Shown here in pieces: positions 1-64,000 of a DNA stretch of 64,000 bases; positions within the stretch are counted from its first letter, which is position 1, and each line of letters begins with the position of its first letter. The notes under the pieces are model-generated. The model was not told the origin of the DNA. It saw only the letters and a list, made by a program, of their open reading frames with translations, and did no database searches. A program made the position numbers and the translations under genes. Source of the stretch: Roseibium alexandrii DFL-11 (lineage in GTDB: Bacteria > Pseudomonadota > Alphaproteobacteria > Rhizobiales > Stappiaceae); NCBI RefSeq assembly GCF_000158095.2, contig NZ_CM011002.1, forward strand, positions 549,541 through 613,540. The letters run 5' to 3'.

Positions 1-1005
1 TCCTTGAAACTACATGCACTGGCAGAACGGCTTGCCAAACTGGTCACAGCCTTCGGCGCAAGCCAGAACAGAACCCGCCAGGAAGAGCAGCTTCTCAACC
101 AATTCTACAATCACTTCCTGAGCTTGACGTCTGAAAGTCAAGATGAGCTTGGTAGAAACGATCCGGGGGTGGTTGCACTTTTGAGAGGGCTGGACGTCGA
201 CTACCGGATCCGCCGCCTGCGGTTTGTCATTCGCAAGCTGAACGAATTTTACAGCTACGATCGCTCTTCCAAATTGCCGCCGCCAGATACCGCTGCCCTG
301 GATCGGCTGAAGGGCCTTCTTTACGAGCAGGTTGATCATTTGTCGTGGCGCTGGCAGGAACGATTCTACGGAGGACAATTTGTGCAATCGGCCCACGAGC
401 TCTGTGCACGGGATCCCGCCTCCGCGTCTTGTGCTCAGTCGCTAGAACACATGATAGACCAGCTGAGCGGTATGATGGGGCTGGCTGATCTGGATCGGTT
501 GCAGGACGAGCTCTTTGCCGAGGCGGCAGGAGGAGCACTGGACAAGGACCAGCATCGCGCACTTCTGCAGGCCTATATCGGCTTCGGCTTTTATGACCTG
601 ATCACATTCCCGGTCCTGCAGCGGAATGACTTTTCGGAAGTCACGGAGATCCTCGTCGACCGCATTAGTCCGAAGGACGCCGAAAGCCTCTACACCGACG
701 GGTTTGAGCTCAAGGGAAAACAGCTCAACATGTTTGGAGCGTTCTTTAACAGGTCCTGGCGCGAGCATGATTATCTATGGGGCCGGCTCAACGCTGCCGA
801 CCGGCTGGTCAGCGTCATTCTCTCGGCTGTCGGCGAAACCACTTTGCCTCAGCATCAGGTAAACCAGGCGCGTGCACGGGTTTTTCTGGCCATTCTTGAC
901 GAGGAGCGGGAAAAACTGGCGAACATTCCCGAAGAACTCGACCGAGTGGATGCATTGGTCCGATCGATCTACCCCGACTTTGCCCATGTCGCGGAGAATG
1001 TGTGA
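1..1005 (+). CDS. Patatin-related protein, C-terminal part (DUF3376-like), 5' truncated by window
   Basis: The reading frame is open through the first base of the window, so the true start and the N-terminal lipase half lie upstream. About 333 C-terminal residues are visible. The stretch near residues 215-270, with ISPKDAESLY, an FGAFF motif and a DYLWGRLNAADRL motif, matches what I know of the C-terminal domain of alphaproteobacterial and actinobacterial patatin-related proteins (DUF3376). In these the catalytic Ser-Asp dyad sits in the missing N-terminal patatin domain, so no catalytic residue can be checked here. There is no signal peptide or membrane segment in the visible part. The assignment rests on the motif only. 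Confidence 0.65.
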   Translation, partial: SLKLHALAERLAKLVTAFGASQNRTRQEEQLLNQFYNHFLSLTSESQDELGRNDPGVVALLRGLDVDYRIRRLRFVIRKLNEFYSYDRSSKLPPPDTAALDRLKGLLYEQVDHLSWRWQERFYGGQFVQSAHELCARDPASASCAQSLEHMIDQLSGMMGLADLDRLQDELFAEAAGGALDKDQHRALLQAYIGFGFYDLITFPVLQRNDFSEVTEILVDRISPKDAESLYTDGFELKGKQLNMFGAFFNRSWREHDYLWGRLNAADRLVSVILSAVGETTLPQHQVNQARARVFLAILDEEREKLANIPEELDRVDALVRSIYPDFAHVAENV

Positions 1006-1129
1006 CCCCACTCCAACCGCCTGAGCACTGCAATGGCCTTTTGGTGTGCAAGAAACCAGACGTCATGGTTGATTTAAGGGTCCGGTCCGGCAAAGACTGA
1101 AAGCAGATAACGGAATAGGGCGGATTGGT

Positions 1130-1513
1130 TTGTATCATCTCCTACTGGTAATGATCGGTGGCGGTATTGGCGCTGGCGGAAGGCACCTGGTGTCGATGGC
1201 AACCCTCCGGTTGTTTGGCCCTGGATTTCCGGTCGGCACCTTGGCGGTGAATGTGATTGGGTCGCTGGCCATGGGGCTTTTTATTGGCTGGTTGGTCAAG
1301 CATGAGGCCGCGCACCTGCAGCCTCTCAGGTATTTCCTTGCAACAGGCCTTCTCGGCGGCTTTACGACCTTTTCCGCTTTTTCCCTTGATACGTCGGTCT
1401 TGTGGGAGCGGGGCGATACAATGCTGGCCTTGATCTATGTGGCTGGCTCGGTCGTGCTCTCCATTCTGGCGGTCTTCGCCGGTCTTGCGGTCATGCGCAT
1501 TGGTGGATCTTGA
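1130..1513 (+). CDS. crcB: Fluoride channel CrcB/Fluc
   Basis: Small (127 aa) inner-membrane protein with four hydrophobic helices, the size expected of Fluc/CrcB dual-topology fluoride channels that export F-. Family signatures are visible: an N-terminal GGGIGAGGRHL segment, VNVIGSLAMG near residue 40, and GGFTTFSAFSLD near residue 80, which carries the Phe-box and TTFS residues of the pore. The start is a TTG at 1130, chosen because family members begin just before the first helix; an ATG at 1151 would cut into it. The gene is followed 147 bp later by the pseudouridine synthase, a common alphaproteobacterial neighbour. No fluoride riboswitch is recognisable upstream. Confidence 0.9.
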   Translation: MYHLLLVMIGGGIGAGGRHLVSMATLRLFGPGFPVGTLAVNVIGSLAMGLFIGWLVKHEAAHLQPLRYFLATGLLGGFTTFSAFSLDTSVLWERGDTMLALIYVAGSVVLSILAVFAGLAVMRIGGS

Positions 1514-1660
1514 GGCCATAGGGTTGCCTGCCTGCACGTTTTCCTTTCCTTTCGGCCCAAATCCGCCTATACGCGGCGGAATGTTTATTTTGCCTTTGCA
1601 GCGCCGCGAAGGCCCAGATCTAGCGCAGCACATTCAAGCTGCAGCTGAACGAGTCCAAAA

Positions 1661-2683
1661 ATGTCCGCGATTGAACAGAAAAAAGTGACCGCTGATGAGG
1701 CGGGCATGCGCCTCGACCGTTGGTTCAAGGCCCATTATCCAGGACTGGGTTTTGGCCGCTTGCAAAAACTGCTGCGGACCGGACAGGTGCGGGTGGATGG
1801 CAAACGCGCGGAAAGCAACACGCGGATCGCCAAAGGGCAGATCATCCGCATTCCACCGCTCGGTGTTGAACTGCCGGCGGACGACAAGAAAAACGCCCGG
1901 CCGAAATCGACCAAGCTGATTGCCGACGATAAAAAGGCAATCGAGGACATGCTGCTCTATGAGGACAACCAGGTCATGGTCCTGAACAAGCCGGCTGGTC
2001 TTGCTGTTCAGGGCGGTTCAGGCTTGAAGCGCCACCTGGATGGCATGCTGGATGCCTTTACCGATCAAAAGGGCAACAAGCCGCGCTTGGTCCACCGGCT
2101 TGACCGGGAAACCTCAGGGATCATTCTCGTTGCGCGGACCCGTCAGGCGGCTCAGGAACTGACCAAGGCGTTCCGGCATCGCAATACGCGCAAGGTGTAT
2201 TGGACAATTCTGGCTGGTGTTCCGAAACCTCACCAGGGACGGATTTCAACCTTCCTCGCCCGCGATGAGGAAGAAGAGCGTATGCAGGTTGTCCGCCAAG
2301 GCGGCGCGGATGATGCACAACACGCTGTCTCGCTCTACTCCGTGTTCGAAAAGTCCGGCCAGAAGCTCTCATGGGTCACGATGAAGCCGGTTACGGGCCG
2401 GACACACCAGTTGCGCGCTCATGCAGCTCATATCGGACACCCGATCATCGGGGATGACAAATACTTCAACATTGAGAACTGGGAATTGCCGGGCGGTATC
2501 CAGAACCGTTTGCATCTCTTGGCACGGCGAATCGTCATTCCGCATCCGTCTGGTCACGGTAAGATCGATGTGTCTGCACCATTGCCGCCGCACATGCAGC
2601 AGACCTGGAACCTTCTGGGGTTTGATGCGACGGACTATGATCCGGAAACAGACGATCCGGATGAGAACTTCATCAAGCGCTAG
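1661..2683 (+). CDS. rluC: RluC/RluD-family 23S rRNA pseudouridine synthase
   Basis: A 340-residue protein with an N-terminal S4 RNA-binding domain (about residues 10-65, LQKLLRTGQVRVDG) and a pseudouridine synthase domain. The catalytic signature HRLDRETSGIILVA lies near residue 145, with the nucleophilic Asp in RLD. Further conserved blocks are LNKPAGLAVQGG (near 110) and PVTGRTHQLRAH (near 245). The domain order and length fit RluC/RluD, which isomerise specific uridines in 23S rRNA helices. The RluC rather than RluD assignment follows the common alphaproteobacterial gene order and is less secure than the family. The acidic C-terminal tail (about 20 residues) is not part of the fold. Confidence 0.85.
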   Translation: MSAIEQKKVTADEAGMRLDRWFKAHYPGLGFGRLQKLLRTGQVRVDGKRAESNTRIAKGQIIRIPPLGVELPADDKKNARPKSTKLIADDKKAIEDMLLYEDNQVMVLNKPAGLAVQGGSGLKRHLDGMLDAFTDQKGNKPRLVHRLDRETSGIILVARTRQAAQELTKAFRHRNTRKVYWTILAGVPKPHQGRISTFLARDEEEERMQVVRQGGADDAQHAVSLYSVFEKSGQKLSWVTMKPVTGRTHQLRAHAAHIGHPIIGDDKYFNIENWELPGGIQNRLHLLARRIVIPHPSGHGKIDVSAPLPPHMQQTWNLLGFDATDYDPETDDPDENFIKR

Positions 2684-2712
2684 CGAAGTTTCTTTCATGC
2701 CAGAATTTGGAC

Positions 2713-3498
2713 ATGGTTGATCACCTGACGGAGTTTGCCCGGACCGCGAATGACCTTGCTGACGCCGCAGGCGACATCCTGCGGACAGCCTGGTTCAGTG
2801 AGGGCGCCGTCTCGTACAAGGCCGACCGTTCTGCCTTGACCGAAGCGGACACAGACGTTGAAAACCGTCTTCGTAATTTGATCGCACTCCGTCATCCGGA
2901 CCACGGCATTCTCGGCGAAGAGTTTGGTGCAGAAGACCTCGACAAGGAGTTTGTCTGGGTGCTGGACCCGATTGACGGGACACGGCAATTCGGTGCCCGG
3001 CTCCTCAATTTCGGTGTCCTGATTGCGCTCTGCCACCACGGGAAACCTGTCATAGGCGTCATCGATCAGCCGATTGGGCATATCCGGTATTGTGGGATCA
3101 AGGGAGGTGGGGCGACCTTGAATGGCCGGTGCATCACCAGCCGCAAAGATGCGGATTTGGATCACGCTGTTTTGTCGCTGGCCAATCCGAATTCGTTTTG
3201 TGGTGAGAGCCGGCGAGGCTTTGATGCTTTGAACAGCACAGGCGCCATGACGGGCTTTGATGGCGGATGCCTCGCCTACGGTGCCTTGGCGCGCGGGATG
3301 GTGGACGTGTGCCTGAACGGTCCGGATCTTGATCCGTTCGATATTTGTGCTCTGGTTCCAATCGTCGAGGAAGCAGGGGGATGCATCACGGACTGGAGTG
3401 GCGCTCCCTTATCGCTGTCATCACGAGGCGCAATTGTTGCGTCGGGCTCGATACAGCTTCATGAAACGGTTTTAGATCTTTTGACAGGGCAGACTTAA
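2713..3498 (+). CDS. Inositol monophosphatase-family phosphatase (HisN-like)
   Basis: A 261-residue member of the Mg-dependent, Li-sensitive phosphatase superfamily. The metal-binding motifs are present: GEEFG (near residue 60), the WVLDPIDGTRQF block (near 80-92), and a late LDPFD block followed by EEAGG that replaces the usual WDxxAG. The spacing and the GGCLAYGALARG segment resemble HisN-type histidinol-phosphate phosphatases more than classic SuhB, but substrate cannot be read from sequence. A TTG at 2707 is in frame; the ATG at 2713 is preferred. It follows the pseudouridine synthase by 29 bp and may be cotranscribed. Its last four bases overlap the stop of the small convergent gene that follows. 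Confidence 0.75.
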   Translation: MVDHLTEFARTANDLADAAGDILRTAWFSEGAVSYKADRSALTEADTDVENRLRNLIALRHPDHGILGEEFGAEDLDKEFVWVLDPIDGTRQFGARLLNFGVLIALCHHGKPVIGVIDQPIGHIRYCGIKGGGATLNGRCITSRKDADLDHAVLSLANPNSFCGESRRGFDALNSTGAMTGFDGGCLAYGALARGMVDVCLNGPDLDPFDICALVPIVEEAGGCITDWSGAPLSLSSRGAIVASGSIQLHETVLDLLTGQT

Positions 3499-3665
3499 AG
3501 TCCCTGAAACAGTGCGGTCAAAATAACGGATCCGATGGTGACGGCAACCACGCCGGCTGCCAGTTTCCAGGCATCAGACCGCTTCTTGAGGCCAGGCCAG
3601 CCGAGCGGCTTGATTACCTGGATTGCAGCCACCAGGATCAAGAATAGCGCGATTATTTTGGTCAA
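3495..3665 (-). CDS. Small conserved-looking membrane protein (56 aa)
   Basis: A short frame on the minus strand translates to 56 residues starting MTKIIALFLILVAAIQVIKP. It has two hydrophobic segments (about residues 3-17 and 37-53) separated by a basic, proline- and tryptophan-containing loop (GWPGLKKRSDAWK). The start is TTG, with a GGAG Shine-Dalgarno six bases upstream and an in-frame stop further upstream, so the start is well fixed. I recall similar tiny two-helix proteins annotated as hypothetical in Hyphomicrobiales. It sits tail-to-tail with the phosphatase gene, sharing four bases at the stop codons. Function unknown; probably inner membrane. Confidence 0.6.
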   Translation of the reverse strand: MTKIIALFLILVAAIQVIKPLGWPGLKKRSDAWKLAAGVVAVTIGSVILTALFQGL

Positions 3666-3738
3666 GGATGGCTCCGGACAGGCTTCGTTTGGAGATGCCT
3701 AAAACCCATACCCAATCATCTGACAGACCACAAGCGCG

Positions 3739-5040
3739 CTATCTGGATGCGTATTTCCGTTCGTTGTAAAGCGCTATGTATTTCGGCAGTTTGCTCATGT
3801 CCGGCACGACGATCATTGTTTTGACCTTGCCCTGTTTGAAGGCTCTCAGGAACTTGTCGTAGTGGGTGAACGCAACACAGCCATGTGAGCCCTTGCTGCG
3901 CCGAAGAAGCGGAGAGTGCGCCAGCATGCCGTCGCGGCCGCGCATGGCAGCAACATCGTAGGGCAGCATCCGAATTGCCTCGACCCCGTGGAAACGGCGC
4001 TCGCGCATCCGCAGCTTGTAAACGTTTGGCGGCGTGGGACCGAGGTTTTTCACATAGGCGTATTTGGGTTTGTTCATCCGGTGTCCGATGCCGGAATTCG
4101 CCTTGAGTTTGCTGCCATCTGGCATGTGAACGACAGCTGCGCTGATGTCATACACTGCGACTTTGCTGCTGCGGCCCGGCAAGCCACCGCCTTTACCGTT
4201 GAAAAGTTTTCCGAGGCCGCTGAACGGTGAATCATCTTTGCCCGGTTCCTGCGGCTTGGCGTAGGCCATTATAGGCGGCTGTGTGGTCTGGCGTGTGTTT
4301 GGTGTAGAGGAGGGCTTTGCAATTGCGCCGGGTTTGATTCGAACCAAGGGTTTCGGACGCATGGCAGGCACGGGCAGCACATTTGAGGGCGACAGGCTTG
4401 CCACTTGCACAGAAGCCGTTTCTGCGTCGATCATCGGCAGGGTATCGACTGTTGACGGATCTGCCGTGTCATGGGCCGGTTCTACCAGGCCCGCGACGAC
4501 CGTTTCGGGTTCAGCTGTGTCAGCAGCTTGTCCTGCCGGCGCGGTTGCTTCAGCCGTCCGAGTATTGATGCCAGCTGGAGCCGACGGACCATAAACGTCA
4601 TCGTTTTTGGCAGGCCTGCTCGCCAAAAGCGCATAGCGGAGGTTTAGGGACGCCAAGCGTTGTGCGAGGGCCACCTTTGCTACGGCCTTTTGGTTCTGTG
4701 TTGGCAGAAGCTGTGCCGTAGCCGGGACAATATTTGCCTTGTGGTTGGCGTCCAAAGACGCGCGTTCATTCTCAGGGAAGTCCGGCATCAGGATCGACGT
4801 TGCGATACGAACCGCGTGGTTCGCATCTTCGGCCTTGGCAACCTGTACTGTAGCCTTGATCGGTGTGAGTGCGGCCGCTTCATTCTCAGCTGTGCCTTGC
4901 AAGGCAGGCAATGCCGCCTTGATGGCGAGAGCACCGGCGAGGATTGTGACCGAACCGATTGTCAATAGATGGCCGCCGAAGCTGTTTCGCTTGGATACCG
5001 GAGTGTGCGCCTTTGGCGTGGACTGGTGTGTCTTTGGCAT
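3739..5040 (-). CDS. DUF2778 (Tlde1-type) L,D-transpeptidase-like protein, membrane-anchored
   Basis: A 433-residue protein. The N-terminus is cytoplasmic and Ser/Pro/Lys rich, then a membrane anchor (about residues 28-48), a long low-complexity Ala/Pro/Thr region up to about residue 275, and a C-terminal domain (about 290-425) with the SHGCVAF catalytic signature (Cys nucleophile, His upstream). Preceding blocks PPNVYKLRMRE and FHGVEAIRM match DUF2778, a branch of the L,D-transpeptidase/YkuD fold also used by Tlde1 effectors. I infer a periplasmic peptidoglycan-modifying role. The anchor and long linker argue for an envelope housekeeping enzyme rather than a toxin, and no immunity gene is visible next to it. 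It is divergent from the HAD phosphatase gene. Confidence 0.8.
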   Translation of the reverse strand: MPKTHQSTPKAHTPVSKRNSFGGHLLTIGSVTILAGALAIKAALPALQGTAENEAAALTPIKATVQVAKAEDANHAVRIATSILMPDFPENERASLDANHKANIVPATAQLLPTQNQKAVAKVALAQRLASLNLRYALLASRPAKNDDVYGPSAPAGINTRTAEATAPAGQAADTAEPETVVAGLVEPAHDTADPSTVDTLPMIDAETASVQVASLSPSNVLPVPAMRPKPLVRIKPGAIAKPSSTPNTRQTTQPPIMAYAKPQEPGKDDSPFSGLGKLFNGKGGGLPGRSSKVAVYDISAAVVHMPDGSKLKANSGIGHRMNKPKYAYVKNLGPTPPNVYKLRMRERRFHGVEAIRMLPYDVAAMRGRDGMLAHSPLLRRSKGSHGCVAFTHYDKFLRAFKQGKVKTMIVVPDMSKLPKYIALYNERKYASR

Positions 5041-5438
5041 AAAGCACGTGTTTCCCTGAGACCGCGGACCGAATCACGCGGCAATGTTTACTGATACTCG
5101 CCCGTCAAGCTTGCCTGAGGCGTTTATATAAACTTTTAACCATACGGCGATTTTTTGCCGTTTCGGCCGGGGCGCGGCGCACTCGAAACTCAGATCACCT
5201 TGACTGAGGTGCCCGCGAAGTGCCCGTTTGTTTTCCGCGATATCCAAAATTGCTCGCCCGGGAGGGGCGGTTCTGTGGAGGAAACCGGCAACTTCTGCAG
5301 GGGCGGGAAAAAATGCTCTATCCGGCAGCGCGCCGTTTGACTGCAAATGCGGGCCAAAATATGTCCCTGACCGCTTGACCCTGGCCGGAAAACCCGGCAC
5401 ATGCGGCCAATTGGTGGGCCCAACGGACACGGATCCTG
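5041..5438. other. Divergent promoter region, about 400 bp
   Basis: Intergenic region between the minus-strand DUF2778 gene and the plus-strand HAD gene. It contains an AT-rich stretch (about 5118-5155, TTTATATAAACTTTTAACC) likely to hold the promoter of the DUF2778 gene. The remainder is GC rich. Open frames here show no recognisable protein features and I do not call them. Confidence 0.4.
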
Positions 5439-6119
5439 ATGTACCTGATCATATTTGACGTCGATGGCACGCTTCTCGACAGCCAGAACACCATCGTGCA
5501 TGGCTTCGAAACGGCGTTTTCCGCTGTCGGGCTTCCGGCACCGGATCGAAAGACCATCCTGTCGATCGTTGGGCGGTCGCTGGAAGAGGCGTTTCAGGAT
5601 CTTGTCGGTCCTGAGCACACGCATCTGGTCGCGCAAATGGCGGACGCTTACCGCACGGAAAAAATCGCTCGGCGGACGTCCGGACTGGACCTTGATCCGT
5701 TGTATCCGGGCGCCTGCGAAGCGATCGACCGCCTTCATGCACGGCCCGATGTTTTGCTAGGCATCGCAACGGGCAAGGCAATGCGCGGAGTTCGGTACAT
5801 GCTGGATGTCCACGATCTGCATGGCCGTTTCATCACCATTCAGACCGCGGACACGTCTCCTTCAAAGCCGCATCCGGACATGATCGTACGGGCTTTGCGG
5901 GAAACCGGTGCAGAAGCAATAAAGACGGTCATGATCGGCGATACCGGATTTGACATGTCCATGGCGCGGTCTGCCGGGGTCCATGCAATCGGTGTGACCT
6001 GGGGCTACCATGATCACAGCCAGTTGGTCACCGAGGGCGCAGAGCGGATCGTGCATACTTTCGATGAGCTCGTGCTGGCGATCAATGAAGTTTTGGAAAT
6101 TACAGAGGAAGCAGTGTGA
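5439..6119 (+). CDS. HAD-superfamily phosphatase (phosphoglycolate phosphatase-like)
   Basis: A 226-residue HAD subfamily IA hydrolase. Motif I is FDVDGTLLDS (nucleophile Asp8 in IFDVDGT), motif II the Thr of GIATGK (near 110), motif III the Lys in SPSKPHPDM (near 143), and motif IV GDTGFDM (near 168). A helical cap domain lies between motifs I and II. Such enzymes hydrolyse small phosphate monoesters such as 2-phosphoglycolate; the exact substrate is not readable. The stop TGA overlaps the ATG of the ATP12 gene by one base, so the two are probably translationally coupled. This pairing is frequent in alphaproteobacteria. Confidence 0.85.
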   Translation: MYLIIFDVDGTLLDSQNTIVHGFETAFSAVGLPAPDRKTILSIVGRSLEEAFQDLVGPEHTHLVAQMADAYRTEKIARRTSGLDLDPLYPGACEAIDRLHARPDVLLGIATGKAMRGVRYMLDVHDLHGRFITIQTADTSPSKPHPDMIVRALRETGAEAIKTVMIGDTGFDMSMARSAGVHAIGVTWGYHDHSQLVTEGAERIVHTFDELVLAINEVLEITEEAV

Positions 6120-6892
6120 TGCGTGACTATCTTGAAGCATTGCATGAAGATGCGGCAAAGGATCCGGAGCAACGGGCCCGGGAACTGTCCCGCCGCGAGC
6201 TGCCAAAGAGATTCTATAAGAGCGCCGAACACATTGAAACAGAAGATGGTTTTGCCATTCATCTAGATGGGCGTCCGGTCAAGACACCGGCCAAGTCGAC
6301 ATTGCTGCTGCCGACTGAGGTGCTCGGCGCGGCCGTTGCCGCGGAGTGGGACGCTCAGGAAAAGGAAATCAATCCGGCCCGAATGCCTCTGACGCGGATT
6401 GCCAATTCCGCTCAGGACGCAGTCGCCAATCGGTTTGGCGAAGTCGCGGATGACATCACCGGGTTTGCCGCAAATGACGCGCTTTGCTATCGGGCCGACG
6501 ACCCGGAGAGCCTCTGCGACACGCAGCGCCGTGTGTGGGACCCGGTGGTTGAGTGGGCAGGAGACCAGCTCAGCGGGCGCTTTGTGCTCATCGAAGGCAT
6601 CATGCATACCCCCCAGGACCAGGCGCTGCTCACCGCGTTCCGCACTAGGATCGGCGAAGACAGCCCGCTGCGGCTTGCCGGGCTGCATACCGTCACCACG
6701 TTGACTGGGTCGGCGCTCCTTGCGCTGGCCCTGCGCGACGGGTTCCTCGATGCGGACAGTGTCTGGACCGCAGCCCATGTTGAAGAGGACTTCAACATTG
6801 AGCGTTGGGGCGAGGACGCGGAAGCCAAACAGATCCGCGCATACAAGCGCTCCGAGTTCGATGCTGCCGCTCTTGTTCTGGCAAACGCGTAA
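6119..6892 (+). CDS. ATP12-family F1F0-ATPase assembly chaperone
   Basis: A 257-residue protein with the ATP12 hallmark segments: an N-terminal KRFYKSAEHIETEDGFAIHL stretch, DGRPVKTPAKSTLLLPTEVL, a nearby AVAAEWDAQ, and MPLTRIANSAQD. In mitochondria ATP12 binds the alpha subunit of F1 during ATPase assembly, and the bacterial relatives are essentially alphaproteobacterial. Start at ATG 6119, overlapping the HAD stop codon; a GTG at 6116 is possible but lacks its own ribosome site. No signal peptide, as expected for a cytoplasmic chaperone. Confidence 0.88.
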   Translation: MRDYLEALHEDAAKDPEQRARELSRRELPKRFYKSAEHIETEDGFAIHLDGRPVKTPAKSTLLLPTEVLGAAVAAEWDAQEKEINPARMPLTRIANSAQDAVANRFGEVADDITGFAANDALCYRADDPESLCDTQRRVWDPVVEWAGDQLSGRFVLIEGIMHTPQDQALLTAFRTRIGEDSPLRLAGLHTVTTLTGSALLALALRDGFLDADSVWTAAHVEEDFNIERWGEDAEAKQIRAYKRSEFDAAALVLANA

Positions 6893-6934
6893 GGCTGGAA
6901 AAGCTGCAATGTCTCGAGCTTTGGTGGCTACAGG

Positions 6935-6954
6935 GCCCCTGCCTTCGCAGGGGC
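6935..6954. terminator. GC-rich hairpin between convergent genes
   Basis: Perfect 8-bp inverted repeat (GCCCCTGC / GCAGGGGC) around a CTTC tetraloop, sitting between the converging ATP12 and mgtE genes. No T-run follows on either strand, so it may be a transcription barrier or 3'-end stabiliser rather than a strong intrinsic terminator. Confidence 0.45.
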
Positions 6955-6988
6955 GGCCAATGGTTTGGGAGTGCTGAAATCAGAAAAA

Positions 6989-8416
6989 TCAGCCCAGATA
7001 GAATGTCGTTGCCATCAGGAAGAAGATCAGGACGCCCAAGACGTCATTGGACGAGGTGATGAAGACACCGATGGCCATTGCCGGGTCGATGCCGATCTTG
7101 TCGAGAATAATTGGAATGGTGGCGCCGACCATGGCAGCAATTGTGGTGACGCACAACAAAGAGAGTGACGTCGCCAAAGCCAGATCTAGCGGCGCTTCTA
7201 GCGGCACGACGAAAGAGGCAAGCATGACCAGCGTCCCAAGGATAATGCCGGCCACAGTGCCATTCAAAAGGGCTGCCAGGAATTCCTTGAGCAGCCGGAA
7301 CACAATATCACCGGACCAAAGGGCGCCAGTAGCGATCCCCTGAACGGCAACCGCGGACGCTTGAAGCCCGGCATTGCCCGCCATCGACATGGTCACTGGG
7401 ATGAAAGCTGCCAGGATTGCCGCTTCTGCCAGCTGGTCTTCGTAGGACCCGACAACAGTTGCCGCAACACTTGCACCAAGCAGTCCTGCGAGCAGCCAGG
7501 GCAGGCGGCCGCGGACGATCCGGAAAACCGTATCGTCGGGACGGGATTCGGCAGACACGCCGCTCATCAAGAGCATGTCTTCATTGGCTTCGTCGGACGC
7601 GATGCGGGTCAGCTGCTTTGGTGTGATCCGTCCCACCAAATGACCATCCGCACCGACCACGGGAACGGTTCGCATGTCCCGTTTTCGGGCGAGGCGCAGA
7701 ACCTCTTCCTGGTCCATGTCCGCGGACACTGAAATGACATCGCGGTTCATGATGCTGGACAACGGCGCGTCTGCAGGGGCCAACAGGAGTTTGCCGACTT
7801 CGACCGTCCCTGTAAGCCTGCCGTCAGTATCGGTAACATAAACGGTGAAAACCTTGCGGATCCGGTCGGCTTCCGCGCGCATTTGTTCGACGGCTTCTCC
7901 GGCGGTGCAGGCCTCTGGCAGCGCCACAAACTTCCGGGCCATAACACGCCCGGCCGTGTCATCGGCATAAGAGGCACGCGTCGCGATATCTTCCACATCG
8001 GGCAGGCGTGCGATCAGCTCATCGGCGGCATCTTCGGGAAACTCGTTGAGGATCTCGATTGCGTCTTCCGGGTCGAGCCCGGCCAGGATGTCCCGGAACT
8101 GATCGAGGGTGGACTCCTCCATCAAAATGGACCGGAATTCCGGACTGAGCTCCGCAACAACCTTGATCGACGGATTGGCCGGGAGCCATTTGAACAGCTT
8201 GCGGGCGTGCTTTAGGCGTAGCCGTGTCAGCATCTGCATGACATCGGTCGGATCCCAAAGCTTTAATAGGTCAAGGAGATCCTGCCGGTTGCCAGCCTTG
8301 ATCATATCCCGCACGGATGCGAGTGCTGCGTCGTTCCCTTCAAGGTGTTCCTGGGCAGGTTCGCGGGTCCAGACAATTTCTGGAAGTGCGGATGCCATGG
8401 TTTCGGCTTTGCTCAT
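6989..8416 (-). CDS. mgtE: Magnesium transporter MgtE
   Basis: A 475-residue MgtE with the standard order: a superhelical N-domain (about residues 35-140, with LAGLDPEDAIEILNEFPEDAADEL), two CBS domains (about 150-275, TVPVVGADGHLVGRIT) and five C-terminal membrane helices (about 300-475, including SMAGNAGLQASAV and ITSSNDVLGVLIFF). The cytosolic domains act as a Mg2+ sensor that closes the channel at high Mg2+. It lies 86 bp downstream of the Anbu gene on the same strand and could be read from the same transcript, though MgtE is not a recognised part of the Anbu cluster. No Mg2+ riboswitch seen upstream. Confidence 0.9.
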   Translation of the reverse strand: MSKAETMASALPEIVWTREPAQEHLEGNDAALASVRDMIKAGNRQDLLDLLKLWDPTDVMQMLTRLRLKHARKLFKWLPANPSIKVVAELSPEFRSILMEESTLDQFRDILAGLDPEDAIEILNEFPEDAADELIARLPDVEDIATRASYADDTAGRVMARKFVALPEACTAGEAVEQMRAEADRIRKVFTVYVTDTDGRLTGTVEVGKLLLAPADAPLSSIMNRDVISVSADMDQEEVLRLARKRDMRTVPVVGADGHLVGRITPKQLTRIASDEANEDMLLMSGVSAESRPDDTVFRIVRGRLPWLLAGLLGASVAATVVGSYEDQLAEAAILAAFIPVTMSMAGNAGLQASAVAVQGIATGALWSGDIVFRLLKEFLAALLNGTVAGIILGTLVMLASFVVPLEAPLDLALATSLSLLCVTTIAAMVGATIPIILDKIGIDPAMAIGVFITSSNDVLGVLIFFLMATTFYLG

Positions 8417-8502
8417 TCAGGCAGGACTCCGGTTGTCTCCGCACGCTTTTAAAAGCTCAATGTGACGGAACCCTAACAAAGGCGGGCGGTGCCGGAAATC
8501 GG

Positions 8503-9234
8503 TTAGACGTCGAACTCTTCGAGATCGGCAAAACCTTCGCGTAGTTTCTCTGACCAACCGTGGGAGAGCTTTTGGAAATACGGGTTGTCCTGCTGGATGC
8601 GAATCTGCCGGTCGGTGTTGAAGCTGTCTGTGTTGTAGAGCAGCATGTCGATCGGCATGCCGACGGAGAGGTTGGAGCGCAAAGTGGAATCAAAGGACAG
8701 AAGGATCATCTTGGCAGCTTCGCCAAGACGCATGTTCTTTCTTGTGACACGATCGAGGATCGGTTTGCCGTATTTGTGTTCCCCGATTTGCAGGAAAGGC
8801 GTGTCATCTGCGACTTCGATGAAATTGCCCGCCGCATAGACCTGGAACAGGCGCGGTTCTTCGCCCTTGATTTGGCCACCGAGAATGAAGCTGACATAGA
8901 AGTTGTCGGCATTTGCGGCCAAGGCTTCGCCGTCGATTGCCTTGACTTCGCGAATGGCGCTGCCGACCAGACGCGCGACCTGAAACATGGTCTTTGCGGT
9001 CATGACGGTGGTGCGTTCATCGCTTGAGTTGTCGGCGTGCTCGCTTAACAGGGAAACGACAGCCTGCGTTACGGCTAAGTTGCCGGACGACAGCAAGGTG
9101 ATGACCCGCTCGCCGGTCTTTTCCCAGACATGCAGCTTTTTGAAAGACGCAATGTTGTCGATGCCGGCGTTGGTGCGCGTATCGGCAGCCAACACAAGGC
9201 CACGGTCCAGTTTAATTCCAACGCAATAGGTCAT
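8503..9234 (-). CDS. Anbu-type proteasome homologue (ancestral beta subunit)
   Basis: A 243-residue Ntn-hydrolase of the proteasome beta fold. The protein begins Met-Thr, so Thr1 becomes the N-terminal nucleophile after Met removal. The Asp17 equivalent is in VLAADTRTNAG, and adjacent Lys31/Lys32 (numbered from Thr) in ASFKKLHV supply the usual active-site lysine. The family label Anbu, rather than HslV or 20S beta, comes from the MTYCVGIKLDRGLVLAADTR start, the length, and the neighbours. Anbu assemblies are described as open helical rings rather than closed barrels, and no physiological protease activity is firmly established. The Shine-Dalgarno is GGGAAGAG. It is the last gene of a four-gene minus-strand cluster with transglutaminase-like, alpha-E and ATP-grasp genes. 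Confidence 0.88.
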   Translation of the reverse strand: MTYCVGIKLDRGLVLAADTRTNAGIDNIASFKKLHVWEKTGERVITLLSSGNLAVTQAVVSLLSEHADNSSDERTTVMTAKTMFQVARLVGSAIREVKAIDGEALAANADNFYVSFILGGQIKGEEPRLFQVYAAGNFIEVADDTPFLQIGEHKYGKPILDRVTRKNMRLGEAAKMILLSFDSTLRSNLSVGMPIDMLLYNTDSFNTDRQIRIQQDNPYFQKLSHGWSEKLREGFADLEEFDV

Positions 9235-9320
9235 ACGGCTCTTCCCGATCCCGCGAATTTTGGCCGACGCCGTTTAGTCCCAGTTCCCGGCGTTGGCAAG
9301 CGGATTCAAAAAAGACCCGA

Positions 9321-10139
9321 TTATTGTTGCTGCTGAAGCGCAGCTTGCGCCACATCCACCTCGACATGCAGGTTTTCTTCCTGCCCGCCAAAACGGATCC
9401 CCCGGATAGGAGCAGCGGAACGCGAGTCGAGCCCTGTGGTCAAGCGGATATAGCGCTCGGTTGGGCAAATAGTGTTGGATACATCGAAACCGACCCATCC
9501 GAGTCCCTCGATCCGGACTTCCGCCCACGCATGGTGCGCTTCTGAGGCCTGTTCGTCTTCAAGCAGCAAATACCCGGACACATAGCGTGCCGGTGTCCCG
9601 ATTGAGCGGGCTGCAGCGATGAAAATATGGGCATGGTCCTGGCAAACACCTTCACCGGCCGCAAGTGCAGTCGTCGCACTGGCGTGGGTCTCTGTCACGC
9701 CTACCTTGTAGTCGACCTTGTCGCGGATGGCGTGCATGAGCTCGTGAAACCCGCCGATCGGATCCGGGACTTCTGCAAGGGTTGCCAGTTTCCGGATCGC
9801 TTGGTTCGAGTGGGTGAGGGGTGTGACGCGGGTGTAGATCCTCGCCGGCGCGCTGGCACCCTTCTCTTTGCCGATCACGCCGTTGGTTTCCGTCGTTTCC
9901 ACGGTGCCGGTGGCAGTGATTTCGACGTCTTCTACAGGCCCCGCGCGCGAGACCATATGCACGATGTTGTCAAACGCATCGGAATAGGTTGTTGCACGTT
10001 CAATGCCTGGCGCTTCGATACTCCAGTCAATGATCCGTTGCGCAGGATTGTCGACCGGCGTGAGCCGAAGCTGCTGCATGGCGTTGGCGAGCGGCTGATC
10101 GTATTTGTAGCGAGTTGTATGTCGGACGAATAATCGCAT
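9321..10139 (-). CDS. Transglutaminase-like cysteine peptidase family protein (Anbu cluster)
   Basis: A 272-residue protein with an N-terminal beta domain typical of bacterial transglutaminase-like proteins (FVRHTTRYKYDQPL; about residues 1-85) and a papain-like core. The catalytic triad is visible: Cys in GEGVCQDHAH (near 160), His in EAHHAWAEV (near 200) and Asp in WVGFDVSN (near 218). It could cleave or form isopeptide/amide bonds; the natural substrate is unknown. No signal peptide, so cytoplasmic, consistent with working with Anbu. The gene lies 86 bp upstream of the Anbu gene and 29 bp downstream of the alpha-E gene. Confidence 0.87.
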   Translation of the reverse strand: MRLFVRHTTRYKYDQPLANAMQQLRLTPVDNPAQRIIDWSIEAPGIERATTYSDAFDNIVHMVSRAGPVEDVEITATGTVETTETNGVIGKEKGASAPARIYTRVTPLTHSNQAIRKLATLAEVPDPIGGFHELMHAIRDKVDYKVGVTETHASATTALAAGEGVCQDHAHIFIAAARSIGTPARYVSGYLLLEDEQASEAHHAWAEVRIEGLGWVGFDVSNTICPTERYIRLTTGLDSRSAAPIRGIRFGGQEENLHVEVDVAQAALQQQQ

Positions 10140-10168
10140 CTCGGTTCCGAAATTGTTCGGTTAACAGG

Positions 10169-11119
10169 TCAGGCGAAGTTGTAATCTTCACAAAGTTGGT
10201 GGGCGAACTGGTTGTTCTTGCCGATAAAGTCGATCAGGAAGTCATGCAGGCCTTCCTGGTAGATGTCCCGCATCTGCTTCTCCTTCAGATCCTTGAAGAC
10301 ATCAGCCGCCAAATCCAGGCTTGGTTCCCGCGACCCATAGAAATGTCCTAGGTCTTCGGCCGTGTCGGCAAGCCAGTCATAACAATAGGCGAGCGACCGG
10401 GGCATTTCGCGCCGCAGGATCAGAAATTCGGCAATGTTGAAAGCTTTCAACTGTGCGTTTGGATAGGCAAACCGGTAGCTCCGGCGGCCGGACAAGGCCC
10501 GCAGGATTGCAGACCACTGATACCGTTCAGAACTGCCGTCTTCGATGATTTCGTTGTCTGGCAAGAGCACCCAGTATTGGTTGTCGAGGATCCGTGCGGT
10601 ATTATCGGCCCGTTCGACAAAAGTCCCCATCTGGCTGAAGTAGTAGCCGTCATCCCGCAACACGGTATTCAGAAGGGCCCCCCGGAAAAGATGTGACCGC
10701 TGAGCAAGCCAAGCCAGAAAGTCGGGCAATTTTTCCTGGGTGACTGATTGCGGGCTGGTGTCGCAAAACTCAATCCAGGTCGTATTGATCGCCTCCCAGA
10801 GTTCTGCAGTTATGCCAGTCCGCACTGCACGGGCATTGTTGCGTGTCAGCTCAAGGCAGTTGCGGATGCTGATCGGGTTGTCCTTTGAAAACACCATGTA
10901 GTTGGTAACGTGCCGCGAGTGCAGCTCGTCATGTTTTTCATGGTAGCCAGTCTCAGCACCTGAACAGGCAAGAGCGAATTGCCAATGGTGGCCTTCGGCT
11001 TGCCCATCGTAAGCCATGATAGCCCCGCGATAAGCAACTTCCATCAGCCGGGTGATGTTTTGGGCGCGCTCCTGATAGCGCGACATCCAGAACAAGGAGG
11101 CGGCGGTTCTTCCTAGCAT
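10169..11119 (-). CDS. Alpha-E domain protein (Anbu cluster)
   Basis: A 316-residue, all-alpha protein beginning MLGRTAASLFWMSRYQERAQ, the typical opening of the alpha-E family. These proteins are nearly always encoded beside a circularly permuted ATP-grasp protein and a transglutaminase-like protein, and often Anbu. Their biochemical role is unknown; a partnership in peptide or amide ligation has been suggested from context. The Shine-Dalgarno GAGGACTGAG lies within the end of the preceding ATP-grasp gene, only six bases separating them, so translation is probably coupled. Confidence 0.88.
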   Translation of the reverse strand: MLGRTAASLFWMSRYQERAQNITRLMEVAYRGAIMAYDGQAEGHHWQFALACSGAETGYHEKHDELHSRHVTNYMVFSKDNPISIRNCLELTRNNARAVRTGITAELWEAINTTWIEFCDTSPQSVTQEKLPDFLAWLAQRSHLFRGALLNTVLRDDGYYFSQMGTFVERADNTARILDNQYWVLLPDNEIIEDGSSERYQWSAILRALSGRRSYRFAYPNAQLKAFNIAEFLILRREMPRSLAYCYDWLADTAEDLGHFYGSREPSLDLAADVFKDLKEKQMRDIYQEGLHDFLIDFIGKNNQFAHQLCEDYNFA

Positions 11120-11125
11120 GTCGTC

Positions 11126-12550
11126 TCAGTCCTCCAGTACCCAGGTGTCTTTTGTGCCGCCGCCCTGGCTGGAATTGACCACCAGGGAGCCTTTTTTCAG
11201 CGCAACGCGGGTCAAACCGCCAGGTGTGATGCGCACCTGATCGCCGATGAGGACGAAGGGGCGCAAATCCACGTGGCGGGGCGCGATGCCGGAGGCAACA
11301 TGGGTTGGACAAGCCGACAAGGCGAGCGTCGGCTGAGCAATGTAGTTGGAGGGGTTGTTCTCAAGGATTTTCCGGAACTCGGCGATTTCCCGTTTGGAGG
11401 CTGTTGGGCCGATCAACATGCCGTAGCCACCGGATCCGTGAACTTCCTTGACGACGATTTCGGCGAGATTGTCGAGCACATACGCAAGATCATCTTCGCG
11501 CGAACAGTTCCAGGTTGGCACATTGTTCAAGATCGGTTTTTGACCGGTGTAAAACTCAATAATGTCAGGCACGTAGGCGTAGATTGCCTTGTCATCGGCA
11601 ATTCCTGTTCCCGGTGCATTACAGATCGTCACATTGCCTGCCCGATAGGCATCAAACAGTCCGGGCACGCCGAGCATACTGTCTGGATTGAAGGTGAGGG
11701 GGTCGAGGAACGCATCGTCGATCCGGCGGTAAATAACGTCGACCTGCTTTGGGGCCCGGGTTGTGCGCATGAAGACCTTGCCGGCATCGACAAACAGATC
11801 GCGGCCTTCAACCAGCTCCACGCCCATGCTGTCGGCCAGGAACGCATGCTCAAAATAAGCGGAGTTATAGATACCAGGTGTCAGGACGACGATGGTCTGT
11901 TCTGATTTCGCCGGATCCGGGGCAACGCTTTCGAGCGTCTGGCGCAAATTTTCCGGATAACGTTCGACGGGGGCCACATTGTGGGTTTGGAACAATTCCG
12001 GGAAGAGACGCATCATCGTTTCCCGGTTCTCCATCATGTAGGAGACGCCAGATGGGGTTCGCGTGTTGTCTTCCAACACGTAAAACTCGTTCTCAGAAAC
12101 CCGGACAAGATCTGTTCCGATGATGTGGGAATAGACCTTGCGTGCCGGCGTAAACCCGGCCATTTCGGGCAAGAATGCCTCGTTTTGCAGGATCAGGTCT
12201 GCCGGAATGCGTCCGGCACGGATAATTTCCTGGCGGTGATAAATGTCGTGCAGGAATGCGTTGAGGGCGCGGACACGCTGGTCGATACCGGCCGACAAGC
12301 GGCGCCACTCTGAAGCTGAGATGATCCTGGGTATAGGATCAAAGGGAATAAGCCGTTCAGTGGCTGCTTCTGCTCCATAGACCGCAAAGGTAATTCCGAG
12401 GCGGCGGAAGATGGTTTCCGCATCACGGCTCTTCTTGGATAAAAAACTGTTTGGCTTGTCTTTAAGCCAATTGGCGATTCTTGAATATGGGGCCCGTGGA
12501 CTGCCGTCCTGTTCGAGCATCTCATTGAAAAACCCAGAGCTGTCTGACAT
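11126..12550 (-). CDS. Circularly permuted type 2 ATP-grasp protein (Anbu cluster)
   Basis: A 474-residue protein of the circularly permuted ATP-grasp family. Seen are the N-terminal FNEMLEQDGSPRAPYSRI, the FEPR-like YVLEDNTRTPSGVSYMMENR block (near residue 160), and the C-terminal VVKEVHGSGGYGMLIGP and IAQPTLALS. ATP-grasp enzymes activate carboxylates as acyl phosphates for amide bond formation. The start at ATG 12550 is preferred over the frame's earlier start at 12616 because homologues begin here and a GGGGAGG site precedes it. It is the first gene of the Anbu cluster; its promoter should lie in the 256-bp gap shared with the divergent pccB. Confidence 0.87.
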   Translation of the reverse strand: MSDSSGFFNEMLEQDGSPRAPYSRIANWLKDKPNSFLSKKSRDAETIFRRLGITFAVYGAEAATERLIPFDPIPRIISASEWRRLSAGIDQRVRALNAFLHDIYHRQEIIRAGRIPADLILQNEAFLPEMAGFTPARKVYSHIIGTDLVRVSENEFYVLEDNTRTPSGVSYMMENRETMMRLFPELFQTHNVAPVERYPENLRQTLESVAPDPAKSEQTIVVLTPGIYNSAYFEHAFLADSMGVELVEGRDLFVDAGKVFMRTTRAPKQVDVIYRRIDDAFLDPLTFNPDSMLGVPGLFDAYRAGNVTICNAPGTGIADDKAIYAYVPDIIEFYTGQKPILNNVPTWNCSREDDLAYVLDNLAEIVVKEVHGSGGYGMLIGPTASKREIAEFRKILENNPSNYIAQPTLALSACPTHVASGIAPRHVDLRPFVLIGDQVRITPGGLTRVALKKGSLVVNSSQGGGTKDTWVLED

Positions 12551-12806
12551 TGCCTCCCCGCTTGCTTTGTCAATTAAGACTAGGATGGCAGGCCGGATCT
12601 GACAACCCAAGGTCAATTTAGCGGCGTTTTCCGCCTAATTTTTAGGCAAAAGGCAATGCGTGTCGCGGGTGGAAAAAGCCGGTCCGTCCAGGTATCGAGC
12701 CGAAAACAGGTTGGGGTATCACTCCGGCCATTCTCCCTTGTGCTGACTTTGCCGGGTCCTGAGGGCATGCTAGGACCAGACAAGATAGAGACATTGGGAG
12801 ACCCAG

Positions 12807-14339
12807 ATGAGAGACGTTCTCGTGGAGTTGGAGCAGCGGCGGGAAACGGCCAAGATGGGCGGTGGCCAGCGGCGCATCGATTCCCAGCACTCTAAAGGCA
12901 AGCTGACCGCTCGGGAGCGGATCGAAATCCTTTTGGACGAAGGCTCGTTTGAAGAGTTCGACATGTTCAAGCAGCACCGCTGCACTGATTTCGGCATGGA
13001 CGAGCAGCACATACCTGGAGACGGTGTTGTCACCGGCTGGGGCACGGTCAACGGCCGCACTATCTACGTCTTCTCCAAGGACTTTACTGTTTTCGGTGGG
13101 TCCTTGTCCGAGGCGCACGCTGAAAAGATTGTCAAGCTGCAGGACATGGCTCTGCAGAACCGGGCACCGATCATTGGCCTTTTCGATGCGGGCGGCGCGC
13201 GGATCCAGGAAGGTGTTGCGGCGCTGGGTGGTTACGGCGAGGTTTTCACCCGCAACGTTCAGGCCTCTGGCGTCATTCCGCAGATTTCCCTGATCATGGG
13301 CCCATGTGCAGGCGGTGACGTGTATTCGCCGGCAATGACTGACTTCATTTTCATGGTCCGGGATACGTCCTACATGTTCGTCACGGGACCGGATGTCGTG
13401 AAAACCGTGACGAATGAAACGGTCACTGCAGAAGAACTCGGCGGTGCGTCTGTTCACACAACCAAGTCGTCAATCGCAGACGGTGCATTCGACAATGACG
13501 TTGAGGCGCTTTTGGAAATGCGGCGTCTCATCGACTTCCTGCCGATGAACAACCAGGCAGAGCTGCCCGAGGTTACCAACTACGAGGATCCGGACCGGAT
13601 CGACATGAGCCTGGATTCCTTCATCCCGGACAATCCCAACAAGCCTTACGATATGAAAGAGCTTGTGTTGAAGACCCTCGATGAGGGGGACTTTTATGAG
13701 ATTCAGGAGAGTTTTGCGGGCAACATCATCACCGGTTTCGGCCGCATGGAAGGACGTACGGTTGGTGTCATTGCGAACCAGCCTATGGTTCTGGCCGGTG
13801 TTCTGGACTCTGATGCCAGCCGGAAAGCAGCCCGCTTCGTACGGTTTTGTGATTGCTTCAATATTCCGATTGTTACCTTCGTCGATGTGCCGGGCTTCCT
13901 TCCGGGTACCTCTCAGGAATATGGGGGTCTGATCAAGCACGGCGCGAAACTTCTGTTTGCCTACACAGAGGCGACGGTTCCAAAGGTCACAGTCATTACC
14001 CGCAAGGCGTATGGCGGAGCGTATGACGTCATGAGTTCCAAGCACATTCGTGGGGATATCAATTATGCCTGGCCGACGGCGGAAATCGCCGTGATGGGCG
14101 CAAAAGGTGCTGTTGAGATTCTTTATCGCTCTGAACTTGGGGATCCGGAAAAGATCCAAAAGCGCACGCAAGACTATGAGAACCGGTTTGCAAACCCGTT
14201 CGTCGCAGCCGAGCGCGGATACATCGATGATGTGATCCGTCCCCATTCGACCCGCCGCCGTGTTTCGAAAGCCTTGGCTTTGTTGCGCGCTAAAAAGGTC
14301 GAGACGCCGTGGAAAAAACACGACAACATTCCGCTCTGA
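12807..14339 (+). CDS. pccB: Propionyl-CoA carboxylase beta (carboxyltransferase) subunit
   Basis: A 510-residue biotin-dependent carboxyltransferase. The N-half has [31 protein letters not shown] and the oxyanion-hole motif [12 protein letters not shown]; the C-half has [17 protein letters not shown] and [14 protein letters not shown]. These match PccB, which transfers CO2 from carboxybiotin to propionyl-CoA giving (S)-methylmalonyl-CoA. GGGAG precedes the ATG. The alpha subunit gene is 1.8 kb downstream, separated by three minus-strand genes for small secreted proteins; this split arrangement is common in this group. A strong intrinsic terminator follows. Confidence 0.92.
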
Positions 14340-14360
14340 TTGCGAAAGATGTTTAGCGTC

Positions 14361-14400
14361 AAAACCCGCCGAGAAAAAAACTTGGCGGGTTTTTCTTTTT
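14361..14400 (+). terminator. Intrinsic terminator of pccB
   Basis: Perfect 10-bp stem (AAAACCCGCC / GGCGGGTTTT) with a 13-base loop, followed immediately by TCTTTTT. It lies 21 bases after the pccB stop codon. Confidence 0.85.
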
Positions 14401-14454
14401 TAGGCTGACTTTATTGCCGTCGTCTCTTCGAGAGTTGGCCGTGGCCGCGGTGTC

Positions 14455-14754
14455 TCAATCGATGAACAGCAAATCCGGGTCTTTACATTCATAAGCAACG
14501 TAGCACTGCGGATTATCGCGTGTGGCGCTATACTGCGGTGCCAGAACCTTTTCACGATCACAGTACCTCAGGTTCGCGACGAACCTGGAATAAGTGTACT
14601 GGCCCGTCGTAAAAACCACCGCGCCGGTTTTTTGAACCATATTTTGTGCCTGGGCACAGGTCATTTGGCGCAAATCTGGCCGAGCCTCGGCAACGTTCGC
14701 GGCTGTTAGAAGCGAAAGAACAGCGGCGGGGATTAGTAAGACACTAAGCTTCAT
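14455..14754 (-). CDS. Small secreted Cys-containing protein
   Basis: A 99-residue protein with a clear signal peptide (hydrophobic residues 4-19, cleavage likely after NVAEA near residue 23). The mature part of about 75 residues contains four cysteines and the segment MTCAQAQNMVQKTGAVVFTTG. I recall similar small exported proteins with MTCAQA near the mature N-terminus in Rhizobiales, annotated hypothetical. The start has a textbook GGAGG five bases upstream. Periplasmic location and two disulfides are inferred. Function unknown. Confidence 0.75.
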   Translation of the reverse strand: MKLSVLLIPAAVLSLLTAANVAEARPDLRQMTCAQAQNMVQKTGAVVFTTGQYTYSRFVANLRYCDREKVLAPQYSATRDNPQCYVAYECKDPDLLFID

Positions 14755-14878
14755 GCGAACCTCCAGCGTGTTTCAGACACTACGTTTTTGCAGGTCTGAT
14801 AAGCTTGAGTATAGCGCGGGATCAGTGGCCGGAAATGTGACCGGCAGCACTGATTGTCTCGACTCGCTAGTTCGTGAT

Positions 14879-15358
14879 CTATTGGTGGTTGGCTTGGAGA
14901 CCCGGGTCCGATTCACAGACGGTCGGTGGAATAACCTCGCCCACGCCGCGGGTTGAAAAACCGGCATAACGCCGATCTTCGTCGAACAGGACTGCAAAGC
15001 GTGCTGAGTTGCGAAGAAGTTGCCAGAAGTAACGCATGTTGTCGGCGCAAGCGGGGCAGTCCGGGCGAATATACCCGTCCCTGTCGGCTGTAAATTTGAT
15101 CAAGCGGTGATCGAGCTCGACCCGGATCAAGGTTTTGGGAACTGGAAGACGACCCTTAATATCAATGCTGATCAGCGGAAGCACGGCCTTCTTGCTAGCA
15201 GGGCACCAAATTGAAAACCGGGATCCAAGTTTGTTTTTGGTCCAGTAATGCTGATAGCCATTCACCTTTTCACTGTGCCAGCTGCCCACGGTTTCCGAAA
15301 CGCCCGGCGTGATGGAAAGACCGATAAACATTGCAATTAGAAACAGGCGAGTGAACAT
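14879..15358 (-). CDS. Small secreted protein, paralogue of the gene upstream
   Basis: About 159 residues, with a signal peptide (MFTRLFLIAMFIGLSITPG, cleavage near residue 22). The mature part starts with the block SWHSEKVNGYQHYWTKNKLG followed by an IWC, and later has a CPACADNMRYFWQLLRNSA block and a C-terminal Cys. The same pattern is found in the next gene upstream (15475-15948), so the two are tandem paralogues. The start at ATG 15358 is chosen because it begins the signal peptide; a GTG at 15379 is in frame. The function is not recognised. The CxxC-like CPAC suggests a disulfide or metal site. Confidence 0.65.
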   Translation of the reverse strand: MFTRLFLIAMFIGLSITPGVSETVGSWHSEKVNGYQHYWTKNKLGSRFSIWCPASKKAVLPLISIDIKGRLPVPKTLIRVELDHRLIKFTADRDGYIRPDCPACADNMRYFWQLLRNSARFAVLFDEDRRYAGFSTRGVGEVIPPTVCESDPGLQANHQ

Positions 15359-15474
15359 CTGGAGCCCCAATGTATGCACTGCTGAAAATACCGAGGGTTG
15401 TCTTAAATTTTAGCTAATTCAGCTGAGTAGAAACGCTTTGAAATGACACTTACCGCTCTTGTCTTAGATGTTGC

Positions 15475-15948
15475 TCATGACGCTTGCTTTTTTTGCCAGT
15501 CAGTCGGGCAGACATTTGCCGGTAAAATTTCTTTCGCACCTTTGAGCGAAAAACCCGCGTAGCTGTCGTCCTTGAACTTCACCGCAATGGCCGTTGCGGC
15601 GCGGAGCCGGTGCCAGACATATTCGAACGTGTCAGCGCAGGTTGCGCATCCTGTATCGATATATCCCTGTTCGTTGACCGGAATTTCCATGATCTCGTTA
15701 TCGATGATCAGCTTCATGCGTGTGTTTGGAGTGGGTGTTTTGCCGTCAATGACGACATGCAATAAAGTTCCGTTGACTGGACGCTGCGGATGGCACCAAA
15801 CGACGAAACTCGCGCCGATGTTGTTTGTAGTCCAATAGCGGGTGAAGCCGTCGACTTCTCCGGCATGCCACTTTTCGATCGTTTTCGCCTGAACAGAACT
15901 CGTCAGGGCAAAGCCGATGATCAGTGATGTTATTAGTTTTTTCACCAC
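15475..15948 (-). CDS. Small secreted protein, paralogue of the gene downstream
   Basis: 157 residues from a GTG start, with a signal peptide (MVKKLITSLIIGFALTSSVQA). The mature part has KWHAGEVDGFTRYWTTNNIG then VVWC, and later CATCADTFEYVWHRLRAATA and a C-terminal Cys. The pattern [WH]-x3-V[ND]G[YF]-x2-YWT-x-N-x2-G and C-x2-C-A[DN] is shared with the 14879-15358 product. GGAGG lies eight bases before the GTG at 15948, which decides the start over the ATG at 15969, itself upstream of that site. Role unknown; probably periplasmic. Confidence 0.68.
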   Translation of the reverse strand: MVKKLITSLIIGFALTSSVQAKTIEKWHAGEVDGFTRYWTTNNIGASFVVWCHPQRPVNGTLLHVVIDGKTPTPNTRMKLIIDNEIMEIPVNEQGYIDTGCATCADTFEYVWHRLRAATAIAVKFKDDSYAGFSLKGAKEILPANVCPTDWQKKQAS

Positions 15949-16172
15949 GTCGTCTTCCTCCAAATACATGGTAGAATTTGCAATATATTTGTTAAGAAAA
16001 AGGAAAATCAGTGCCTTGCCGCAATAGAGCGTGATCCAAACCTATCGATTGTTTTACCTGAATCGGGTTTGAAAGATGGTTCTCACATCGTCTGACCACC
16101 CTTTGGATAAGTTGCACTGGAGGGGAGGACCGGCCTACAACTCAGAAAACAGGTCCAGCTGGGTGGAATTGC

Positions 16173-18185
16173 ATGTTCTCGAAAATACTGATCGCCAACC
16201 GGGGTGAGATTGCGTGCCGTGTTATCAAGACGGCACAGAAGATGGGAATCAAAACCGTTGCGGTCTATTCAGATGCCGATCGGAATGCACTGCACGTGGA
16301 GATGGCCGATGAGGCCGTTCACATCGGTCCTGCAGCGGCGGCTGAATCCTACCTGATTGCCGACAAGATCATCGCGGCTTGTAAGGAGACTGGTGCTGAA
16401 GCTGTGCATCCCGGCTATGGCTTCCTGTCTGAGCGGGCAAGCTTTCCGGAGGCCCTTGCAAAGGAAGGTATCGTTTGGATCGGTCCGAACCCGCGCGCCA
16501 TTGAAGCGATGGGCGACAAGATCGAATCCAAGAAATTTGCCAACGCGGCGAACGTCAGCACGGTTCCAGGATATCTCGGTGTCATTGAATCACCCGATCA
16601 AGCCGTCGAGATCGCAGCGGACATTGGCTATCCGGTGATGATCAAGGCTTCGGCCGGCGGTGGCGGTAAGGGCATGCGGATCGCCTGGAATGCTGATGAA
16701 GTGCGTGACGGTTACACCCGCTCCAAGTCTGAGGCCGCGTCGTCCTTTGGCGATGACCGCGTCTTCATTGAAAAGTTCATCCAGAACCCGCGCCACATTG
16801 AAATCCAGGTTCTGGGCGACAAACACGGCAACGCGATTTATCTAGGCGAGCGTGAGTGTTCGATCCAGCGCCGGAACCAGAAGGTAATCGAAGAAGCGCC
16901 GTCGCCGCTGCTGGATGAAGACACCCGCCGGCTGATGGGCGAGCAAGCGGTCGCGCTGGCGAAAGCCGTTGACTATGACAGTGCGGGCACAGTCGAGTTT
17001 GTAGCGGGCCAGGACAAGAGCTTCTTTTTCCTGGAAATGAACACCCGTCTTCAGGTGGAACACCCGGTCACAGAGTTGATCACCGGTGTCGACCTGGTCG
17101 AGCAGATGATCCGGGTCGCTTATGGCGAGAAGCTTGAAATCGCGCAACACGACGTGAAGCTGAACGGCTGGTCGGTGGAAAGCCGGATCTATGCTGAGGA
17201 CCCCTACCGGAATTTCCTGCCGTCCATTGGCCGGCTTGTCCGTTACGTGCCGCCGGAAGAACTGGAAAGCGATGGGCTGATCATCCGGAATGACACCGGT
17301 GTGGTCGAGGGTTCGGAAATCTCCATGTTCTACGACCCGATGATTTCCAAGCTGATCACCCATGCCCCGACGCGCGAAGAAGCGATCGACGCCATGAGCA
17401 AGGCGCTGGACGGGTATTATGTCGACGGCATTCAGCACAACGTGCCATTCCTGACAGCGTTGATGAACCATCCGCGTTGGCGGTCCGGTGAACTGTCGAC
17501 CAGTTTCATTGCCGATGAATACCCGGACGGCTTTTTCCCGGCTGAACCGGATGACGAAGCGCGGGGCGTTTTGGCGGCCGTGTCGCTGTCCATGGCGGCG
17601 ATTGAACGCGAACGTCTTGACCATCTTCCCGGTCGTTTGCGGCCGCACTCCGGCGCCATCCGCGAGGACTGGGTGGTCAAGCTGGATAAGACCTATGTCC
17701 CGATCCGTCTTGCCGCGGGCTATCCGGGAACACCGATAGAGCTTGATGTCGCGATCGGTGACGGGCCTGTCGTCAATGTGGAGTCAGATTGGGCGCCGGG
17801 CGCTGCGCTTTGGAGCGGCCGCGTCGGAGACAAGGACATCACAGTCCAGGTCCGTCCGGTTCGTGGAGGCTACCGCCTCGATTGGCAGGGCTATTCCGTG
17901 ACAGCAAAGATCATGACGCCGCGCGTTGCCGAACTCGATGAGTTGATGCCGGAAAAACTTCCGCCGGACACATCGAAAATGCTGCTTTGTCCGATGCCAG
18001 GTCTGGTCGTATCCATCGCCGTCAGCGAAGGTCAGGAAGTCAAAGCGGGCGAACAGCTGGCCATCGTTGAAGCCATGAAGATGGAGAACGTCCTGCGTGC
18101 GGAGCGGGACTGTGTCGTGACCGCCATCAAGGCAGAGCCGGGCGACAGCCTCGCGGTTGACGCCGTGATCATGGAGTTCTCCTGA
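16173..18185 (+). CDS. pccA: Propionyl-CoA carboxylase alpha subunit (biotin carboxylase + BCCP)
   Basis: A 670-residue protein with a biotin carboxylase domain (about residues 1-445: ILIANRGEIACRV, ATP-binding KASAGGGGKGMRI, LEMNTRLQVEHPVTE), a BT linker domain, and a C-terminal biotinyl domain whose EAMKMEN motif near residue 635 holds the biotinylated Lys. It carboxylates biotin at the expense of ATP for PccB. Length and domain order fit the propionyl-CoA rather than the acetyl-CoA enzyme. Complex formation with the pccB product is inferred from family knowledge and proximity. Confidence 0.92.
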   Translation: MFSKILIANRGEIACRVIKTAQKMGIKTVAVYSDADRNALHVEMADEAVHIGPAAAAESYLIADKIIAACKETGAEAVHPGYGFLSERASFPEALAKEGIVWIGPNPRAIEAMGDKIESKKFANAANVSTVPGYLGVIESPDQAVEIAADIGYPVMIKASAGGGGKGMRIAWNADEVRDGYTRSKSEAASSFGDDRVFIEKFIQNPRHIEIQVLGDKHGNAIYLGERECSIQRRNQKVIEEAPSPLLDEDTRRLMGEQAVALAKAVDYDSAGTVEFVAGQDKSFFFLEMNTRLQVEHPVTELITGVDLVEQMIRVAYGEKLEIAQHDVKLNGWSVESRIYAEDPYRNFLPSIGRLVRYVPPEELESDGLIIRNDTGVVEGSEISMFYDPMISKLITHAPTREEAIDAMSKALDGYYVDGIQHNVPFLTALMNHPRWRSGELSTSFIADEYPDGFFPAEPDDEARGVLAAVSLSMAAIERERLDHLPGRLRPHSGAIREDWVVKLDKTYVPIRLAAGYPGTPIELDVAIGDGPVVNVESDWAPGAALWSGRVGDKDITVQVRPVRGGYRLDWQGYSVTAKIMTPRVAELDELMPEKLPPDTSKMLLCPMPGLVVSIAVSEGQEVKAGEQLAIVEAMKMENVLRAERDCVVTAIKAEPGDSLAVDAVIMEFS

Positions 18186-18215
18186 TCATCTTCTGTTTCG
18201 TTCTGAATTGACTGG

Positions 18216-18240
18216 CTGCCGGTTATCCGGCGGCTTTTCA
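18216..18240 (+). terminator. Intrinsic terminator of pccA
   Basis: Eight-base stem (GCTGCCGG / CCGGCGGC, one G-T pair) with a TTAT loop followed by TTTTC, starting about 30 bases after the pccA stop and before the FMN riboswitch. Confidence 0.65.
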
Positions 18241-18307
18241 GTCATACTGAATTTTTCAGTCGTTAGCCATTGCGCCTAAAGTTTGAACCCCGTAAACACT
18301 GGTTTCA

Positions 18308-18457
18308 GGAACAGTTCTCGGGGCGGGGTGAAAGTCCCCACCGGCGGTATCAGGGAAACCTGGAGCCCGCGAGCGCCTTGGTAAGTCGTGTTTGCCGAGG
18401 GTCAGCAGATCCGGTGAGAAGCCGGAGCCGACGGTTATAGTCCGGATGATAGAGAGC
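18308..18457 (+). promoter_or_regulatory. FMN riboswitch (RFN element)
   Basis: The conserved RFN blocks are present in order: TTCTCGGGGCGGGGTGAAAG, TCCCCACCGGCGGTAT, AGCCCGCGAGCG, GGTCAGCAGATCCGGTGAGA, GCCGGAGCCGACGGTTATAG and TCCGGATGATAGAGAG. Boundaries are approximate. Downstream, a perfect 7-bp hairpin (18466-18484, ACCGCTT / AAGCGGT) and a CTTTTT stretch near 18498 could form the expression platform. It precedes ribN and should switch it off when FMN is plentiful. Confidence 0.95.
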
Positions 18458-18543
18458 TTGGCTGGACCGCTTGTCTCAAGCGGTGCAGCATATTGGTCTT
18501 TTTGAGACTGTTCTGGATGAAAACTGGAACGGACTTAAAGACG

Positions 18544-19449
18544 ATGGACACCAGACTCTCCTCACTTCAGGCGCAGCCTTTTCTGGCAGCGCTTGCCATG
18601 GTCGGCGCAGGGGCCTCATTTGCCCTTGTAAATGGGGCCCTGCAGGCATCGACGATGCGGCTCGGCGTGCCCTCAACTTCGGCAGCTTTCTGGCAATATG
18701 CGCTTGGTCTCGGCTTTGCGCTTCCCTGGGTGTTGCGGCGCGGGCGAACCGCCTTGAAAACACAGCAGCTCGGGTTGCACCTCCTGCGGGCTTTCCTGGC
18801 TGTCATAGGCATTCAGCTTTGGGTTGCCGGTCTGGCGCGTGTGGAGATCTGGCAGGCGATTGCCCTTGTGATGACGTCGCCGTTCTTCGTTATTCTTGGA
18901 GCCCGGATCTTTCTTGGGGAACAGGTTGGCTGGGTGCGATGGTTTGCGACCATTGCCGGTTTTTCAGGTGGGATGGTGATCCTCGAGCCCTGGTCGCAAG
19001 CGTTCAACTGGAGCGCTTTGCTCCCTGTCGCAGCCGCTGCGTTTTGGGCCGGAACGTCGCTTGTGACAAAAAAGCTGACACAGCGCGAGGCCGCGGATTC
19101 CATCACGCTTTATCTGCTGCTCCTTTTGACGCCCGTAAATGCGGCGCTGGCCTTTGCCGATGGAGGCCTTGTCGTCAGTGGTCCGGCGCTTTTCCTGCTC
19201 GTTGGGGCCGGCCTATTGACCGTTCTTGCGAACTATCTTTTGACGTTGGCCTATCAAAAGGCAGACGCGGCTTTTGTTCAGCCGTTCGACCATCTGAAGC
19301 TGCCGCTCAACATTGCCGTTGGCTTCATTGCCTTCGGTTTTGCGCCAACGGGTGCGTTTTGGCCGGGTGCTCTGGTGATTGTCGGGGCATCGCTCCTGGT
19401 GATGCTCGATGAGCAGAGGCGGGGAAATGCCGCCGCAAAGACAGCATGA
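18544..19449 (+). CDS. ribN: Riboflavin importer RibN (EamA/DMT family)
   Basis: 301 residues with ten predicted hydrophobic helices in two EamA repeats, typical of drug/metabolite transporter-superfamily carriers. The FMN riboswitch directly upstream makes riboflavin uptake (RibN type) the best assignment. Sequence alone would only support EamA transporter. The ATG at 18544 is chosen because it opens just before the first helix; in-frame starts at 18517 and 18493 lie closer to the riboswitch platform and cannot be excluded. Inner membrane. Confidence 0.85.
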   Translation: MDTRLSSLQAQPFLAALAMVGAGASFALVNGALQASTMRLGVPSTSAAFWQYALGLGFALPWVLRRGRTALKTQQLGLHLLRAFLAVIGIQLWVAGLARVEIWQAIALVMTSPFFVILGARIFLGEQVGWVRWFATIAGFSGGMVILEPWSQAFNWSALLPVAAAAFWAGTSLVTKKLTQREAADSITLYLLLLLTPVNAALAFADGGLVVSGPALFLLVGAGLLTVLANYLLTLAYQKADAAFVQPFDHLKLPLNIAVGFIAFGFAPTGAFWPGALVIVGASLLVMLDEQRRGNAAAKTA

Positions 19450-19470
19450 GCCTTTCAGAAACAGTCTATA

Positions 19471-19794
19471 TCAGTCGATCGGCTTGAAGATCGTATCGAT
19501 GGCTTCGAACATGATGTTGTAGTTCCTGATCTCGTTGTCCGAGAAATCATTGTGTGGAACTGCCTTCTTGGCTTCGCTGATGAGGTCGGTTTTGATTTGA
19601 TCAAGATCCAGTCCGATGGCTTCTGCATGCGTGCTGAGTTCGACATGCAGTCTCTTTGCAATGCCCGCATAAGCAACAATGGCCGTGATCGCTTCTGAAG
19701 GATCTTTGGGCACGCGGATGTTGAGTGTTTTCTTTGTGGTCACGCCGATGAGATCCTCTTTCAATAAATGCGGGCTCGGCTGGATGTAGGTCAT
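19471..19794 (-). CDS. Hypothetical protein, 107 aa
   Basis: Not recognised. Soluble, mixed-charge protein with a KKTLNIRVPKDPSEAITAIV segment and likely alpha-helical C-terminal half; no signal peptide or membrane helix. It converges on ribN with a 21-bp gap and is divergent from the acylphosphatase gene. The Shine-Dalgarno is weak. The amino acid composition looks like a genuine protein, but I cannot name a family. Confidence 0.5.
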   Translation of the reverse strand: MTYIQPSPHLLKEDLIGVTTKKTLNIRVPKDPSEAITAIVAYAGIAKRLHVELSTHAEAIGLDLDQIKTDLISEAKKAVPHNDFSDNEIRNYNIMFEAIDTIFKPID

Positions 19795-19950
19795 TTATCG
19801 TCGTGCACAAAGGCGGACGAATAGGCTGGCGCAAGATATTATCCTCATACCGCAAGGTTTTACTGCATAAAGCCCCATTGCAGGTTTGAAACGATCCGCA
19901 ATACTCTAAGTTCAAAGCCAAGGTAACGCTTTTTGAATAAGGGAGTGCCG

Positions 19951-20238
19951 ATGACCCAGGATCCTTTGACCGTCCATCTCCTTATCGAGGGCAGGGTGCA
20001 AGGTGTCGGATACCGGGCCTGGTGCGCCGAGGAGGCCGTGGCTCGAGACCTGTCCGGCTGGGCGCGGAACCTCAAGACCGGCGCCGTTGAGGCCGTTATA
20101 TCCGGTCCATCAGATACGGTGGTCGATATGATGGACGCGCTTTGGCACGGTCCTGCGCTTGCACGGGTCACGTCTGTATCCGATCTTGAGCCGGTTGAGC
20201 CTGCTACCGGACGTTTCACAGTGCGTGAAACGTTTTAG
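19951..20238 (+). CDS. acyP: Acylphosphatase
   Basis: A 95-residue acylphosphatase, the usual size. The phosphate-binding loop GRVQGVGYRAW contains the catalytic Arg, and the WARNL motif holds the catalytic Asn. It hydrolyses the carboxyl-phosphate bond of acyl phosphates. The ATG at 19951, preceded by GGGAG, is chosen over a TTG at 19933. Confidence 0.9.
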   Translation: MTQDPLTVHLLIEGRVQGVGYRAWCAEEAVARDLSGWARNLKTGAVEAVISGPSDTVVDMMDALWHGPALARVTSVSDLEPVEPATGRFTVRETF

Positions 20239-20390
20239 CATGTGGAAGAAGCGTCCGATCCCTTCTCATATGTATCAATTTGAAAATATCACATTGAACT
20301 GTCATTGAAATATCGCAATCATCTGATCTCACATATGAAACAATCATGACGGTGGAACAGGTCCGCCAGAACGAATGCGGGAGTGATCAG

Positions 20391-21611
20391 GTGAAGATTG
20401 CAATTCTTGGTGGTGATGGTTTTGTTGGCTGGCCGACGTCCCTGCATTTGTCCGACAAGGGCCACGAAGTCCACATCATCGACAACCTGAGCCGCCGCTG
20501 GATCGATGCCGAACTCGGCGTGCAATCACTGACACCGATGGATTCCATTCAGGAGCGCACCCGGATCTGGAAACAGGAAACCGGCAACACGATCCGGTTC
20601 CATCTGATCGACATTGCCGAGAACTACGAGGTCTTCAAGGCGTGGCTCGCCGAAGAGCGCCCGGATGCGATCATCCATTTCGCCGAACAGCGCGCCGCGC
20701 CCTATTCGATGAAATCGGACCAGCACAAGAACTATACCGTCACCAACAACGTCAATGCGACGCACCACTTGCTCAATGCCATGGTGGAGCTCGATCTGGA
20801 CGCTCATCTCATCCACCTCGGCACCATGGGTGTTTACGGCTATTCCAACGTTGGTGCGGCGATCCCGGAAGGGTACTTGAGCGTCGACGTCGAAACACTC
20901 TCCGGCGCGACCGCCTCTCAAGAGATTCTTTACCCGGCCAATCCCGGCTCGATCTATCACATGACCAAGTGTCTCGATCAGCTCCTCTTTCAGTTCTACG
21001 CCAAGAATGATGGCTTGCGGATCACGGACCTGCATCAGGGCATTGTCTGGGGAACGCATACCGAGCAGACGCTCAAACACAAGCAGCTGATCAACCGGTT
21101 CGACTATGACGGCGACTATGGCACCGTGCTCAACCGCTTCCTGATCCAGGCAGCGATCGACTATCCGCTAACGGTCCATGGAACAGGTGGCCAGACCCGG
21201 GCCTTCATTCATATTCAGGATTCGGTCCGCTGCATCGAGCTCGCCCTGGACAACCCGCCGGAGCGCGGCGACCGGGTGATGGTGTTCAACCAGATGACGG
21301 AAACCCACCGCGTGCGCGATCTGGCCGAGCTCATTTCCAAGCTGACCGGCGCAAAAATCGCCTATCTGCCGAACCCGCGCAAGGAAGCGCCGGAAAACGA
21401 TCTGGTGGTCAAAAACGAACAATTCCTGGAGCTTGGCCTCAATCCGATCAAGCTTGAAGACGGCTTGCTGAGCGAAGTCGTGGATGTAGCGAAGGCCTAC
21501 GCCTACCGGATTGACCGCAGCCGGGTTCCGGCCGTTTCTGCCTGGACGAAGGAGATTGCCGCCGACATCGAACGCGATCCGGAGCACCCGCGTTTGAAAT
21601 CTGTTTCTTGA
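20391..21611 (+). CDS. sqdB: UDP-sulfoquinovose synthase SqdB
   Basis: A 406-residue extended short-chain dehydrogenase with the N-terminal NAD loop KIAILGGDGFVGWP, the NLSRR segment after the second strand, FAEQRAAPYSM (near residue 100), GTMGVYGYSN with the catalytic Thr, and the YHMTK dyad (Tyr/Lys). These residues are characteristic of SqdB, which makes UDP-sulfoquinovose from UDP-glucose and sulfite for the sulfolipid SQDG. The GTG at 20391 with GGGAG eight bases upstream is preferred to the ATG at 20346, since homologues begin at MRIA. It heads the sqdB-sqdD-sqdC operon. An AT-rich stretch at 20265-20345 probably contains the promoter. Confidence 0.92.
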   Translation: MKIAILGGDGFVGWPTSLHLSDKGHEVHIIDNLSRRWIDAELGVQSLTPMDSIQERTRIWKQETGNTIRFHLIDIAENYEVFKAWLAEERPDAIIHFAEQRAAPYSMKSDQHKNYTVTNNVNATHHLLNAMVELDLDAHLIHLGTMGVYGYSNVGAAIPEGYLSVDVETLSGATASQEILYPANPGSIYHMTKCLDQLLFQFYAKNDGLRITDLHQGIVWGTHTEQTLKHKQLINRFDYDGDYGTVLNRFLIQAAIDYPLTVHGTGGQTRAFIHIQDSVRCIELALDNPPERGDRVMVFNQMTETHRVRDLAELISKLTGAKIAYLPNPRKEAPENDLVVKNEQFLELGLNPIKLEDGLLSEVVDVAKAYAYRIDRSRVPAVSAWTKEIAADIERDPEHPRLKSVS

Positions 21612-21618
21612 AGTCCCA

Positions 21619-22473
21619 ATGGCAAGCGATCATCCGGTCTTTGAGACAGCGGCCACCAGTCCACATGCCTATGTGACGCTGGTGACCAACGCCGATTATG
21701 TGCTCGGTGCAACTGCGCTCCTGCGCTCCTTGCGTCTCAGCGGAACGCAAGCGGATCTCGTGGTGCTCTATACGCCGGGTGTCGATCCTGGCGATCTGGA
21801 AGCGCTCCGCGAGTTCTCGCCGCGTCTCGGCCAGTGTGATCGTCTGCCAACGTCCAATGCGTTCAACGAACGGCATGAGCGGGGACGGCTGCACAAGGCG
21901 GCGCCGTTCACAAAGGGCGGCAAGCCGGTTTTTCATACCCCGCTCGACAACTTCGTGAAGCTGCGTCTCTGGCAGCTCGAGGAATATGAGAGCATGGTCT
22001 TCATTGATGCTGATGCACTCGTTCTGAAGAACTGTGACAAGCTGTTTGCGTATCCGGAGTTTTGTGCGGCCCCGAATGTCTACGAGGCGCTGGGCGACTT
22101 TCACCGGATGAACAGCGGCGTCTTTACCGCCCGTCCCAATGCGGACACCTATGTGGATATGGTCAAGAAGCTGGATGCCCCGGAGGCGTTCTGGCGGCGG
22201 ACCGATCAGACCTTTCTGGAAAGCTATTTTCCTGACTGGCATGGCCTGCCGGTTTTCTACAACATGCTGCAATATGTCTGGTTCAATCTGCCGGACCTCT
22301 GGGATTGGAACCAGATCCACATTCTGCACTATCAGTATGAAAAGCCGTGGCAAACGGGCCATGCGCGGTCAGATCTCTTGCGCCCCTTGATTGATCTGTG
22401 GCAGGCCTTTCATGATGGACGGAATGTTGGCGGCATGCTTGCCAGCCTGCCGTGGCCACCTGCACAGAAATAG
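21619..22473 (+). CDS. sqdD: Glycosyltransferase SqdD (glycogenin-like, GT8 fold)
   Basis: 284 residues. The N-terminal YVTLVTNADYVLGATALL strand-helix and the MVFIDADALVLKN segment (DxD metal/nucleotide site near residue 124) mark a GT-A enzyme of the glycogenin type. An HxxYxKPW-like end (LHYQYEKPW) is also present. In Rhodobacter the equivalent SqdD is needed for SQDG formation and is thought to transfer sulfoquinovose to diacylglycerol. It begins seven bases after the sqdB stop. Confidence 0.85.
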   Translation: MASDHPVFETAATSPHAYVTLVTNADYVLGATALLRSLRLSGTQADLVVLYTPGVDPGDLEALREFSPRLGQCDRLPTSNAFNERHERGRLHKAAPFTKGGKPVFHTPLDNFVKLRLWQLEEYESMVFIDADALVLKNCDKLFAYPEFCAAPNVYEALGDFHRMNSGVFTARPNADTYVDMVKKLDAPEAFWRRTDQTFLESYFPDWHGLPVFYNMLQYVWFNLPDLWDWNQIHILHYQYEKPWQTGHARSDLLRPLIDLWQAFHDGRNVGGMLASLPWPPAQK

Positions 22474-22485
22474 AAAAGTCGATCC

Positions 22486-23379
22486 ATGGATATTCTTATC
22501 ACCGGGGCTACGGGGCAGCTCGGCCGGTTTATCGCCAGCCGTTTGCGCCAGGACGGCCACCAGATCTCGTGTCTGGGCCGCACGCCATCCGACATCCCGG
22601 AAGACAAGTTTGTCAAATGGGACTTGGATGATCGCAAAATTACACTGCCGGCGGCCGATGCGCTGATCCACTGTGCCTTGTCTCATGTGCCGGGTAAGTA
22701 CCGGGACGGGGAGGGCGATGACCCCCATGGGTTCATTGACCGGAACGTCGAAGGAACGCAGGCACTGTTCCAGGCAGCAAAGGCTGCTGGTGCTGCTCAG
22801 TGTGTGTTCCTCTCCAGCCGCGCGGTCTATGCCGGAGCAAGCGAATGGGGCGTTTTGACGGAAGACTCGCCTGTCGACCCGGACAGCTTTTACGGCAAGG
22901 TCAAATATGCCGGTGAACTGGCGCTTGAGGTGCTAAGCGATGCCAACTTCAAGGGCACTGTCATCAGAGCCACTGGCGTTTATGGATGCCCTCCGGGCCT
23001 GGAAACCCACAAATGGACCAAAGTTCTCGATGACTTCGCCAAAGGTGATGCCGTGATCCCTCGAGTCGGCACGGAAGTTCACGGCGAGGACCTTGCAATC
23101 GCTGTCGCGCTGCTTTTGGAAGAGCGTGCACGTAGTGAGGCCGTCTTTGATGTGTTCAATGCGTCCGACATGCTGCTTGATCTTCGGGATCTTCTGAAGA
23201 TTTACCAGGAAACGTTTGGCCTTGAGTGGCACTTGCCGATCCGTGCGCCGGGACCTGTGGGCGTTATGGATATAGCAAAACTGGTCAGGCTCGGCTGGTC
23301 TCCCGGCGGCAAGGCTAAACTGGAAAGGTTCATCCAGTCTTTGCCCGCACCTGCCGAAACCGAAGTGTCGGCGGGCTAA
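22486..23379 (+). CDS. sqdC: NAD(P)-dependent epimerase/reductase SqdC
   Basis: A 297-residue extended SDR protein with the dinucleotide loop ITGATGQLGRFIA and a catalytic YGKVK (Tyr/Lys, near residue 147). It lies 12 bp after sqdD, in the same sqdB-D-C order as the Rhodobacter sulfolipid operon. Rhodobacter sqdC mutants still make some SQDG, so its role is accessory. The symbol rests on operon position more than on sequence. Confidence 0.78.
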   Translation: MDILITGATGQLGRFIASRLRQDGHQISCLGRTPSDIPEDKFVKWDLDDRKITLPAADALIHCALSHVPGKYRDGEGDDPHGFIDRNVEGTQALFQAAKAAGAAQCVFLSSRAVYAGASEWGVLTEDSPVDPDSFYGKVKYAGELALEVLSDANFKGTVIRATGVYGCPPGLETHKWTKVLDDFAKGDAVIPRVGTEVHGEDLAIAVALLLEERARSEAVFDVFNASDMLLDLRDLLKIYQETFGLEWHLPIRAPGPVGVMDIAKLVRLGWSPGGKAKLERFIQSLPAPAETEVSAG

Positions 23380-23397
23380 ATCAGAAAACCGTTCTCA

Positions 23398-26300
23398 TTA
23401 CTCCGCAGGCGGGGTTTCGGCTCCTGCCGCCGGGCCACGTTTGCCGAGTTCAGTGTTCAGCCGCCGCTCGATCGCGGAGCGTGGTTCTGTGAAGCGCGCC
23501 AGCAAGCTGTAGAGCACCGGCGTCAGGAACAGTGTCAGGATACCGGACAGGAGCAACCCGCCGACAATCACGGTTCCAATTGCAATGCGGCTCTCGGCAC
23601 CTGCACCGCTCGCCAGCACCAGCGGCATTGCCCCCAAAACGGTGGACACGACTGTCATCACGATTGGCCGGAGACGCAGTACCGTTGAATCGATGACGGC
23701 TTGCGTGACGTCCTTGCCTTCATCCCTGAGCTGATTTGCGAATTCAACGATCAGAATGCCGTTTTTCGCCATCAGCCCGACAAGCAATATGATGCCGATC
23801 TGGCTGTAGATGTTGAGCGACAAGCCGGCTGCTGCCAACGAAAAGACGGCGCCCGCAACGCCGAGCGGCACGGTCAGCATGATCACGAATGGGTGGACAA
23901 AGCTTTCGAACTGGGCTGCGAGGACCAGAAACACGATCAAGAGGGCCAGCGCAAAGGTGAAACCGGCGCCGCTGGATGTTTCTCGGAACTGTTGGGACTG
24001 ACCGGCAAGGCTGATCCTGGCTTCAGCGGGCAGGATCTCAGCAGCAGCACCCTCCATATATTCGATGGCGTCGCCGAGCGAATACCCTTCCGCAATGGAG
24101 CCTTCGATCGTGATGGACGGCAAACGGTCGTAGCGCCGCAGTTCCGCAGCCGCAGCGTTGACATCGAGCGACACAAGGGCGCTAAGCGGTACGAGCGTGT
24201 CGCCGTCATCTGAGCGCAGGAAGATGAATTCGATATCCGTTGGAGACGCCCGGTCGTCGGCTGCAGCCTGCACAAGGACTGGGTATTCGCGGCCACGTTC
24301 GAGAAAGGTGGTCACTTCGCGGGATGCCAGCAGCGTTTGCAGTGTCGTTGCAATTGTTTCAACGGAAATGCCTAGATCATCAGCGCGTTCACGGTCGACG
24401 GAAATGTCGAGCTGCGGCTGGTTTTCCTCGTAATCCATTTCCAGATTGCGAAGACTCGGGTTTTCCTGACCGCGCTCCAGAAGCCGTGCGGCCCAAACCT
24501 TTACGCTTTCAAAGTCGGGACCGCTGACAACGATTCGGAGCGGCGTGCGGCTGCCACGCAAACCAAGGCCAGCTGGCGTGATGGGAAAGCCCCGCGCAGC
24601 CGTAATCTGGCCCATGCTTGGGATCATGGCCCGGACGACGTCGCGGTGGGATTTTTCCCGGTCTTCCCAGTCCGCGAGGCGCAGGACGACAAAGGCCCGG
24701 TTCTGACGGCCCCAGGTGCCGGTGTAGGTGAAGACCGTTTCGATATCGCCGGAAGCGGCGAGCGGTTCTGCAATGCCTTCAACTTGACGGGAAGCCTGAT
24801 CGGTGAACCCAACCGTACTGCCTTGAGGGGCAGACAGGGGCACAAAAACAATTCCGCGGTCCTCGCTCGGGGTCAGTTCGCGCGGCAGCTGCTCGTAGAC
24901 GACAAAGCCGAGTGCGGCGATGCTGCCTGCAAGCGCGAGGATGACGAGTGGCATGCGGACTGCAAGCGTGACACCTTTGCGAAACCACCGAAGCACCAAG
25001 GTCTCGGCAGGGGTATCTTCGTTGGAGCCAGCCTGAGGTTTTTTGGATCTGGTCAAAATACGGGATGCCAGTGCGGGGCATGCGGTCAGCGCAACAAAGG
25101 TCGAGATAACCACCGCGCTCGCCATCACGAACCCGAACTCGACAAAGAGCCGCCCGACCTGGCCTTGCAGGAAGGAGAGGGGCACAAACACGGCAATCAG
25201 TGTCATGGACGTTGCAAGGACGGCAAAAGTGACCTGGCGGGTGCCCAGGAAGCTTGCCATCAACGGGCTCTCACCGAGATCGATGCGCCGCTGGATGTTC
25301 TCCAGAACGACAATTGCGTCATCAACCACCAGGCCGATGGCCAGAAGGAGGGCGAGAAGTGTCAGGACGTTCACCGAGAACCCGAGTGCGGAGATCGCCG
25401 CAAAGGTTCCGATCAAAGCGATCGGGATCGTGATTGCTGGTATCAAGGTTGCGCGCAGGGATCGCAGGAATAACAGGATCACAAGGACAACAAGCCCGAG
25501 TGACACACCCAGGGCAATCACCACTTCCCGGATCGAGGCCCCAACGAAAATAGCATCGTCCGAGCCGACTTCGATCTGCATGTCGGCTGGCAGGTTCGGC
25601 TGAAGCGCATCGATTTCTTCACGGACGGCTTCTGAAATGGCAAGCGTGTTTGATTGGCTTTGCCGAATGACCGCCAATCCGACGGCAGTCTTGCCATTGT
25701 TCCGGACAATCGTGTCCTCCTGCGCAACACCAGCGACTACCGTTGCAATATCGCGAAGCCGGATCGGATACCCCCCGACACGCTCAATTACGACATTTGA
25801 AAAGGCATCGACTGTCGGTAATCGGCTGTCCAGGCGCACCGACAATTGGCGCACGTCTGACTCCAGTTCGCCCGCCGGCAATTCTAGGTTGGCGCGCTGG
25901 AGGGCGCGTTCAATGTCAACGACCGTGAGATTCCGGGCGGCCATGGCGCGGCGATCCAGCCAGACACGCACGGCCTTCGGGCGTCCGCCATAGGTGTCGA
26001 TCGATGCAACGCCCGGGACTGTCGCCAGCCTGTCGATCACATACCGGTCGACATAGTCGGTGATCTCAGCCGCACTTAACCTGTCGGATGTGACGGCGAG
26101 GCGCATCACTGGATCTGAATCCGCATCGTTCTTGACCACTTGCGGTTCGTCCGCATCGGCCGGAAGATCTGCCCGGACACGGGAAACAGCATCGCGCACA
26201 TCGTTTGCAGCCGCATCAATGTCGTTGCCGACTTCAAACTCCACGACGACACGGCTGCGGCCGCGGCGGCTACTCGAGCTGATCGTCTTGACCCCGGCCA

Positions 26301-26517
26301 CACCAGCCACGGATCCCTCGATAATCTCTGTGAGATCCGTGTCGATGACTTCCGGAGCCGCGCCGCGATAGGTTGTCGTCACTGTGACAACCGCCGTATC
26401 GATATCAGGAAGTTCGCGGACCGGGATGGAGGTCAGGACCCCAATCCCGAATACGATGATCAGAAGACTTGCAACGGCGGCGAGAACCGGTCGGCGGATA
26501 GCAAGATCGGACAGCAT
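23398..26517 (-). CDS. RND-family efflux pump permease (HAE1/AcrB type)
   Basis: A 1,039-residue proton-driven RND transporter: a membrane helix at residues 10-30, the first periplasmic domain, helices 2-6 with GLVVDDAIVVLEN (the paired proton-relay Asp), a second periplasmic domain, and helices 8-12 with GLMAKNGILIVEF. Length and motifs fit AcrB-like pumps. The N-terminus has LSDLAIRRPVLAAVASLLI, as in family members. Substrates are not predictable. It is six bases downstream of its adaptor gene. No outer-membrane TolC-type gene is seen nearby, so the pump must borrow one. Confidence 0.92.
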   Translation of the reverse strand: MLSDLAIRRPVLAAVASLLIIVFGIGVLTSIPVRELPDIDTAVVTVTTTYRGAAPEVIDTDLTEIIEGSVAGVAGVKTISSSSRRGRSRVVVEFEVGNDIDAAANDVRDAVSRVRADLPADADEPQVVKNDADSDPVMRLAVTSDRLSAAEITDYVDRYVIDRLATVPGVASIDTYGGRPKAVRVWLDRRAMAARNLTVVDIERALQRANLELPAGELESDVRQLSVRLDSRLPTVDAFSNVVIERVGGYPIRLRDIATVVAGVAQEDTIVRNNGKTAVGLAVIRQSQSNTLAISEAVREEIDALQPNLPADMQIEVGSDDAIFVGASIREVVIALGVSLGLVVLVILLFLRSLRATLIPAITIPIALIGTFAAISALGFSVNVLTLLALLLAIGLVVDDAIVVLENIQRRIDLGESPLMASFLGTRQVTFAVLATSMTLIAVFVPLSFLQGQVGRLFVEFGFVMASAVVISTFVALTACPALASRILTRSKKPQAGSNEDTPAETLVLRWFRKGVTLAVRMPLVILALAGSIAALGFVVYEQLPRELTPSEDRGIVFVPLSAPQGSTVGFTDQASRQVEGIAEPLAASGDIETVFTYTGTWGRQNRAFVVLRLADWEDREKSHRDVVRAMIPSMGQITAARGFPITPAGLGLRGSRTPLRIVVSGPDFESVKVWAARLLERGQENPSLRNLEMDYEENQPQLDISVDRERADDLGISVETIATTLQTLLASREVTTFLERGREYPVLVQAAADDRASPTDIEFIFLRSDDGDTLVPLSALVSLDVNAAAAELRRYDRLPSITIEGSIAEGYSLGDAIEYMEGAAAEILPAEARISLAGQSQQFRETSSGAGFTFALALLIVFLVLAAQFESFVHPFVIMLTVPLGVAGAVFSLAAAGLSLNIYSQIGIILLVGLMAKNGILIVEFANQLRDEGKDVTQAVIDSTVLRLRPIVMTVVSTVLGAMPLVLASGAGAESRIAIGTVIVGGLLLSGILTLFLTPVLYSLLARFTEPRSAIERRLNTELGKRGPAAGAETPPAE

Positions 26518-26523
26518 GGACCG

Positions 26524-27666
26524 TCAGCTCCGTTGACGCGGTTGGGCCTTCGCGGCGGTTTCCGGCGTTCCGGAGGCATCATCCTGCGCTTCGGGCTGAC
26601 CGTCGATCACCTCGATCTTGCTGCCATCGCGCAGCGATTGGATGCCACGGTGAATGACAAGGTCACCAGCTGCCACGCCTTCTGAAATCTGAACGAACCC
26701 GTTCCGGCGCAAGCCTGTCACCACATTGCGCCGATCTGCCGTGTCTCCATCGGCGACAAATAGGAAAATGGTTCCGCCTTCGACCTGCAGGGCTTCTTCA
26801 GGAACAACAATCGCCTGGCGGATGCTCAACTCAATCTCGAGCCGCATGAACATCCCGACCGGCAAGACCCGATCCGGGTTGGGCAGGCGGGCCCGGACGC
26901 GGAAGGACCGGGAGGCTTGATCGACACGGCTGTCAATCGCAGCAACATTTCCGGTGAACGAGCGGCCGGGGAACGCTGCGCTGGTGGCGGTGACCGGCTG
27001 ACCTTGCACGATCTGCCCGTAGACAGTTTCGGGCAGACGGAACTCGATTTCGACCTCGGCCAGATCATCCAGATGCGTGATCACATTGGATGTTTCCACC
27101 CGGGCTCCGAGATCAATCGAGCTGATGCCCAAAACTCCGGTGAATGGGGCGCGGATGGTCCGGTCCGCCAAGCGGCGTTGCGCCCGGTCGAGTTCGGCAT
27201 TGGCGATTGCAAGTTCTGAGCGCAGCTGTTCCAGATTCGCCTGACTGATCGTGTTGGTCTGGCGCAAGGACTCCGCGCGTTCCATGGCGAGGCGGCGTTC
27301 ATTCACGCGTGCCTTGGCTTCTGCAAGCGTTGCCCGTTCAATCTCATCATCCAGCCGCGCAAGAACAGTCCCTGCAGTTACTTCCTGGCCGGACTTGATG
27401 TCGATCTCGACAATACGTCCCTCTGCCAGAGGCACGATATCGACAGCCCGCAAGGCGCGCGTCGTGCCGACTGCTTCGGCAAAGACGGGGAGTTCTGTTT
27501 CTTTGGCATGAACAGCCTCAACCTTGACCGTTCTGGCACCACGTTGGCTGCGTTCGCCAGAGCCCTCGGCTGCGCTCGTCATGTGGGTCTGGTAATACCA
27601 GTAACCGCCGCCCGCGAGCCCGGCCAGCACACACAGCACCACCAGTTGCTTGAAAAATCCCATCAT
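26524..27666 (-). CDS. RND efflux periplasmic adaptor (MFP/HlyD family)
   Basis: About 380 residues starting at the tandem ATGs near 27666. An N-terminal membrane anchor (FFKQLVVLCVLAGLAGGGYW) is followed by the lipoyl/hairpin region (DIKSGQEVTAGTVLARLDD, then a coiled coil with RVNERRLAMERAESLRQ). Next come the second lipoyl half TIRAPFTGVLGI and beta-barrel domains with PGRSFTGNVAAIDSRVDQASR. It bridges the RND pump to an outer-membrane channel. The frame extends upstream to 27723 but without a plausible signal; translation from 27666 places the anchor at the N-terminus. Confidence 0.9.
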   Translation of the reverse strand: MMGFFKQLVVLCVLAGLAGGGYWYYQTHMTSAAEGSGERSQRGARTVKVEAVHAKETELPVFAEAVGTTRALRAVDIVPLAEGRIVEIDIKSGQEVTAGTVLARLDDEIERATLAEAKARVNERRLAMERAESLRQTNTISQANLEQLRSELAIANAELDRAQRRLADRTIRAPFTGVLGISSIDLGARVETSNVITHLDDLAEVEIEFRLPETVYGQIVQGQPVTATSAAFPGRSFTGNVAAIDSRVDQASRSFRVRARLPNPDRVLPVGMFMRLEIELSIRQAIVVPEEALQVEGGTIFLFVADGDTADRRNVVTGLRRNGFVQISEGVAAGDLVIHRGIQSLRDGSKIEVIDGQPEAQDDASGTPETAAKAQPRQRS

Positions 27667-27865
27667 CCAATGCCTTCGTCGGAATGGTCCAGCGTGACAA
27701 CGGGTCAGCTTTGGTCCCTGCAACTCATAGATATATTGTCGGTGGCAATCAGATCAAGTCAGCCGGGGCGGTCAAGCAAGACGGGATAAGAGATGACGCA
27801 GCGGATCTCATCAATCTCCGCACGGCTGCAGTGAGCCGCGCGGAACTTGTTTTTGCACAGGCCAA

Positions 27866-29860
27866 TCAGGCTGCGCGGATGCCATCGAAGAACTGGTCGA
27901 CTTTCGAGCTCAGGGTCTTCGATTGCGCCATCAAGGCTTCGGCCGTGGACAAGACATCGGTGGCGTTGCGTCCGGTCGATTGTGCGCCGCTTGAGACCTG
28001 CGACATGGTCTCTGAAATCGCATCCGTGCCGGACGAGACCTCGTTGACGTTCCGCGAGATCTCGGTGGTCGCCATACTTTGCTGCTCGACGGAAACCGAG
28101 ATGTCTTGTGAAATCTCGGTCATTTCGCCAATCACGCTGGCGATGTCCTTGATCGCCGTTGCCGTTTGATCGGACACCGACTGCATCGCTTGAATTTGCG
28201 TTGCGATTTCCTCGGTCGCCTGCGCTGTCTGGTTCGCGAGCGACTTCACTTCGGACGCGACAACAGCGAAGCCCTTGCCGGCTTCCCCGGCGCGGGCGGC
28301 CTCGATGGTCGCGTTCAAGGCCAGGAGGTTGGTCTGTGCCGCAATGTCGTTGATCAGGCTGACAATCTGGCTGATCCGGTCTGTCGTTGCGACAAGACTT
28401 TGCACCGTCTCATCGGTATTGGCTGCAGCTGTTGACGCCTTGCCGGCGATGCTCGCCTGGTCTTCAACGCGGCGGGCGATTTCCGCAATCGACGAGGTCA
28501 GCTCTTCTGAGGCTGCGGCGACTGAACGCACGTTCGCAGCCGTATCACCCGTTGTCTTTGCGGCCGAGGCAGCATCATCGGAGCTTCTCTCTGATGTTTC
28601 CGCCAGTTCACGGGCCGTGCCTTCGAGCTCGCCGGTTGCATGGGCAACGGTTTCCAATACACCGCGGATTTCGTGGTTGAAGTCGTTGAGGAGGCGGTCG
28701 ACCGTTTCTGCGCGGTTTTGCTTGGCCAGCTGTTCGGATGCCTGTTCCTCTTCCAGGTGGCGCTGGGCCTTGCCGTTTGTCTTGAAGACTTCCACGGCAT
28801 TGGCGATCGACCCGATTTCGTCGCGGCGTTCAACGCCCGGGACCGGACAATCAAGATCACCGCCGGCAATTTCGCTCATTGCCCGTGTGACTGATGCCAA
28901 AGGCCGTGCGAGCAGCGTTTGGAAGAGCGAGCCGAGGATCACCAGCATCAGGACCGTCGCGATTGCGGTGGCAATGAAAGCCGAATTGCGAAGGCTCGCC
29001 AAGCTGGCATAGGCTGCATTCCGGTCAAGGGACAGGCCGATCTGCCAGTCAACCGGCAGGCCTTCGATTGGAACAAATTGGATGATGCGGTCGCCAAACT
29101 GCGTAGATGCATACTGTGTGTCGCTGGAGACAGAGACAGGGTCGTTCGGAAACAAGTCTGAGAGCGGTTTGGATACCAGTTCATTCTCAGGGTGTATGAG
29201 GATGGTTCCTTGCGAATTTGCCACAAACACATAGCCGTTTCCGCCGAGGTCAGACGCAGAGAGCATTTTTGCGATCTCGGTAATGTCAAAGTCACCGCCG
29301 ACCACTCCAGACAACGTGCCACCCGATTTCACAGGTGTTGCGGCTGTCACGATCAGGCGATCGGTAGATGCATCCTGATACGGTGCGGTGATCGTTGGGC
29401 CGTTTGCCACAATGGCGTCCTTGTACCAGGGGCGGACGCGAGGATCATACCCCTCCGGCAAGTCGGTTTCCGGCCAGATCGTGAATTTTCCGTCTTCCTG
29501 TGCGCCGAAATAGGTGCCATCGAAGTTAGACGTCAAAGTCGGCAGATCAAAGAAATCAGCGCCGAGGCTTTCTTGCCGGGCAACGCCCTCTGCAGCGGAA
29601 GTAATCAGCATCAGGCGGGCCTGGAACCAATTGCGGACCGAGTTGGCTTCCGCAAAACCGACCCCAGTCATGTAGTCCCGGATCTCTTCCGACTTCGCCG
29701 AGCGTTGCAAAGTGTCGTTGAAGAGGCCGAAACCAGCAAAGATGGCGATGATCACTGCTGCTGCGGCTAGCAGGATCTTGGTGATGATGCTCTTGGCAGC
29801 ATGTTTTGTGGACGCTTGTGTCACAGCCGATGTCCCAGATGTGTTGAGTTGGTCGGACAC
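27866..29860 (-). CDS. Methyl-accepting chemotaxis protein, dCache sensor
   Basis: A 664-residue transmembrane chemoreceptor. Helix 1 is at about residues 25-48, then a periplasmic dCache domain (about 50-280, with [21 protein letters not shown] and the GGDFDIT block), helix 2 (about 285-310), HAMP (about 310-365), and a signalling domain with the hairpin tip [23 protein letters not shown]. The dCache YDPRxRPWYK pattern is common to amino-acid and organic-acid sensors; the ligand is not assigned. No CheR/CheB-binding C-terminal pentapeptide. GTG start. Confidence 0.9.
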
Positions 29861-30035
29861 TGCCTGTTTTCGATAAATAAAGACTAAATCTCGATGTGTG
29901 TGACACGTAATAGCGTCAGATATCTGAGAAAACCTAAATTATAGTTGTTATTAATTACAATGTAATTTTAATGATTTTGTTGTTGGTTTGACTTTGCTTG
30001 TTTTTTGAGAGGTCACCAATGAAATCGCCGGGCAC

Positions 30036-30743
30036 TTAAGACGTGGTCGTCGGCCCGAAGATCTTCTCAAACTCTGCCCTGAGAACACTGTCGTTCTCCG
30101 CCATCGTCACCGGGATGCCCAGATTCACAAGGCTCGTGACCCCATGTTCGCTGACGCCGCAGGGGATGATCCCGGAGAAATGATCCAGCTCTGGTTCCAC
30201 GTTGAAGCTGATGCCGTGAAATGTCACCCATTTGCGCATGCGAATTCCGATCGCAGCAATCTTGTCTTCGACATTTGTGCCGCGGTCCGGCCGGCGCACC
30301 CAGACGCCGACCCGGTCTTCCCGGCGTTCGCCGCGGATGTGATAGTGCCAGAGCGTGTTGATGAGCCAGGCCTCAAGAGCGGACACAAAGGCGCGCACAT
30401 CCTGTTTGCGGCGTTTTAGGTCCAGCATGACGTAGGCGACACGTTGGCCCGGGCCGTGATAGGTGTGCTGGCCACCGCGGCCGGTGCGGTAGACCGGAAA
30501 CCGGTCAGGTGTGATCAGGTCCTGGTCGTCGGCTCTTGGGCCGGCGGTATAAATCGGTGGATGCTCCAGTAGCCAGACCTGCTCATTTGCCTCGCCCGCG
30601 ATGATTCGCTTGACCCGTTCGTCCATTTCCTGAGAAGCCGCTTCATAGTCGACCAAGTCGTCGGAGATGTGCCATTCGACCGGTGCTGAGCCGGTTTCCG
30701 GCAGAAAGCTGAAGTTCAGAGCGTCGCGGAGGTCAGGTGACAT
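30036..30743 (-). CDS. lipB: Octanoyltransferase LipB
   Basis: A 235-residue enzyme that transfers octanoyl from acyl carrier protein to lipoyl domains. Seen are [36 protein letters not shown], the catalytic Lys in DKIAAIGIR and the catalytic Cys in GIIPCGV. The extra N-terminal 20 residues are usual in alphaproteobacteria. Divergent from the FliN-like gene. Confidence 0.93.
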
Positions 30744-30839
30744 GTGGATGACACTTCTTTGTTTTTTGAGCAGGCTGCCGATCCCGTGGTAGGATCAGCG
30801 CTGGCGGATGTTCGCCCTATTTAAGGACTAAGGCGTGTT

Positions 30840-31106
30840 ATGGCCACCTTTGATGAAATCAATGTCGATATCTCAGTCGTGCTCGGCGAAAACCATATGC
30901 CGGTGCACCAGCTGCTGCGCATGGGCCGCGGGGCGGTGATCGATCTTGATGTGGATGAAGATGACGACGTCAAGATCTACGCCAACAACACGCTCGTGGC
31001 AAAAGGGCAGGTGGTACTGCTTGGTGAACGCATTGGCATTTCGATTACCGAAGTCCTGATGCGGCCGCCGGAAACCCGCCCGATGCGAACAGAAGGGCCG
31101 CTTTAA
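30840..31106 (+). CDS. Stand-alone SpoA-domain protein (FliM/FliN family)
   Basis: An 88-residue protein consisting of one SpoA domain, with VDISVVLGENHMPVHQLLRM, GAVIDLDVDEDDDV, and ANNTLVAKGQVVLLGERIGI, the standard FliN C-terminal pattern. It lacks the N-terminal part of full-length FliN. It sits next to lipB rather than in a flagellar cluster, so it may be a second, isolated FliN-like part of the flagellar C-ring. A terminator overlaps its stop. Confidence 0.85.
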   Translation: MATFDEINVDISVVLGENHMPVHQLLRMGRGAVIDLDVDEDDDVKIYANNTLVAKGQVVLLGERIGISITEVLMRPPETRPMRTEGPL

Positions 31107-31120
31107 TCCGGCCCTTTTAA
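31093..31120 (+). terminator. Intrinsic terminator of the FliN-like gene
   Basis: Eight-base stem (AAGGGCCG / CGGCCCTT) with an 8-base loop that contains the stop codon, followed by TTTTAAAAAAG. Confidence 0.75.
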
Positions 31121-31225
31121 AAAAGTTAGGCGCCTGTGAATTATTGCAAGTTCGGCTCTTGCGCCTCCCAAAACCTTTTGCTACATGGGGCGCCTCGACG
31201 CGGTCAGCGCCGGGGAAATGAATAA

Positions 31226-31312
31226 GCGGTCGTGGCGGAATTGGTAGACGCGCAGCGTTGAGGTCGCTGTGGGCTAACCCCCGTGGAAGTTCGAGTCTTC
31301 TCGACCGCACCA
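31226..31312 (+). tRNA. tRNA-Leu (anticodon GAG)
   Basis: 87 bases including an encoded CCA. The acceptor stem is GCGGTCG pairing with CGACCGC, then discriminator A. The anticodon stem CAGCG / CGCTG flanks the loop TTGAGGT, giving anticodon GAG. A long variable arm (GTGGGCTAACCCCCGT) marks a class II tRNA, and the T loop is TTCGAGT. It reads CUC/CUU codons. The recombinase gene that follows suggests this tRNA is the integration site of the downstream element. Confidence 0.95.
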
Positions 31313-31347
31313 TCAATCACACTACCAAGTGATTGAGATCATAAAGG

Positions 31348-31371
31348 AACCGGCCTCTGGCCGGTTTTTTT
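31348..31371 (+). terminator. Intrinsic terminator after tRNA-Leu
   Basis: Eight-base stem (AACCGGCC / GGCCGGTT) with a TCT loop and a T-run (TTTTTT). It separates the tRNA from the recombinase gene. Confidence 0.85.
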
Positions 31372-31443
31372 ATTTGTGAAAATGCGGATTTTACCCCACA
31401 ATTTACCCCAGTTTTTACCCCACATGCGTGTAAGGATGATGCG

Positions 31444-32928
31444 GTGGGTAACGACGACCGGTTCTTGAAGTGCCATCGGTCCGGCACATGGTATTACCGG
31501 CGGCAGGTGCCGCTGGACGTGCAGGATCTGGTCGGCCGGTCATCCCTTGAAGTCTCACTGAAAACCAAACTTCTGGACGTTGCGCGGCTGCGCCGCGATG
31601 CCATGGAGGAGGCGGACACGCTGTTCTGGGCCTCGCTGCTCGGCGGCGGAGCCGCAGCCGCCGACCCGGCAACGGCCCGGTATCGGGCCGCGCAAAAGCG
31701 GGCGCTTGCCCTCGGCTTTGTCTGGAAATCTTCCAGCGATCTTTTAAACCACGCCCCGCTCGACGATCTGATCGCCCGGCTCGATGTCCTGAAGGGCCGG
31801 CCGGACCTGGAGCGCAAGAGCGATGCGGAGGCGCTTCTTGGAACGGCGCCGCGGCCCGACGTGCCGGTCTCCAAGGTGCTGGAGATTTACTTGACCGAAA
31901 TTGCCCCCGACGCCCTGAAAGGCAAAAGCCCGGCGCAGATCGCGGCCTATAAAAAGGTGAAGACCCGGGCGGTTGCCAATTTCATCAAGGTGGTGGGCGA
32001 TAAGCCGGTCGACGCAGTCACCCGGGCCGATGCGCTGGCGTTTTTCGACTGGTGGCAGACGCGGGTTACAGGCGCAAACCTGGCCACGAGCGCAAACCTG
32101 GCCACGGGCGCTGATGCTTGTACGGGCACTGGCGCTGGTGGACGGCACAAACGCAAACGCGGCGCGCCGTCAAAACCCCTGTCGGGCAATTCGGCCAACC
32201 GGGATGTCGGCAACATGCGGCGGCTGTTTCAGGCCTATTATCAAAGGATCGGCGAAGAGGGGCGGGACAACCCGTTCCGGAACCTGTCCTTCCGGGACCC
32301 CAAGGCCTTGAAACAGGACGTGCCGCCATTCCCGGCGCACTGGATCCGCGACCGTTTGCTGGCCCCCGGTGCCTTTGACGGGCTCAACCGGGAGGCCGCA
32401 CTCTTGTTCCTGGCGCTGGTTGAAACCGGATGCCGGCCATCGGAACTTTGCAACATCACCGCCGATCAGATCCATCTGGAGGGCGCGGTGCCGTTCATCG
32501 AAATCCGCTTCCGCGCGGACCGGGCGATCAAGACAGACTCCAGCGTGCGCCAGATCCCGCTTGTCGGCGTGTCGCTGGCAGCTTTCCTGAAAGCTCCGGA
32601 CGGGTTTCCGCGCTACCGCGACAAGGAAACGAATTTTTCCGCGATCGGCATGCGGCACTTGCGGCGCGCCGGTCTGCTGCCGTCGGAGCATCACCGGATC
32701 TATTCGCTGCGCCATGCCTTTGAAACCCGCATGAAGGAAGCCGGGCTCGATTATGAGCTGCGCTGCCTGTTGATGGGACATGCGCTCAGCCGGCCGGACT
32801 ACGGCGACGGCGGCTCGCTTTCATGGCGCCAATCGGAGTTGCAGAAAATCGAGCTGCCCTTCTCAGAAACGCTGATCGACGCCCTCGCGTCCCGGCCGCA
32901 GCGCAGACCCAAACGAAAGGTGAGGTAA
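31444..32928 (+). CDS. Tyrosine recombinase (phage/island integrase)
   Basis: A 494-residue tyrosine recombinase. The N-terminal arm region begins RSGTWYYRRQVPLDVQDLVG, as in DUF6538-type integrases. A SAM-like core-binding domain lies at about residues 140-285. The catalytic domain has Arg331 (GCRPSEL), a Lys near 363, Arg423/His424 (IYSLRHAFETRM, with Tyr in place of the first His), His446 (LMGHALS) and the nucleophile probably Tyr453. The active site looks complete. A GTG start at 31444 has AAGGATG upstream. It lies about 130 bp after tRNA-Leu, as expected for an integrase at the left end of an element. A 36-bp direct repeat expands the linker near residue 210-222. Confidence 0.9.
   Translation: MGNDDRFLKCHRSGTWYYRRQVPLDVQDLVGRSSLEVSLKTKLLDVARLRRDAMEEADTLFWASLLGGGAAAADPATARYRAAQKRALALGFVWKSSSDLLNHAPLDDLIARLDVLKGRPDLERKSDAEALLGTAPRPDVPVSKVLEIYLTEIAPDALKGKSPAQIAAYKKVKTRAVANFIKVVGDKPVDAVTRADALAFFDWWQTRVTGANLATSANLATGADACTGTGAGGRHKRKRGAPSKPLSGNSANRDVGNMRRLFQAYYQRIGEEGRDNPFRNLSFRDPKALKQDVPPFPAHWIRDRLLAPGAFDGLNREAALLFLALVETGCRPSELCNITADQIHLEGAVPFIEIRFRADRAIKTDSSVRQIPLVGVSLAAFLKAPDGFPRYRDKETNFSAIGMRHLRRAGLLPSEHHRIYSLRHAFETRMKEAGLDYELRCLLMGHALSRPDYGDGGSLSWRQSELQKIELPFSETLIDALASRPQRRPKRKVR
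32072..32107 (+). repeat. 18-bp tandem duplication inside integrase gene
   Basis: Two adjacent 18-bp units (GCGCAAACCTGGCCACGA and GCGCAAACCTGGCCACGG) encoding ANLATS/ANLATG, in frame. They sit between the core-binding and catalytic regions in a low-complexity Thr/Gly/Ala stretch. Confidence 0.9.
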
Positions 32929-33131
32929 TGAGCGGATATCAAACCGGACCCGAAACCAGTACCGCGCTTCAGCTGTTTGCGGCTGAAGTGTTCAAACGGG
33001 ATCCGGACGTGTGCGCGGCCGCGCTGCAGGCCGCCCGGGACCTCCTGACCGCCCAGAAACGGCCCTGGTATGCACGCTCAAAGAGGCCCGAGCTTGAGGC
33101 GCTTGAGGCCGCCAAGGGCTCGTTGGCCTGA
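32928..33131 (+). CDS. Small protein coupled to the integrase (67 aa)
   Basis: Begins at the ATG that overlaps the integrase stop (TAATG), with GGTGAGG just upstream, so it is translationally coupled. The 67-residue product (MSGYQTGPETSTALQLFAAE at its start) is predicted helical and Ala-rich, with a basic RPWYARSKRPELEALEAAK end. It could be an excisionase or accessory recombination factor by position, but no helix-turn-helix is clear. A 22-codon frame (MKLLGETDPEKLKPIDRDRT...) begins at its stop codon and may be a remnant. Confidence 0.6.
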   Translation: MSGYQTGPETSTALQLFAAEVFKRDPDVCAAALQAARDLLTAQKRPWYARSKRPELEALEAAKGSLA

Positions 33132-33665
33132 TGAAGCTGCTCGGGGAGACCGATCCTGAGAAACTGAAACCGATCGACCGGGACCGGACCGTCCTTTGAC
33201 ACTGCGGGCCACTTGTTCAAGACGGCCAGTGCCGGTGCATATTAAGGATATGATATGGGCGCGTGCCAGCTTCCGGTCGTCGTCCTTTCAGTACCCGCCC
33301 ATGTTTTACTGGCTGCGGATGGCTGCAGGGCTCTGTTTCCTTTCCTGTTAAAGGATGTGCGGCAGCCGTGGCCTTGATGCGCCATCCACCTTGCAATCCG
33401 ACGCGCCGGTGACGGCTTCTTTGCAGACCTTTTGTTGTCTCATGCCATGCCAGGTGGCGCGGTCTCACCGTGCCTGGTGGCGGGGCGCGTTTCGGGGAAC
33501 GCTTGGGAAAAAATCCTTTCTTAACGCGGAGGCAGCAGACTTGCGCCAAGCGCAACGAGGACAGCGGCACCGATGTCCTTGTGCCGCGCAGCTTGGTGCC
33601 GGTGGCCAGGGGCGGACCCCGATCTGACGTTAGCGCCAGCGACACAGGACGAAGGAAACCAGAAC
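33132..33665. other. Intergenic region, about 530 bp, no gene called
   Basis: Apart from the 22-codon frame at its left end I see nothing supportable. Open frames on the minus strand (33217-33645) are Arg/Pro rich with no recognisable features. It probably contains the promoter of the GGDEF gene. Confidence 0.4.
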
Positions 33666-34598
33666 GTGACGTGGATGTGTGATCAGGTCTTGGAAAACAT
33701 CAAACGCCACGGGCTGGAGTGTGATCCGAAAGCCTTTCACGTGCTCTTCCTTGGTTTGACCGAACCGGAGACCGACATCGCCCGGGAGCTGCGCCGGCTC
33801 GAGGGCGCCGGTGCGCCGTTGACCGCGCGCACCGTCGCGTTTTTGTATGAGACCTACATCCAGGGCAGCGTGGAGGCTGATCGTCACAAATCCGTGGTGC
33901 ACAGCTCCCAGGCCCGGACACGGGCGATTTCCCAATCGGCCAGGACTTCCAGCGATTTGATCACGCATCTGATGACTTGCGCGGAGGCCCAGCCGGACGA
34001 CACTGCACTGCGGCACACCACCTTGCAGTTGCGGTCGGAGCTTGAGCAGCATCTCGGCAACATTCTGGCCCAAGCGGACGCTCTGGATGGCGAGTTGCGC
34101 GCCTATCAGGCCGAGCTTTTTACCGATGCGCTCACCGGTGTGCCCAACCGGCGGTTTCTGGAAGCCGAGCTGCCGGCGCGGTTGAGCGCGGCGGACCTGT
34201 CCCTGCACATTGCGCTCATTGACATCGACCACTTCAAGAAAATCAACGACGCACATGGTCATGTAATCGGGGACCACGCCATTCGCGTTGTCGCCCGCCT
34301 CATACAGACCCATTTGCGTCCGCAAGACGTTCTGTGCCGATATGGCGGCGAGGAATTCTGCGTCCTGTTTTACAACACGGAGCCGGCCGAGTGCCTGTCT
34401 CTTTTGGAAACCATCCGATCGGATATTTCCCGCCGGACGATCTATCACAACCGGACCGGTCAATCCTTTGGTCCGATGACCATCTCTGCGGGCCTTGCCC
34501 AAAGCCAGCCGGGCGATGATTTGGAAACGGCCCTGCAAAGGGCCGATGCCCAAATGTATGCCGCCAAGTCAACCGGCCGCAACCGCATCAGCGCCTGA
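33666..34598 (+). CDS. Diguanylate cyclase, helical N-terminal domain + GGDEF
   Basis: 310 residues from GTG 33666 (GAAGGA upstream; ATG 33675 is an alternative). The first ~145 residues are helical and of unknown function, with no membrane segment. The GGDEF domain starts at FTDALTGVPNRRFLEAELP. The active-site motif is GGEEF (residues 227-231), and an RPQD inhibitory site sits five residues before it, so the enzyme should be active and product-inhibited. It makes c-di-GMP from two GTP. It is the first sensory gene after the integrase. Confidence 0.88.
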   Translation: MTWMCDQVLENIKRHGLECDPKAFHVLFLGLTEPETDIARELRRLEGAGAPLTARTVAFLYETYIQGSVEADRHKSVVHSSQARTRAISQSARTSSDLITHLMTCAEAQPDDTALRHTTLQLRSELEQHLGNILAQADALDGELRAYQAELFTDALTGVPNRRFLEAELPARLSAADLSLHIALIDIDHFKKINDAHGHVIGDHAIRVVARLIQTHLRPQDVLCRYGGEEFCVLFYNTEPAECLSLLETIRSDISRRTIYHNRTGQSFGPMTISAGLAQSQPGDDLETALQRADAQMYAAKSTGRNRISA

Positions 34599-34652
34599 GT
34601 TGAGTGCCAACCGGCGACCTGGGCCGGTCAGCTTATCGGTGTACCAGGTCGC

Positions 34653-34704
34653 CGTATCTGATCGTCGTATCTGATCGTCTTATCTGGCTGTCGTACTGGT
34701 CGGC
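34653..34704 (+). repeat. 13-bp imperfect tandem repeat, four units
   Basis: Two identical units (CGTATCTGATCGT, 34653-34678) are followed by two diverged ones (CTTATCTGGCTGT, CGTACTGGTCGGC). It lies in the non-coding gap after the GGDEF gene. Confidence 0.75.
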
Positions 34705-34846
34705 GTCCCAAGCCGGTGCACCAGCCGTCCCGCGATCGGGCGCCGGCATCGAGTTCGACACCGCCATTGCCGAGGATCATGTCCTGCTGGCCGCTTGAGG
34801 TGCTATCGCGCCAGGATGCACGTTCGTTTCAGATGGCCGGGCATCC

Positions 34847-35152
34847 TCAGGCGCGCAAGTCGCGCAGGTTTTCCAACTCAGCCAGGAGGACGATCAGGTC
34901 CTCGGAAACGGCCATCAGGGCCGTGCGTTCCGCCTGCGCAGTCAGGTCCTCGATGGACGCGCCTTCAAGGTGGGTGTGCACCTCTTCCAAAGCGTCGGCA
35001 AGCCGGGCAAGGGCCGGGTGGCCTTCCCGGCCAAGAGAGCGGCATTCGTCGATGAGGTCTTCGAGCAAAAAATCGGCCTCCACCTCATAAAGGCTGAGGC
35101 CGTCCGGGGCGGCGTGCGGCGCAGACCGGCCGGACGTGTGATGCTCTTCCAT
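34847..35152 (-). CDS. Hypothetical acidic helical protein, 101 aa
   Basis: Not recognised. The protein is acidic and nearly all helical (LLEDLIDECRSLGREGH, ALEEVHTHLEGASIEDL, LIVLLAELENLRDL), probably coiled or a helical bundle, with no signal peptide. GGAGTG lies eight bases before the ATG, supporting translation. It stands alone between two diguanylate cyclase genes. Confidence 0.6.
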   Translation of the reverse strand: MEEHHTSGRSAPHAAPDGLSLYEVEADFLLEDLIDECRSLGREGHPALARLADALEEVHTHLEGASIEDLTAQAERTALMAVSEDLIVLLAELENLRDLRA

Positions 35153-35393
35153 CGACTGTCACTCCAAGTTGACAGTTCAGATCTACCGCGATCGCTCGAA
35201 CATGTGTATCCGCCTTTCGCGGTACGCAAAGCCTGCAGGGGTTTATCCGGTACGACCGTACGGGTCCTTGCTTTATTTTCGCACGCAAGGCCCATAAAAT
35301 GGGTGCGATCTGGCCATGCGTGACGGGACAATTGCGGTGTGGGTTCCCAACGATGAGGCGCTCTGCTCGTGTTTTTGCGGGTATCAATAAGAG

Positions 35394-37025
35394 TCAGGCA
35401 CTTTTGGGTTTCAGCACCAAGACATCGTCATTGGACAGTTTTTGATAGACTGTCACCCTGTTGCGTCCCGAAGCCTTGGATTGATAAAGGGCCTTGTCGG
35501 CCTGAGACAACCATGTTCTAGCGTCAATGCGCTCGGAAATGGCCGACAATCCGATGCTTACGGTAAATGTGAGTCCGGAAAGCGGTCCGGTTTCCGAAAA
35601 CCTGATTGCGGCCACTGCTGTCCGCAGCCGTTCTGCGAAGACGGTCGCGTCTTCAGCGCTTGTATGCGGCAACAAAATGGCGAACTCCTCTCCACCAATT
35701 CGCCCAACAACATCGACTTTGCGAACCGTTTCCTGACACAGGGATGCAAAGGCTTTGAGGACCTCATCACCTGCTGCATGGCCCCTTGTGTCATTGATGA
35801 TTTTGAACTTATCGAGATCAAGCATCAAAAACGATGCAGGGTGCGGGTGCCGGTCAAGCTCGTTCAAGAGCTGATCCAGCCGGTCGAAGAAAGCCCGTCT
35901 GTTGGCAAGCCCCGTCAAGGCGTCTTGCCGTGCCAGTGCATCGAGTTGCCGGTTCGCCTGTTCAAGTTTCCCGTGAGCCAGTTTCAGACGAACTTTTGAT
36001 CTCTCCTCAAAAAACATGAAGACCAGAACCAGCGCGAAGACGGAGGTGAGGCTGATTGGGATAAGATACAGCAGCGGGTCCTTGAGTCCGTTTACATAAG
36101 CTTGAGAAGCAACGAGTGTGATTGTCCACGTATTGCCGTAGAGTGCTGTTTCTATTGTTCTTTCAAAACTTGTGGGAGCGTCTGTTGCCGTAAGTATGCC
36201 GGCGGAATGGTTCGAACGGCCATATATTTCAGCGCCAATCCCGTCCTTTACGAGCTCCTCCAAGGCTGGCTCCAGAAGCAGTTGCACCGAATAAACGCCG
36301 GCGAAGTAACCCAGGATCTTTTCGTGCCGGGCCGTTTTGCTCTCCGGAACAATACCTGACTGATAGACAGGGAGTGTGATGGCAAAACCAAGCGGGGAAG
36401 CCGTGTCATCGGGACCCAAAACGATGGGAAAGAAACCAGAGGATTGCGCAACGCCTTTGTCCCGCGCATGCAGTTTTGAGGCCATACGTTCCGGCGACCA
36501 GGCAAGGTCGAGGCCAAGCGTGTTGATCTCGTTATCATCCGGATAGCGTGCGCTCATCAGATAAACAGGGACATGCTCAGCTCTGCTTTGGGCCACGACA
36601 GGCGTGCCAGTATCTGACGGTTCCCAGAGCTGAAAATTCGGGAGACCGTTTTCGCGTGCCTTGCGTTCAAACTCTGCTCGATCCGACGCCTTGACGATGG
36701 GTTGCCATTCCATGATCAAGAGACCAGGGTCGGCCTCAAAGTAATGATCTGTCAGAGCATTAAATTGCGAATAAGTGACCCCGTGCATATAGGTGATCAA
36801 GCCAGAGGCCGCGTGCAGGTTTTCGACCGAGAAACGCAGAATTTCAGCTGTTCTGTTCGCTAATTCCGATGCGCGGGTTTCCAACTCAAGGTTTACCCGC
36901 GCTTCCCTTTCGCCGTCGATAAACCTGAACGACAGAACCATTAAAACCACATATACGATGGTCAGACCGAGGGCTGCCTTTTTAAGTTTTGATGCGTTTA
37001 AGGCAGTTCGGTTCAGGTGATCCAT
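35394..37025 (-). CDS. CHASE-domain diguanylate cyclase
   Basis: A 543-residue membrane protein: helix 1 (about residues 17-37), periplasmic CHASE sensor (about 60-300, with HGVTYSQFNAL and LLIMEWQPIV), helix 2 (about 315-340), a coiled-coil linker and a GGDEF domain with ALTGLANRRAFF. The active-site motif is GGEEF with an RKVD inhibitory site five residues upstream, so it is likely active. CHASE domains bind small extracellular ligands such as cytokinins or peptides; the ligand here is unknown. Confidence 0.9.
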   Translation of the reverse strand: MDHLNRTALNASKLKKAALGLTIVYVVLMVLSFRFIDGEREARVNLELETRASELANRTAEILRFSVENLHAASGLITYMHGVTYSQFNALTDHYFEADPGLLIMEWQPIVKASDRAEFERKARENGLPNFQLWEPSDTGTPVVAQSRAEHVPVYLMSARYPDDNEINTLGLDLAWSPERMASKLHARDKGVAQSSGFFPIVLGPDDTASPLGFAITLPVYQSGIVPESKTARHEKILGYFAGVYSVQLLLEPALEELVKDGIGAEIYGRSNHSAGILTATDAPTSFERTIETALYGNTWTITLVASQAYVNGLKDPLLYLIPISLTSVFALVLVFMFFEERSKVRLKLAHGKLEQANRQLDALARQDALTGLANRRAFFDRLDQLLNELDRHPHPASFLMLDLDKFKIINDTRGHAAGDEVLKAFASLCQETVRKVDVVGRIGGEEFAILLPHTSAEDATVFAERLRTAVAAIRFSETGPLSGLTFTVSIGLSAISERIDARTWLSQADKALYQSKASGRNRVTVYQKLSNDDVLVLKPKSA

Positions 37026-37125
37026 CAGTCATGGTCCGCAAGCACTCAGTCACAATCCGAACCAATCAGAGCCATAATTTGTTGAAACATTCGTTAAATT
37101 GAAATTTTGGTCGAACAGGCTTTTG

Positions 37126-37284
37126 TCACAAGTTTTGAGGATTTTCCGTCCGCACTTGGTACCCGCTTGTCAGCCGCTCCAAGTTGGCAAGCTCGTTTGT
37201 GTCCAAGTCAACTGGCAGGCGACGGTTGGCAGTTTTAGAAATGTAGAGGTCTTCTTCAAGACTGATCCGGATGTGTAGTCTCAT
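37126..37284 (-). CDS. Possible small protein, 52 aa
   Basis: A short ATG frame gives MRLHIRISLEEDLYISKTAN, then RRLPVDLDTNELANLERLTS and an 11-residue tail. It is soluble and acidic with an LDTNELANLERL helix. The composition resembles a real protein rather than antisense noise, but the ribosome-binding site (GGAATT) is weak and I recognise no family. It lies in the 367-bp gap between the CHASE-GGDEF gene and the solute-binding protein gene, both on the same strand. Confidence 0.35.
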   Translation of the reverse strand: MRLHIRISLEEDLYISKTANRRLPVDLDTNELANLERLTSGYQVRTENPQNL

Positions 37285-37392
37285 TAATTCCGTTGCGTGC
37301 CATGTGTTTACTACACGCCCTGCAACACAATCATCATCGTATCATGCGACACGGGACCTTCGGAGGGCGCCTTCCCCAAGTAGAGCGTCCTT

Positions 37393-38169
37393 TCACTCTG
37401 TTTCGATCGGCGGATTGTCCGGTGGCGGGGTGATCCGGTATTTAAGGAGCGCTTCTTGAAGGCTGTCGTCGGTCTTCATGTCGTGCAAGCTTTTGCGCAG
37501 CCTGCGTACGATCGCCGGGTCGCTGCCATTTGACATGGCTGCGGCAACATCAAATTCGGCCACATCTTTGCCAATCCGGAACCGCGCTGGGTCCATTCCC
37601 TCCGCGCGCATGGCATTCACAGTGAGAGACCGCGCGGAGATAATCGCGTCAACGCGGCCGGCCGCAAGCATGCGAACCAGGGCCGTGTTATCGGGTGCGG
37701 CCACGACGTTTGGCAAGGCTAACCGCTCTGCAAGCCGTTCGATGGCCGAATTTCTGAGAACGGCTACGGTTGCGCCGGATTTCAGGCCCGCCAAATCCAT
37801 GGCGGGAGATGAGGCGAGCGAATAAATGCTGACGGTCTCACGCGCGATGGTTCCAAGCCAGGTGAATTGATCTTCCCGCCCCGGTGTCCGTGCAACAGGC
37901 GCGATGATCGTGTTCGGCGCGTGTTGCGTCAGCATCTGAGCCCGGATCCGCGGGACGGGCGTCACGGTCACGTTGCATCCCTGCCGGGCGGCCATTTCCC
38001 GGACAATATCCAGCGCTGCGCCGACGTTCGTCCCATGATCCACAAACCCGTAAGGTGGCAGCTCTGGCGCCAGAAAGGTGAGGTTACAGGCTTGAGCGTA
38101 CGCAGGCAGACTTACCGACCCCAAGACCAAGATCAGGGCCACGCGCCATTCTCGCTTTTTTGTCATCAT
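37393..38169 (-). CDS. Periplasmic solute-binding protein (SBP_bac_3-like)
   Basis: 258 residues from ATG 38169 (or 38166). The signal peptide is MMTKKREWRVALILVLGSVS followed by LPAYAQA. The mature domain has the family-3 pattern: LTFLAPELPPYGFVDHGT, ALDIVREMAARQGCNVTVTPV, and GATVAVLRNSAIERLAERL, ending LLKYRITPPPD. It resembles amino-acid-binding proteins, but no permease or ATPase gene is present. It is divergent from the chemoreceptor gene at 38498, so it may feed ligand information to a receptor or act as an orphan sensor. The frame continues open upstream to 38877, but only the part from the signal peptide makes sense. Confidence 0.8.
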   Translation of the reverse strand: MMTKKREWRVALILVLGSVSLPAYAQACNLTFLAPELPPYGFVDHGTNVGAALDIVREMAARQGCNVTVTPVPRIRAQMLTQHAPNTIIAPVARTPGREDQFTWLGTIARETVSIYSLASSPAMDLAGLKSGATVAVLRNSAIERLAERLALPNVVAAPDNTALVRMLAAGRVDAIISARSLTVNAMRAEGMDPARFRIGKDVAEFDVAAAMSNGSDPAIVRRLRKSLHDMKTDDSLQEALLKYRITPPPDNPPIETE

Positions 38170-38497
38170 TTCCAGAGCGCCCCGATCGACCTTTTGTGTG
38201 CCTGCGTTGTCCCTCACACCGCTTAGCAACCAGTCCTGTTTATACTCCTGAACAGCAGTATCCAGATCATGGGACCGGTCTGGGCTTTGGTGGCCGCACT
38301 TGATCCGACCACCCCCAAGACCGGGAGGGCCGACGATTACCGCGTCTTTTTTCGACTGGGGGCAATGTGTATTGTTAAATATTTCCATGACTAAGGTGCG
38401 TAAGAATAATCCCGTAGTACAGCCGGTGGCCAAGGTGCTCAGAATTCGTGCAATTCTTTGATGAGTTTTTCTTCTTTGCCTTATTCTGAGTTGTGAT
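38170..38497. other. Divergent intergenic region, about 330 bp
   Basis: Lies between the divergent solute-binding protein and chemoreceptor genes. The right half is AT-rich (about 38365-38390 and 38450-38490) and probably carries both promoters. No gene called. Confidence 0.35.
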
Positions 38498-40837
38498 TTG
38501 TTAACCGTGATTGCGCACCTTTCTTCCGTAACGTCATTTTTTGCGGAGTGGTGGGATGACGCTGTGGGCAGCCCTGAAGATAAGTCAAAACTGAAGATCT
38601 GTTTCGGCGCCGCCGTGCTTGCGCTTGCCGGCATTGCCGGGTTCAGCATCTGGTCGTCCGTTGCCGGCGGGTCGGATTTTGCCGAGTATCGCGGGCAAGC
38701 CCGGCAAAGCGTCCTTCTTGGCGATATGACCGAAGATATCCTGAGCGCCCGCCTTGAGGTCATGAAATACCGGGCCCTGGACAACAGCGGGGCCGAAGCG
38801 GTTGTCAGCGCCGAGATCACGTCCTTCATTGAAGAAAAGGGCATCTTGCGGGATCTCAGTAACGACGCGGCTCTCACGTCCCAGATCGATCAGATCGCCG
38901 GTGACGCGCAGCTTTATGCAGACCGGTTTGCAGACGTTGTCATCCTTGACCAGACCCGGCATGAGATCGTTCGCTCCATCCTCGATGTCAAAGGCCCCGA
39001 GATGCGCGGTCAGCTGTCTGATGTCATGGAAACCGCTTACAAAGACGGCGATCCGGCCGCCGCGTTTTATGCCGCCCGGGTTCAGCAGCATTTGATGCTG
39101 GGCCGCCTTTATGCGCAGAAGTTCCTTTTGCGCGGGGCCCCGGCGGACAAGGACCGGGCACTCACAGAAATCGGCGTTGCCCTGACGGACGTGGACACAC
39201 TGCTGTCAGAGCTTCAGGATCCGGGACGGCGGACGCTGACGCTGGAGGTGCAGGGCGGGTTGACCGCGTACCGGGACGCGTTTTCCAAGGTCGCAACCCT
39301 GTTTGAACAGCGCCAGGCCATCTTGATTGAGGACCTGGATGTGGTCGGACCGCGGATCCTGTCGGATGCGGACGCCCTTCTTGAAACGGCTGTCGCCGTT
39401 CAAGATAAAATTGGCCCTCAGATTGCCCGGTCCTTTTCCAATCAGCCGCTGGTATTGGGTGTCGCGGCTCTCCTGAGTATGCTCGCAGCAGTTGGGGCAG
39501 CATTTCTACTGATCCGGTCGATCGTTGGCCCGATTTCCGAGATCACATCTATCTTGAACCGCCTCAAAGACGGCCGGACCGACATGGAGATTGCGTCCGG
39601 CGGGCGCAGCGATGAAATCGGCACCATGCTGGAGGCCGCGGCCGCGCTGCGGCAGAGCGTCCGGGCGGCCTTCACGCGGTCTCAAATGATCGACCAGATG
39701 CCGACACCGCTCATGATGGCGGACGCTACTAATGATTTCAAAATCGATTTCATGAACCCGGTGATGTTTGAGACCATGGAGCGGGTTGGTGCTGAATTGC
39801 CAGTGGCCGTTTCGGAGCTGATCGGCACCTCGATCGATGTGTTCCACAAACACCCCGAGCATCAGCGCAGGGTGCTGTCGGATCCCGAGAACCTGCCCTG
39901 GTCCGGCCGTGTGACCTATGGCGGGCGGCGGTATTCCCTCAAGGTTTCTGCCATCATGGACAACGAAGGCCGGTACGTCGGGCCGATGGTGGCCTGGGAT
40001 GATGTGACCGAGCGGGAGCGCCTTGCTGAAACGGTTGGTGATGCGGTCAAGCGGGTGACCGCATCGGTCAGCGATGCGGGGACCTTTACCGAGCGGCTGT
40101 CGATGGTCTCGACACAGGCCCAGGAAAAATCAACGTCGGTCTCCGCCGCCGCCGAGGAAGCGACCCAAAACGTGCAGTCGGTTGCCAGCGCCGCGGAACA
40201 ATTGGCCACCTCCATCAGCGAGATCACCCATCAAGTGGCCAATTCCAGCGGCATGGCAACGGAAGCCACCAGCATCGCGGAGGAAACCAAAATCAGCGCC
40301 TCTGCCTTGTCCGACAGTTCCCAGAAGATCGGCGATATCGTCAAGGTGATCTCCGAAATTGCGGAACAAACCAATCTCCTTGCGCTCAATGCAACCATCG
40401 AGGCGGCCCGGGCCGGCGATGCCGGCAAAGGGTTTGCGGTTGTTGCCAATGAGGTGAAGGCCCTCGCCGAACAGACGGCGAAGGCAACGGTGGAGATCGG
40501 TCAGCAGATCACGTCGATGCAGAGCATCACGGATCAGTCCGTCCGGCAAATCGACACCGTTACGGCACGCATCAGCGAAATTGCCGAAACCCTGGCAACG
40601 GTGGCCGCCGCCGCGGAAGAGCAAGGGTCCGCGACGCAGGAGATCAGCCGCAGCGTTCAGGAGGCGGCCACGGGCACCCAGCAGGTGTCGCATGACATCA
40701 CCGGTGTGCGGGATGCAAACGCGGAAACGGATGAGGCAGCCGTGCAGCTTCAGGACATCACGCACAAACTCTCCGGGATTTCATCGGAGCTGGGCGAGGC
40801 GGCAGATCAGTTCCTCGCTGACATGCGGGCGGGGTGA
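38498..40837 (+). CDS. Chemoreceptor with helical sensor, HAMP and PAS
   Basis: A 779-residue chemoreceptor. The N-terminal membrane helix is near residues 33-55, then a long helical periplasmic domain (about 60-310, rich in [18 protein letters not shown] helices, resembling four-helix or HBM sensors), helix 2 (about 325-350), HAMP (about 350-400), a PAS domain (about 405-505, with [16 protein letters not shown]), and the signalling hairpin with [21 protein letters not shown]. The start is uncertain: TTG 38498 or GTG 38507; no ATG precedes the first helix. Ligand unknown. Confidence 0.87.
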
Positions 40838-41263
40838 GGCGAGGGGCCTCTCCCTGCGGTCCGGCGGGGATTTTGGTTCCGGCGCGGGCGGGCGCCCCGG
40901 CCTAAGGGCGATGCGAGCCGCGGCCCAGGCGTATCAATGGGCCGTCCGCGGGCAGGCGTCCCCTTGGTCTTCACGTGGTTCAGTCTGCGCCATAGCGCGC
41001 CCCTTAGTCCCACTGGCACTCACACCCTTCGCGTCAGCAGATCGGGATTCATTTTGCCGCACCCTTACAACAAAACTGCGACCCGGGGCCAGACGTAGGC
41101 TTTCATCTGAACGCAGGTCTTCCGCACATCCGCGGTTGAGCTGCGGTTGACAAGGGTATATGGGCGATCGGGCATTGGCCGGGAAAACAGGCCTAATAAC
41201 AGCCGCTTTCTCAGGCCTTCCCGGGGCTGCTTTTGTCCAAATCCATTTGAACGAGGGGCATTC
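40838..41263. other. Intergenic region, about 425 bp, no gene called
   Basis: GC rich near the chemoreceptor stop. Open frames on both strands look like noise. The DUF423 gene's GAGGGG ribosome site is at the right end. Nothing else supportable. Confidence 0.35.
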
Positions 41264-41653
41264 ATGGTCTTGGTGCTTGGCGCTTTTCTGGGGTTCTTTT
41301 CTGTTGCGTTTGGCGCTTATGCCGAACACGGATTGCGGCCTGTCATCACAGAGGAGCAGTTCCGCTATTTGATGACGGCGATACGCTACAACCAGGTGAA
41401 CGCAGGTGTAACAACTGCCATTGGATTGACGTTGCTCAGTGGCGTGGGCCCCGCAAAACCGCCCGCACTTCAATGGAGTGGCCGGCTGTTCATCCTGGGC
41501 ACAATGCTCTTCAGCTTCAGCATCTATCTCTCGGTCGTTCTAGATGTTCGCGAGCTGACCTATCTGACGCCGGTGGGTGGGGTCACCCTCATGGCCGCCT
41601 GGGTAGCCTTGGCCCTTGCGGGCGTTTCGATGATGAAAAACAGACCCGCCTGA
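41264..41653 (+). CDS. DUF423-family small membrane protein
   Basis: A 129-residue protein with four hydrophobic helices and the DUF423 motif GAFLGFFSVAFGAYAEHGL followed by a YNQVNAG segment and SFSIYLSVVL. GAGGGG precedes the ATG by a good distance, which decides the start against upstream in-frame codons to 41147. Function unknown; inner membrane. A 7-bp hairpin (AGACCCG / CGGGTCT, 41642-41660) overlaps the stop codon. Confidence 0.85.
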   Translation: MVLVLGAFLGFFSVAFGAYAEHGLRPVITEEQFRYLMTAIRYNQVNAGVTTAIGLTLLSGVGPAKPPALQWSGRLFILGTMLFSFSIYLSVVLDVRELTYLTPVGGVTLMAAWVALALAGVSMMKNRPA

Positions 41654-41824
41654 CGGGTCTACCCACCTGAACATTCGGTTTGGGTGTTCTGGCATGTCCT
41701 GGCCACGGTCCACCCGGGCGTTGGGGCAGGTGCCAGTGGTCGCAGGGTGTGGGGCTGCGTGGGAGTGCTCAAGAGCGGGGCGGGCATCGTTTCCGGAGTG
41801 CGGGGTGATCTGGAGCGCAGCTAT

Positions 41825-41913
41825 CAGCTGCGCGGTGACGACCAGCCGCGGATGCATGATTGCTGTCGGGCTGCGTGCCATGCCTTTCGGGTCGGTCGTC
41901 CAGCGGCATGTTG
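41825..41913. repeat. Dispersed intergenic repeat, copy 1
   Basis: An 89-bp segment starting CAGCTGCGCGGTGACGACCA and ending with CCAGCGGCATGTT that matches 59554-59642 without gaps and with only about ten mismatches. It lies in the intergenic gap after the DUF423 gene. On the minus strand both copies can be read through, but the differences change amino acids as often as expected by chance, so it does not look like a conserved coding sequence. Confidence 0.8.
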
Positions 41914-41933
41914 CCACTGAACGGATGCCGACC

Positions 41934-43277
41934 TCAGGCGCTTAGGTGACGGACGTCATCGAAGAACCGGGTGATGTCGGACGCAATCGTCTCTGCGCCC
42001 GCTTCCATGTCCCGTGCTTTGGACACAAAGGCGCGGGCCGTTTCGTCCGATGCCGTGATGGCCTGCTGGACCCCCTGGATATTGCCGGCGAGTACGGATG
42101 CCCCACTGGCAACGGTCTGCACGCTTGCAGAGATTTCACCAGTCGCTGCGCCCTGTTCCTCAACCGCGGCGGCAATGGACGCGGTAACCTCATCGAGCTC
42201 CCGCACGACGGTCGCGATTGTTTCAATGGATCCGACCGCGCTTGTGGTTGCCGCCTGGATCTCGCCAATCTGCTGACTGATTTCCTCGGTCGCGCGAGAC
42301 GTTTGGGTTGACAGCTCCTTCACCTCGGCCGCGACTACGGCAAATCCCTTTCCTGCTTCCCCCGCGCGGGCCGCTTCGATTGTGGCGTTGAGGGCCAGCA
42401 GGTTCGTTTGTTCGGCAATCGCCTGAATCAGGCCGATCACATCGCCGATTTTCTGCGCACCACCTGCAAGGCCCTGAACATCCGTCGTGGTTGTTTCGGC
42501 GCTCATCCGGGCCCGGTTTGCGATCCCGGACGCACCGGAAATCTGTTTGGATATCTCCAGGATCGAGGCTGACAACTCTTCGGTTGCGGACGCCACGGTT
42601 TGAACATTGACCTGCGATTCTTCTGAAATGCTCGTGGCCGTGTCGGTTTCCGATCTGGCGGCTCCGGATACCTTAATCAGCTCGCCGGCATCCGTGGCCA
42701 TGGTGCGGGCCCCGGAGCGTATGCCGTCGAGCGGCACCGCGATGATCTCTTCAAACCGGGCGATGGCAGAGTTGAGCGCCCGTGTCTTGTCGGCCTGCTC
42801 TTCCATCAGCACCGCCTGATAGGTCGACACGGCCATGTCCAGATCGAACATGGCCGCCGTGGTGACATGAGACAGCGCCCTTGCAAGTTTGCCCGGCGAA
42901 AACCGCAGTTTTCGGATCAAGGCCTCTTGCAGGTGGACCAGGACGAATTTGTAACCCGCGATATACCATTTCGGCTCCAGTCCGATGCGGCTGTGAACAC
43001 GGCCAATCCGGTTGATGCTGTCGACATAATCCTCGTCAAACCCTTGCAGGAACAGCTTTCTCCAATGCGTTTTCTGGGCGTTCTCCAGGCGTGGCTGTTG
43101 CGTGCCCACCATGTCTGCCATCTCAGGATGCTGGCGCAGATGGGTGTAAAATGCCGCCAGGATGCCGTCGATATCCTTCTCGATCACGGGCCAGATCGCA
43201 CGCAACCCCTCAACGACCCCGCCATCGATCTCCGCGAACTGCAATCTTTCCCGAATAGACGCTGACGCATGCGACAT
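41934..43277 (-). CDS. Globin-coupled chemoreceptor (HemAT-like)
   Basis: A 447-residue soluble chemoreceptor. The first ~175 residues form a protoglobin sensor: the proximal His is His95 in [19 protein letters not shown], the family's haem-ligand segment. Then a short linker and the signalling domain with the tip [22 protein letters not shown]. No membrane helix, so it is cytoplasmic. Such proteins sense O2 through haem and drive aerotaxis. It is divergent from the GGDEF-EAL gene at 43592, across a 314-bp gap. Confidence 0.92.
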
Positions 43278-43591
43278 GTGATTTGCCTTTCGAATTTTCC
43301 TCTAGGGCAGAATTCCGAGGTCATGTTAACAAATCGTGACAAAAGCTCTGTTTCTAAATGCCCATTTCAAATGCATGCGCGTTAAATTTCATCAAAACTC
43401 CGCTTATTTCGATAAAGTCTTGGTAGAATTGCAGGTGTAAGCGCGATTACGTACTTGATTTCTTTCGTTTTCATGATGAGTGTCAATTGGTATTGACGGT
43501 CCTAATCATGTTTGCTTGGTATTTCTTGCAGGGTGTCAGCGGGCGCTTGGGTGGAAGGACATGACGGCTGTGATTTTGGAAAGAGGCGGCC
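43278..43591. other. Divergent intergenic region, 314 bp
   Basis: AT-rich gap between the divergent globin-receptor and GGDEF-EVL genes. It contains a candidate rightward promoter (see 43493-43522); leftward control signals for the globin gene are not clear. Confidence 0.4.
43493..43522 (+). promoter_or_regulatory. Candidate sigma-70-type promoter
   Basis: TTGACG (43493-43498), an 18-base spacer, and TGGTAT (43517-43522), about 70 bases before the start of the GGDEF-EVL gene. Judged by consensus only. Confidence 0.35.
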
Positions 43592-45853
43592 ATGCAACCA
43601 AACGCCACCAAATTTGCCCCTCGGGACGCGGACCCTGGTCCTGAGACCACACGCCGTTGGCACATGGATGCGCTCAAGGACATAGATGTGCTTAAGGGCG
43701 GTGGGACTTCCCATGATGAGATCCACCAACTCTTGGCCGCGATTGCCTATCATGAGGCCGGGCAACGCAGCACCAGCATCCGCTTGTTCCTGCGGGACGG
43801 GGGCACGGGGTGTTTTTTCCTGTGTGCCCACCACGCCGCTCTTTCGGATGACACACCGCCCTCAGTGCGTTCGCGCTTTCCAGACGGTTTTTCAGCCGCA
43901 GACCTTTCGAACGGCAAGACACTTCTCGGGTCCTTCCAGACCCGCTTCGACGAATCACTGGAAGAGCGCGAGGTTCCCCGGTCTTCCTGCTGCGTTCCGA
44001 TCCTTTCTGATCGGAGTGTTCTTGGCGCGTTGGTGTTTTGCTGTGATACCGGACAGGACTATCGGGGCGTCGACTTTTCGGTTCCAGAAGCACTCGGACA
44101 TCTTATCGGGCTTCACATTTCGTCCAAAAATCCTCACGGCAAGGCCGGGGATGCGCCGGGTCAGGCGCCATCCTTGGATCGTTGGCAAGACCAATTGTTG
44201 TCCCTGATCGAAGACCAGACCATTTACAGCCGGACGGATCGCGCCGGCCGCATCCTGGATGCCAATGACGCGCTTGTTGCGCTCAGCGGGTACAGCCGGG
44301 TGGAGTTGGTCGGGTCCCCCCACAGTCTTTTGAATTCCGGTCATCATCCGCCAGAGTTCTGGCATGCGTTCTGGCAACAGATTTCTTCCGGGCAGACCTG
44401 GCGGGGTGAAATCTGCAATCGCACGAAAACCGGTGACCTTTATTGGTTGGACAGTATCGTCGCACCGCTTAAGGGCGCGGATGGGCGCATTGAAAACTAC
44501 ATTTCGGTCCGCTTCGATATCACGGAGCGCAAACGGGCCGAGGCGCGCATTCACCAGCTGGCCTATTTCGACACGCTCACCGGGCTTGCCAATCGGGACG
44601 GCACACTCGCTCACATTCGATCGTGCCTGTGCGGTCCGGGCGGTGAGGACAGGATATTCGCGCTGTTTTACATCGATCTCGATCATTTCAAGGCCGTCAA
44701 CGACAAGCGGGGCCACGCCACGGGGGACCGTGTCCTTGCGATTGCAGCGCAGCGCCTTCAGTCGGTGTGCCCAACAGACGTGTTTCTTGGCCGGCTAGGC
44801 GGCGACGAGTTTGCGGCATTTTGTCCAGTCAAAACAAAACAAGAGGCCCAGGCCGTTTCGGATTTGTTTCAAGCGGCGCTGTTGGAGCCGATCGATGTCT
44901 CCGGCGAGCAATTTGCCCTGGGCCTGAGTGTCGGGATCGCGCTTGCCCCCTATCATGCGCGCGAGGCGGATGCTCTGCTGAGCCGGGCAGACATGGCCAT
45001 GTACCAGGCCAAGGCGACCGGGGCGGGTTCGGTGTTTTACACCCAAAGCCTTGCTGATGCTCTGCATCGGCGCCAGCGTGTTTCAGACCGGTTCAAACTT
45101 GCGCTGGAGGCCGGCCTGTTTCACCTGGTGTTTCAGCCTCAGGTCCATCTTGAGGATGGCAGTTTCGAAGGGTGCGAGGTCTTGATCCGGTGGCGTGACG
45201 AAGAGCTGGGCGCCGTCCCGCCGTCAGAATTCATCCCGATTGCCGAAGAACTGGGTCTGATAACCAAGCTTGGGGAATGGGTGCTCGCACAGACTTGCCG
45301 GCATATGAGTGACTGGGCCGCCAGAGGTCTGTCTGTACCCGGGCGTGTCGCGATCAATATCTCGGCGCAGGAGCTGATGTCGTCCGGGTATGTTGCAAAC
45401 CTCAAAGAGACCGTTGCATCGTTTGGTTGTGACCCAAATGCTTTTGAACTGGAAATTACCGAACATGGGCTGATGCGGGATATTTGGGCCGGCAAGGAGA
45501 CCCTCAACGAACTGGAAGATCTCGGGTTTCGGATTGCGATCGATGACTTTGGCACAGGGTATTCGTCCCTGTCTTACGTGAAGCATTTTTCGGCCGACGA
45601 ACTCAAGATCGACCTGTCGTTCGTCCGGGACATGATGGTCGACGCGGCCAGCTATGCGATCGTGGCGGCAACGATTGCCATGGCCGAAAAACTGGGCATG
45701 CAGAGCGTTGCAGAAGGGGTGGAAACCAAGGAGCAGGCCGATGCACTTAAGGCCATGAAGTGTCCCATCGCGCAGGGGTATTACTATTCGCGGCCACTTG
45801 AGGCCCAAGATTTTGAAGACACCTGGCTGATCCCGGCCAAGGGGACCACCTGA
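43592..45853 (+). CDS. GAF/PAS-GGDEF-EAL hybrid protein (EVL variant)
   Basis: A 753-residue soluble c-di-GMP enzyme. Residues 40-175 look like a GAF domain. PAS is at about 205-315 (ILDANDALVALSGYSRVELVG). The GGDEF domain has an intact GGDEF at 403-407 but no RxxD inhibitory site (CPTD in its place, with shifted spacing). The EAL domain starts near 500; its signature is E529-V-L rather than EAL. The other catalytic blocks are present: NISAQEL, ELEITEHG, DDFGTGYSS, a KIDLSFV Lys, and AEGVET. The first Glu and metal ligands are kept, so hydrolase activity is plausible. AGAGGCGG precedes the ATG. Confidence 0.88.
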   Translation: MQPNATKFAPRDADPGPETTRRWHMDALKDIDVLKGGGTSHDEIHQLLAAIAYHEAGQRSTSIRLFLRDGGTGCFFLCAHHAALSDDTPPSVRSRFPDGFSAADLSNGKTLLGSFQTRFDESLEEREVPRSSCCVPILSDRSVLGALVFCCDTGQDYRGVDFSVPEALGHLIGLHISSKNPHGKAGDAPGQAPSLDRWQDQLLSLIEDQTIYSRTDRAGRILDANDALVALSGYSRVELVGSPHSLLNSGHHPPEFWHAFWQQISSGQTWRGEICNRTKTGDLYWLDSIVAPLKGADGRIENYISVRFDITERKRAEARIHQLAYFDTLTGLANRDGTLAHIRSCLCGPGGEDRIFALFYIDLDHFKAVNDKRGHATGDRVLAIAAQRLQSVCPTDVFLGRLGGDEFAAFCPVKTKQEAQAVSDLFQAALLEPIDVSGEQFALGLSVGIALAPYHAREADALLSRADMAMYQAKATGAGSVFYTQSLADALHRRQRVSDRFKLALEAGLFHLVFQPQVHLEDGSFEGCEVLIRWRDEELGAVPPSEFIPIAEELGLITKLGEWVLAQTCRHMSDWAARGLSVPGRVAINISAQELMSSGYVANLKETVASFGCDPNAFELEITEHGLMRDIWAGKETLNELEDLGFRIAIDDFGTGYSSLSYVKHFSADELKIDLSFVRDMMVDAASYAIVAATIAMAEKLGMQSVAEGVETKEQADALKAMKCPIAQGYYYSRPLEAQDFEDTWLIPAKGTT

Positions 45854-46051
45854 CGGTTCACGCTGTCCAAAGTCCCGACCTCCGCCCTCATCGTGTTTCC
45901 GGCGGTGTCTCCGAGCATGTCGGTGAGCGCTGTCCTGATGTCGTCCGGTTTTGCCAAAAACATTCGGTTTGCCCAAAAATGCTGCATATGAGATTCACCT
46001 TTAATTAATCGCGGTGCCGCAGCGTAAGTTTTCAAATAAGGGAATTTACGT

Positions 46052-47161
46052 ATGCGGTTTGACCTTGCGGACGAAGTCTGGATGACCGCGCTGGATGCAG
46101 CGCAGATCTGCATCACGATCGCCGATGCCAAGACACCCGGACGCCCTCTCGTTTATGTCAATCCCGCGTTTTTAAGGCAAACCGGCTATTCCCTTGAGGA
46201 AGCGGTTGGCCGCAACTGCGGTTTTCTCCAGGGGCCGGACACCGATCCGCACACGGTGTTTCAGCTTCGGGAAAGCCTTGAGGCCGAGATGGCCATCTGT
46301 GTGGAGGTGTTGAACTACAAGAAGGACGGAACACCGTTTTGGAACGCGCTGTCCATCAGCCCGATCAAGACCGCCACTGGGGATCTGGTTGCTTTCGTCG
46401 GTTTTCAAACCGATGTGACCGATCGACGGGCCGCGTCTTTGGAAGAACAACACTCGGAGAAAATGGCGGCGCTTGGGCGGTTTGCCGGCGGGATCGCCCA
46501 TCAGGTCAACAGCGCGTTGCAGCCGGTTGTAAGTCTTCCGGCGCTAATCGCCCCCTCTCTTCCGATGGACAAAACAGAGGAACGGGACTGGCTCGAGTTG
46601 ATCGAGACGAGCGGGAAAGCTGCCCGGACCCTTCTGAAATCAGTTCTGGCGTTTTCCCGTGGCCGGGAATTTCGGGACGCAAAGCTGTTTCATCCAAACG
46701 AGGTGTTTGATCTTGCGTTGCGGCATCTAAGAATCGCGGCGCCGCCGGGCGTGCGCATAACCTCCAGTCACCGCGTCCGGGGCACTTTGGCGCTTTGTGG
46801 CGATCCGGTGGCGTTGACCAACGCGCTTGTTGAACTTGGGCAGAATGCACTGGATGCGCTGGACGGGGCAGGGGAGGTCCGCCTCAGTCTTGAGGAGGTC
46901 GGGAATCGGGTCGAGATCTGCGTGCAGGACACGGGGCCAGGTCTGGATGCGCGTACTCGATCGCGGCTGTTTGAGCCCTTTTACACGACAAAACCGATCG
47001 GTCAGGGCACCGGTCTCGGATTGGCACTTGTGCACAGCACGGTCGAGGCCTTTTCCGGATCGATCGCCGTTGAGACCCGGTCCGGCACCGGAACCCGTTT
47101 TGTGATCACGCTGCCCGTTGAACCCTTCCTAGTTCCCGTTTCAGCGGCCGCAACCGTGTAG
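46052..47161 (+). CDS. LOV-domain histidine kinase (blue-light sensor)
   Basis: 369 residues, soluble. The LOV domain (about 15-125) has GRNC56GFLQGPDTDP, the photoactive flavin-cysteine motif, with conserved Asn88 and Asn98 and the flavin-contacting Gln119 in FVGFQTDVTD. The dimerisation/phosphoacceptor helix holds His150 (FAGGIAHQVNSAL), and the ATPase domain has the N box ELGQNALDAL, DTGPG and GTGLGLAL. All elements for light-triggered autophosphorylation are present. AGGGAA precedes the ATG. Its stop codon is followed closely by the receiver gene (14 bp to that ATG), so HK, receiver and chemoreceptor form an operon. Confidence 0.93.
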   Translation: MRFDLADEVWMTALDAAQICITIADAKTPGRPLVYVNPAFLRQTGYSLEEAVGRNCGFLQGPDTDPHTVFQLRESLEAEMAICVEVLNYKKDGTPFWNALSISPIKTATGDLVAFVGFQTDVTDRRAASLEEQHSEKMAALGRFAGGIAHQVNSALQPVVSLPALIAPSLPMDKTEERDWLELIETSGKAARTLLKSVLAFSRGREFRDAKLFHPNEVFDLALRHLRIAAPPGVRITSSHRVRGTLALCGDPVALTNALVELGQNALDALDGAGEVRLSLEEVGNRVEICVQDTGPGLDARTRSRLFEPFYTTKPIGQGTGLGLALVHSTVEAFSGSIAVETRSGTGTRFVITLPVEPFLVPVSAAATV

Positions 47162-47175
47162 TGGAGACCCTGGTC

Positions 47176-47556
47176 ATGGCGCATATTCTTGTTGTTGATG
47201 ATGTCGAAGGCGTGCGGAGATCAATTGCGGCCGGCTTAAAACGCGCCGGCCATACGGTCGACGAAGCCGACTCTGGCGTTTCGGCGCTCTCAACGCTCAG
47301 ATCCGTCAAACCGGATCTTGTTATCACGGATATGCTGATGCCCGAAATGGACGGTCTCGATCTCATCGACGAGATCAAGTCCGGTTCCGCGGGGCCCTAT
47401 CCGGTTCTTGCCATCTCCGGGGGCGGCAGTTTTGTGTCGACGGGCGATGCGCTCAAAGTTGCCGAGACGACCGCTGACGGAATTCTCGAAAAACCTTTTG
47501 ACAGCACCGAACTTGACGCCGCCGTGCGCGCACTTCTCGGCGAGGTTCAAAAATGA
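47176..47556 (+). CDS. Single-domain response regulator (receiver)
   Basis: A 126-residue stand-alone receiver: acidic pair Asp8/Asp9 (ILVVDDVE), phosphoacceptor Asp52 in [13 protein letters not shown], a Ser/Thr switch in LAISGGGS, and Lys in EKPF. No output domain, so it works through protein contact, CheY-like. GGAG nine bases upstream fixes ATG 47176. It overlaps the next gene by four bases (ATGA). The likely partner is the LOV kinase just upstream. Confidence 0.92.
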
Positions 47557-49793
47557 CACTGCACAGCCTGTCTATCAGTTGGAAGGTCGGCCTTGGCTTG
47601 TCCGTTCTTGTCTTGGCCCTGGTTGGACTTGCTGCGAAAGCGACCCTGACACTTTCCAAGATAGATGCAAATTTCAGCTATTATCAGCGTGCGGCGGCAG
47701 AGGCTGAGCGGGCGGTTGATCTGAAAGCGGCAACGCAGGCGTTTGTCGGTTCAGCCAAAGAGTATATCGCCCGCAACACGGAGGCGCGATACCAGTCCGC
47801 TCAGGAGCGTTTTGAAACCGTCCATGGCAAACTCGATGCAGCTCTTGAGGTGGCGCATGGGGATTTTGAAACTGCCGCACTTGCGGCCCAGTCCCTGCTG
47901 GGCCCCACCCGGCAAAGCTTCAGTGAGTTTGCTGTTTTCAGAAATGACCGGAACGATCTCACCGAAACTGCGCTCCCAGCACTTGCCGACCGGTTTGAAT
48001 CCCTGCTGGCGGGTTTCGCAGATCAAGGACATCAAGGCGCAGACGCTGCCCTGCTCCATCTGATGCGGGCGAAGTTTCACACCTACAGGTACCTGACGCG
48101 CTACGACGGGGCACAGCTTGATGCCGCCGCCAAGGCCGTCGCTGACCTGGAAGATGCCTTGCAGGACCTGCCCGACAGCCCGGATCGCAGCTCCGCACTT
48201 GGCATGACTGCGGAGTTCTCGGACGCCCTCGGACACCTGACCCGAACCGTTGAGAAGGAGGCAACGGCTTCCGCCGCATTTTTTGATCAGGGCGTGCGGC
48301 CCTTGCTCGCCTCAGCGGAACGTATGGCCGACATCGCGCATGGTTATGAGCAGGAGGTTGCGACGCGGATTGCTGCGGAAAAACAGAGTGCCTTGTGGAC
48401 CGTCAGCCTGGTGGTGGGCCTCGCTCTGCTGCTTGCGGGCGCTGTGACCGTTTGGCTTCGCCGTACAGTGTCGCAGCCCATCAAGCGCATGACCGACCTC
48501 ATGGGAAAAATCGCCGCCGAGGAGCCGGATGTAGAGATCCCTGGAACATTGCGCCAGGACGAGATCGGTGCCATGGCGCGGGCCTTGGAAGTGTTCGACA
48601 AGGCCGGCCGGGACCGACGTGCCCTTCAGGAGGAACAGGCGCATACACGCGCGGAGGCACGAAAGCGCCAGGACGAAATCGATCAGCTGGTGGCGATGTT
48701 CGGAAAAACCGTTCAACATGTCCTCGGTCAATTGCGCAATGCCTTTGATGGCATGGGCAAAAGTTCGACCAGCCTGGTGGCGTCAGCCGATGACAACGTG
48801 GACAATGCCGGCCGGGTCGCCTCAAGTGTTGACCGCACCGCAGACAACACCCGCGGGGCCGCAGCAGCCACCCAAGAACTTTCCTCTTCCATTGAAGAGA
48901 TCAGCTCCCAAATCTCCAAGGCCCGCGACATGGCTGACAATGCCGCGGGCGTTGCCGCGGAAGTGGGAGATCGGGTTGGCGATCTTGGCGGAGCGATCGA
49001 CCGGATTTCTTCCGTGGTGGACTCAATCCGGGCGATCTCGGAACAAACCAATCTTCTGGCCCTCAATGCAACCATCGAGGCTGCGCGCGCGGGCGAGGCG
49101 GGCAAGGGATTTGCGGTCGTCGCTTCTGAAGTCAAACAACTTGCCAGCCAGACCACGCTCGCCACGGAGGAGGTGGCGGAGGCTGTCGCCCTGGTGCGCC
49201 ACTCCAGCCACGAGGCCGTGTCGGCCACCGACCAGATCAAAGCCGCGGTTAATGCCCTGAATGAGGTGTCGCAATCCGTGGCCGCAGCAACCACGGAACA
49301 GCAGGCCGCGACCGAGGAAATCGCGCGCGCCGTTCAAATGGTCAGTCATGAAACCGATACGATCCAGGAAGATATGAAAGCGGTTTTCGGAACAGGCCAA
49401 TCCACGCGCAGCGTCGCTGGCGACGTGCGCATGGCCGCCGAACGCCTGGTCGCGGACACCAACGAGTTTTCTGACGAAGTGGTCCTTTTTCTCGATGGGT
49501 TGGGTCAGAATACGGTGCGCGAGAAAATCGAGCGCAGATCCCTGCGTGTCGATGCGAGACTGACCGCCGACGGCCAAACCCAGCCTGCCGTGATTGAGAC
49601 AATGTCGCCTGCCTCGCTGGAACTGTGCGTTCAGACACCTCCGTCCCCGGCGACCAAGCTGGAGCTCGATATCCCGGGACTGGGTTATGTCCGGGGCCGG
49701 GTTGCCGATGTTCAGGGCAACCGGGTCTTTGTGCAGCTGCCGCTCGATCGCGAGAGTGTGGAACGCACCGCAAGATATCTGAAAGTCGCTTAG
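47553..49793 (+). CDS. Chemoreceptor with C-terminal PilZ-like tail
   Basis: A 746-residue membrane chemoreceptor: helix 1 (about residues 10-28), helical periplasmic domain (about 30-275), helix 2 (about 280-302), HAMP, and a signalling domain with the tip [22 protein letters not shown]. Behind it is an unusual ~90-residue extension that looks like a PilZ domain. Its RRSLR (661-665) fits the RxxxR motif, but the second motif, normally [D/N]xSxxG, reads TMSPAS, so c-di-GMP binding is doubtful. It overlaps the receiver gene by four bases, so it is coupled to the LOV kinase operon. Confidence 0.82.
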
Positions 49794-50011
49794 AATCTTG
49801 AGGTCGGGCGGAGGACATGGTCGATCTTTTGCCAGGAAACTCTAGATTATTCAGGAATATGACCGGTCACACACACTTTTGATCCCAGGCCGTATGGACG
49901 AAGTGGAAACGGAGTGCCTTGAACTTGAACGATGCAAATCCCGGCGAAAGGTCCCTCTCATTCGTCCACCGGGCCTCACTTTTTTCTGATGCCATTCAAG
50001 GATGAGAGACA

Positions 50012-52824
50012 GTGTCTGCGAAAAACGGAACGCGAAACGGGATTGAGGCGACGGCCCGTCAGATCTTGGGGCTGGCAGATGTTTTTCAATGGCGGTCGAA
50101 TGCACAGCACTATCTGACCAACGCCGAGCCGGACGCTTCCAAAGATGACCGGGCCTTGATCACCACTCACTGGGTCGGCAAACAGCTGTGGGATCTTCCG
50201 GTGACTTTGGATCAGCAACAGCAGCTGCGCAAGCGCCTTGCCATCCACAAACCGTTGGAACGGATGCGCTTTCGTGTTCGGCATGCGGGCCAAGAGCTGG
50301 TCGACATCGATCTGAGCGGTTTGCCCGTGTTTGCGCCCTCGGGCGCGTTTCAAGGCTATGAGGGTGTCTGGCAAGTGGCCCATCGGAGACTTGTCTCCGA
50401 GATGGAAACCCGCCGGATCAAGGGGCTGGAACTTGCCGTCAACAAGCCGATTATCGTCACGGACCGCTCGGGATTGATCGAATGGGTCAGTCCTGCCTTC
50501 ACGACGCTGACGGGCTATGCTCTTGAGGAGGTTGTCGGCAAAACACCTGGGTCTTTCTTGCAGTGTGCGGAAACAGATCCCGAAACCGTCCTTGAAATCG
50601 GAACGGCTGTACGGGCGGGACAGCCGATCCGCAGGCAAATCCTCAATCAGCGCAAGACGGGCGAGCAGTACTGGTTCGATGTCAGCATTCAGCCGATCGC
50701 CGGCGCAGACGGTGCATGCGAGGGGTTTGTCGCCGTTCAACCAGACGTCACAGATCTTGTTCGTGCCCGGGAACAGTTTCGCGATCTTCTGGTCAACCTT
50801 CCCGCCGGCGTGATCCACACCGATGAAACGGGTCTCGTGGTCGATTGCAATCTCGAGGCGTGCCGGATCCTCAACAAGACCCGAGAGGCTCTTTTGTCGC
50901 GGTCCCTGACAGATGCGATCGTCCGCCTTTTCAATCGTGACGGATCTGCTCTCCACTCTTGCCAGAACCCTGCTCTTCGCATCCTTGAGAACGGGGACCG
51001 GATTGAAAATGAAGTCTTCGGGATCGGCTTCGCCGATGGTCAAAAGAAATTCATTCGCGTCAGCTCAGCGCCGACCTGGAATGTATTGGAGCAGCGTCAG
51101 GAACACGTTTTCAGTTTCATTGATGTGACCCAAGACGAGGAGGGACGGCAACGGCTTGAGCAAACCACGGATCTTCTGCATGAGGTTGTCGAGACCATCC
51201 CGGATGCCCTTGCAGCCTTTGATGCAGACGACCGCCTGATCCTTTTCAATGAAAACTACCTCAAGACGTATCAGGCCTCTGCCCCGGCCATAAAGCTGGG
51301 GGCACAGTTTGAGGATATTCTTCGCTACGGGCTGGAGCACGGGCAATACGGGGAGGTGGGCGATCATCCCGAAGACAAGACCGCTTGGCTCTCCCGGCGT
51401 CTTGCAGCTCACACGGCGAAGACACCCCCCAAAGCCCTTCAAAAACTGGGAAATGACAGGTGGCTTCAGATCCGCGAACGCCGCAGCGCCTCGGGGACCG
51501 TGGTGGGTGTGCGTACGGACATTACGAGCTTGAAGCGGGCCGAAGAAAACGCACATATTGCCGCACGTACGGATTCACTCACGGGCCTTTCAAACCGTAG
51601 GGTCCTTCTTAACGTGCTGGAGGCGCGCGCGCGGCAAAAGGATCGCTGCTGTGCGCTGTTTCTGATCGATCTCGATCACTTCAAGCTCGTGAACGACACT
51701 TACGGTCACGAGGCGGGTGACGCCTTGTTGTGTGCCACCGCCGAACGCCTCCGACAGCTGGCCGGGCCAGAGGATCTTTGCGTGCGTCTTGGCGGCGATG
51801 AGTTTGCCCTGTTCGTGGCCTCTATCGAACCGGCGCAGGATCTCCCGGACATTGCCAGCAGGATCATGTCCAGTCTCAATCGTCCCGTCGAGCTCTGTGG
51901 ACGAACTTATCGGCCTGTGCAGTCGATCGGCGGCACCCTCATTGAAACAGAGCCGTTGGATGCCGACGCGATCGTTAGGCATGCGGATGCTGCGCTATAT
52001 GCTGCAAAACAGGCTGGCGGTGGGGTCTTTCGTCTTTTTGATTCTGACATCGGGCAGAAGCAAGATCGCTTCAACACCCTTGCCCAGGCGTTGAAAAGTG
52101 CGGTGTATCTGACCAGATCGACGTCGTGTTTCAGCCACAGGTCGATGTTGTCACGGGCGGAATAAGCGGGTTTGAGGCCCTTGCCCGCTGGACACTAAAC
52201 AGAACGGCGATCCCCCCCTTTGAATTCGTGCAGATTGCCGAGGATACCGGTCTGGGGGAGGCCCTCGGCACAGCGATCATGACCAAAGTTCTTCATCTCG
52301 CCCGGCGCTTTTTGTTGCCGCCGGGGTCCGGAGTGACCATTGCGCTCAATCTGGCGACATCACAGCTCAGATCGGCGCGTTTCTTCGAGCGTTTGATCCT
52401 GTCGCTTGAGGCAAATGGCGTTTCGCCTAGCTCTCTGGAGCTGGAAATTCCGGAAACGGTGTTGCTCGATCGACATCAAGGCGAGATCCTCAACAACTTG
52501 CGGAAGGCCCGGAGCTTGGGCATTGGCGTGGCTCTCGATGATTTCGGTACCGGGTTCGCCTCGCTGAGCCATGTTACCGAACTTCCCCTGACGGGATTGA
52601 AACTTGACAAGTCCTTCGTGCGGCGGATGAAGCGGGACCGTGGGTCCGCCGTGATTGCCGGGTCGATCATCGCAATGGCAAAGGGACTGGACCTCAGTTG
52701 CGTGGCCGAGGGGGTCGAGACTGAAGACGAACTGCACTTCCTCAAAGATCTTGGATGCACTCTTGTCCAAGGGTATTACACCGGCCGGCCTGTTCCAGCC
52801 GCTGTGGCCGCAGACCTTCTTTAA
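50012..52824 (+). pseudogene. PAS-GGDEF-EAL gene split by a frameshift near 52105
   Basis: One open frame (50012-52165, GTG start with AAGGATGAGA) encodes PAS domains, one LOV-like (TGYALEEVVGKTPGSFLQCA) but with no photoactive Cys, then a GGDEF domain with intact GGDEF at 594-598 and no RxxD site. A second frame (52126-52824), shifted by two, supplies a complete EAL domain: GFEALARW, ALNLATSQL, LELEIPETV, DDFGTGFAS, KLDKSFV, AEGVETED, QGYYTGRP. Reading the second frame upstream gives SDQIDVVFQPQVD, the usual GGDEF-EAL junction. So a one-base loss, or a two-base gain, near 52103-52110 (GCGGTGTATCTGACC) breaks a single gene. No ribosome site precedes the EAL part. It may be a true pseudogene, a programmed or sequencing frameshift, or a GGDEF-only functional remnant. 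Confidence 0.8.
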
Positions 52825-52914
52825 GCGGTGCGCTGCCGGGAGTTGTGCCCCGTGTGAGGGATTCGCGCCGAATTGCAACGTCACACTTCTCCAAAGAGCC
52901 ATGCGGGTGGTAGT

Positions 52915-54159
52915 TCAGCCGTTCGGGGCCAGCCTATGGCAATTGCGGCCGTCTTCCTTGGCCTTGTAAAGGGCCGCATCTGCGCGGGCGATGACTTGCT
53001 CGGCCGTGCCAGAGGGGTCGGACAGCGCCAGCCCCTGGCTGATCGTCGGGCGTATGGGCCCGTCCTTATGCATAATTTCGAGGTTTGCGACCGTTCCGCG
53101 GATCCGTTCGGCAACGTCGACGGCCATGTTTGTGTCGGTCCCACTCAGCAAAATGAGAAATTCTTCACCGCCATACCGTCCGACGTGGTCATAGCCGCGC
53201 AAGGTGTCTTTGATGGTCGCTGCCACCGTCCTTAAGACCTCGTCGCCGGCCAGATGGCCGAAGCGGTCATTGATGCTCTTGAAATGGTCGAGATCCGCCA
53301 TGATCACCACAAGGGGGGCTTGTGTGCGGGCCGCCTTGCACAGCTCGCTTTCCAGCAGATTGAAGATGGCGCCGCGGTTGAGCACTCCGGTCAGGGCGTC
53401 ATGCATCGCCTGGTCCTTCAGCTTTTGATGGGCCTCCATCAACTGGCCGTTGAGTTCGTAAAGCTGCTGGTACAAGAGGCTCTTTTCAATCAGCACCGAC
53501 ACCTGACCGGCGATCTGCAAGAAGATGTCATGGTGCAAATCCCGATAGGTGTTCTTCTCCCGGCTGGAAAAGAATAAAAAGCCCAACGGTTTGCCATTTG
53601 CAATCAATGGGCATGTCAGGTTCGACAAGATCCCCTCGGCCAGGATCGTGCGTGTTGCCTTGGATCCCGGGTTGTCCCTCTGATAGGCCTCCAGATCGTT
53701 GATGATGCGTGGCTCTCCGGTGGCAAGAATGGTTTGAAGGCTGCTGCCCGACATGGACGCTGCGTAGTTCTTGCTGATGCGCATATCCGGATAATCCGCC
53801 TTTGCCCAAAAGGCCCGGACCCGCGCGCCATTTTCTTCCAAAAGCGCGCAGCCGATCCGGTCATAGGGGATTAGAGTGGAGAATGTCTTGTAGATGCGGT
53901 CCAGAACGTTTTCGGCAAACAGTTCGCTGCCGATTTCCTCCGACAACGTCTGCAGTTTGTGAAACTGTTCAAACCGCTGTTCGAGCCAATCGCCGAGCTC
54001 GGCCAGTTCCTCGCCAAAGGTATCCAGCGGCCCGCTGACGTGATCGGGAACGGGGATGCCATCAAACTGCATCTTGCGCATCTGGCGTAGGGCCGAACCA
54101 TAGACCTCCAAACGCTGAAGGTCTTCATATGTCACGGGCTGGTTATGGGGTTTGCTCAT
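52915..54159 (-). CDS. GAF-domain diguanylate cyclase
   Basis: 414 residues from ATG 54159 (the frame opens at 54180). An N-terminal helical part is followed by a GAF domain (about residues 85-235, with LIPYDRIGCALLEENG and MSGSSLQTILATGEP), a coiled-coil linker and a GGDEF domain (HDALTGVLNRGAIF). GGEEF is intact and RGYD lies five residues before it, the inhibitory site. It is soluble and likely active. It converges on the split PAS-GGDEF-EAL gene and is divergent from the HD-GYP gene. Confidence 0.9.
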   Translation of the reverse strand: MSKPHNQPVTYEDLQRLEVYGSALRQMRKMQFDGIPVPDHVSGPLDTFGEELAELGDWLEQRFEQFHKLQTLSEEIGSELFAENVLDRIYKTFSTLIPYDRIGCALLEENGARVRAFWAKADYPDMRISKNYAASMSGSSLQTILATGEPRIINDLEAYQRDNPGSKATRTILAEGILSNLTCPLIANGKPLGFLFFSSREKNTYRDLHHDIFLQIAGQVSVLIEKSLLYQQLYELNGQLMEAHQKLKDQAMHDALTGVLNRGAIFNLLESELCKAARTQAPLVVIMADLDHFKSINDRFGHLAGDEVLRTVAATIKDTLRGYDHVGRYGGEEFLILLSGTDTNMAVDVAERIRGTVANLEIMHKDGPIRPTISQGLALSDPSGTAEQVIARADAALYKAKEDGRNCHRLAPNG

Positions 54160-54724
54160 GCCCTTTGCCTCTGTCCTCAATCGTTTCCTCTGCGCAGGAT
54201 CCGTTGTTCTTCAAAAGGGCCAGCGGGGTGACGTTTGTCTTTTTTGGACAGCCGGCCGAAGGGTGTACGGCGCACATCACGTAGCGTAAGAGGCAAATCC
54301 TAACAGAAAGGTGGAAGCAATCGTTTGCCTGTGTGTCGCGGCGAACAGTTGCAGGCTCTTTTCACCGATGGGACCCTTAAGAGCACTTTCCTGGCCCCAT
54401 GGTCGCGGTTCTTTCTCAGCCAAAGGTCGCGGGCCCGACCGTGCCGCAAGTGTCTGAACGAAAACCAAAAGACTTGGAGTGCATAACTTCAATATATCCG
54501 TAATATTGACAATAAAATGCGCCGGACGGGTCAATTTATAAAACATAACCCCCCAAATTCTGCCAATCAAAAAAGGTTTTGTTAGATTGTTTCAAGTATT
54601 CGAAGATATGTGAAGTCTGCGCAGTCCTGATCGGAGCGGTGGGGGGTCCTGTTTGGCCGGGTCTCGGGTCTGGACATCCAGGCCTTCGTTCATCGGGTGC
54701 AACAACGGCAGGACTTAAAAAACC
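54160..54724. other. Divergent intergenic region, about 565 bp
   Basis: Lies between the GAF-GGDEF and HD-GYP genes. AT-rich stretches at 54485-54600 (TTGACAATAAAATG, TTTATAAAACATAA) are likely promoter DNA for the HD-GYP gene. A 97-codon minus-strand frame here looks spurious. Nothing else identified. Confidence 0.35.
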
Positions 54725-55816
54725 ATGTTCTTGAGGGTTCTTGACAGCAAATTTCCCTACAAAAGTGCCCTTCGCCTGGTTGAAGACAGATACGGTTTCT
54801 TCGACATCGATATTGAAGACACGATCCAGACTTCCGAAGCCGAATACCTCTCGCTTGTCGTCTTTGATCTCAAGATCAACTCCGACCATCAGCGCAGGCG
54901 TGTGCAGGACCAGTTGCGCGCGCTGGGAAACGTGCCGATCGTCGTCATTTGCGACGTGAAGTCCCAATCCGAATGCGCCTTCTGGAAAGGGGCCGGGCAG
55001 AACACTCTCATTCACAAGAATGAAAAACCCGCCAATATCATGGCCATCATAAGCAAGGTCATGGAAGACTACATCCACGGCATTCGCAACGCGGACAACG
55101 CGCCTGACATTGCCATGAAAGCCGCCAATGCCGCCTTGACGAGCATGGCGGAAAGCGTGCGGTCGCGAGAGGCGCTCAAAGATCAGATGCTTGATGTCGC
55201 GGCCCAGCACATTGTTTCGCTGCTCAACAACAATCGGGCCAGCGACTGGCTCAGCATTGTGGAAATGCATCACAGCCAGACCTTTCAGCACTGCATGACC
55301 GTTGCGAGCAATCTCACGCTTTTTTCCATCGGGTTGGGCCTGTCGCCCAAGGAACACTGCCACATGACCAAGGCAGGCCTCATGCACGACCTTGGCAAAC
55401 TTTTTGTGCCGCTCGACATCCTCGACAAACCCGGGAAGTTGTCGGCCGAGGAATACAGCGTTGTCAAAGAGCACCCGCGCACCGGGGCCGACTTCTTGTC
55501 CGAACACAGCTGTCTGCCGCAGTCGATCATCGACATGACCCGGTCCCATCACGAGTTTCTGGACGGATCCGGCTATCCAGACGGGCTGTCCGCCGATGAG
55601 ATTTCGCCCATGGTCCGGATGATGACGATTGCCGACATCTTTTCGGCCCTGACCGAAAAACGCGCCTACAAAGAGGTCTACAGTCCCCGGGTTGCCATGG
55701 GCATGATGTGGGACATGAAAGGCAAACTAGACCCCGAGTTACTCAAGCAATTTGCCAACATCGTCTGCGGGACACGGGTTGGCAAGGTTGGTGCGCGCCG
55801 CAGAGGCGCGGCCTGA
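54725..55816 (+). CDS. Receiver-like/HD-GYP phosphodiesterase
   Basis: A 363-residue soluble protein. The N-terminal ~115 residues resemble a degenerate receiver with Asp48 at the expected place (LSLVVFDLKI) but a poor acidic pair, so phosphorylation is doubtful. The HD-GYP domain starts near 175: HSQTFQHC, GLMHDLGK (HD 221-222), HHE (275-277), GSGYPDG (GYP 283-285), and IADIFSALTEKRAY. These are the metal and substrate residues of c-di-GMP phosphodiesterases. It should remove c-di-GMP made by the neighbouring cyclases. Confidence 0.88.
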   Translation: MFLRVLDSKFPYKSALRLVEDRYGFFDIDIEDTIQTSEAEYLSLVVFDLKINSDHQRRRVQDQLRALGNVPIVVICDVKSQSECAFWKGAGQNTLIHKNEKPANIMAIISKVMEDYIHGIRNADNAPDIAMKAANAALTSMAESVRSREALKDQMLDVAAQHIVSLLNNNRASDWLSIVEMHHSQTFQHCMTVASNLTLFSIGLGLSPKEHCHMTKAGLMHDLGKLFVPLDILDKPGKLSAEEYSVVKEHPRTGADFLSEHSCLPQSIIDMTRSHHEFLDGSGYPDGLSADEISPMVRMMTIADIFSALTEKRAYKEVYSPRVAMGMMWDMKGKLDPELLKQFANIVCGTRVGKVGARRRGAA

Positions 55817-56310
55817 CGGGCGTTTTCCAGGCTGTGCGGTGTGGTGGTGTTGTTTTGCGTGCTCTTTGGTATTGAGGCGCAGGTCAACCGGCAGGGTTTC
55901 TTCAGTGAATTTCTGGATGGGGAGGGTAGGGCCTTTATCGCAGCTCTGGAAACGAGTGGATCCCCGATCCGGTCGGGGATGACATCAGAGGGGGAGGCGG
56001 GGTTTGGCTTTCCAACTTCGATTGAAGGCTGCGCTCCTGCGGCGCGTGCGCAAACGCCAATTCGATTGATTTGCCGGCAGGAGTGTCCTTATGTTTTTGG
56101 TCACACGGGCTTTTGGACGTCATTCATTGCCTGAGTGCACGTGACGCTGCTCCAAACCGACAATCTGGGTGTAGCTGCGCCTCCTGGCGCACGGACGGAT
56201 CGCACCTTGCACAGTCTGACGTTCATAGCCGATTGTTTTTTAGTTAATCTTTAATCCCGACTCGCCAAACTCCCGTTAAGTCACTTCACGGTTTCCAAGG
56301 GAAACAGGCG
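55817..56310. other. Intergenic region, about 490 bp
   Basis: Holds a segment resembling the repeat at 59.5 kb and a palindrome (see 55872-55980). The right part, AT-rich from 56225, likely holds the promoter of the tandem-PAS chemoreceptor. No gene called. Confidence 0.4.
55872..55980. repeat. Possible decayed repeat copy plus palindrome
   Basis: 55872-55955 is weakly similar to the left flank of the 59.5-kb copy (shared GGCGCAGG, CGGCAG, GAATTTCTG-GGGGAG and TATCGCAG-CT spots). It ends in a perfect 8-bp palindrome (55960-55980, ATCCCCGA / TCGGGGAT around five bases). This palindrome type is common in Rhizobiales intergenic DNA. Similarity judged by eye. Confidence 0.35.
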
Positions 56311-57795
56311 ATGTTTGGTTTTGGCAGAACGGGTTCGGCGACGTCTCAGAAACTCGCGGTGCTGGAGCATGTGTCGTCGGCGGTCATGATTGCCGACAAC
56401 AACCGCAATATCGTTTATATCAACAAGGCCCTTGCAACCTTTCTGGGGGCCAATGAAGCTGCGATCCAAACAGACCTGCCGGCTTTCAAGATCGATGGCC
56501 TTGTCGGCGCGAATATCGACATCTTCCACAAGAACCCGGAGCATCAAAAGCGCATGATCGGCGCCATGGACGGCGTTTTTGAGACGATGATCGAGGTTGG
56601 TGGTACGAAGTTTGATCTGATTGCACAGCCAATCCTGGATGGGGCAACGCGGCTTGGAACCATGGTCGAGTGGCGGGATGCCAGCGACCGACTGGCCCGC
56701 CAGGACTACAAGGCCCAGATCGATGCCGTTGGCCGAAACCAGGCTGTGATCAGTTTCACGCCCGACGGCCATATTCTGGAAGCGAATGAGAATTTCCTGG
56801 TAACATCTGGTTACGCTGCGCACGAGATTGTGGGCAAGCACCATCGGATGTTCATGCCGGACAACCAGCGTCAGACGGCAGACTACGTCCGGTTCTGGCA
56901 GGAGCTTGCCGATGGGCAAGCCAAGTTTGGCGAGTATGAACGGGTTACGAAGGCGGGCGAGACCGTCTGGTTGAGCGCCAGCTACAATCCCCTGCTGGAT
57001 GACACCGGTCAGGTCATCAAGGTCGTCAAGTTCTGTTCCGATATTACCGACACGGTGGTCCGCCGTCAGAAGCGGCGGACCGCACAGCAGCTGATTTCCG
57101 ATGACATCGGCCGGATCACCGGCTCGGTCTCTGCTGCCAACGAGCGGGCTGCGATCGTTGCCACATCGGCCGACCAGGCCTCTGAAAATGTCCAGACGAT
57201 GGCGGCGAGCGTCGAAGAGCTGGTGGCCTCGGTCAATGAAATCAATCAGCAAGTGGTTGAAGCCAGCGGGATTTCCCAGCGGGCAGAAGCGGAGGCCGGG
57301 CGCACCACGTCGACCGTTGAGGGCCTGTCCGAGGCGGCGTCTGAAATCGACAACGTGGTCAAGCTGATTTCCGAAATCGCGGAACAAACCAATCTGCTCG
57401 CGTTGAACGCAACGATCGAAGCAGCCCGGGCCGGTGAGGCGGGCAAGGGCTTTGCCGTGGTCGCCGCGGAAGTCAAGGAGCTGGCGACCCAGACCAGCAA
57501 GGCAACCGACGAAATCGGGCAAAGCATTCAACGGGTGATCACCAGCACCGGCGATGCCATAAGTGCCATCCAGGTGATCACGGACACGATTTCCAAGATC
57601 AAGGAGATCAACACCACGATCTCGTCGGCCGTTGAAGAACAGTCGGCGACAACGCGGGAAATGTCCGGATCCATGCAGGTGGCAGCCGCGGGTGTGCGCG
57701 AAATCTCGACCGGAATCCGGGAGATTTCAGACGCGGCCAACGAAATCGATACCTCGATCCAAACCGTTCAAAAGGCCGCGTCAGAAATGGGCTGA
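56311..57795 (+). CDS. Soluble chemoreceptor with tandem PAS domains (BdlA-like)
   Basis: A 494-residue chemoreceptor without membrane helices. Two PAS domains: one at about 15-125 (with [17 protein letters not shown]) and one at about 140-245 ([20 protein letters not shown], as in BdlA/Aer2-type receptors). The signalling domain has the tip [22 protein letters not shown]. Such proteins sense internal redox or ligand state, and BdlA itself controls biofilm dispersal. By context a link to c-di-GMP is plausible but unproven. There is no haem motif to assign a cofactor. Confidence 0.88.
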
Positions 57796-58099
57796 CATAG
57801 GGCCGTGACTTTCGGCTTCGGTGCCAGCACGCCCAGAGAGTTCTGAGCGCCCCTCGGCCAAGACCTGGTCCCCAAAGCCCTTTTGCCGCAGTGCGGGCTT
57901 GTTGGCCCTGTGGCTGGCGAGCCTGATTTTTGGGCGCAGGACAACCGCAAGGTCATCATCGCCGGTTGCCGGGGCGGAGAGGGCGGTGATCTGAAACGCC
58001 GCTTTCAGCTGTGCCGTGGACGCGTATCCGGATCTATGGCCGGTTCGTCTCACGGATTTTGCCGACCATACCCCATACCGACCGGAAGCCTGCGCCCAC
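57796..58099. other. Intergenic region, about 300 bp, possible decayed repeat
   Basis: Contains a stretch (57985-58025) similar to sequence next to and inside the dispersed repeat (GATCTG-A-CGC-GCT-TCAGCTG). No gene called; both flanking genes end here. Confidence 0.3.
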
Positions 58100-59236
58100 T
58101 CAGCCGAAAAAGACGAGGTTCTGGAGATCGGCTTGCACGTTGCCCATGGTGGATTTGATCGAGCGGGTTTCCGACTTCAGGACATTTGTCGAGGCCTTGA
58201 TGCTGTCGGTCTCGCAGGCGAGCGTCGTGATGTCGTTTTTAAGGGCCGCCAGTTTTGCATCCACGGACACAGCGCCAAACACCGTCTCGTTCAGATTGAT
58301 TTCCTTGCCGGTCAAACTGATGTCGAACGCGGTGATGCCAACGTCAAAGAGGCCGATGTTGATGTCGAGCGCCGTTGCAATGTTGAGCGAGGCAGCGGCC
58401 CGGTAGGAAAAGCCCGCGCCGAAATAAAACTCCAGGAACGTGCCCCGGAAGATCGAGGTGTTGTGGCCCCAAATGTCCTCGAAATTGTCGGCGCGCATGA
58501 TGGTCGAATTGTCTTCCGTGATGTCCGCCGTGCTGGTGCCGTTGACCTGCAGGTAGAGCGACTTTCCCTCAATATAGACATCCGAATTGCCCTCATCGGC
58601 GATGATTTCGATGCCCTTGTCTCCTGAGTTGTTGACGCCCCTGGTGGTGTAGTTGTCATTGCTGGCGACACCGGAGCGCAGGCTGATCTTCTTCTTGGCC
58701 TTGACGGTGAACTTGTCCCCGGATGTGTTGTCGATCGCGCCATTGACCGTCACAAGGGCCATGTTCTGATCACTTTGGATGTGGATCTGTTCGGCCGCAT
58801 GCACATAGACCTTCTCCCCGGAGCGCAGGAGAACGCGCCCGTCGCAGGCCAGCAAGATCCCTTGCCGTTTGGTGACGTTGCCGTTTTCGCCAGTTGTCTG
58901 CTTGCCCGGTGCGTTGAGGTGCGCCTCGGCGCTGGTCTCATCGGAAATATGCTGGGCCGGATAGACGTCGGATTGGACCGTTGCCAAGACCCCCGCGCTG
59001 TGTCCGGCCTCGGCATCTGCCGGCTCTTCCAGATCCGAGTATCCGCCCAGCCGCAACACCGCGCCGAGCCCCATGTCATCGGCGATTGTTGCGTCGGAGC
59101 CAAAGTCTGCCGGAACATAAAAATAGGTGTAGGTGTTCTGGTGATGGGTCCCGGAGCCCTGTGGTTTGACGTTTTTCTTCTCGGGCGTGCCGATGACTTC
59201 ACGGATCCTGGAGATTTCATCTTCCGTCAAGCTCAT
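58100..59236 (-). CDS. Orphan protein with VgrG-tail-like repeats
   Basis: 378 residues, no signal peptide, not fully recognised. The middle (about residues 120-290) has short beta-strand repeats (GRVLLRSGEKVYVHAAEQIH, GDKFTVKAKKKISLRSG, GKSLYLQVNG) like the beta-helix tail of VgrG spike proteins or gp5. A GKQTTGENGNVTKRQG run and a helical C-terminus (KNDITTLACETDSIKAS...) follow. No other type VI, phage or contractile-injection gene lies nearby. A spike-like or structural cell-surface role is possible, but weakly supported. Confidence 0.5.
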   Translation of the reverse strand: MSLTEDEISRIREVIGTPEKKNVKPQGSGTHHQNTYTYFYVPADFGSDATIADDMGLGAVLRLGGYSDLEEPADAEAGHSAGVLATVQSDVYPAQHISDETSAEAHLNAPGKQTTGENGNVTKRQGILLACDGRVLLRSGEKVYVHAAEQIHIQSDQNMALVTVNGAIDNTSGDKFTVKAKKKISLRSGVASNDNYTTRGVNNSGDKGIEIIADEGNSDVYIEGKSLYLQVNGTSTADITEDNSTIMRADNFEDIWGHNTSIFRGTFLEFYFGAGFSYRAAASLNIATALDINIGLFDVGITAFDISLTGKEINLNETVFGAVSVDAKLAALKNDITTLACETDSIKASTNVLKSETRSIKSTMGNVQADLQNLVFFG

Positions 59237-59913
59237 GGTTGTCTGCCCTCTTTGAAAAAAATCTTGAAAGTTCCCTAACGGTAGATCCTATCGTTCTTGA
59301 GCCGGGAAACATTGTTTTGTTTCATAAAACTGAAACAATTGCCTTTGCCCCGTGGTCTTAAAGCTCTGCACTGTCCTTCGGGCCGGGGGGCTTGGTGGAC
59401 GCATCTGCGGTTCAGCGCGGCGGCGGGAGACACCGGTGAGGTGTTGCGGGCGGCCTCTTCGCGGTCGTGCCGACCGTGGATTTTAAGGCACAGGATAAGC
59501 GGCAGTTTGGCGCCGAATTTCTGCAGGGGGAGAAGGGGCTTGATCGCAGACTCCAGCTGCGCGGTGACGACCAGCTGCGGGTGCATGATTGTTGTCGGGC
59601 TGCCTGCCATGCCTTTCGGTTCATCGGCCCAGCGGCATGTTGGCGAGGCTCTGATCCGGGACGCTGGCGCGCCCGGTGTGGTGTCTTGCGCTTAAAACGG
59701 GGATCCGCATTGTCTTTGGTCGGTGGTGTTCGAACAGCTGTGTCAAACCGGCGGTCCTTTCCATGGAAAAAACAACAAAACTTTCTTCTGGTGGTGGGAA
59801 GCCGGATCGAGGTTCCATATGTCACAGGGTGCGCATCCGGGGTGGGCTTGCTCCAACCCCCTTGCGGATTGATCCATAAAGACGCCACAAAAATCGCGGC
59901 TGGAGGCCGTGCA
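59237..59913. other. Intergenic region, about 680 bp, with repeat copy
   Basis: Contains the 89-bp repeat copy 2 (59554-59642). The MFS frame continues open upstream to 59467, but a GGAGG-preceded ATG at 59914 begins the transporter; the upstream part has no recognisable feature. No other gene supported. Confidence 0.5.
59554..59642. repeat. Dispersed intergenic repeat, copy 2
   Basis: 89 bp aligning without gaps to 41825-41913 with about ten differences. See copy 1 for the argument that it is not coding. Confidence 0.8.
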
Positions 59914-61125
59914 ATGAATTTGACCGTTCTCAGTCCTGCCGGTTCCCCGCCACGCCAGATCTCCCTGATCCTGCTGTCGGCGATCTCGATCGTGTCCCTG
60001 AACATGCACATTCCGTCCCTGACCGCGATGAGCGCTGACTTCGGTGTGTCTTATGCCGACATCAGCCTGTCCATCTCGCTCTACATGGTTTTGACGGCCT
60101 GTCTTCAGATCGTGGCCGGACCGCTGTCCGACCGGTATGGCCGCCGGCCGGTCCTGCTGGCCGCGGTCACCATCTTCCTGGCCGCTTCGGCCGGCTGCGC
60201 ACTGGCCGAGGACTTCTGGGTGTTCATGGTGTTCCGCCTTGTTCAAGGAGCCATCGCAACCGCGGCGGTGATCTCCCGTGCCATTGTCAGGGACAGCGCC
60301 GCGCCGCAAAACGCTGCCGTCCGTCTGGGTGAAATCGGCATGGCCATGGCCCTTGCGCCCATGCTGGCGCCGATGCTTGGCGGGCTTCTGGAAAGCGGCT
60401 TTGGATGGAGATCGACCTTCTGGGCCTTTGCCCTTGCCGCCGCCGCTTTGTGGCTGTTGTCCTGGAAAGACGTTGGTGAGACCAACGCAAGCCGTCACAG
60501 CAGTTTTGGCGACCAATTGAAGGGGTATCCTGCGCTCGCCGCCGACCCGGCGTTCTGGAGCTACACGCTTTGCATGGCGTTTTCCGTCGGCGTGTTCTTT
60601 GTCTACATCACCGGGATCCCGCTGGTCGCAACCGGGTATTTCGGCATGTCTCCCGTTGGGACCGGGGTCGTGATGGGACTGCCGCCCGTTGGCTTCATGC
60701 TGGGCAACTGGATTGTCATCCGCTTGGGCCAGAAGGTTCCCCTGTCGTTGCTGATGATGACCGGACGGCTCGTCACCCTGGTTGCCCTCCTGATCGCGGC
60801 GCTGCTCCTTTCCCTTGGACGCGCGGATGCATTGTCGTTCTTTCCCTGGATGATTGCGATCGGCATCGGCAACGGTCTTACAATGCCGTCGGCCAATGCG
60901 GGTGTCATGTCGGTGAACCCCAAACTGGCCGGGACGGCGTCGGGTCTGTCGGGGGCCATCACCATCCTGATGGGCGCAGGCGCCGCCGCGGCCACGGGCG
61001 TGGCGCTGGACGCGATCCCCGGGCCCGCGACACTGCTTTCCATCCTGATCGGCTTTTCGGGCGTTGCGCTTGTGCTGGCCCATGCGGCGAGAGGCGCCGA
61101 ACAGCGCGTGTCAAACGCCATCTGA
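59914..61125 (+). CDS. MFS exporter, Bcr/CflA type
   Basis: A 403-residue transporter with twelve predicted helices and the MFS loop DRYGRRPVLL (near residue 75). The start is HIPSLTAMSADFG, and LVQGAIATAAVISRAIVRD is the helix-5 segment of the Bcr/CflA drug-resistance family. It should export drugs or metabolites by proton antiport; substrates are not predictable. GGAGG upstream of ATG 59914. It is convergent with the LysR gene. Confidence 0.85.
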   Translation: MNLTVLSPAGSPPRQISLILLSAISIVSLNMHIPSLTAMSADFGVSYADISLSISLYMVLTACLQIVAGPLSDRYGRRPVLLAAVTIFLAASAGCALAEDFWVFMVFRLVQGAIATAAVISRAIVRDSAAPQNAAVRLGEIGMAMALAPMLAPMLGGLLESGFGWRSTFWAFALAAAALWLLSWKDVGETNASRHSSFGDQLKGYPALAADPAFWSYTLCMAFSVGVFFVYITGIPLVATGYFGMSPVGTGVVMGLPPVGFMLGNWIVIRLGQKVPLSLLMMTGRLVTLVALLIAALLLSLGRADALSFFPWMIAIGIGNGLTMPSANAGVMSVNPKLAGTASGLSGAITILMGAGAAAATGVALDAIPGPATLLSILIGFSGVALVLAHAARGAEQRVSNAI

Positions 61126-61235
61126 CCGGATCAGGCCATCACAGGCTCAAAAGGTCTTCGGTTTTTAGCGGACTGTTACGACGTCGCCCATCCATGACCG
61201 ATGTGGGCCGCGTCCCGGGATCGTGACAAGAAATC

Positions 61236-61265
61236 AGGACCGCACGTTCGGCCCCGAGCGGTCCT
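61236..61265. terminator. Possible terminator hairpin
   Basis: An 8-bp stem (AGGACCGC / GCGGTCCT) with a 14-base loop between the convergent MFS and LysR genes, with no T-run. Weak call. Confidence 0.3.
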
Positions 61266-61396
61266 TCGAGCAGGGCTCAACCCGATGAGCTCGTGACGTT
61301 TGGCTAGCAGGAACCCGCGCCCGGCTGAAGCGCCGCCTCGCCGAATTGACAAGACGTCATTGGATAAAGGCGAGGTGCCACGGACCGATTACAAGA

Positions 61397-62299
61397 TCAA
61401 AGTGGTCTTGCGCTGTGCGCATTTAAAAGGTCCTGCAAAAAGACCCGCAAGGTTTCCGTCTTCCGGTAGCCCTTTCGCGTGATCAAGCTGAAGGTACAGG
61501 TGTAGTTCAGTGTGTCAGGCAGCAAGGCGCTCAACTCGCCCGCATCGACCCAGGCCCTTGCATAATGTTCCGGCAGGAACCCGAGATACTGTCCGGACCT
61601 GATCAACATGAGTTGCGGTTCTATCTGATGGACCGTCGCTTCGACCGGTCCCAGCAACAGCCGTTTCTCATCAGAGGCCCGCCAATACCCGCGGCGAATG
61701 AACGGGTGGTCGGCCAGCACCTCGGTGGTCACAGGCTCCGCTCCCGCAACCAAAGCATGGCTTTGAGCGGCATATAAAAAATGCCGTTCTTCATAGAGTG
61801 GAATGGCGTCCAAGCCCGATATCAGATGCGGAAAGCTGCCGATGCCGCAATGATATTCTCCGTCGTGGACTTTTTGCTGCAGCTCCTGGGGCCTGTCCTG
61901 CATCAAGGTGAGCGTGACCGCGCCTGAGCGTTTGCGAAACGTTGATATCCCATCCGACACTTTCGAATTTGGATCTGTCGCGATGCTGTCGACAAGGCCT
62001 ATTCTCAGATCACCCGCAAGCGCGCCCTTCAAGCCGCCGATTTCGGCATCAAAGTCACCGATGGCCTTGAACAGTCTTTGGGCGCTGCTGAGTACAATTT
62101 CCCCCTTTTCGGTCAAGCGAAACCCGCTGCGCCCGCGTTGACACAGTTTCACCCCCAAACGCTCTTCAAGCGCGGTCATGTGGTTGGAAATGGTCGACGT
62201 TCCAATGTTCAACTCCGCTTCCGCGGCGGAAAACGCTCCATGGCGCGCAACAGCCTCAAACACCTGGAGCAACCGCACATCGCTTCCTGCCAATCGCAT
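61397..62299 (-). CDS. LysR-family transcriptional regulator
   Basis: 300 residues: a winged helix-turn-helix (about 1-65; LLQVFEAVARHGAFSAAEAE, then TSTISNHMTALEERLGVKL) and a periplasmic-binding-fold effector domain (about 90-295). Divergent from the guanidinobutyrase-like gene, the standard arrangement for a LysR regulator of that gene and perhaps of the binding protein downstream. Inducer not identifiable. Confidence 0.9.
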   Translation of the reverse strand: MRLAGSDVRLLQVFEAVARHGAFSAAEAELNIGTSTISNHMTALEERLGVKLCQRGRSGFRLTEKGEIVLSSAQRLFKAIGDFDAEIGGLKGALAGDLRIGLVDSIATDPNSKVSDGISTFRKRSGAVTLTLMQDRPQELQQKVHDGEYHCGIGSFPHLISGLDAIPLYEERHFLYAAQSHALVAGAEPVTTEVLADHPFIRRGYWRASDEKRLLLGPVEATVHQIEPQLMLIRSGQYLGFLPEHYARAWVDAGELSALLPDTLNYTCTFSLITRKGYRKTETLRVFLQDLLNAHSARPL

Positions 62300-62333
62300 G
62301 CCCGATACCTTGATAAAACCAAAACCAAGTTTT

Positions 62334-62352
62334 GATAATATCCTATTTTATC
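62334..62352. promoter_or_regulatory. Candidate LysR operator
   Basis: Inverted repeat GATAA-N9-TTATC in the 122-bp gap between the LysR gene and the hydrolase gene. It is close to the T-N11-A style of LysR sites; judged by eye. Confidence 0.35.
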
Positions 62353-62421
62353 GAACTACGTCACGCTCTAGGCTGACCAAATAATTGGCGTGCTTAAAAA
62401 TTGTCCAGTCTGGAGGTCGAT

Positions 62422-63372
62422 GTGATCCGCAATCAGCCGCTTGGCGGAAACCAAATGCCACGTTTTGGCGGCAATGCGAGCATGATGCGCCTTCCGGTGC
62501 ATGACACCGCCGAGGGCCTTGATGCGTGTTTTATCGGGGTGCCCCTGGATATCGGGACATCCAATCGCTCCGGCACGCGTCAGGGGCCGCGCCAGATCAG
62601 AGCGGAATCGTGCATGTTGCGCCCCTACAACATGGCGACCGGAGCCGCTCCCTTTGACAGTCTGCAAGTGGCAGATGTCGGTGACGTCGCCCTCAATACA
62701 TTCGACCTCAAGAAGTCCGTGGCGCTGATTGAAGACGCTTTTGACAGTGTCCTGAAAACCGGCGCGGTCCCTCTTGCGCTGGGGGGCGACCACACGTTGA
62801 CCTATCCGATCCTCCGCGCAATCGCGAAAAAACACGGTCCGGTTGCCCTGATCCATGTGGATGCCCATGCGGATGTAAATGACGAAATGTTCGGCGAGAA
62901 GATCGCGCACGGCACCCCTTTCCGGCGATCTTTGGAGGACGGATGTCTTGCGGCGGACAAGGTGTTTCAAATCGGCCTGCGCGGCACGGGGTATTCTCCA
63001 GACGATTTCAACTGGTCCCGCCGCCAGGGCTTTACGGTCATCCCGGCTGAAGACTGCTGGCACACGTCCTTGGTGCCCCTGATGGAGACCATCCGGCAGA
63101 AAATCGGGGACCACCCGACGTATGTCTCGTTCGACATTGACAGTCTTGACCCCGCGTTTGCCCCCGGCACGGGCACCGTGGAAATCGGCGGACTGACAAT
63201 CTGGCAGGCACTCGAAATCATCCGGGGGTGCCGGGGGCTGAACGTTGTCGGGGCCGATCTGGTCGAAGTGTCCCCCCCTTACGACCCGTCCGGCAACACG
63301 GCCCTTGTCGGGGCGAACCTCCTGTACGAGTTACTCTGCGTATTGCCCGGGGTTCGCTACACAGATTCCTGA
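62422..63372 (+). CDS. Ureohydrolase (guanidinobutyrase/agmatinase family)
   Basis: A 316-residue arginase-fold enzyme. The dinuclear Mn ligands are present: GGDHT (His), DAHADVND, and the SFDIDSLDPAFAPGTGT block; GxxxRxGPRQIR (SGTRQGPRQIRAE) supports the agmatinase/guanidinobutyrase branch. An RFGGNASMMRLP start is typical of guanidinobutyrases (GbuA). It cleaves a guanidino compound to urea and the amine. GGAGG five bases upstream picks GTG 62422 over the earlier TTG 62401. Divergent from the LysR gene; a binding-protein gene follows 44 bp later. Confidence 0.85.
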   Translation: MIRNQPLGGNQMPRFGGNASMMRLPVHDTAEGLDACFIGVPLDIGTSNRSGTRQGPRQIRAESCMLRPYNMATGAAPFDSLQVADVGDVALNTFDLKKSVALIEDAFDSVLKTGAVPLALGGDHTLTYPILRAIAKKHGPVALIHVDAHADVNDEMFGEKIAHGTPFRRSLEDGCLAADKVFQIGLRGTGYSPDDFNWSRRQGFTVIPAEDCWHTSLVPLMETIRQKIGDHPTYVSFDIDSLDPAFAPGTGTVEIGGLTIWQALEIIRGCRGLNVVGADLVEVSPPYDPSGNTALVGANLLYELLCVLPGVRYTDS

Positions 63373-63416
63373 ATGTTCCAACAGGTGAGACGCTTTCAGA
63401 CGGAATTGGAGAAATC

Positions 63417-64000
63417 ATGATCACGACAGGTAAACACAGAGTTCTGAAAACTGCGGTCGCAGCCGCCGCTTTGGCAACTGCGTTCACAGCGATGCCGATG
63501 ACCGCCAAAGCGGCGGATGAGCTGAACGCGCTGGTCTGGTGCGATCACACCGATCCCGATCTGATCACACCATTTGAAGAAAAGTTCAACGTCAAGGTGA
63601 ACCTGAAGGAATACGAGGGAACCGGTGCTGCCTTGGCAATCATCGAACAATCCCGCCCTGGCGACTGGGACGTTTTTGTGATCGACGGCGTGGATGTGCC
63701 TCGTGCGATCGACGCAGACCTGCTTGCGCCGCTCCCGGCCGATCAGCTGCCGATGGATGACATCTTTCCGGCACTGCGCATGGAAGACAATCATATGCGC
63801 GACGGCAATGTTTATGCTGTGTCCGAAAAGTTTGGCTACAACACGGTTTCGTTCAACAAGAGCAAGGTCGACCCGGAAGACATGAAAGACATGTCCGTTC
63901 TTTGGTCAGACAAATACAAAGGCCGCATTGCCGTTTATGACTACTATCTGCCCGTCATGGGCATGGTGGCCATGGGGCTTGGCAAGAGCACCTCAGACCT
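63417..64000 (+). CDS. Polyamine-type ABC substrate-binding protein (PotD-like), partial
   Basis: The open frame runs off the window end (194 residues seen). Signal peptide MITTGKHRVLKTAVAAAALA followed by TAFTAMPMTAKA. The mature part has LNALVWCDHTDPDLITPFEEK and WDVFVIDGVDVPRAID, as in PotD/PotF spermidine/putrescine-binding proteins. GGAG precedes the ATG. By position it would import the guanidino compound or polyamine whose degradation starts with the upstream hydrolase. The permease genes are expected beyond the window. Confidence 0.82.
   Translation, partial: MITTGKHRVLKTAVAAAALATAFTAMPMTAKAADELNALVWCDHTDPDLITPFEEKFNVKVNLKEYEGTGAALAIIEQSRPGDWDVFVIDGVDVPRAIDADLLAPLPADQLPMDDIFPALRMEDNHMRDGNVYAVSEKFGYNTVSFNKSKVDPEDMKDMSVLWSDKYKGRIAVYDYYLPVMGMVAMGLGKSTSD

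Follow-up and report, generated by a model that had tools for sequence, protein, structure and literature searches.

Chemoreceptors ending in a PilZ domain are an established kind, and an earlier count quoted in PMC6454048 put them at 52 among 20,681. The published representatives include Tlp1 and Aer of Azospirillum brasilense (PMC6406031) and Cbp1 (PMC6454048). In both Tlp1 and Cbp1, mutation of the first arginine of the RxxxR motif is reported to abolish binding (PMC6454048). PilZ has also been described as a protein-binding module, as in the pair MapZ-CheR1 (PMC12564702). LOV kinases are reported to influence swarming in Pseudomonas (PMC4844311), and the LovK-LovR system of Caulobacter crescentus has been assigned roles in attachment and the general stress response (PMC5964349).

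A locus of Roseibium alexandrii DFL-11 brings these protein families together. The window, which is the whole stretch of 64,000 nucleotides analysed, contains at 46052..49793 three genes on the same forward strand, with intergenic distances of +14 bp and then -4 bp. They encode a probable LOV histidine kinase (46052..47161; 369 aa), a single-domain receiver (47176..47556; 126 aa from the ATG) and a transmembrane chemoreceptor (MCP) with a PilZ-fold tail (47553..49793; 746 aa). The original prediction had described a tight packing, with a 14 bp gap and then a 4-bp overlap, and had named the products as a LOV domain joined to a histidine kinase, a receiver and a chemoreceptor; the gene calls agree with the former and the domain profile matches with the latter. 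An alternative GTG start at 47161 would make the receiver five residues longer (131 aa). Genes with GGDEF/EAL motifs, judged by eye, flank the trio in the window and in R. denhamense. The reading favoured here, with a probability of about 45%, is that the three proteins form a conserved module that would pass a light signal into chemotaxis via the PilZ-fold tail.

The LOV domain of the kinase lies at 46073..46429 (residues ~8-126) and is followed by the phosphoacceptor (His150) and HATPase_c region at 46457..47122 (residues 136-357), both on the + strand. PAS and HATPase_c exceed the Pfam cut-off (E=9e-24 for HATPase_c). HisKA stays under it, at 15.1 vs 26.9 bits, and His150 and the N-box Asn265 are present despite this sub-threshold score. 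Among PDB sequences the kinase matches the LOV-FixL fusion 4gcz best (E=1e-44), LOV proteins being the majority among the 60 PDB matches listed, and the NCBI model BluLightHisKinLov scores 135 bits against a cut-off of 450 bits. The photocycle residues that had been proposed, Cys56, Asn88, Asn98 and Gln119, are all present in the window kinase and are kept in the 14 trio kinases compared, the window included. The residue after the reactive Cys is Arg in 12 of these 14; only the window kinase and its near-identical orthologue L058 have Gly57 instead of the Arg of GxNCRFLQ. This arginine is presumably a flavin phosphate contact. Taken together, the product of the first gene is probably a LOV histidine kinase, and by its sequence it would sense blue light.

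The product of the second gene is matched by Pfam Response_reg (E=7e-23, spanning 9-123 of 131 when the long start is used). Asp8, Asp9, Asp52, Ser81 and Lys106 are present, Asp52 being the presumed phospho-acceptor, and an output domain is absent, as in a single-domain response regulator. The receiver may have a target other than the receptor tail. In the third product, hydrophobic segments near residues 12-30 and 284-302, a HAMP domain at 48453..48593 (residues 301-347; Pfam) and an MCPsignal match with the hairpin tip at 48918..49367 (residues 456-605) correspond to a transmembrane chemoreceptor. Its periplasmic helical sensor at 47697..48347 (residues 49-265; all three features on the + strand) is tentatively predicted to fold as the helical-bimodular (HBM) domain of McpS, HBM profile matches being taken at E<=1. 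Identity to the McpS-type chemoreceptors of Pseudomonas is 9% across the aligned sensor, and McpS is not known to have a PilZ tail.

The tail of the receptor occupies residues 656-746 (49518..49790, + strand) and is predicted to form six strands and a C-terminal helix, the six-stranded barrel and helix of the PilZ fold (PF07238). The profile search for PilZ and LOV that the original prediction had proposed as a check gave a divided answer for this region. Pfam PilZ has no match to the window receptor or to the tail alone at E<=1, NCBIfam has no PilZ match to the tail, and the tails of L229, L191, L192 and L060 have no Pfam PilZ match at E<=0.01; across 20 aligned receptors a single one was matched (E=0.021). 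Searching PDB sequences with the tail profile (hmmsearch) gave just a weak match to 2kjp (E=0.7). A plain Pfam search without a PilZ match would, alone, seem to refute a PilZ-like tail. Homology to PilZ profiles was found by other routes. A profile of 18 PilZ-tailed ORFs matches the window tail with E=7e-18 (search set of 16, the match taking in the preceding helix), and the tail profile itself retrieves PilZ proteins in the class search, where all seven matches tested, of at least 44 non-own matches, were Pfam-confirmed PilZ. Tails of comparator receptors clear the Pfam PilZ cut-off in 18 of 18 cases. The description of the tail as PilZ-like is thus upheld; judged from the predicted structure and profile homology, it is a PilZ domain by fold and descent.

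The c-di-GMP site of this domain has been read in the wrong register. The letters RRSLR occur at residues 661-665 and had been taken for the RxxxR motif, four residues too late: two sequence alignments place the PilZ site at residues 657-661 of the window receptor. The first Arg of normal PilZ tails is replaced there by Glu657 (49521..49523, + strand) and the second corresponds to Arg661, so that an in-register RxxxR is absent; residues 662-665 lie in strand 1 of the predicted models. The RxxxR numbers that we take to apply to the VCA0042 structures 2rde and 3kyg fall at 657/661 by structure ranges, and the one assumed for 1yln falls one residue off; these placements were not counted. Input of c-di-GMP through RxxxR at 661-665 was rejected, the motif being out of register.

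The replacement extends to the whole class. The first-Arg column holds Glu or Asp in all 16 aligned tails of the trio class (14 trio members, P0002 and P0023), and Arg in all 18 comparator PilZ-tailed receptors. A strict (D/N)xSxxG motif is found in 0/14 trio tails vs 15/18 comparators (L238, L240 and L241 are without it). In place of (D/N)xSxxG, the window tail reads T683-M-S685-P-A-S688. L260-L262, which are outside the 14-row motif table, read DDETYR at the motif site. In the second Roseibium type of receptor, the three Arg positions are taken by Asp, Glu and Ile. At least two further PilZ-tailed receptors with normal motifs are encoded in the window's own genome, one of them in an ORF that also contains an ammonium transporter domain. 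Fisher tests on the motif counts disregard shared descent and were not taken as proof. The acidic first-Arg column and the missing (D/N)xSxxG suggest that the canonical c-di-GMP site was lost across the trio class, and the c-di-GMP input once considered for the window receptor is, by its sequence, unlikely. The protein retains R656, R661 and S685, and with the two arginines it may keep a residual binding of c-di-GMP.

The association of the three genes recurs in other genomes. A first search for relatives in 61 genomes found ten members of the genus, the window's own genome included, in which the LOV kinase adjoins a full-length receptor, each pair with a receiver in between, and R. denhamense carries two trios ~30 kb apart. 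A genus-wide search with the tail profile, for which all candidates were scored, retrieved 15 receptor loci, distributed over 14 of the 45 genomes, and two weak matches in short frames; the module is patchy, the tail being absent from 31 of the 45. Four of these loci, one of them in G787, had not come up in the first search, and they are trios as well. Locus L261 was also met in the kinase scan, as L072. In the class search, made with the tail only, the best non-own matches were the genomes G384 and G160, both outside the order of Roseibium and from orders sampled by four genomes and one genome. G160, rated 10% contaminated, has a PAS-LOV kinase, a receiver and the receptor consecutively (L192). 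In G384, a draft that is 91% complete, receiver and receptor share a strand and the LOV kinase is convergent on the opposite one (L191). Counting the 15 loci of the 14 genus genomes together with G160 and G384, all 17 trio-class receptors with neighbourhood examined have a LOV kinase and a receiver next to them, window included and the neighbourhoods of P0002 and P0023 outside the count. Such recurrence of the same three genes together indicates an association more than chance, and the gene pairing expected in other genomes is confirmed. Among 5.8 billion proteins, the window tail retrieved itself and P0002 only; the tail of the second Roseibium type retrieved 21 proteins, the named rows being all Roseibium/Labrenzia save Kiloniella sp. 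b19, whose own receptor tail (P0023) retrieved itself only.

The 18 comparators comprise 16 loci from the class and order searches and the own-genome ORFs L149 and L151; L232 (runs of N) and L242 (MCP-matching ORFs with a C-terminus that is not PilZ) were left out before the motif counts. By tblastn of stretches of 4-8.5 kb, 0/16 comparator receptors have a receiver match or a full kinase match nearby, and the only kinase matches are PAS-length ones at 27%, in L235 and L236. L149 and L151 are outside this context count because just ~1.5 kb per side is covered, and the upstream side of L237, which is cut by a contig end, is outside the comparison. As a control, tblastn is better than the LOV text pattern, which is too narrow and misses the GRSC variant of L229. 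The class search covered 385 genomes, with neighbourhoods examined for 7 of its non-own matches; the order search covered 397, with at least 35 matches once the window locus and the already known G010 are set aside, 14 of them with neighbourhood examined; and the phylum search covered 398, with at least 11 non-own matches, and contributes nothing to the neighbourhood counts. These tallies are lower bounds because 11-12 candidates at most were scored per genome. The search profiles (A5, A6) were made from trio-class tails.

The trees point to a shared history of kinase and receptor. In the receptor tree, which includes 14 of the 17 trios and 16 of the 18 comparators (L194 and L151 are missing because the hairpin pattern failed to match them), the trio class, P0002 and P0023 form one side of a branch (91/89). 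The kinase tree, built from 14 trios and 17 outgroups picked from 80 loci (8 without the LOV pattern), groups the window, L058 and L229, with L192 and then L191 together with the second Roseibium type, the whole group at 100/97. Both trees concur in deep order with modest support (bootstrap 80-92, SH-aLRT 60-89, inner branches 60-84), and L191 is a long branch in each. The receiver tree is poorly resolved in its branching order. Identity to the window receiver is 50% for the receiver of L192 and 60% for that of L229, with own-genome paralogues at 40% or less; the L191 receiver, at 37-38%, is no nearer than these paralogues (up to 40%). The L083 kinase falls inside the trio kinase clade, yet it adjoins a different, tail-less chemoreceptor.

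The light-to-taxis link of the original prediction is a reasonable inference, since the pairing recurs beyond the own genome, in all 17 receptors examined. As domains and gene order suggest, blue light would alter the LOV kinase, which would phosphorylate or dephosphorylate Asp52 of the receiver. The association of the genes points to a further step, in which the phosphorylated receiver or the kinase would dock on the PilZ-fold tail. Docking would move the signalling state of the receptor, and both the external ligand, through the periplasmic sensor, and light would be reported to CheA; the own genome has one match to a CheA-type domain. With its usual c-di-GMP site gone, the tail has probably turned into a docking surface for proteins, the phosphorylated receiver being the most plausible partner. 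That PilZ here swapped its ligand, the charge-reversed c-di-GMP site now docking the phosphorylated receiver of the LOV kinase as a side door onto the chemoreceptor, is put forward tentatively.

Other explanations have to be weighed against this module. The receiver itself could be the light output, as a CheY-like motor ligand, a LovR-like phosphate sink or a hub, with the receptor merely co-transcribed and its tail serving another partner. This is in line with a receiver that has no output domain and with Caulobacter LovK-LovR, where the single-domain receiver is described as a phosphate sink (PMC5964349). It is nevertheless doubtful, for it leaves unexplained that the kinase-receiver pair goes with the trio receptor subclass and with 0/16 comparators, and that the three genes stay together in the different arrangement of L191. 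Rather less probable is a tail that still senses c-di-GMP, so that the receptor would integrate it with an external ligand in the manner of Tlp1 and Cbp1, the LOV kinase tuning something nearby. The predicted PilZ fold, the R656, R661 and S685 retained in the window protein and the GGDEF/EAL-motif genes (by eye) next to the trios of the window and R. denhamense would all suit such a sensor. However, E657 sits where mutation of the Arg ended binding in Tlp1 and Cbp1 according to PMC6454048, the strict (D/N)xSxxG is lost, the second Roseibium type is without all three Arg, and the flanking GGDEF/EAL genes reach at most 28% identity (tblastn) in second-type loci outside the LOV region.

The tail might also tether adaptation or array proteins such as CheR, unconnected with light, which seems improbable, as the pairing with a LOV kinase and a receiver would be left without explanation. 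Just as slight is the chance that the window LOV kinase is by now a poor photoreceptor, acting instead as a redox or constitutive kinase. Gly57 gives rise to this suspicion, R57G being confined, among the 14 trio kinases, to the window and its near-identical orthologue, but Cys56, Asn88, Asn98 and Gln119 are conserved in all 14.

No publication on a LOV kinase combined with a PilZ-tailed chemoreceptor, on the conservation of the trio or on the charge-reversed tail came up among the titles and abstract starts searched, with few subscription journals covered. The combination had been called uncommon; PilZ-tailed chemoreceptors as such are already known (Tlp1, Aer, Cbp1). If true, the conserved module would provide a case of a second-messenger domain converted to protein binding. 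The coupling of light to swimming in non-phototrophic marine bacteria and the cross-talk between two-component systems and chemoreceptors, which we take to be open questions, become testable with three genes. The locus also advises caution, as the motif register should be checked before a PilZ-fold tail is read as a c-di-GMP input.

Among the known systems, Tlp1 and Aer are, like the window receptor, membrane chemoreceptors ending in a PilZ domain. Tlp1 binds c-di-GMP via PilZ and Aer keeps two adjacent conserved arginines (PMC6406031), whereas the window receptor has Glu as the second residue of the aligned Arg pair and lacks (D/N)xSxxG; the available portions of the Tlp1 and Aer accounts do not mention a LOV kinase or receiver partner. 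Cbp1 of Azorhizobium caulinodans also carries a C-terminal PilZ on a chemoreceptor (PMC6454048). Unlike the window receptor, it is described as soluble, binds c-di-GMP with a KD of 14.94 uM and has RxxxR and D/NxSxxG intact (PMC6454048). LovK-LovR offers the same pair of LOV histidine kinase and single-domain receiver as the trio (PMC5964349). HapZ-SagS of Pseudomonas aeruginosa is reported as an earlier case in which a PilZ protein affects phosphotransfer in a two-component system (PMC10333796); HapZ is a separate c-di-GMP-binding PilZ protein that inhibits transfer, whereas the PilZ domain of the trio is a fixed tail of the receptor.

The genome of Roseibium denhamense carries two divergent copies of the trio on one contig (L058, of the window type, and L059), 30 kb apart, and the module therefore exists as two types. 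The kinase of the window trio has a phosphoacceptor motif with H-Q instead of H-E/D (window 46499-46504). The H-Q form is shared by the trio kinases of the window type and of the second, divergent Roseibium type, and H-E is found in the trio locus L229 and in L191 and L192, the trio loci from genomes of other orders.

Genes of GGDEF/EAL type, assigned by eye, lie beside the window-type trio at window 43592-45853 and 50012-52824, and at 7337-9061 in L229. When these flanking genes were compared by tblastn with the loci of the second Roseibium type, no match outside the LOV region exceeded 28% identity. The gene at 50012-52824, downstream of the trio, appears by eye to be of PAS-GGDEF-EAL type. 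Its LOV-like PAS domain is without the cysteine (GKTPGSFLQ), and its EAL part is in a different reading frame, with the break near 52126-52165. In the L058 counterpart the EAL part is in frame and the N-terminal part is split instead.

In Roseomonas genomospecies 6 ATCC 49961, the L083 locus (5380-9281) comprises a tail-less chemoreceptor, a CheY-like receiver, a LOV kinase, and a second receiver, after which come ORFs resembling, by eye, STAS and RsbW-type proteins. The LOV kinase of this locus clusters with the window-type trio kinases in the kinase tree (support 85/75).

About 2.8 kb from the trio, a gene with a chemoreceptor signalling domain (window 41934-43277, minus strand) has an N-terminus resembling by eye a putative globin sensor. 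In the window's own genome, a short open frame at G000:C1:677311-677637 (130 aa, with one TAG within the match) shows 42% identity to the LOV domain and is possibly a short LOV protein. The comparator locus L151, at about G000:C1 2592168, is an open frame of the same genome whose single chain carries an ammonium transporter domain together with HAMP, MCP signalling, and PilZ domains, a possible transporter-chemoreceptor fusion.
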